DNA of 23,452 bases from a virus: positions 1 to 23,452 of the IMG/VR virus record IMGVR_UViG_3300006920_000254; one strand, 5' to 3'. The notes beneath the pieces were generated by a model that did not search any database, was not told where the DNA came from, and saw nothing but the letters and a program-made list of their open reading frames with translations. A program made the translations under genes and the position numbers. This document shows positions 1 through 23,452 of this stretch, piece by piece (within the stretch, counting starts at the first letter, position 1; the number at the start of each line of letters is the position of its first letter).

Positions 1-7
1 AAGTGTA

Positions 8-385
8 ATGGGGCGTATTTTAGATTTAGCAAGGCGAGATTCAAAGCGATATTTAACGAGTGGAGGATTCGAGGTTAATATAACCATAACCACTCCAAAT
101 GGTGTTAATACACTTGCAATGACTGGATACGCTTCAAAGCATTTTATAAATTTTGATTCTGATGGTTTACCAATAAATAGTAAAAATGTTCATATTTCTT
201 TTGATGAGAATATTTTAGTTGAAAATTCATATCCAGTTAGAAATTCAAATAACGAAGTAAGTCTTTTAAATCATAAAGTTTCTTATCCAGATTCAACGGG
301 TAATATTAGAACCTACATAATTCGAGAAACATTCCCAGATGAAACATTAGGATTAATAGTTTGTATTTTAAGTGATTTTAAATAA
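8..385 (+). CDS. putative head-tail connector / head completion protein
   Basis: A 125-residue protein starting at an ATG that overlaps the TAA of an upstream gene outside the window (TAATG at 6-10), so it belongs to a longer late operon. No signal peptide or membrane segment is visible. The pattern of short beta strands ending in a hydrophobic C-terminus, and its place two genes before the sheath, suit the small neck or head-completion proteins (gpFII-like or Mu gp36-region proteins) that join capsid and tail. This is inference from position and fold-like pattern; no diagnostic motif is visible. A tail terminator is an alternative. Confidence 0.5.
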   Translation: MGRILDLARRDSKRYLTSGGFEVNITITTPNGVNTLAMTGYASKHFINFDSDGLPINSKNVHISFDENILVENSYPVRNSNNEVSLLNHKVSYPDSTGNIRTYIIRETFPDETLGLIVCILSDFK

Positions 386-392
386 TAAATAA

Positions 393-992
393 ATGGCATT
401 AATAAACGAAGTAATACCGATTCAAGGGTTTGATTTAGTAGGTCAAAAGATAGCTTCAATTTTGCTTTTAGAATTGACAAATCAAATTAACATACAATCA
501 TTAACGGATGATTTAGGTGTATTTTTAGAAAGAACAAATCCTTACGACAAAAGTGAGGATTTAATGGTTAATGTAAGTTGTAATAATATTTCCTATTCGG
601 AGTTCACACAAAGAGATTCACAAGGAAATACAACGTATTACGTAGATGTTTATGGACGTTCTTTCGAAACTGCTGATTTAAGCGGTGATTTAGGTTCACG
701 AAACAAACTAAATTTATATGTAGGCTTTTGCAAATACATTTTATCATGTGTAAAATATAAAACTTTAGATACTGGATTTGGTTTAATTGGTGGGGTTTAT
801 GTAACTGGAATTGCTTTTGATGCAAATGAAAGTAATCAAGATAGTGCATTTATAAGAATGGCAAGAATTACACTTTCAGTTAGAATAATGGAAAATCAAG
901 AAATGGATAACGTTTTAGAATTTACTGGTAATGATACTCAAATAAAATTATCCGATACGGATAAAGGACAAAAACTAATTTTTAATACATAA
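393..992 (+). CDS. putative tail completion/terminator protein
   Basis: A 199-residue protein immediately upstream of the sheath gene, separated by only 7 bases from it and from the preceding gene. In Mu-like phages this slot is taken by gp37/tail-terminator type proteins that cap the tail tube at the head-proximal end. Residues 1-40 have an amphipathic, helix-like start, and the rest alternates short strands, in keeping with such small soluble neck proteins. No conserved catalytic motif is present. The role is inferred from position only. Confidence 0.45.
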   Translation: MALINEVIPIQGFDLVGQKIASILLLELTNQINIQSLTDDLGVFLERTNPYDKSEDLMVNVSCNNISYSEFTQRDSQGNTTYYVDVYGRSFETADLSGDLGSRNKLNLYVGFCKYILSCVKYKTLDTGFGLIGGVYVTGIAFDANESNQDSAFIRMARITLSVRIMENQEMDNVLEFTGNDTQIKLSDTDKGQKLIFNT

Positions 993-999
993 TAAAATT

Positions 1000-2520
1000 A
1001 TGGCAACAATTTCGACAGCCGTAGGATTAGAGAGAATATCTCGAGTTAGCGGTTACAAAATAAAAAAGGGTTTTTTCTCAAATGAAACTCAAAATTTACC
1101 TCAAATTATTGCAGTATTCGGAGAGGCTAACACAGCCAATCAATCTGGATTAACTGTAACAAAAAGAGAGGTTACGTCTGCACAAGAGGCTGCTGAATTA
1201 TATGGATATGGTTCTCCGATTCATGCACAGATGAGAATTTTACGCCCTATTAGTGGTGATGGTGTTGGTGGTATTCCAACGATTGTATTTCCTCAAGTTT
1301 CAGATGAAGGAGCAACATCAACCACGAGAGAATGGACTGTTACAGGAACAGCAACAGCAAACGCAACTCATACATTAGTTGTCAATGGTAGAACTGGAAT
1401 TGATTTTCAGAATTATTCATTTTCAGTAGTTACTGGAGATACTGCAACAGTTGTAGCTGGTAAGATTAAAGATGCTGTATATGGTGTTTTAGGAAGTCCA
1501 GTAAGTGCTGATAATACAGCGGGTGTTATTACATTTACTTCTAAATGGGAAGGTGCTACAAGTGCTGAAATAACAATATCAGTTGACTTTGGAAGTGTGT
1601 CAGCAGGAATGAGTTACTCGCAAACAGATTCAACAGATGGAGCGGGTGCAGTTGATTTAGCTGATTCATTTAGTCAATTTGGTGATGACTGGTACACAAT
1701 TGTAACAAATCCTTACGGATCTGCTCAATTAAGTGCTTTTGAGGCTTTTAATGGTGTCCCAGATGCTGAAAATCCAACGGGTAGATATGCAGGGTTATTA
1801 TTTAAGCCTTTTATGGCTTTCTTTGGAAGTGTTTTAAGTGATAAAGATGACTTAATTACAATAACAGATAATGCTTCAAGAGTTTCACAAGTTACAAATG
1901 TACTTTGTCCTGCTCCTGCTTCGTTAGGATTCACTTATGAAGCGGTTGCCAATGTTGTAGCCTTATTTGCTAGAATAATGCAGGATTCGCCTCATTTGGA
2001 CGTAAATAACAAAGCTTATCCAGATATGCCAATTCCTACAAGTGGGAATATTGGTGATATGGCAGACTATAACAATCGTGATTTATTAGTTAAAAATGGT
2101 TGTTCAACTGTAATGCTAGAAAATGGAGCTTACAAAATTCAAGATTTGGTTACAACTTATCATCCAGACGGTGAAGTTCCTTTACAATATTCTTATGCAA
2201 GAAACTTGAATTTAGATTGGAATGTTTCAGATGCTTATAGAACATTGGAAACGTTAAGACTAAAAGATAAAACTTTGGTTTCAGACAGTCAAATTGTAAC
2301 GGTTTCTGGTGCTATAAAGCCAAAAGAATGGAAAGCAGTTGTAATTGATTTATTTAACAGTTTAGCTGAAAAAGCCTTGATTAACGACCCTAATTTTAGT
2401 AAGGATAGTTTGTTGGTTCAAATTAGTGCTACAAATCCGAATAGATTTGAAACTTTCTTTAGATACAAAAGAACTGGAATTGCTAGGATTGAGAGTACTG
2501 ATGTAGAGGCAGGATTTTAA
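1000..2520 (+). CDS. contractile tail sheath protein (Mu gpL-like)
   Basis: A 506-residue protein of the size expected for myovirus sheath subunits. The N-terminal part has the sheath pattern in which residues discussing a growth register (AAELYGYGSPIHAQMR, about 65-80) resemble the G-x-GS-x-x-A/H-M region of Mu gpL and related sheaths. A variable, beta-rich Ser/Thr/Gly-rich insertion spans about 105-215. The C-terminal third carries the conserved sheath fold, with a late K-P-K-E-W segment and an I-x-x-T-D-V end. It is followed by a tube gene and a chaperone gene, the canonical order. The subunit would polymerise around the tube and contract on infection. The call is firm from order, size and motifs together. 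Confidence 0.88.
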   Translation: MATISTAVGLERISRVSGYKIKKGFFSNETQNLPQIIAVFGEANTANQSGLTVTKREVTSAQEAAELYGYGSPIHAQMRILRPISGDGVGGIPTIVFPQVSDEGATSTTREWTVTGTATANATHTLVVNGRTGIDFQNYSFSVVTGDTATVVAGKIKDAVYGVLGSPVSADNTAGVITFTSKWEGATSAEITISVDFGSVSAGMSYSQTDSTDGAGAVDLADSFSQFGDDWYTIVTNPYGSAQLSAFEAFNGVPDAENPTGRYAGLLFKPFMAFFGSVLSDKDDLITITDNASRVSQVTNVLCPAPASLGFTYEAVANVVALFARIMQDSPHLDVNNKAYPDMPIPTSGNIGDMADYNNRDLLVKNGCSTVMLENGAYKIQDLVTTYHPDGEVPLQYSYARNLNLDWNVSDAYRTLETLRLKDKTLVSDSQIVTVSGAIKPKEWKAVVIDLFNSLAEKALINDPNFSKDSLLVQISATNPNRFETFFRYKRTGIARIESTDVEAGF

Positions 2521-2542
2521 TAATTAAAAAACATTATAAAAA

Positions 2543-2950
2543 ATGGCAAATTATATAGGAGGTGATATTCTTGAAATTGTATGTCAGCATACATTGGGAG
2601 AGTTTAGATTTGCACCAAAAGCAAATGAAAGTTTTACTTTAGATTCTGGAGGATTAAGAGTAAATGACGACGCTAGTCAAATCACAGGACAGGGAACGGC
2701 TATTTATCAAAAAAATAGAGTTCGTTGGAGTGCAGAAGGACCAGTCGCAGTTGATCCAATAAGTGGTAATGAGTTTGATAATTTACCAAAATTAGCAGGT
2801 CATCCAGATGAGGGGGTTTGGACTTTTACGCATGTTTCTGGTACGATATGGAAAGGAACTGGAATGGTAGTTGGGGATTTACAACCAGATACTAATACAG
2901 CACAAATGACCTTAAAGGTTAGTGGAAGTGGTATTTTAGAGAAAATTTAA
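2543..2950 (+). CDS. tail tube protein (Mu gpM-like)
   Basis: A 135-residue protein directly after the sheath gene. It begins with a GGDILEI strand and contains F-x-x-K-x-x-E-S-F-T-L-D-x-G-G near residues 24-38, the pattern seen in small Mu/P2-type tube proteins that form stacked hexameric rings through beta-barrel pairing. It is strand-rich, and the C-terminal V-S-G-S-G-I-L-E strand is typical. The ATG at 2543 has an A-rich leader. Inside the gene, the codons for I-G-G-D happen to create a Shine-Dalgarno-like AGGAGGTGAT, but no suitable start follows it. Confidence 0.8.
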   Translation: MANYIGGDILEIVCQHTLGEFRFAPKANESFTLDSGGLRVNDDASQITGQGTAIYQKNRVRWSAEGPVAVDPISGNEFDNLPKLAGHPDEGVWTFTHVSGTIWKGTGMVVGDLQPDTNTAQMTLKVSGSGILEKI

Positions 2951-2961
2951 TTTAATACACA

Positions 2962-3390
2962 ATGAAAAAAGAAGAAAAAAACATTATTAGCGAAGAACTT
3001 GCAATTCAAGAATTGACTGCATTTTACAATCATCATTCATTGATTGAAAAGGAGGAAAACGAGGTAAAAGATGAGTTAAATATTGCTTTAATTGCGTTAC
3101 AAAGTGGGTTGCTGAAATTCAATAGCGATTATGAGCCAATTTACACATTAAAAACACCTTTGTTAAATGATAATAAAGATGTGACAATGAGTGAGGTTAG
3201 TTTTAAAACTCGTATTTTTCCAAAGGATCATATTGCTTTGTCAAAGGGGTTAAATGTTCAAAAGGATTCAATGGAGTATATGCAAAAATGTATAGCACAC
3301 TTGGCAAATTTAGCAACACCAGCATATTTAAATAAGTTTGGTAAGTTTGATTACACAGTTATTCAACAAATTTCAACAGTTTTTATGTAA
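2962..3390 (+). CDS. tail assembly chaperone, upstream frame (gpE / Mu gp41 type)
   Basis: A 142-residue acidic protein between the tube and tape-measure genes, where contractile-tail phages encode the tail assembly chaperone. The C-terminal half (about 66-142) follows the gpE/gp41/TAC_7 pattern: L-K-T-P-L followed by an S-F-K-T-R-I-F-P-K-D-H segment, a helix, and a final D-Y-x-x-I-x-x-I-S-x-V-F. The N-terminal half is charged and helical. Just before its TAA (3388-3390) the -1 frame is open and continues into a gpE'-like extension, so a minority of ribosomes probably make a longer fusion. The chaperone would bind the tape measure protein during tail assembly and would not stay in the virion. 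Confidence 0.78.
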   Translation: MKKEEKNIISEELAIQELTAFYNHHSLIEKEENEVKDELNIALIALQSGLLKFNSDYEPIYTLKTPLLNDNKDVTMSEVSFKTRIFPKDHIALSKGLNVQKDSMEYMQKCIAHLANLATPAYLNKFGKFDYTVIQQISTVFM

Positions 3391-3581
3391 GGTGGCCAAT
3401 ACCAGAAAACGGAAATTTAAAACAGTTTTACAACATTGTTATAAAAAGCGTCAATAGGTATTACAAATGGTCACCACAAGAATTCAAGAAATTATATTGT
3501 GATGATTTAGACTTTGAGGGATTGATGTTTTGGTATTATGAAGCAAAGGAAATATCTGAAAGTATGAATAAAAAAAGGTAA
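3351..3581 (+). CDS. -1 frame extension of the tail assembly chaperone (gpE'-like)
   Basis: This open frame begins right after a TGA at 3348-3350, overlaps the end of the chaperone gene, and has no usable ATG/GTG/TTG near its start. About 63 residues follow the point where the chaperone stops. It contains Y-K-W-S-P-Q-E-F followed by an L-x-F-E-G-L-x-F-W-x-x-x-A-K segment, which resembles the short P2 GpE family (hydrophobic-x-W-S/P-P then a helix ending W-x-x-x-A). It is most likely made only as a fusion after -1 slippage in the T run 3380-3384. A lost T in sequencing would give the same picture, but the family precedent favours programmed frameshifting. Confidence 0.7.
   Translation, partial: LHSYSTNFNSFYVRWPIPENGNLKQFYNIVIKSVNRYYKWSPQEFKKLYCDDLDFEGLMFWYYEAKEISESMNKKR
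3378..3390 (+). promoter_or_regulatory. candidate -1 ribosomal frameshift site
   Basis: The last zero-frame codons are GTT TTT ATG TAA. Slipping one base back on TTT within the T5 run (3380-3384) leaves three U-A pairs intact and moves the ribosome into the downstream frame just before the stop. It is not a canonical X-XXY-YYZ heptamer, because the GTT tRNA would re-pair poorly with AGT. Slippage would therefore be of the single-tRNA type, helped by the nearby stop codon. The downstream hairpin at 3588-3624 is too far away to act as a classical stimulator. Confidence 0.5.
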
Positions 3582-3587
3582 GTTATT

Positions 3588-3624
3588 AACCCTTAAAAGT
3601 TTTAGTAGCTTTTAAGGGTTTTTT
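3588..3624 (+). terminator. strong intrinsic terminator inside the tail operon
   Basis: A perfect 12-bp stem, AACCCTTAAAAG pairing with CTTTTAAGGGTT, closes a 9-base loop and is followed by TTTT. It sits between the chaperone extension (stop at 3579-3581) and the tape-measure start at 3646. No TAnnTTTG promoter is visible between it and the tape-measure gene, so transcription must read through it, either by leakage or antitermination. Confidence 0.8.
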
Positions 3625-3645
3625 AATTAAAAAAGAAAAAATAAT

Positions 3646-4110
3646 ATGGCAACAACAATGAGAATACCTACGGTATTTACTGCAATAGATAAATTTAGTA
3701 GTGTTGTAAGCAAAATGACTGGAGGAGTTGACAAATTCAGTAATACAAGTGTTGCGGCTATCGACCGTTTTAATAAAAAAGCCAATAAAATAGCGGGTAA
3801 TATGGCTATTGCTGGTGGTGCTATTGTTGGAGGTTTTGGATTAGCCATAAATAGTGCGAGTGGATTTGAAAAGTCAATGTCAAATGTTAGTACATTGATT
3901 GATACTAGTACGGAGGATATGGATAAAATGGGTAAAGAGGTATTAAAACTTTCAAAAACATTACCAGTTCCAATTGAGGAGTTGACGAGTTCTTTATATG
4001 ATATTCGTTCTGCTGGTATTCCTGCAAAAGATGCCATGAATGCGTTAGAAACTTCTGCAAAATTAGCAAAGGCTGGTTTATCCACTACTAGTGAAGCGAC
4101 CAATATTTAA
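3646..4110 (+). CDS. tape measure protein, N-terminal part (frameshifted)
   Basis: The 154-residue N-terminal piece of the tail tape measure protein. It has the usual start: an amphipathic segment (I-P-T-V-F-T-A-I-D-K-F), repeated D-K/R-F helices, an Ala/Gly-rich hydrophobic stretch at about 50-68, and then the A-S-G-F-E-K-S-M-S-N-V-S-T-L tape-measure signature. It ends at ATT TAA (4105-4110) in the middle of a conserved region. The -1 frame continues as L-T-S-A-M-N-A-F, exactly what the family has next, so one T is missing relative to an intact gene (TTT for TTTT at 4106-4108). The restored product would be about 618 residues. Confidence 0.82.
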   Translation: MATTMRIPTVFTAIDKFSSVVSKMTGGVDKFSNTSVAAIDRFNKKANKIAGNMAIAGGAIVGGFGLAINSASGFEKSMSNVSTLIDTSTEDMDKMGKEVLKLSKTLPVPIEELTSSLYDIRSAGIPAKDAMNALETSAKLAKAGLSTTSEATNI

Positions 4111-4118
4111 CGTCTGCA

Positions 4119-5501
4119 ATGAATGCTTTTGCAAGTGAGGGATTAAGTTCAGATGAGATAGCTAATTTACTATTTAAGACAGTAAAAGCGGGTAAAACGA
4201 ATATGGCTGATTTATCACAAGCATTTGGAGCAAATGCAGCCGTTATTCAAAGTGCAGGGGTGAAATTAGCTGATTTTCAAGCTGCGACTGCTGCATTAAC
4301 TGTAACTGGTGCTCCTGCAAGTCAGGCACAAAATCAAATAAAAGCGTCAATTGTTGCACTTCAAAAGCCTACTGCTGAAATGACTAAAATTTTCAAGAAA
4401 TTAGGGGTTACAAGTGAAAAGGAATTAATCGCAAAAGAGGGTAGTCTGGTTGGTGCATTTGATGCTGTAAATAAGGCGGGTAAATCAATGGGTATTAATT
4501 TAGCAAAAGCATGGTCCAGCGTTGAGGCTAGTTCTGCTGTGACTGGTTTATTGGGAGCAAATAATGAGGCTTATGTGGCTACTTTAAATGATATGCAAAG
4601 CGGAACTGATGCCTTAACTGGTGCATTTACAAAACAACTTGATACGACTGCTAGTAGAACACAATTAGCTGAAAACAATATGGCGGCTCTGAGTATTACG
4701 ATAGGAACACAAGTAGCTCCGATACTATCAACCTTAATAGATGTTATTACTCCAATTATAACTGGAATTACTGAATGGATAAGTAAAAACCCAAAATTAA
4801 CAAAAACTATTGCTTATGTTGGTATTGGATTATTAGCTTTGAGTGGAATTATAAAAGGTTTTACAATAGTAACATCAATCGCAAAATACGGTATAATTGC
4901 TTATAATGGAATTTTAGGTGCTTTTTCAGCAATTACAAAAGCGGTTACTGTGGCTCAATGGCTATGGAATGCTGCAATGTATGCAAACCCAATAGGATTA
5001 ATAATTGCAGGTGTTGTAGCATTAATTGGATTTGTAGCATTAATTATTGCAAAATGGAATGAATGGGGTGCTGCATTAAGTATATTTTTAGGACCATTAG
5101 GATTGATTATTTCTTTAATTCAGTCTTTTAGAACTCATTGGGATAGTATAGTAAAAGCTTTTCAATCTGATGGAATAATTGGAGGGATTAAAAGAATAGG
5201 AGTCGTTATACTAGATGCTATTTTAATGCCAATACAGCAACTTTTAGAGTTATTGTCTAATATACCTGGACTTGGTGATTTGGCAAGTGCAGGAGCTACT
5301 AAAATAGGCGAAATTAGACAGAGTTTGGATTTAATCCCTGCGCCAGAGCAAAAACAAACGGAAAACATGCAAAACATAGGAGTTAATGGAAATATTGGAA
5401 TTAACATCAATGACCGAAATAACAATGTAGGAAATGTGACTTCTGATTTTGGAGGTGGTGGAATTACACCAAAAGTAACAACAACACAAGGAGGATTTTA
5501 A
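4119..5501 (+). CDS. tape measure protein, C-terminal part (frameshifted)
   Basis: A 460-residue continuation of the tape measure protein in the -1 frame; coding similarity already resumes at 4107, upstream of this first ATG. It begins with the family segment D-E-I-A-N-L-L-F-K-T-V-K-A-G-K-T. Hydrophobic segments follow that are probably membrane-inserting during DNA ejection, the main ones at about residues 228-245, 288-313 and 320-335. The C-terminus is Asn/Gly-rich and flexible. The tape measure sets tail length and is cleared from the tube at infection. If the frameshift is real this prophage would be tail-defective; if it is a homopolymer error the gene is intact. Translation of this part alone is unlikely to be functional. 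Confidence 0.82.
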   Translation: MNAFASEGLSSDEIANLLFKTVKAGKTNMADLSQAFGANAAVIQSAGVKLADFQAATAALTVTGAPASQAQNQIKASIVALQKPTAEMTKIFKKLGVTSEKELIAKEGSLVGAFDAVNKAGKSMGINLAKAWSSVEASSAVTGLLGANNEAYVATLNDMQSGTDALTGAFTKQLDTTASRTQLAENNMAALSITIGTQVAPILSTLIDVITPIITGITEWISKNPKLTKTIAYVGIGLLALSGIIKGFTIVTSIAKYGIIAYNGILGAFSAITKAVTVAQWLWNAAMYANPIGLIIAGVVALIGFVALIIAKWNEWGAALSIFLGPLGLIISLIQSFRTHWDSIVKAFQSDGIIGGIKRIGVVILDAILMPIQQLLELLSNIPGLGDLASAGATKIGEIRQSLDLIPAPEQKQTENMQNIGVNGNIGININDRNNNVGNVTSDFGGGGITPKVTTTQGGF

Positions 5502-5503
5502 TT

Positions 5504-5983
5504 ATGAACACAAAAGATATACTTTTATTTGAAAATGGTGACGGAGGTCAATTGTATTTGTCAAAAGATGATATACAGTTGACCGAAGTGCTTTATAATC
5601 AATTTTATTTAGCTTTGTTTGGTGGAAATTATGAAGCAGTTACAACGGGCAATGAAATTGATGGAGAGTTAAGGAGTGATTATTGGGCCAATAGTTTGAT
5701 TTGGCCTACAAGTAAAAACCAACAACTTAACTCTACAACTGAAAGAGTTTTGGATAGCGTTGTTTTAAATAGTGCAGGTCGATTAGCAATTGAACAAGCT
5801 GTAAAAAACGATTTAGCCTATCTAAAAAATGTTATAAATTTTACTGAAAATGTTTATTTTGATGGAACAAATAACGTAGTAATTGAGATTAAATTTTCAG
5901 AGAAAACGAACCAACAAGAAAGAGTTTTACAATTAGTTTATGACAACGCAAAAAAAGAATTAATAATTAATAAAGTAATTTAA
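5504..5983 (+). CDS. baseplate protein (Mu gp46-like)
   Basis: A 159-residue protein just after the tape measure. It contains S-D-Y-W-A-N-S-L-I-W-P at about residues 59-69, comparable to the R-G-W-W-G-D ... S-x-L-W pattern of the Mu gp46 family. This is followed by a helix with A-x-x-A-V-K-N-D-L-A-Y-L and a strand-rich end, as in T4 gp25/gp46-type wedge proteins. The gene overlaps the J-like baseplate gene by one base, as expected for gp46-gp47 pairs. The ATG at 5504 is preceded by AGGAGG with a 9-base spacer, but that sequence also encodes the last residues of the tape measure. Confidence 0.68.
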   Translation: MNTKDILLFENGDGGQLYLSKDDIQLTEVLYNQFYLALFGGNYEAVTTGNEIDGELRSDYWANSLIWPTSKNQQLNSTTERVLDSVVLNSAGRLAIEQAVKNDLAYLKNVINFTENVYFDGTNNVVIEIKFSEKTNQQERVLQLVYDNAKKELIINKVI

Positions 5984-7155
5984 TGAGAGCAATACCAACT
6001 ATACAAGAATTACAAGATGCTTTGGCAAACGATTTAAAGAGTAAATTAAATTTGAGTAGCACAGACTTAAAAACAGTTTTAAATGCGTTTGATACGGTTT
6101 TAGCTGCTCAATTCAAGCTGGTTTATCTTTATTTGTCAGATGTTCAAAACAATATTTTTCCAGATACAGCCGATACTGCTGAAAATGGTGGTACTTTAGA
6201 ACAATTAGGATTAATTTATTTAGGTAGATATCCAAATCCTGCTACAATTGGAATATTTGAAGCCGAAGTAATTGGAGTTGCGGGTTCTGTTTTACGTGCT
6301 GGACTTACTTTTAAATCAAATGAAGATTCTAAAAATCCAGGTCAAGTATTTGTTTTAGATTCAGAATACACTTTAACAGGAACGTCCAATATAATTGAAA
6401 TACGTTCAATAAAAGGCGGTTTTGACTATGATTTAAATATTGATGATGAATTGACAATCACAGAGCCAGTATTGGGAGTTGAAAACGTAGTTACAATTAC
6501 TACTATTTTAGAACAACCAAAAGCATCTGAAAATATTGAAGTTTATAGACAGTTAATTTTAGACGCAATTCAGTTAGAGCCACAAGGAGGAGCAAAAACA
6601 GATTATCGTTTGTGGTCAGCTGATGCTCAAGGAGTACGAAAAGTTTATCCTTATGTTAGAGATGGAGAAGCTGGTACTGTTGATGTTTATGTTGAGGCTA
6701 CTGTTGATGATAGTACAGATGGAAACGGAACACCAAGCAGTCAATTATTGGATGATGTTTTGGAAGTTATAGAGTTCGACCCAGACGATACAAAGCCATT
6801 AAATGAAAGAGGCAGGCGACCAATACAAGCGAATGTTGAAACTTTAGCAATTACAACTATTCCAGTTGATGTGCAAATAACGGGATTAAATGATAGTTCA
6901 ATTTCAGTACAAAACGCAATTATTAACAATATGAAAGCACATTTAAGAGATATTAGACCTTATATTTCTGGTGCTGATTTGGCACGAAATAAGAATGATA
7001 TTTTGTATAGTGCGAGGCTTCAAAGTGTTTCGACTGATGTTTTAGAGAGTGCAAATTTCTTTACGGGATTTGTGATGCAAGTTGATGGAGTCACTGAATT
7101 ATCGTATGTATTTACTTTGGGTAATATTCCATATTTGAGAAATGTAACTTTTTAA
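5983..7155 (+). CDS. baseplate J-like wedge protein (Mu gp47)
   Basis: A 390-residue protein with baseplate J family layout. The N-terminus is I-P-T-I-x-E-L followed by a helix and G-G-T-L-E-Q-L-G (about 63-70). The middle is a beta-rich domain with G-x-V-L-R-A-G-L-T-F, where J proteins have G-x-x-I-P-x-G-T. Then come E-x-Y-R-Q-L-I-L-D-A-I and P-Q-G-G-A-K-T-D-Y-R-L-W-S, matching the conserved ring-forming region, and a V-D-V-Y-V-E-A strand. The protein forms wedge arms that hold the hub. It lies between the gp46- and gp48-type genes, the canonical order. Confidence 0.87.
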   Translation: MRAIPTIQELQDALANDLKSKLNLSSTDLKTVLNAFDTVLAAQFKLVYLYLSDVQNNIFPDTADTAENGGTLEQLGLIYLGRYPNPATIGIFEAEVIGVAGSVLRAGLTFKSNEDSKNPGQVFVLDSEYTLTGTSNIIEIRSIKGGFDYDLNIDDELTITEPVLGVENVVTITTILEQPKASENIEVYRQLILDAIQLEPQGGAKTDYRLWSADAQGVRKVYPYVRDGEAGTVDVYVEATVDDSTDGNGTPSSQLLDDVLEVIEFDPDDTKPLNERGRRPIQANVETLAITTIPVDVQITGLNDSSISVQNAIINNMKAHLRDIRPYISGADLARNKNDILYSARLQSVSTDVLESANFFTGFVMQVDGVTELSYVFTLGNIPYLRNVTF

Positions 7156-7165
7156 TTTAAAAAAT

Positions 7166-7939
7166 ATGTATGAAGTAACGGAAAAAAGCACCATGCATGG
7201 ATTAGGCACACCGCATGGAATTAGAACGCCTCACAGATACCCTGCAAAGAGTGATAGTTTGTCGGTTATATTTGATGATTTAATTACTAAATTATATCCA
7301 ACTGGTAGGGCTTTTTACATGAAGAAAAACGGAACTTTTAATTTATTGCATCAAGCTATAAATAGAAGTTTTATTCGTGTTGTTGAAGATGGTAAATTGA
7401 CTATTGACGGAACAAATCCAAATAGCAACAATTTTGAGTCAAATGATGCATCTTTATGGGAATATCGACTTGGACTAACGACAAATTTAAATGTACCATT
7501 AGAACAAAGAAAACAAGCTATTTTAAGAAAAATGGCATATCCTAGCAATATTAAGGCTAGACAACATCCGAGTTTCATACAAAGCCAGTTACAGTTAGCT
7601 GGATTCGATGTTTATGTACACGAGAATACAATTCCATATAAAACACCTGCGGATATTGTAGCATTGAGTTTGGGTAGTACACAACATTCAAATAATGTTC
7701 AGCATGGAATTGGTACACAACATGGAAGTTTGAATTTTGATGTTATTGCAAACTATCCTTATATTAACGAAAATTATACAGTAGGAATTGATAATCTTTG
7801 GGCCACATTTTTTATAGGTGGTGAGAATTTGGGAGAAGTTGCAAATGTGCCATCAAATAGAATGGTAGAATTTAAAGAATTAGTATTAAAATTAAAACCA
7901 GCACACTGTGTTGCGTTCATTTTCATTAATTTTGTTTAA
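7166..7939 (+). CDS. baseplate/tail protein (Mu gp48 / P2 gpI-like) with His-Gly repeats
   Basis: A 257-residue protein. The signature is L-Y-P-T-G-R-A-F (residues 43-50), followed by L-W-E-Y-R-L-G-L (about 97-104) and a late L-K-P-A-H-C-V-A-F, all typical of the gp48/DUF2313 group. These proteins cap the wedge and link the baseplate to fibres. An unusual addition is the motif H-G-[LI]-G-T-x-H-G, seen at residues 11-18 and again at 180-187. Its DNA copies differ at silent sites, so selection is on the protein. It lies between the J-like gene and the first fibre gene, as expected. Confidence 0.75.
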   Translation: MYEVTEKSTMHGLGTPHGIRTPHRYPAKSDSLSVIFDDLITKLYPTGRAFYMKKNGTFNLLHQAINRSFIRVVEDGKLTIDGTNPNSNNFESNDASLWEYRLGLTTNLNVPLEQRKQAILRKMAYPSNIKARQHPSFIQSQLQLAGFDVYVHENTIPYKTPADIVALSLGSTQHSNNVQHGIGTQHGSLNFDVIANYPYINENYTVGIDNLWATFFIGGENLGEVANVPSNRMVEFKELVLKLKPAHCVAFIFINFV

Positions 7940-7949
7940 AATATAAGAC

Positions 7950-8999
7950 ATGAGAAATAAATTATTACAGCCGAATATAGATAATTCGGATCCGATTAAC
8001 TTCCCAGATGGGAGAATAAAAAACAATGATGGTTCTGGAAATGGTACTGCTGTAAATGAGCAAACAAAGGGCGATATTCATGAGTTTTTTGATAAGATTA
8101 TGCGACTTTATGGAATTACACATAATGGACTTCCAGATAGCGAGGCGAATGGATACCAAACAATTGAAGCGGTTAGAGCATTGGCTTCTAAAAATGACTT
8201 TGTATTGAGTATTACTAGTACGTCTGGAGTTTTAAATGTTCCCGTAAAACTTAGTTCTATGCTTACAAACGAGCAAATTGTTTGTAAAGTTATGATTGAC
8301 AAATCAACTGAAACTGAAATAAAAGGAAGTGATAATAGTCAATTTGTAGTTTCTTTTGTTGGGGATTTCAAGGCGAATGAGTATGTAAGATTAATCAAAA
8401 ATGCATCTACTGTAACAATAGTTAGATTAGTTGATTTGGTAAATTTAGATTTATCAGTTTCAGAGTTTTTGTATTTAAAAAAAGCTAATCAAACACAAGA
8501 AAACGTAGGTACAGTTGATACTGTTGCAACTACTCCATTAACAAATAAAACAGTTTTTGCAAGGCGTGTAAATGGTGTTGATAGTGATGATTATTTGGCT
8601 ACTCCATCACAAAATGGATTATTGAGTTTAGAGGATAAAGCAATTATTGATGGAATTGGTGCAAGTCCAATTAAAAATATAGGTTTTGCAAGTGGTATAG
8701 ATGTTGGTAATATGACTATTTCAGCTTCTTTGTCGGTTGGTGGTAATATTTCAGCAGCAACTGTTACTTTTAATAGTGCGGGATTAACTGTATTTAGATG
8801 TACGATGTCAAACGCAATGACAAACACTAATTACAAGGTTAAAACAGATATTCAAAGTCAAGGCGGATTTGATAATGATTCAAGGATTTTAAGTCCTCTT
8901 TTCCAGCCAATATCAACAACTCAATTTGATGTAGGAATACGAGAGTCAAGTGGATCAACTGGAAATATTAAAATGCATTTTGACGTAGTTCAATTATAA
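7950..8999 (+). CDS. tail fibre-like protein 1
   Basis: A 349-residue protein after the gp48-like gene. The N-terminus has an I-N-F-P-D-G-R-I ... G-T-A-V-N-E segment (about 16-39), then H-N-G-L-P-D-S-E-A-N-G-Y-Q-T-I-E-A-V, a pattern shared in weaker form with the next gene. The middle is strand-rich, and around residues 180-235 it has a repeat-like stretch resembling the tail-fibre shaft-to-tip transition (V-D-S-D-D-Y-L-A-T). The C-terminal ~110 residues are all beta and may form the receptor-binding tip. No enzyme motif is visible. The role is inferred from position and composition. Confidence 0.6.
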   Translation: MRNKLLQPNIDNSDPINFPDGRIKNNDGSGNGTAVNEQTKGDIHEFFDKIMRLYGITHNGLPDSEANGYQTIEAVRALASKNDFVLSITSTSGVLNVPVKLSSMLTNEQIVCKVMIDKSTETEIKGSDNSQFVVSFVGDFKANEYVRLIKNASTVTIVRLVDLVNLDLSVSEFLYLKKANQTQENVGTVDTVATTPLTNKTVFARRVNGVDSDDYLATPSQNGLLSLEDKAIIDGIGASPIKNIGFASGIDVGNMTISASLSVGGNISAATVTFNSAGLTVFRCTMSNAMTNTNYKVKTDIQSQGGFDNDSRILSPLFQPISTTQFDVGIRESSGSTGNIKMHFDVVQL

Positions 9000-9012
9000 A
9001 ATTTAAAAAAAG

Positions 9013-10173
9013 ATGAAAGTTTTAGGAAATCAAGCAATTGTAAAGGATGAGGATATAAAATATCCATTTGGTGCAAATATTCAAAATGAAACTGATGTTT
9101 TGGATGGCACTCCAGTAGTTCGTGAAATATATGGTGATGTTTTAATGAATATATATAAACTATTATCATTAACAAAAACAAGTCCAACAGACACAGAAGA
9201 TAATGATGAAACTCAATATCAATTAATAGATGCTTTAAAGAAATTTGCTAATGGCTACAATGATATTGAGCAGGTTTTGACGCTTACATCAAGTCAATGG
9301 AGCGTTCCTTTTGATTTGGATATTTTGCCAAACAAATATGTGTTTTTTGCTAGACCAACCGACAACTATGTTAGTGGTATAGTTTATACTTTTGTTGGAA
9401 TTGGTGGCACAACTTACAATTTTACAAGTCAAACAGGATTTAACGCAAGTGATGAGGTTATTGTAGTTATTGATAGTGGAACTGTAAGAGTTTATTCTTT
9501 GACGTTATTAAACACGATGAATGAAGTTTTTACTGTTATGGGACAGCCTTTGTCATTCAATGATAGTGCTGATGTTTATTATCAAGAAAACGGCAACATT
9601 TTAACTGACTATCCTAGCATTGGATATTTAGAAAATGTTATTCGTGTTTTGGCTGGTGATGGGGCATTAATTGTAAATGAAATGTTTGTAATTAAAGGTA
9701 AAGTATTGTGCGTAGTTTATGACCCAACAAACATAACTTATAAATTTTACTCTTTTCCAATTAATGATTTTGGTACTGCAGCTTTGGTTAGTGTTGTTGG
9801 TGGTTCTATTCCAGTAGGCAGTGATTTTAATCCTTATTTTTATTGTGATGGTCAAACGGTTTATGTTACAAATACAGGAGGTTCAACAGTAAATGATTAT
9901 GAGTTGGAATTATATTCTTTTGATGAGTTTTTAAATCAATTACTGTACACAAGTTTAGTGAGTTTAGAATCTGGATTTATTAAGACTACAAATGTTGTAA
10001 TAAAAAATACAGATTTATATAGCTTAATTGGTGGTTCTTTTAAGAAGTATTCTTTAACGGGTGGAACTGTAACAGATTTAGGAAATTATAACGGTGTAAT
10101 TGGTAATATTTTCGCTTTGAATGGAAACTATTATTTTACTTCTGGAGAGGTTGCGAAAAAATGGACTTTATAA
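9013..10173 (+). CDS. tail fibre-like protein 2 with possible beta-propeller C-terminus
   Basis: A 386-residue protein. Residues 1-165 follow the same layout as the preceding gene: Y-P-F-G, D-G-T-P-V near 32-37, D-N-D-E-T-Q-Y-Q-L-I-D-A-L near 61-75, then a beta domain. This suggests gene duplication followed by divergence. From about 190 onward it is made of short repeats with a Y/F-strand, loop and Y-S-F/Y-S-L pattern (for example F-Y-S-F, L-Y-S-F, K-Y-S-L), which resembles the blades of a Kelch-like propeller. Such domains could bind cell-surface polysaccharide or protein. The propeller reading is inference. Confidence 0.55.
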   Translation: MKVLGNQAIVKDEDIKYPFGANIQNETDVLDGTPVVREIYGDVLMNIYKLLSLTKTSPTDTEDNDETQYQLIDALKKFANGYNDIEQVLTLTSSQWSVPFDLDILPNKYVFFARPTDNYVSGIVYTFVGIGGTTYNFTSQTGFNASDEVIVVIDSGTVRVYSLTLLNTMNEVFTVMGQPLSFNDSADVYYQENGNILTDYPSIGYLENVIRVLAGDGALIVNEMFVIKGKVLCVVYDPTNITYKFYSFPINDFGTAALVSVVGGSIPVGSDFNPYFYCDGQTVYVTNTGGSTVNDYELELYSFDEFLNQLLYTSLVSLESGFIKTTNVVIKNTDLYSLIGGSFKKYSLTGGTVTDLGNYNGVIGNIFALNGNYYFTSGEVAKKWTL

Positions 10174-10184
10174 TAGGTTAAACT

Positions 10185-10835
10185 ATGAAATTAGATGTAA
10201 ATACAGATGCTAGTATTGCTTTATCGGCTAAATTGGAAAAGTTGCATAAATCGGCTTTTCCAAGTGCCGTTAGAAATACTTTGAATGAGGTTGCTTTTAC
10301 ATCTAAAACATTAATTCAAAAGAAAACAGATGATACTTTTACCATTAGACAAAAAAACCTTTTTAAAAGATTTACAGTTGTAGAAAAGGCAACTGGATTC
10401 AATGTTAATCAAATGGTTTCTCGAGTTGGTATTGATGGAACTACAAATCCTAAATTATCACAAGGATTAGAAAAACAAGAAACGGGCGGTGTTATTTCTG
10501 GTCGTAGATTAATTGCACACGACAAAGGTAGGATTTCAAGTAGTTCAAAAAAGAAGATTAAAAAGCAAAATTATTTTTCTAGTATTGGGAACGTTGGACG
10601 TCCAAATAAAAGGGTAAAAGGGAGTAAGTACATAATGATAAAAAAGGGTGCAAAAGGAACTATATTTGAAGTAAAAAACAAGAAACTAAATCCAATTTAT
10701 AATGTTAGACAAACCGATAAAACAAGGTTGCAAGCAAAACCTTTTATAAGACCAAGTGCAATAATGGCATCTAAAAGATTAGATGATATTTATAAAAAAC
10801 AAGCAGAATTTCAATTCAAAAAATATTTAAAATAA
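10185..10835 (+). CDS. minor tail protein, gpZ/gpG-like
   Basis: A 216-residue very basic protein (Lys-rich, about 110-160). It opens with an N-terminal helix rich in A/L and R-N-T-L-N-E-V-A-F-T-S-K, and closes with K-P-F-I-R-P-S-A followed by a helix ending in F-Q-F-K-K-Y-L-K. This is the layout of lambda gpZ / Mu gpG-type tail completion proteins. In most phages this gene lies before the major tail genes, so its place after the fibres is unusual. The stop overlaps the next ATG (TAATG). Confidence 0.5.
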   Translation: MKLDVNTDASIALSAKLEKLHKSAFPSAVRNTLNEVAFTSKTLIQKKTDDTFTIRQKNLFKRFTVVEKATGFNVNQMVSRVGIDGTTNPKLSQGLEKQETGGVISGRRLIAHDKGRISSSSKKKIKKQNYFSSIGNVGRPNKRVKGSKYIMIKKGAKGTIFEVKNKKLNPIYNVRQTDKTRLQAKPFIRPSAIMASKRLDDIYKKQAEFQFKKYLK

Positions 10836-12055
10836 TGGGATGGAAAGATGATTTAGAAAACATAAAGTTTTCAATAAAAACAGGCGACGGAAAAGAGTAT
10901 TTTCCATTATGGAAAGATAGCGAAAAATCAAAAGACTACAATTCAAGTGCTTTTGATTTTATTGATGTTTCTGGTACTTTTGTTGACCGTAAAAAACCAA
11001 AAGGAAATAAATACCCGTTGACATTTTATTTTCAAGGCGATGACTGTATTACACAATCAAACGAGTTTGAAAATTCAGCTGATGATTCAAGGGCTTGGGA
11101 AATAACGCATCCTTTTTACGGAACAATAAAAGGGCAACCGTTATCACTAAAAAGAAACGATAATAACTACAATGTTACTGAAATTACTGTTGATTTTTGG
11201 GAGAGTATAACGGATGACTATCCAATTTCTGATGTATCTGTAAAAGATGAGGTTTTAAGCAAAAGGAATTTAGTTTCACAAAGTGCAGTTACAAGTTATT
11301 CGAGTAGCGAAAATGTATTACAAAGTGAAGATATTACAAAAAATAAAGACGCTAATATTTTAACTAATTCGGCTTTTGATACTTCTTTGGAAAATGATGA
11401 TTTTGCAGATTATCAAATTATTTTTGGATCCGCTCAAAAGGCAACCGATGATTTATTAAATAATGCTTCAAATGCAATTGAAAAAACAAACGAGTTATTA
11501 AATTTTCCTAGTGGTGTTGATTTACCCGTATTAGTTAAAGTAAAAAATTATGTAAACGCTTTTGAGAATTTAGTAAAAGAATTACAGACTATTGCAGATA
11601 AATTATTTTTTGAAAGTCAAGCGGGATTGTGTATTTCTAATTTATGTAATGCTTCGGTAAACTATCAAGAAACAGATTTTGAAATTAGAAATGAAGTTGA
11701 GCAGGTTGTAAATGAAATTTTAATCATTTACGCTCAATATTTACTTATTTTAGATAATGCCTCGGTATCTATTTATGATGTTGGAAATACATATCAACCA
11801 GATGCAGGACTTCAAAATGATGTTTATAATATTGTGATGTTTACTATTGGAAATCTTTATAATTTAGCTTTTAATGCTAAACAAGAAAGGCTAGTTTACA
11901 CAACAAAAGATACTAATTTGATATTACTTACTCATAAGTATTTAGGACTAGATGCAAGTGATGAAAACATTGATAAGTTTAGACAAATAAACAATATCAA
12001 AATGAATGAATTGTTTAATGTAAAAAAAGATAGATTAATCAAATACTACGTGTAA
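10835..12055 (+). CDS. DNA circularisation-like tail protein (Mu gpN)
   Basis: A 406-residue protein. Residues 1-120 fit the DNA_circ_N domain: G-K-E-Y-F-P-L-W, then D-V-S-G-T-F-V-D-R, a K-Y-P-L-T-F-Y-F-Q-G-D-D strand-turn near 60-72, and H-P-F-Y-G-T-I-K-G-Q-P (about 91-101). The remainder is helical and variable. Mu gpN and its homologues form a LysM-like ring at the top of the baseplate hub. The gene overlaps by one base the gpP-like hub gene downstream, matching the conserved N-P-45 order. Confidence 0.72.
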   Translation: MGWKDDLENIKFSIKTGDGKEYFPLWKDSEKSKDYNSSAFDFIDVSGTFVDRKKPKGNKYPLTFYFQGDDCITQSNEFENSADDSRAWEITHPFYGTIKGQPLSLKRNDNNYNVTEITVDFWESITDDYPISDVSVKDEVLSKRNLVSQSAVTSYSSSENVLQSEDITKNKDANILTNSAFDTSLENDDFADYQIIFGSAQKATDDLLNNASNAIEKTNELLNFPSGVDLPVLVKVKNYVNAFENLVKELQTIADKLFFESQAGLCISNLCNASVNYQETDFEIRNEVEQVVNEILIIYAQYLLILDNASVSIYDVGNTYQPDAGLQNDVYNIVMFTIGNLYNLAFNAKQERLVYTTKDTNLILLTHKYLGLDASDENIDKFRQINNIKMNELFNVKKDRLIKYYV

Positions 12056-13077
12056 TGAGAATTAAAATAAACGGTAACCAATATTTGTTTTTTAATAGTT
12101 TGAAGATTAGTTTATCATTGGATAGCATTGCTTCAACTTTCTCATTTGTGGCTCGATTTAATTCAGAAAATGAAAATCATAAAAAACTGTTTAAACCTTT
12201 GAGTTATCAAAAAGTAGAAATATTTAATGATGCTGATGTATTGATTTTTACGGGTACAATTATTAATCACTCTTTTAATTCAGATTCTAATCCTAATTTA
12301 GTGAATGTTAGTGGTTATTCATTGGCTGGAATTTTAGAAGATTGTACAACACCAGTTAAGAATTACCCTTTAGAAAGCACAAATAGAAGTTTAAAAGATA
12401 TTTCAGAGAGATTATGCGGTTTGTTTGGTATTAAGGTTGTGATTGATTCAAGTGTAGGAAATGATGCAAATAGGATTTACAAAAAGTCTGTTGCTAGTCC
12501 GACTGATACTATCAAAAGTTATTTAAACAAGCTTACAAGCCAAAGAAACGTTATTTTAAGCCATGATAATAAAGGTAGAGTAGTTTTGTTTAAACCAAAC
12601 GCAGAAAAATCACCCAAATACTCTTTTAATAAGTCAAATGGTTTACAAATGAGTTTGAGTGTTGACGGTCAAGGATTACATAGTTTAATTTCAGTTGTAA
12701 GGCAACCAAGTAGCGATAATGCAGGAGTAAGTACACAAGACAGCATTCAAAATCCATTAATTCCAATATTTAGACCAACAACAAAGGTTTTAAGTAGTGG
12801 AGAGGATACAGATACAAAGAATGCTGCTGATAATGAATTGGCAAGTGAACTAAAAGCAATAAGTGTAAAAGTTAGTTTAAGTAAGTTGTTGGATGATATT
12901 TTGCCAGGAGATATAATTGAGATTGAAAACCCAGAAATATACATTTATAGTAAAGTTAAATTCATGGTTTCTAGTATTGACTTTGATATTGACGTGAGTA
13001 AGCAAACAACTAATTTAACGTTAGTTTTACCAGAAACATACACTAGTAAAGTACCAAAAAAAATATTTGATTTATGA
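12055..13077 (+). CDS. baseplate hub protein (Mu gpP / T4 gp27-like)
   Basis: A 340-residue protein. The first 100 residues form a hub-like strand set with F-N-S-L-K-I-S-L-S-L-D and F-T-G-T-I-I-N-H. The segment V-S-G-Y-S-L-A-G-I-L-E-D (about 84-95) matches the conserved gpP/gpD region, and S-L-K-D-I-S-E-R-L-C-G-L-F-G-I (about 112-126) is the usual second landmark. The C-terminal V-S-S-I-D-F-D strand region is also typical. The trimeric hub bridges the tube and the spike. It is followed, with a 4-base overlap, by the spike gene. Confidence 0.78.
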   Translation: MRIKINGNQYLFFNSLKISLSLDSIASTFSFVARFNSENENHKKLFKPLSYQKVEIFNDADVLIFTGTIINHSFNSDSNPNLVNVSGYSLAGILEDCTTPVKNYPLESTNRSLKDISERLCGLFGIKVVIDSSVGNDANRIYKKSVASPTDTIKSYLNKLTSQRNVILSHDNKGRVVLFKPNAEKSPKYSFNKSNGLQMSLSVDGQGLHSLISVVRQPSSDNAGVSTQDSIQNPLIPIFRPTTKVLSSGEDTDTKNAADNELASELKAISVKVSLSKLLDDILPGDIIEIENPEIYIYSKVKFMVSSIDFDIDVSKQTTNLTLVLPETYTSKVPKKIFDL

Positions 13078-13562
13078 TAACATTTGCAAAAGTAAAAGAG
13101 TCAATTTTAGAAGGATTAAAAAGGACTTTTAAAGTAGAACAATTCGGAGTTAAAACTGCAACAGAAAGTATGCCTTTTGGTTTTGATGGTTCACCTTTAA
13201 AAGATATGACCGCTATTTATAGTAATACTTCAAACGATGCTGAAAGTGTAATTATAGGATACATTAATAAAAACCAAATAGCAGAAGCAGGAGAAAGCCG
13301 TATTTATTCTTTGGATAGTGACGGTATTTTAAAAGCTTTTGTTTATTGCAAAAAAGATGGAGTTATTGAGTTAAACGGAAACACAAATTTTGTAGTCAAG
13401 TATAATGAATTACAAACAGTATTAAACGCTTTAGCATCTTCAATCAATACTGAAAATGGTAAGATTGCAACGGCTATTGGTTTGCTTGGTGGTTCTTATG
13501 TTCCTGCACCAATTACAATTGACATTTCAAGTGCCAAAAATGAAACAATTAAAACGAATTAA
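13074..13562 (+). CDS. baseplate spike protein (Mu gp45-like)
   Basis: A 162-residue protein beginning inside the hub gene (ATGA overlap). An N-terminal helix is followed by the spike OB-like region: F-G-V-K-T-A near 24-29, then I-I-G-Y-I-N-K-N near 61-68. A-G-E-S-R-I-Y-S-L-D near 73-82 and a G-V-I-E-L-N-G strand near 98-104 resemble the G-E-x-x-I/L-Y-d and i-x-l-x-G pattern of gp45/gpV spikes. The C-terminal end lacks an obvious H-x-H iron-binding apex motif, so a separate tip protein or a tip without metal is possible. It is the last gene before a terminator. Confidence 0.7.
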   Translation: MITFAKVKESILEGLKRTFKVEQFGVKTATESMPFGFDGSPLKDMTAIYSNTSNDAESVIIGYINKNQIAEAGESRIYSLDSDGILKAFVYCKKDGVIELNGNTNFVVKYNELQTVLNALASSINTENGKIATAIGLLGGSYVPAPITIDISSAKNETIKTN

Positions 13563-13609
13563 AGAGTGTAAGTTTGATTGTCGCTAATTAAACCTATTTT
13601 TTTCTTTTT

Positions 13610-13638
13610 ACCCTGCTGTTATGGCAGGGTTTTTTTTT
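13610..13638 (+). terminator. intrinsic terminator closing the tail operon
   Basis: ACCCTGC (13610-13616) pairs with GCAGGGT (13624-13630) around a 7-base loop, followed by an unbroken T run to 13638. It lies 48 bases after the spike gene stop and just before the tandem promoter-like repeats, so it separates late tail genes from the early module. Confidence 0.85.
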
Positions 13639-13663
13639 ATAATTAAAAAATATTTTAAAAATA

Positions 13664-13700
13664 AATTAAAATATATTTGTATAATTAAAATATATTTGTA
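13664..13700 (+). promoter_or_regulatory. tandem promoter-like repeat with two TATATTTG boxes
   Basis: The 18-base unit AATTAAAATATATTTGTA occurs twice (13664-13681 and 13683-13700) with a 19-base period. Each copy contains TATATTTG (13672-13679 and 13691-13698), a perfect match to the Bacteroidetes TAnnTTTG -7 box. No clear TTG is present at -33 for either; A-tracts lie there instead. It sits between the tail-operon terminator and the first gene of the early module, so it is probably a double promoter, or a promoter plus operator, driving that module. Confidence 0.65.
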
Positions 13701-13728
13701 ATTTTACACCAACAAATAAAAAGAAATT

Positions 13729-13947
13729 ATGACAACTATTAAACAAGGATTTTATTTTGAAACTGAAAAAGAAAACGCTACAATTTTTGCAAATGGATTT
13801 TATTTTACAAGCAAAAGAGCTTTAGCAACTGACGAAAATCACGCATTATCAATTGGAAAAGAAGAAAATTGGACTGGAGATTATTTTGATGGAAAATTTA
13901 CTCCTAAATTTTTCTGTTATGATGCAGCATTAATTGAAAACAACTAA
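13729..13947 (+). CDS. small hypothetical protein, first early gene
   Basis: A 72-residue soluble protein that I do not recognise. It is aromatic-rich, with G-F-Y-F-E-T near the start repeated as N-G-F-Y-F-T-S-K at about 22-29, suggesting a short beta hairpin repeat. The ATG is preceded by an A-rich leader identical over 22 bases to the one before the gene at 14531. It is the first gene after the tandem promoter and overlaps the next small ORF (TAATG), which suggests translational coupling. Confidence 0.65.
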   Translation: MTTIKQGFYFETEKENATIFANGFYFTSKRALATDENHALSIGKEENWTGDYFDGKFTPKFFCYDAALIENN

Positions 13948-14045
13948 TGCCATATTTCATTATTGACAAAGAATCGAAAAAATATGGAAGGATGGTAGTT
14001 CCTAAAATGGCACATAACGGATTGGTGCTTTCTGATGTGGCGTGA
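13947..14045 (+). CDS. 32-residue small ORF, translationally coupled
   Basis: An ATG overlapping the previous gene's TAA (TAATG) opens 32 codons that end in TGA at 14043-14045. The product starts M-P-Y-F-I-I-D-K-E-S and is basic with a hydrophobic end. I cannot name it. The tight junction is what the other real gene pairs in this window use, and the 54-base gap afterwards holds no other frame. It could also be a remnant of a longer gene. Confidence 0.4.
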   Translation: MPYFIIDKESKKYGRMVVPKMAHNGLVLSDVA

Positions 14046-14099
14046 GCCAATACCAAACAAAACTAAATAAAAACAGAACATTAACTTTAAATATAAATA

Positions 14100-14357
14100 A
14101 TGGAAAAACAGATTAAAAAAGAGAGAGAGGCTATTGTCGATTTTAAGGGTGCTTTAGATTTTTATGAGCATACCAATAAAGGGCATAAGTTAAGCAGAAA
14201 ACTATTAGCTGAACAAACTGGAGTAAGTGCAGCTAACATGACTAATTGGGCAAAAAAAGGCAATAAGATGCTAGGATTTTTGCTAACATTACATGAGCAA
14301 ACGGGTTTTCCTTTGGAGCAAATCATTAAAGACGTACAAGAATGGAAAAGCAATTAA
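14100..14357 (+). CDS. HTH transcriptional regulator (small, XRE/Cro-like)
   Basis: An 85-residue protein with a helix-turn-helix at about 31-51: L-S-R-K-L-L-A-E-Q-T-G-V-S-A-A-N-M-T-N-W has the A-x-x-x-G-V-S spacing typical of Cro/XRE-like recognition helices. The rest is helical, consistent with a small dimeric DNA-binding protein. It is placed early in the early operon on the same strand, and no divergent partner repressor is present. It could be a Cro-like or CII-like regulator of the early/late switch. The operator may be the tandem repeat at 13664-13700, but this is untested. Confidence 0.65.
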   Translation: MEKQIKKEREAIVDFKGALDFYEHTNKGHKLSRKLLAEQTGVSAANMTNWAKKGNKMLGFLLTLHEQTGFPLEQIIKDVQEWKSN

Positions 14358-14521
14358 GGATTTTTAAGAGTAATGGATTTTGGCATTGTGAATTATGGAT
14401 TGAAGCTTCAGAATTAAGGAATGATGGGTATTACTTTGAGGATTCTGTAAAAGCTGAAAATTGGATTGATTTACAGATTGAAATAGGTAACAAAAATTGG
14501 ATTGATTTATTAAACAAATAA
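14342..14521 (+). CDS. 59-residue hypothetical protein with W-I-D-L repeats
   Basis: An ATG at 14342 inside the end of the regulator gene (16-base overlap) opens 59 codons ending in TAA at 14519-14521. The product is acidic and Trp-rich, with N-W-I-D-L at about 40-44 and again at 52-56, and a related L-W-I-E-A at about 18-22. At DNA level a 17-base sequence, AAAATTGGATTGATTTA, is repeated at 14457-14473 and 14493-14509 (period 36, that is 12 codons). The frame is the only open one between the two flanking genes, and the stop sits 9 bases before the next start. Function unknown. Confidence 0.55.
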   Translation: MEKQLRIFKSNGFWHCELWIEASELRNDGYYFEDSVKAENWIDLQIEIGNKNWIDLLNK

Positions 14522-14530
14522 AAAGAAATT

Positions 14531-15436
14531 ATGAGTACTAAACTAGATTTATTAAAGTTAGATGTGTCACAAATTGAACTGGCACAATTTGAGGAGTTAA
14601 AAAAGGCACAGTTCGAATTGGTGGAACAAAACCCATTTGTTGAGATTATAGATACTAAAACCTATGATGAGGGTAAAAAAAGGCGTACCGCTTTACGTAC
14701 TGGTAGAACAACGGTGCAAAATCAAGATAAGGAAATTGCATCAAAAATTGCATTAGTTAGAAAGTTTGTAAAAGGCAAAAATGATGAGTTGATTGAAATT
14801 GTTTCACAAGCAGAAGCAAAACAACAAGAAGAAGTTACAAGGTGGGAAAATGTTATTGAAGAAAAGCGAAAAGAAAAAGAACGTTTAGAAAAAGAGAGAG
14901 TTGATAAAATTGATTTAATGATTCAAACTTTTGAGAGTGATTGTTATGCTATAATTCAAAAAATGCAGTTTTCTACAATTAAGGAAACAAATGTTGTTTT
15001 AGATGAAAAATTTAATTCTGAAATGGATGTTGAGGAATTTGATTATTTGTTGACTTTGGCTAAAAATAGAGTTGAAACATCACTTGACAACAAATGTTCT
15101 GACTTAACAATAAAAGAAAATGAGCGTTTAGAAAATGAGCGTTTAAGAAAGGAAAAAGAGGAATCTGATGCGAAGTTGAAAGCTATTGAAGAACAACAAG
15201 AAATACAACGTTTGGTACGTGAGCTAAAGGAACATGAAGAAAAAGAAAAGGTTTTTGAAGTTCGTAAAAATAGACTTTCTGAAATTGGAATGGCATATGC
15301 TGGTGTAATAAATGGTTTTGTAAATGCTAATGATGTTTTGATAATTTCTCATGACAAAGTATATAATGCTGATGTTATTGATTTTGAAAATATTTTAACT
15401 GATACTAAAAATTCTATTCAAGAAGCAAAAGACTAA
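14531..15436 (+). CDS. coiled-coil phage protein, interrupted by an in-frame TAA
   Basis: A 301-residue highly charged protein. Residues about 75-130 (V-R-K-F-V-K-G-K-N-D-E-L then K-R-K-E-K-E-R-L-E-K-E-R) and 195-245 are long Glu/Lys-rich coiled coils. The N-terminal third has an R-R-T-A-L-R-T-G-R basic patch. It resembles in general shape the DUF1351-type proteins found near phage recombinases, but I cannot confirm this. The TAA at 15434-15436 is in frame, and the same frame continues open for 85 further codons to 15694 with the same coiled-coil composition, so the gene looks cut by a nonsense change. The next gene is the recombinase-like ATPase. Confidence 0.7.
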   Translation: MSTKLDLLKLDVSQIELAQFEELKKAQFELVEQNPFVEIIDTKTYDEGKKRRTALRTGRTTVQNQDKEIASKIALVRKFVKGKNDELIEIVSQAEAKQQEEVTRWENVIEEKRKEKERLEKERVDKIDLMIQTFESDCYAIIQKMQFSTIKETNVVLDEKFNSEMDVEEFDYLLTLAKNRVETSLDNKCSDLTIKENERLENERLRKEKEESDAKLKAIEEQQEIQRLVRELKEHEEKEKVFEVRKNRLSEIGMAYAGVINGFVNANDVLIISHDKVYNADVIDFENILTDTKNSIQEAKD

Positions 15437-15694
15437 TTAGAAAAACAAAAAGCAGAAAATGAAGCAATTGAAAAGGCTAATTTAGAAGCTAAAAAGAAAG
15501 CTGAAAAAGAAAACAAAGCAAGGGTTAAACGTTTAGCAAATGACAAAAAAATAATTTCAGAATCATTGGAAGTTTATTTTGCTGATTTGCATTTGGAAAC
15601 TGAAAACCAAGAATCAAAAGATTTTATTGATGTTGCAAACACTCAAATTCAACAACTAAAATCTATTTTATTAACTCAATTAAATAATTTATAA
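15437..15694 (+). pseudogene. C-terminal remnant of the coiled-coil protein after an in-frame stop
   Basis: Eighty-five sense codons directly in frame with the preceding gene, ending in TAA at 15692-15694, four bases before the next ATG. The sequence L-E-K-Q-K-A-E-N-E-A-I-E-K continues the coiled coil, then a short folded tail follows. No in-frame ATG, GTG or TTG lies near its start, so it would be made only by readthrough or if the TAA is an error for a sense codon. Reading the TAA as an amino acid would give a 387-residue protein whose stop-to-start spacing matches its neighbours. Confidence 0.65.
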
Positions 15695-15698
15695 AATA

Positions 15699-16760
15699 AT
15701 GTCAGTACTTAATATTAGGCCCGTTCAAAGCGGTCAATCAAAAGCAGTCATTGGAATTGCTGGAATAAGTGGAAGCGGTAAAACATATACGGCTTTACTT
15801 ATGGCACGTGGAATGGTAAACAAAGCATCTGAAATTGGATTTTTAGATACTGAAAACAAAAGAGGTTCTTTGTATGCTGATATTTTAGATGGAAAATTTA
15901 TGATAGGGGATTTGTATCCTCCATTTAGTCCGTCAAGATATGCACAAGCAATAAAAGAATTTCAAGAAGCGGGAGTAAAAGTATTAGTAATAGATTCAGT
16001 TACCCATGAATGGGAAGGAGAGGGAGGTTGTGATGATATTGCAAATGCACCAAAAGCCGATGGAAGTCAAAGGAGAGTAGCAAATTGGATTGGTGCAAAA
16101 AGAGAACACAAGCAATTTATGAATGTTCTTTTGCAATCAAATATGGATATTATTTGCTGTATTCGTGCTAGAGAGAAAACAGACTTTAAAGACCCTACAA
16201 AGCCAGTTAGTTTAGGAATACAACCAATATGTGAAAAAAACTTTATGTTTGAAATGACAGCATCTTTACTGATGTTAGATGAGGGTAAAAGACAAACGTT
16301 TCTAAAAATACCATCATTTTTAAAAGAGTCATTTGGAAATGGAATTGGATATTTAGGAGTTGAAACGGGTAAAAAAATACGTCAATGGTTGGACCAAGGA
16401 GAAAAAGAGAGTCCAGAAATAGAACGTTTAAAATCTGAAGCATTGCTTATTTGTGAACAAGGTACAGAAGCATTGACTCAATTATGGAGCTCTTTAACCA
16501 AAGAACAAAAAAGTAAATTGAAAAATCATTTTGCTTTATGTGGAGAAAGTGCCAAAGCATACGATGAAATGAACAATTCAAATTCAGAAGAAAGTAATAC
16601 TAATAAATTAGAGCTTTTAACGGAACTTTTCACCAAAGCCGAAGAAAACCTTACAGAAGAAGAAAAAACTTTCTCAAAACGAATTATTGACACAAAAGAA
16701 GCTACTTCTTACGATAAGTTAGAAACATTTTTAAACTCTAAAATTAAAACAAATGAATAA
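15699..16760 (+). CDS. Sak4-like RecA-fold recombination ATPase (AAA_24)
   Basis: A 353-residue ATPase. Walker A is G-I-S-G-S-G-K-T at residues 22-29, and Walker B is V-L-V-I-D at 95-99 followed by S-V-T-H-E-W, as in the AAA_24 / Sak4 phage annealing group. Further conserved points are L-D-T-E-N at 49-53 and I-I-C-C-I-R-A-R. The C-terminal ~100 residues are helical and acidic, an appendage that might contact a single-strand-binding partner. Sak4-type proteins act in single-strand annealing recombination. A YqaJ-like exonuclease two genes downstream supports that role. The reading frame overlaps the next gene by 8 bases. Confidence 0.8.
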   Translation: MSVLNIRPVQSGQSKAVIGIAGISGSGKTYTALLMARGMVNKASEIGFLDTENKRGSLYADILDGKFMIGDLYPPFSPSRYAQAIKEFQEAGVKVLVIDSVTHEWEGEGGCDDIANAPKADGSQRRVANWIGAKREHKQFMNVLLQSNMDIICCIRAREKTDFKDPTKPVSLGIQPICEKNFMFEMTASLLMLDEGKRQTFLKIPSFLKESFGNGIGYLGVETGKKIRQWLDQGEKESPEIERLKSEALLICEQGTEALTQLWSSLTKEQKSKLKNHFALCGESAKAYDEMNNSNSEESNTNKLELLTELFTKAEENLTEEEKTFSKRIIDTKEATSYDKLETFLNSKIKTNE

Positions 16761-17250
16761 TTTACAATTAACAGAATTGCATCCTTTAATAATTCAATGG
16801 GCAAAAGATAGAAATTTATTGTTTGAAGAAAACGCACCAAAACAAAGATTAAAACTTATTGAGGAGTGTGGAGAACTTGCAAGTGCTATTCTTAAAAATG
16901 ATGTTAAACTGCAAAAAGATGCAATAGGAGATATTTTTGTTGTGTTAGTAATTTTAGCAAAGCAAACTGGAGTAGAAATTGAATTTTTAGGATATTCAAA
17001 ATCATTTACAAGTGTAGAGGAAAAAGTATCAATTATTTTGTATGATGTTTTGAAGTGGAATGAAATTGACAATGCTATTAGTTATCTACAAGATATTTGT
17101 GTTTCTATGAATTTAGACCTTAATGAATGTTGTAATATCGCATGGAACGAAATTAAAAACAGAAAAGGAAAAACAGAAAACGGAACTTTTATAAAAGATG
17201 AAAATTATGATTTTCCTAATATTCCAGGAAGTGAACCAACAAAACATTAA
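16753..17250 (+). CDS. MazG-like nucleotide pyrophosphohydrolase
   Basis: A 165-residue all-helical protein. The metal-binding signature is visible: E-E-C-G-E at 37-41 and K-D-A-I-G-D at 55-60, the E-x-x-E and (E/D)-x-x-x-D pair of MazG-type enzymes. The C-terminus has W-N-E-I-K-N-R-K-G-K ... N-G-T-F, also seen in phage MazG. Such enzymes hydrolyse nucleoside triphosphates, or alarmone-like nucleotides, to monophosphates. In phages they adjust nucleotide pools or blunt stringent-like signalling. It lies in a recombination cassette rather than beside a thymidylate or ribonucleotide gene. Confidence 0.82.
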   Translation: MNNLQLTELHPLIIQWAKDRNLLFEENAPKQRLKLIEECGELASAILKNDVKLQKDAIGDIFVVLVILAKQTGVEIEFLGYSKSFTSVEEKVSIILYDVLKWNEIDNAISYLQDICVSMNLDLNECCNIAWNEIKNRKGKTENGTFIKDENYDFPNIPGSEPTKH

Positions 17251-17252
17251 TC

Positions 17253-17996
17253 ATGGTAGAAGTAAAAGAAAGAATAGGTAGGTTTACAAGTAGTCAAATT
17301 TGGAAACTTACAACAAGCGACAAAAGTGGAAAAGGATTTGGATCACCTGCATTAACATATATTGAAGAAAAAAGAGCTGAAAGGAGTTTAGGGCGTTCAA
17401 TTGATTTAGGTGCAGTTTCTCAATCTTTAACATGGGGCAAAATAATGGAGTATTACTGCAATAAATTTCATTTAGATATTAGCTATACGCTTTGTTCAAA
17501 TATTACAGACGTGCATCCTAGATATAAGTTTTGGAGTGGCTCAAAGGATGCTACAAAAACAGATACAGCAGTAGAGATAAAATGTTTCGAGCCAAAAAAA
17601 TTTTATCAATTATCAATGGCACTTCTAAAATTGGATGCTGGAAAAATAACTTTAGATAATTTTAAAAAGGATTTCAAAGAAGTTTATTGGCAAGTAATTT
17701 CGAATGCTATAATCTTAAATAAACCATTTTGCGAGATTATTATTTACACTCCAACAGAAGAACAATTAATTCAAATTAGGCAAGAAATTGAAGAAACTAA
17801 TGTTTTGGAAAAATTAGGCATTGAACCTTGGCAAGGTAGATTTATCATTGAAAAAGATGTTTACAATTTACCATATATTCCAAATGGTATTGAATATCCA
17901 AACTTTGTAAAATACAGATTCCAACCTATTGCAGAAGATGTTATATTTTTAAATCAAAGAGTACTAATGGCTGAAAAATTATTGAGTAATGAATAA
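17253..17996 (+). CDS. PD-(D/E)XK recombination exonuclease (YqaJ / lambda exo-like)
   Basis: A 247-residue nuclease. F-T-S-S-Q-I-W-K-L at 11-19 is the usual start of this family. T-W-G-K-I-M-E-Y-Y at 60-68 corresponds to the G-x-x-x-E helix. The catalytic core is S-G-S-K-D at 95-99 followed by E-I-K-C at 108-111, giving D99, E108 and K110 as metal and catalytic residues. Y-W-Q-V-I-S-N-A is the downstream Q-helix. It would resect DNA ends to give single strands for the Sak4-like annealing ATPase encoded two genes upstream. The start at 17253 and the 8-base overlap with the next gene fit the operon. Confidence 0.8.
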   Translation: MVEVKERIGRFTSSQIWKLTTSDKSGKGFGSPALTYIEEKRAERSLGRSIDLGAVSQSLTWGKIMEYYCNKFHLDISYTLCSNITDVHPRYKFWSGSKDATKTDTAVEIKCFEPKKFYQLSMALLKLDAGKITLDNFKKDFKEVYWQVISNAIILNKPFCEIIIYTPTEEQLIQIRQEIEETNVLEKLGIEPWQGRFIIEKDVYNLPYIPNGIEYPNFVKYRFQPIAEDVIFLNQRVLMAEKLLSNE

Positions 17997-20157
17997 AGAA
18001 TATTTAGAGTTTTTGGAAACAAAAAAGAAGTCATTTGTAGAAAGTGGATTTGATATTAAAGAAAACAAATTGAATCCACTACTAAAAGACTTTCAAAAAT
18101 ATGGTGTTAAAACTGCATTAAAAAAAGGAAAATTTGCTTTTTTCTTTGATTGTGGTTTGGGTAAAACTTTTTGTCAATTAGAATGGGCAAAACAAGTAAG
18201 TTTAAAAACAAAAAAGAAAGTTTTAATACTTGCACCTTTGGCAATTGTAGAACAAACAAAAGAGGAGGCTATTAAGTTTGGTATTGAAGTTGATGTTTTT
18301 GACATTACTAATTATGACCAATTAAAAAATACAGATTGTAGTGTTTATTCTGGTGTTGTTTTAGATGAGAGTAGTATTTTAAAGGGGCGTGATGGTAAAA
18401 TATCAAGTTTAATAATTGAAACTTTTAAAAGAACTCCTTACAAGTTAGCATGTACGGCAACTCCATCACCTAACGACCATATGGAATTAGGGCAGCACGT
18501 TGAGTTTTTAGGCTATGATACATATGAAAATATGAAATCAATGTTTTTTGTTCAAGACCAAAAAATTAAAAGCAATGACAAATGGCGATTAAGAAAACAT
18601 GCACAAGATGATTTTTGGAAATATGTTTGTACATGGTCTATGGCTATTGATAATCCTGCAACTTTAGGGTTTGATTCTGATGGATATTATTTGCCAGAAT
18701 TAGAATACATTGAACATATTATTCCAGTAGAAAACAATACAAATTCTTTATTTGGTGATGTTGCTGTTTCTGCAACCGATTTGCACAAAGATTTAAATCG
18801 TTCTTTTGATAAAAGAATTGAGAAAACAATTCAATTAGTTAACTCGAATGATAATCAATGGATTGTTTGGGGTTTGAAAAATTTAGAAACCGATACGCTT
18901 TCTAAATTACTTGATAATTCTGTGAACGTTCAAGGGTCTGATAGTCCAGAATATAAAGCCAAGCACTTAAACGGATTTGCTAAAAATGAATTTAAAACAT
19001 TAATTACTAAAACATCAATTGCATCTTTTGGTATGAATTATCAACAATGCCATCAAATGGTTTTTATGAGTTATGATTTTAAGTTTGAAGCATTTTATCA
19101 AGCAGTAAGGCGTTGTTATAGATTCGGACAAAAAGAAAAAGTAGTTGTACATATTTTGATTCCAGAAAGTCAAACAAACGTAAGACAAACTATTTTAAAA
19201 AAACAACAAAAACACTTTGAAAAAATTAAACAAATGGCAAAATATTCAGCAGACAAAGACTATAAGGAAAATATTGAAATTGAAGAAATAAAAGAAAAAG
19301 AATTTAAGGGTGATAATTTTTGGATTATCTGTGGCGATGCTATTGAAGAAACAAAAAGAATTAAAACTGAAAGTGTAGATTACTCTTTTTTTAGTCCTCC
19401 TTTTAAAGATTTATATACTTATTCAGACGACCCAAGAGACTTAAGCAATGTTACGAGTGACGATGAGTTTTATAATCATTTTAAATTTTTAGTTCCAGAG
19501 TTGTTTAGGGTATTGAAAACTGGTCGTTTGCTATCTATGCATATAATGCAAGGGACTACTTCTATTGGTAAAGATGGTTATTTATCAATTATTGATTTTA
19601 GGGGTGAATTAATTAGGTTGTTTCAAGAATTTGGATTTATTTTTCATGCAGAAGTTATGATAAGAAAAAATCCACAATTAGCAGCGGTTAGAACTAAAAA
19701 CATTCAATTAATGCATGGTCAAACAAAACGGGATAGCTCAATAAATCGTCCAGGACTTGCAGATTATGTTATTACTTTCAGAAAACCAGGTTTAAATGAA
19801 CATAAAATTAAAAACAATATTGATTTTGATACTTGGTGTAAATTAGCTGAACCAGTATGGTTTGATATAAATGAAAGTGACGTTATTTCAAACTTTAGAC
19901 ATGCAAAAAGCAACAATGACGAAAAGCATATGACACCTACTCAATTAAGTGTAATAAGAAACTGTTATTTGTTATGGACAAATGAATTTGATGTTTGTTT
20001 TAGTCCTTTCGGAGGGGTAGGAAGTGAAGGATGTCAAGCTTTAAAAATGAATAGAAAATCAATAAACATTGAGTTAAAAAAATCTTATTTTAATTTAAAC
20101 GTACATAATCACAAATCTTTTGAATTAGAAAAAAACTCAATTTTAACTTTATTCTAA
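17989..20157 (+). CDS. SNF2-type helicase / DNA methyltransferase fusion
   Basis: A 722-residue two-domain protein. Residues 1-420 are an SF2/SNF2-like ATPase: motif I G-L-G-K-T (56-60), motif II D-E-S-S (126-129), motif III T-A-T-P (156-159), and motif V/VI with Q-A-V-R-R-C-Y-R-F-G-Q (371-381). Residues 440-705 are a permuted DNA amino-methyltransferase: motif IV F-F-S-P-P-F (467-472) and, at the C-terminal side, S-P-F-G-G-V-G-S-E-G (672-681) as the S-adenosylmethionine motif I. M-T-P-T-Q-L (648-653) stands where H-P-T-Q-K-P usually lies. The order IV then I and the S-P-P-F form suit beta-class N4-cytosine or N6-adenine enzymes. A translocating modification enzyme for anti-restriction is plausible. 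Confidence 0.83.
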   Translation: MNKEYLEFLETKKKSFVESGFDIKENKLNPLLKDFQKYGVKTALKKGKFAFFFDCGLGKTFCQLEWAKQVSLKTKKKVLILAPLAIVEQTKEEAIKFGIEVDVFDITNYDQLKNTDCSVYSGVVLDESSILKGRDGKISSLIIETFKRTPYKLACTATPSPNDHMELGQHVEFLGYDTYENMKSMFFVQDQKIKSNDKWRLRKHAQDDFWKYVCTWSMAIDNPATLGFDSDGYYLPELEYIEHIIPVENNTNSLFGDVAVSATDLHKDLNRSFDKRIEKTIQLVNSNDNQWIVWGLKNLETDTLSKLLDNSVNVQGSDSPEYKAKHLNGFAKNEFKTLITKTSIASFGMNYQQCHQMVFMSYDFKFEAFYQAVRRCYRFGQKEKVVVHILIPESQTNVRQTILKKQQKHFEKIKQMAKYSADKDYKENIEIEEIKEKEFKGDNFWIICGDAIEETKRIKTESVDYSFFSPPFKDLYTYSDDPRDLSNVTSDDEFYNHFKFLVPELFRVLKTGRLLSMHIMQGTTSIGKDGYLSIIDFRGELIRLFQEFGFIFHAEVMIRKNPQLAAVRTKNIQLMHGQTKRDSSINRPGLADYVITFRKPGLNEHKIKNNIDFDTWCKLAEPVWFDINESDVISNFRHAKSNNDEKHMTPTQLSVIRNCYLLWTNEFDVCFSPFGGVGSEGCQALKMNRKSINIELKKSYFNLNVHNHKSFELEKNSILTLF

Positions 20158-20390
20158 TGAAAATATTTTTAACATCATTTACTCAAGTTGGATTAGTAGC
20201 TATTAATACGCTACTAATCTCAAAGGGTTATTTAATTGGAGTTTTTATGGTTAGTTTTACTATTAGTTTACTTTGGTGTTTTAATGTTTCTAAAATTAGC
20301 GTATCAACTTTAAATCAAAAATTAACTTATGCTTTGGGTGCTGGTTTTGGTGCAATTACTGGAATATTAATCTTAAATTTAATCTTATGA
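20157..20390 (+). CDS. small membrane protein
   Basis: A 77-residue protein starting in the last base of the fusion gene's TAA (TAATG). It holds two or three hydrophobic segments: about 8-22, 25-42 and 57-77, the last ending L-I-L-N-L-I-L. Short charged turns (K-G-Y; N-Q-K) separate them. Similar small membrane proteins occur in phage early regions, and the layout is also compatible with a holin, but a holin next to a methyltransferase would be out of place. No lysin is in the window. Function unassigned. Confidence 0.65.
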   Translation: MKIFLTSFTQVGLVAINTLLISKGYLIGVFMVSFTISLLWCFNVSKISVSTLNQKLTYALGAGFGAITGILILNLIL

Positions 20391-20758
20391 AACAACTACA
20401 AACAGAAGAAGAAGCAATACAAACAGTAAAAGAAAATAATCAAGAGTATTATGAATTGGCAATTGATTATGCTGTTACATGGGTTTCAATGAGGTTTTAT
20501 CCTTTTACGAGTGAGGATTTAAGTGCTGATATGTATTTGGTTTTAGGAGTTCCAAAAGAGCCTAGAGTATTAGGAGCTGTTTTAAGGCATTTAAGCAAAG
20601 AAAAAAAGATTAAGCATAATGGTTATGCTAAATACAAAAAGAAGCAAGGACACGGCAAGCCATGCAGCGTGTGGATAAGTTTAGAGTATTCTAAACGACA
20701 ACAGGAAAACGCAAAAAAGGAAAAAACTTTGGATATGTTTAAAGATAAAGAAAATTAA
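20387..20758 (+). CDS. putative winged-helix phage protein
   Basis: A 123-residue basic protein overlapping the membrane protein by four bases. The middle, F-T-S-E-D-L-S-A-D-M ... P-K-E-P-R-V-L-G-A-V-L-R-H-L-S-K-E-K-K-I (about 40-83), has helix-turn-helix spacing followed by a W-I-S-L strand. This suggests a winged-helix DNA-binding fold. A charged tail (about 103-123) follows. Proteins of this type sit beside replication or methylase genes in many phages, with no settled function. Confidence 0.55.
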   Translation: MKQLQTEEEAIQTVKENNQEYYELAIDYAVTWVSMRFYPFTSEDLSADMYLVLGVPKEPRVLGAVLRHLSKEKKIKHNGYAKYKKKQGHGKPCSVWISLEYSKRQQENAKKEKTLDMFKDKEN

Positions 20759-20760
20759 TT

Positions 20761-21003
20761 ATGTTTTGGAAAAAGAAAACACAAGAGGAAAAAATGGCTA
20801 AACGTGTTTCAAGTGTTTTAGCTGAATTGACATCTGATATTGAAAGTAGTTTTACTGAATTGGAGCATGTTCAAATATTGAATGAAGTACGTAGAAGATT
20901 TGCAGAACATTTGACAAATTCAAAGAATGAGAATGTTAGTAAAAGTGTTGATTTTCAACAAAAAGCTAAAGAAATTCAAAACGCAATTGAATATCTGGAA
21001 TAA
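20761..21003 (+). CDS. small helical hypothetical protein
   Basis: An 80-residue, highly charged, all-helical protein. The first residues are M-F-W-K-K-K, a basic start of the kind that can dock at membranes but without a hydrophobic segment. The remainder is amphipathic helix with coiled-coil character. It starts two bases after the preceding stop. The -33 element of the downstream RNA promoter (TTG 20987-20989) lies inside its last codons. Function unknown. Confidence 0.6.
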   Translation: MFWKKKTQEEKMAKRVSSVLAELTSDIESSFTELEHVQILNEVRRRFAEHLTNSKNENVSKSVDFQQKAKEIQNAIEYLE

Positions 21004-21016
21004 TTTTTTACATTTG
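20987..21016 (+). promoter_or_regulatory. Bacteroidetes-type promoter, TTG-N19-TACATTTG
   Basis: TTG at 20987-20989 and TACATTTG at 21009-21016 are separated by 19 bases, matching the Flavobacterium consensus (TTG, 17-23 bases, TAnnTTTG). The expected start at about 21020-21022 coincides with the first base of a hairpin at 21021. This is the best-formed promoter in the window. Confidence 0.72.
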
Positions 21017-21020
21017 CAGA

Positions 21021-21118
21021 GTAGTTTGTCCACCTACGTTAAGATATTGGTTAACTAATAACCAAAACAACCCTTAATTAATTGGAGTGGACACCAATTT
21101 TTTAGGGGTTTGTTTTTT
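21021..21118 (+). ncRNA. candidate structured small RNA, about 98 nt
   Basis: Promoter to terminator contains no ORF but three hairpins. Hairpin 1 is GTAG/CTAC (21021-21037) with a 9-base loop. Hairpin 2 is TTGGTTA/TAACCAA (21047-21065) with a 5-base loop. Hairpin 3 is AATTGG/CCAATT (21080-21099), nested in an outer stem AACCCTTAA/TTAGGGGTT (21069-21110). The loop of hairpin 1 holds TGTCCAC (21027-21033), and the loop of hairpin 3 holds its exact complement GTGGACA (21087-21093), so a 7-bp loop-loop contact is possible. A T-rich tail ends the unit. A simple terminator would not need the first two hairpins. A regulator in cis for the gene at 21133 is an alternative. Confidence 0.6.
21069..21118 (+). 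terminator. long-stem terminator at the end of the small RNA
   Basis: AACCCTTAA (21069-21077) pairs with TTAGGGGTT (21102-21110) with one G-U pair, enclosing the AATTGG/CCAATT hairpin, and is followed by TGTTTTTT. With one bulged T (21111) the stem can be extended by pairing 21064-21068 with part of the T run, so termination may be partial. It ends 14 bases before the next ATG. Confidence 0.65.
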
Positions 21119-21132
21119 ATACTAAATATATT

Positions 21133-21354
21133 ATGATACACTCAATTTCAAAGAACACAGAATTTGGAAACGTAGAAATTCAAGTTTCTAAATCAATTAC
21201 TCAAGAAAAGTCGGTTACAATTTCAATTATGAAATTTGACCATGAAAACACACTTATTGATGGTTACGGAATTATTTTAAATGAAAATGAATATTTTGAT
21301 TTAATTGGTACTTTATTATTTGTTCAATCTCAAATTAAGAAAAATGAAAAATAA
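21133..21354 (+). CDS. small hypothetical protein upstream of the replication initiator
   Basis: A 73-residue, strand-rich protein (V-E-I-Q-V-S-K-S-I, then S-V-T-I-S-I-M-K-F) with a C-terminal helix ending in Q-S-Q-I-K-K-N-E-K. There are no membrane segments and no recognisable motif. It begins directly after the structured RNA/terminator unit and overlaps the initiator start by 11 bases, so its translation probably feeds into that gene. No TAnnTTTG box lies between the terminator and its ATG, so expression probably depends on readthrough. Confidence 0.6.
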   Translation: MIHSISKNTEFGNVEIQVSKSITQEKSVTISIMKFDHENTLIDGYGIILNENEYFDLIGTLLFVQSQIKKNEK

Positions 21355-22087
21355 CAGTTTTTTTGTAGTACAAGGTTGGATGATTAATTGTTTAAAATTA
21401 AAATCCAATGAATTATTAATTTTTGCTATAATTTATGGCTTTAGTAAAGATAATCAAGGTAAGTTTGACGGTTCTTTAAAATACCTTGCAGATGCTTCTG
21501 GAACAAGTAAAAATACTGTAATAAATGCACTTCACTCACTAATTGAAAAAGAATACATTATTAAAGAAAATGTAGTTATAAATAATATTACATTTTGTAA
21601 GTATTTGCAAAATGATATGGTGGTGCAAAATTTGGTAGGGGGTGGTGCAAAATTTGATGATTTAGGTGGTGCAAAATTTGGTACTAATAGTATAATTAAT
21701 AATAATATAGAAGATAAGAAGCAAATTCTTTTTTCTAATAATTTAAATAGTTTAGATACAGAAATAATTAAACCACCTAAAAAACAAAAAAAAGAAAGTG
21801 ATAGGGCAATTTTGTTTTCAGCATCTGATTGGATTAATTATGATACATTAAGGGAACACTTAAAACAAGATAAAGAATTTGTAAAAAATTATAAAGGTGT
21901 TGATTTGAAACATTATATTTCTAAAGCCGAAATGTGGAGCGAAAACAATCCAAATAAAAAAAGAACTAATAGAGGTTGGTTATTGACTTTGAGGGATTGG
22001 ATGAGAAGTGCATTAGAAAATAACGAATTAAAGCTATTAAAAGATTTTGTAGAAAAAAAAGAAAACAATGGATTTACAAATCACTAA
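21344..22087 (+). CDS. replication initiator (lambda O-like) with winged helix
   Basis: A 247-residue protein. I take the ATG at 21344 as the start rather than a TTG at 21305, because it gives the usual short overlap with the upstream gene and an N-terminus that goes straight into the domain. Residues 20-80 form a winged helix: N-E-L-L-I-F-A-I-I-Y then L-K-Y-L-A-D-A-S-G-T-S-K-N-T-V-I-N-A-L. A low-complexity linker at 92-125 is encoded by three DNA iterons and an AT-rich stretch. The C-terminal part (about 155-235) has a conserved W-x-x-x-N-P-N-K-K-R-T-N-R-G-W-L-L-T-L-R-D-W-M, typical of phage initiators that bring in a helicase. A DnaB-like helicase gene follows. Confidence 0.8.
   Translation: MKNNSFFVVQGWMINCLKLKSNELLIFAIIYGFSKDNQGKFDGSLKYLADASGTSKNTVINALHSLIEKEYIIKENVVINNITFCKYLQNDMVVQNLVGGGAKFDDLGGAKFGTNSIINNNIEDKKQILFSNNLNSLDTEIIKPPKKQKKESDRAILFSASDWINYDTLREHLKQDKEFVKNYKGVDLKHYISKAEMWSENNPNKKRTNRGWLLTLRDWMRSALENNELKLLKDFVEKKENNGFTNH
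21619..21680 (+). repeat. three 16-bp iterons inside the initiator gene
   Basis: GGTGGTGCAAAATTTG occurs exactly at 21619-21634, 21641-21656 and 21665-21680, with start-to-start distances of 22 and 24, close to two helical turns. Copy 1 is read as V-V-Q-N-L, while copies 2 and 3 are read as G-G-A-K-F, so the same DNA is kept in two reading frames. That points to a DNA-level function, namely binding sites for the initiator. A possible degenerate partial copy, GCAAAAT, is at 21607-21613. Confidence 0.85.
21619..21750 (+). other. predicted replication origin (iterons plus AT-rich unwinding region)
   Basis: The iterons are followed at once by a strongly A/T stretch: 26 of the 30 bases at 21681-21710 are A or T, with further A/T-rich sequence to about 21780. 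This is the layout of lambda ori within gene O, where initiator binds iterons and the adjacent AT-rich segment opens. The predicted initiator is encoded by the same DNA, and the DnaB-like helicase lies downstream, which supports the call. No DnaA box was evident. Confidence 0.7.
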
Positions 22088-22090
22088 ACT

Positions 22091-23050
22091 ATGATAGATG
22101 GATTTAAAATATTAGAGCATAATGACGTTAGGGATAGTCTTAATGATTTTTATAAAAAAGGAGCTTTGAGAGGTGATTATTTAGGATTTCCAACATTTCA
22201 TCAAAAATACACAATGAGTTTACCAGGTGTTACAGATTGGACGGGTTCTGGTGGTTCTGGTAAAAGTGAGTTTCTTTTAGAATTATTGTTAAATACTTCT
22301 TTATTTTACGGTTGGAAGCATTTAATTTATGTTCCAGATGTTGGAAGTAGAGAAGAAATAATATCTATTTTAATTCATAAAAAAACTGGTAAAACATTTG
22401 ATAAAAGGTATAAGAATGTAATTTCTGAATTTGAAATTGAAAAAGAGCTTCTTTGGGTTTTGCATTATTTCAAAATACTATACAAAGAGGATAAGAAGAA
22501 AAAAATAACTCCATACCAATTTTGGGATTATGCAGTTGAATTAAACAAAAGTTTAGATGGTGGTATTCAAACAGCTACTATTGACAGTTGGAAAGATATG
22601 AAGCGATATGTAGGTAGGAATGGAGAAGCAATTGCAAGGGATGATTTGTATTTGGAGGATGTTTTGGGTTATCGAAATGATTTAGCAGATGTTAATAAAA
22701 TTCATTTTCATATCGTTATACATCCATTAAAAACTGAAAAAGACAAAAACGGTAAAAGGCTTCCAGCAACTCCTTATGATTTGAAAGGTGGTACGACTTG
22801 GTTTGATTCTGGTAAATGTATGATAACTGTACATAGAGAAGATGGAACTTATAACGAGGTCAGTATAATAGTTAATAAAGCAAAGCCATCAAGTGTAGCT
22901 GAATTAGGAGCGACAAAATTCTTTTTCAACAAATCAATTAGAAAATATTATGTTGAAATTGATGGAGAAAAAAGATATGCTGCTAAAGAATACATTAAAC
23001 CAATTGGACTTCAAATAAGTGATGATGAAGATGATGAAGTTCCCTTTTAA
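22091..23050 (+). CDS. DnaB-like / RecA-fold replicative helicase
   Basis: A 319-residue ATPase. Walker A is G-S-G-G-S-G-K-S at 52-59, the Walker B region A-T-I-D-S-W is at 162-167, and I-H-P-L-K at 210-214 with G-G-T-T-W-F-D-S-G at 233-241 and V-H-R at 247-249 match the late motifs of the SF4 helicase family. An N-terminal primase or DnaB N-domain is absent, so it is shorter than cellular DnaB and resembles compact phage helicases. A charged acidic tail D-D-E-D-D-E closes it. It starts three bases after the initiator stop. Loading by the upstream protein is likely. Confidence 0.78.
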   Translation: MIDGFKILEHNDVRDSLNDFYKKGALRGDYLGFPTFHQKYTMSLPGVTDWTGSGGSGKSEFLLELLLNTSLFYGWKHLIYVPDVGSREEIISILIHKKTGKTFDKRYKNVISEFEIEKELLWVLHYFKILYKEDKKKKITPYQFWDYAVELNKSLDGGIQTATIDSWKDMKRYVGRNGEAIARDDLYLEDVLGYRNDLADVNKIHFHIVIHPLKTEKDKNGKRLPATPYDLKGGTTWFDSGKCMITVHREDGTYNEVSIIVNKAKPSSVAELGATKFFFNKSIRKYYVEIDGEKRYAAKEYIKPIGLQISDDEDDEVPF

Positions 23051-23062
23051 AATTTACAGACT

Positions 23063-23452
23063 ATGAAAGATTTACACGAAAAAAGGGAGTTTCAAAAGCA
23101 AATTGAAAATAAGCAATCTGAAATACTTTACAACTTTATTAAAAAAAGAAATGATAGTTTTGAATTTGCTGATATTTCACAACAAATGGCTTATGATAAA
23201 AATTCAGAAGATTTATTGATATTAAATAATTCAATTTCAGAATGGATTGGAAAATTGAAACCAGATGATCAAAGATTTAAGCAATTTAATGATTTATTGT
23301 TTTGTGTTTGGAGGATTATGAGTTATTGCCAGAATTTAGAAACTGTTAGTAAAACGAGTGTATCACATTATGTGATGACAGAAAAAAGGAATAGTGAGTT
23401 ATCGAATGAAAACAGGATTTTAAATTTAAAGTTAATTGAGTTAGAAAAAAAG
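23063..23452 (+). CDS. hypothetical helical protein, truncated at the window end
   Basis: An ATG at 23063 opens 130 codons that run to the last base with no stop, so the gene is partial on its 3' side. The product is helical and charged. It has a C-terminal coiled-coil stretch (E-L-S-N-E-N-R-I-L-N-L-K-L-I-E-L-E) and Trp/Phe-rich helices in the middle. No motif is recognised. It follows the helicase after a 12-base gap in the replication operon. Confidence 0.7.
   Translation, partial: MKDLHEKREFQKQIENKQSEILYNFIKKRNDSFEFADISQQMAYDKNSEDLLILNNSISEWIGKLKPDDQRFKQFNDLLFCVWRIMSYCQNLETVSKTSVSHYVMTEKRNSELSNENRILNLKLIELEKK

Follow-up and report, generated by a model that had tools for sequence, protein, structure and literature searches.

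A 23,452-nucleotide stretch of viral DNA (hereafter the window) contains, just before its replication genes, a short segment in which a promoter, hairpins and a terminator follow one another closely and in which two hairpin loops are complementary to each other. This arrangement raises the question of whether the segment specifies a structured phage RNA whose loops make contact and, if so, what such an RNA does in front of these genes. The comparison with related phages makes us nearly certain that the segment encodes a promoter-hairpin-terminator unit with kissing loops. Judging from sequence data, we consider it probable (roughly 60%) that this RNA is a leader with a conditional terminator. 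The design is covered by no described RNA family and recurs before very different genes, with several copies per genome; Flavobacterium phages and many uncultured phages have it, and Bacteroides phage B40-8 probably does too.

Architecture of the unit in the window

The promoter, read directly on the sequence, consists of TTG (20987..20989, + strand), assigned to the -33 element from the Bacteroidetes promoter consensus, a 19-nt spacer, and TACATTTG (21009..21016, +), a -7 box of the TAnnTTTG consensus that is found at the same place in relatives. Because a flavobacterial map of transcription start sites places the TAnnTTTG box at -12 to -5 (PMC9723704), the predicted +1 is G21021, which coincides with the first base of hairpin 1. 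The first-pass annotation had proposed a Flavobacterium-type promoter with a start at about 21021, where the hairpin begins, and its coordinates were verified on the sequence.

Hairpin 1 (21021..21037, +) has a GUAG/CUAC stem (21021-24/21034-37) and a 9-nt loop containing the kissing word UGUCCAC (21027..21033, +). This 4-bp helix is absent from the single-sequence MFE structure and is supported by comparative evidence: in subtype B relatives, it is 98% paired and double changes are present. Hairpin 2 (21048..21064, +), located in the linker, is optional, being confined to subtype A and broken in one of its three members. Hairpin 3 (21070..21109, +) is the terminator hairpin, with an outer stem (21070-77/21102-09) and an inner stem (21080-85/21094-99), and is followed by a U-tract (T6; 21113..21118, +). 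The apex of this hairpin, loop 3, carries the second kissing word, GUGGACA (21087..21093, +), which was assigned from the sequence and from covariation. As had been claimed, the two loops are exact reverse complements (TGTCCAC and GTGGACA in the DNA), and the second word thus lies at the tip of the terminator. The predicted RNA is ~95 nt long, and the unit folds more stably than shuffled sequences (z = -2.8).

The segment had also been described as free of ORFs. Neither a start codon nor an ORF of its own was seen from 21021 to 21132, and a leader peptide was accordingly rejected; a mechanical 43-aa ORF (20927-21058) does overlap the segment, lying mostly within the upstream gene. This upstream gene encodes an 80-aa protein (phrog_6348; 20761..21003, +) and served as the anchor for finding relatives. 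The first gene behind the leader encodes a 73-aa protein (phrog_7002; 21133..21354, +), with its ATG 14 nt past the U-tract, and the second encodes a replication initiator-like HTH_36 protein (21344..22087, +). Elsewhere in the window, positions 17989-20157 encode a 722-aa protein whose N-terminal half resembles helicase profiles and whose C-terminal half resembles N6/N4 DNA methyltransferase profiles.

No Rfam 15 family matched the window or the genomes of FCV-1, FCL-2, and snusmum9-1 at the gathering threshold; by E-value, the best was MCS4 (E 0.57), far under its threshold. Flavo-1 (RF01705), which had been suggested for comparison, is likewise a small structured Bacteroidetes RNA motif, but its covariance model gave no match in 20900-21200 even at E <= 10. 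The covariance models of C4 antisense RNA (RF01695; window, FCV-1, FCL-2, and snusmum9-1) and phi29 pRNA (RF00044; window) found no match either.

Complementarity of the loops in relatives

A kissing or pseudoknot contact between loops 1 and 3 had been proposed from the window alone, and the relatives bear it out: the words change while complementarity is kept. In the Flavobacterium columnare phage FCL-2, BLAST found a matching intergenic unit at 37487-37588 (72.5% identity) with the loops CATCCAC/GTGGATG in place of TGTCCAC/GTGGACA, that is, with two compensatory changes. At the same locus of FCV-3, the loops are very different yet matching (GTAGAGAG/CTCTCTAC).

In an anchored sample, whose selection is independent of the RNA, the DNA behind the upstream 80-aa gene was examined in all loci. 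Fourteen distinct regions had the promoter, hairpin 1, and the terminator hairpin, and all 14 had loops with 6-9 nt of complementarity; loops that varied without compensation were not encountered among them. Differing words in this sample include GTGGAAG/CTTCCAC (L013), GTCAGAGC/GCTCTGAC (L026), and GTGGAACTC/GAGTTCCAC (L044). The anchored regions beyond these 14 had either a gene directly behind the anchor, the unit being absent, or other hairpins (FL-1, L090, and L095). Three relatives that lack the unit carry a different hairpin element near the same gene (L004, ~2530-2625; L090 and L095, ~2370-2450). In L004 and L095, it includes a TTGTGATAACA..GAGCC-like stretch, which L090 has in weaker form; this may be another RNA element.

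The alignment of ten subtype B members contained 44 double-changed cells, compared with 13.4 in shuffles (0/500). Six of the eight kissing pairs showed compensatory changes, and the covariation signal was lost when the partner was slid by 1-3 columns. In subtype A (the window, FCL-2, and L012), all seven kissing pairs are kept, two of them through a double change. Several subtypes share no sequence similarity with one another, and common descent of all units is therefore not established.

We also ran a detector with five requirements: a TAnnTTTG promoter, hairpin 1, a stable hairpin 3, a T-tract, and at least 7 nt of complementarity between the two loops. Applied to a first set of 151 non-redundant loci (959 kb), it detected 34 units, every one of them on the coding strand, and three dinucleotide shuffles yielded none; over all loci, the total rose to 45 distinct units, whose loop words number 37, and the minus strand again had none. 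Because the detector itself demands complementarity, these counts cannot be used as evidence of conservation, which comes from the anchored sample and the subtype A and B alignments; the counts show frequency and position. Word-to-word spacing in the first set, for which 25-300 nt was permitted, was mostly 51-63 nt, and 68-70 nt in subtype F. The outlier L128 (83 nt) is probably a false positive. The window unit belongs to the class thus delimited, having a TAnnTTTG promoter, hairpin 1, a terminator hairpin, and exactly complementary loops within the 44-70 nt range of distances.

Seven complementary bases can arise randomly, and a generic detector lacking the promoter and T-tract requirement indeed gave many false hits. 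However, the 34 units with promoter and T-tract stand against none in the controls, and relatives show compensatory changes. Because the loops covary, a merely fortuitous match is refuted, and we give it practically no weight.

Occurrence and genomic context

The next ATG lies 0-52 nt from the end of the unit in 44 of the 45 units (142 nt in L128), and no TAnnTTTG promoter was found in the terminator-to-gene gap of the tabulated promoter-plus-terminator units. Since 27 of 58 ordinary terminators in the same phages likewise precede a gene with no promoter in the gap, leader position alone is weak evidence.

The genes behind the unit are diverse. A phrog_7002-like small protein follows it in the window, FCV-1, L005, L011, and L045; a replication initiator is directly behind it in L007, L008, L119, L135, and several further distant relatives; a KilA-N protein is found in L026 and L101; and other units precede a helicase or NUMOD4/HNH homing endonucleases. 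Ahead of initiators in distant phages, a unit was present in 12 of 42 cases, compared with 2 in the reverse-complement control. At 80 viral NUMOD4-HNH loci, the unit immediately precedes the HNH start in 15 hits, of which 11 have a promoter, and no promoter-bearing unit was found on the other strand. A role in replication had been suggested, and the window unit does adjoin replication genes, but this association is not exclusive: given the further units in front of HNH homing endonucleases, KilA-N genes, and others, replication control would be one use of a broader leader device.

The same distribution bears on a DNA-level element, in which the words would form an inverted repeat to which a replication or repressor protein binds, or would belong to an origin. 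Operators can be inverted repeats, and the window unit does adjoin the replication module. However, the words sit exactly in hairpin loops, with a promoter ahead of them and a T-tract behind, and without exception on the coding strand; the stems covary too; and units are found in front of HNH and KilA-N genes as well. We therefore regard a DNA-level element as highly improbable.

Among cultured phages, FCV-1 (L192) has two units, the second of which accompanies its NUMOD4/HNH gene (gp61), unit and gene together spanning 40365-41149, whereas FCL-2 (L193, 40354-40536) has neither the second unit nor the HNH gene. Homology between the two genomes ends just past 40166 and restarts at 41126 (FCV-1 positions), and this interruption indicates that the second unit and the HNH gene were gained or lost jointly. 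Three units were found in snusmum9-1, one in FL-1, and one candidate, with a variant promoter, in Bacteroides phage B40-8. The unit is absent from the temperate phages 6H and laban6-1, and no promoter-and-terminator unit was found in Bacteroidetes chromosomes at the approximately 30 NUMOD4 loci and 4 initiator-like loci sampled. A search of 395 genomes with the subtype B covariance model gave one marginal match (E 9e-4) with unpaired loops, which was taken as chance.

Two annotation details emerged alongside. In snusmum9-1 (L281), the annotated hypothetical gp041 (14006-14101) overlaps the promoter and the 5' part of the kissing unit at 14071-14169 and probably does not encode a protein. The helicase is one 389-aa ORF in FCV-3 (L003, 3709-4878) and two ORFs, gp54/gp55, in FCV-1 (L192, 36870-38038).

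Private words and a possible role in termination

Units within one phage always carry different words. The pairing energies of units sharing a genome were -9.2 to -12.6 kcal/mol for self pairs and +0.4 to -4.3 kcal/mol for cross pairs. Since the words differ between copies and hardly cross-pair within one phage, the pairing is private to each leader.

One alternative is an independent trans-acting small RNA, whose loops would target other phage or host RNAs and whose proximity to genes would reflect compact genomes. The unit is discrete and structured, is ~95 nt long, and has both a promoter and a terminator of its own, as expected of such an RNA. However, the loop words occur in only 0-2 further copies in the same phage genomes, near expectation; no fixed target is kept, because the words differ between relatives; and the second FCV-1 unit is present or absent together with the HNH gene. 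We thus consider this explanation unlikely. A search for other targets of the words within the phage genomes gave no clear enrichment. What survives of the earlier description as a phage small RNA is a structured unit outside Rfam with its own promoter, terminator, and covarying loops; that a free small RNA is made is conjectural, and such a form could have a role of its own.

Three features of a leader regulator are found together: a promoter, an intrinsic terminator, and a gene directly behind with no further promoter. Since no second promoter of the TAnnTTTG type was seen in the gap, the downstream gene needs read-through, and the simplest reading is a leader whose terminator is conditional or leaky, because any transcript expressing the downstream gene must pass the terminator. 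Transcription would begin at 21021 with hairpin 1, pass the linker, and reach the terminator hairpin, whose apical loop pairs with the loop of hairpin 1, as the covariation shows. The majority of transcripts would end at the U-tract and yield a stable small RNA, and the genes behind the leader, judging from their position, would be expressed solely through polymerase read-through. Most likely, the loop-loop pairing would tune termination. If it occurs within one molecule, it would set terminator efficiency; if it occurs between molecules, finished copies would pair with nascent ones and exert gene-specific feedback. No alternative antiterminator fold was identified.

By rough geometry, a straight monomeric kissing complex with all stems closed would need ~75-125 A, for which the linker is too short in 24 of the 45 units. 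In these units, the contact would therefore bend, compete with closure of the terminator base, or join two molecules. These short linkers also weigh on a purely structural explanation, namely that a kissing contact within one molecule serves to stiffen or protect the terminator or the 3' end of the RNA while the words drift neutrally with compensation. The strong covariation and near-constant spacing fit such a contact, as does the mean variability in subtype B, which is barely higher at kissing positions (0.42) than in the linker (0.40) and the terminator stem (0.36). However, about half of the units have a linker too short for a straight monomer, the words within one phage are never alike, and FCV-3 and L044 agree in all 21 stem pairs yet have exchanged four of the eight kissing pairs. 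We consider a purely structural role rather unlikely, though somewhat less so than an independent trans-acting RNA. Generally faster variation at the kissing positions was unsupported as an average by the subtype B values and was seen in single comparisons.

A conditional-terminator leader may instead be paired between copies. Two copies could form a swapped dimer through two contacts, each joining loop 1 of one copy to loop 3 of its partner; a short linker would suffice, and the arrangement would fit all units. This fit, together with the private words, makes self-recognition, and hence gene-specific termination feedback, an attractive model, and trans self-pairing between copies is a serious but minority possibility. 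The units might even constitute a phage-specific class of self-recognising leaders, in which each dosage-controlled gene (replication initiator, homing endonuclease, or regulator) would have a private word and termination would be adjusted by counting transcripts through swapped dimers; this proposal, likewise drawn from sequence comparison, is tentative. If it is true, a phage would count its own transcripts gene by gene, and distinct words would prevent interference among the units of one phage and those of co-infecting phages.

Functionally, the unit appears most like phage leader RNAs that terminate and are read through (IsrK, P4 CI, and P1 C4) and plasmid antisense attenuators. The P4 CI and P1 C4 RNAs are leader-encoded, pair with their own leader, and control early or replication genes of the phage, and their pairing sequences differ among heteroimmune relatives. 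In plasmid RNAI/RNAII and pT181-type antisense attenuators, loop-loop pairing provides specificity, with transcription attenuation as an outcome, and altered loops have reportedly yielded orthogonal regulators. The phi29 packaging RNA and ROOL/GOLLD are phage-associated RNAs with loop-loop contacts that are possibly intermolecular and vary with compensation. The latter RNAs are larger, have other folds and contexts, and are not leaders; the plasmid systems use two RNAs from opposite strands, whereas both loops lie in one RNA here; and P4 CI and P1 C4 pair through antisense segments, in contrast to two hairpin loops, one of them in a terminator. Moreover, P4 CI and P1 C4 serve lysogenic immunity, whereas FCL-2 is described as virulent (PMC8092290). 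IsrK of the Gifsy-1 prophage has its own promoter and terminator, with partial read-through into downstream phage genes, and the short transcript regulates the longer, read-through one in trans, at the level of translation and via alternative structures (PMC4825925). It resembles the present unit in the former respect but belongs to a different phylum and lacks both the terminator-loop kissing contact and a family of private-word copies. The kissing terminator and the private words are thus new relative to known phage leader and attenuator RNAs. In our literature search, neither a phage RNA of this kind nor RNA-seq of infected F. columnare came up; the data of PMC8092290 are from uninfected cells only.

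RNA-based regulation in Bacteroidetes phages would become directly testable in the cultured phages FCL-2, FCV-1, and snusmum9-1, and the covarying loop pairs represent a natural set of matched orthogonal RNA-RNA pairs within terminators. Across loci, the two loops usually differ in composition: a purine-rich, GTNRGA-like loop has a short spacer on its 5' side, and its pyrimidine-rich counterpart has an A-rich spacer on its 3' side. Either type can serve as loop 1, depending on the subtype.
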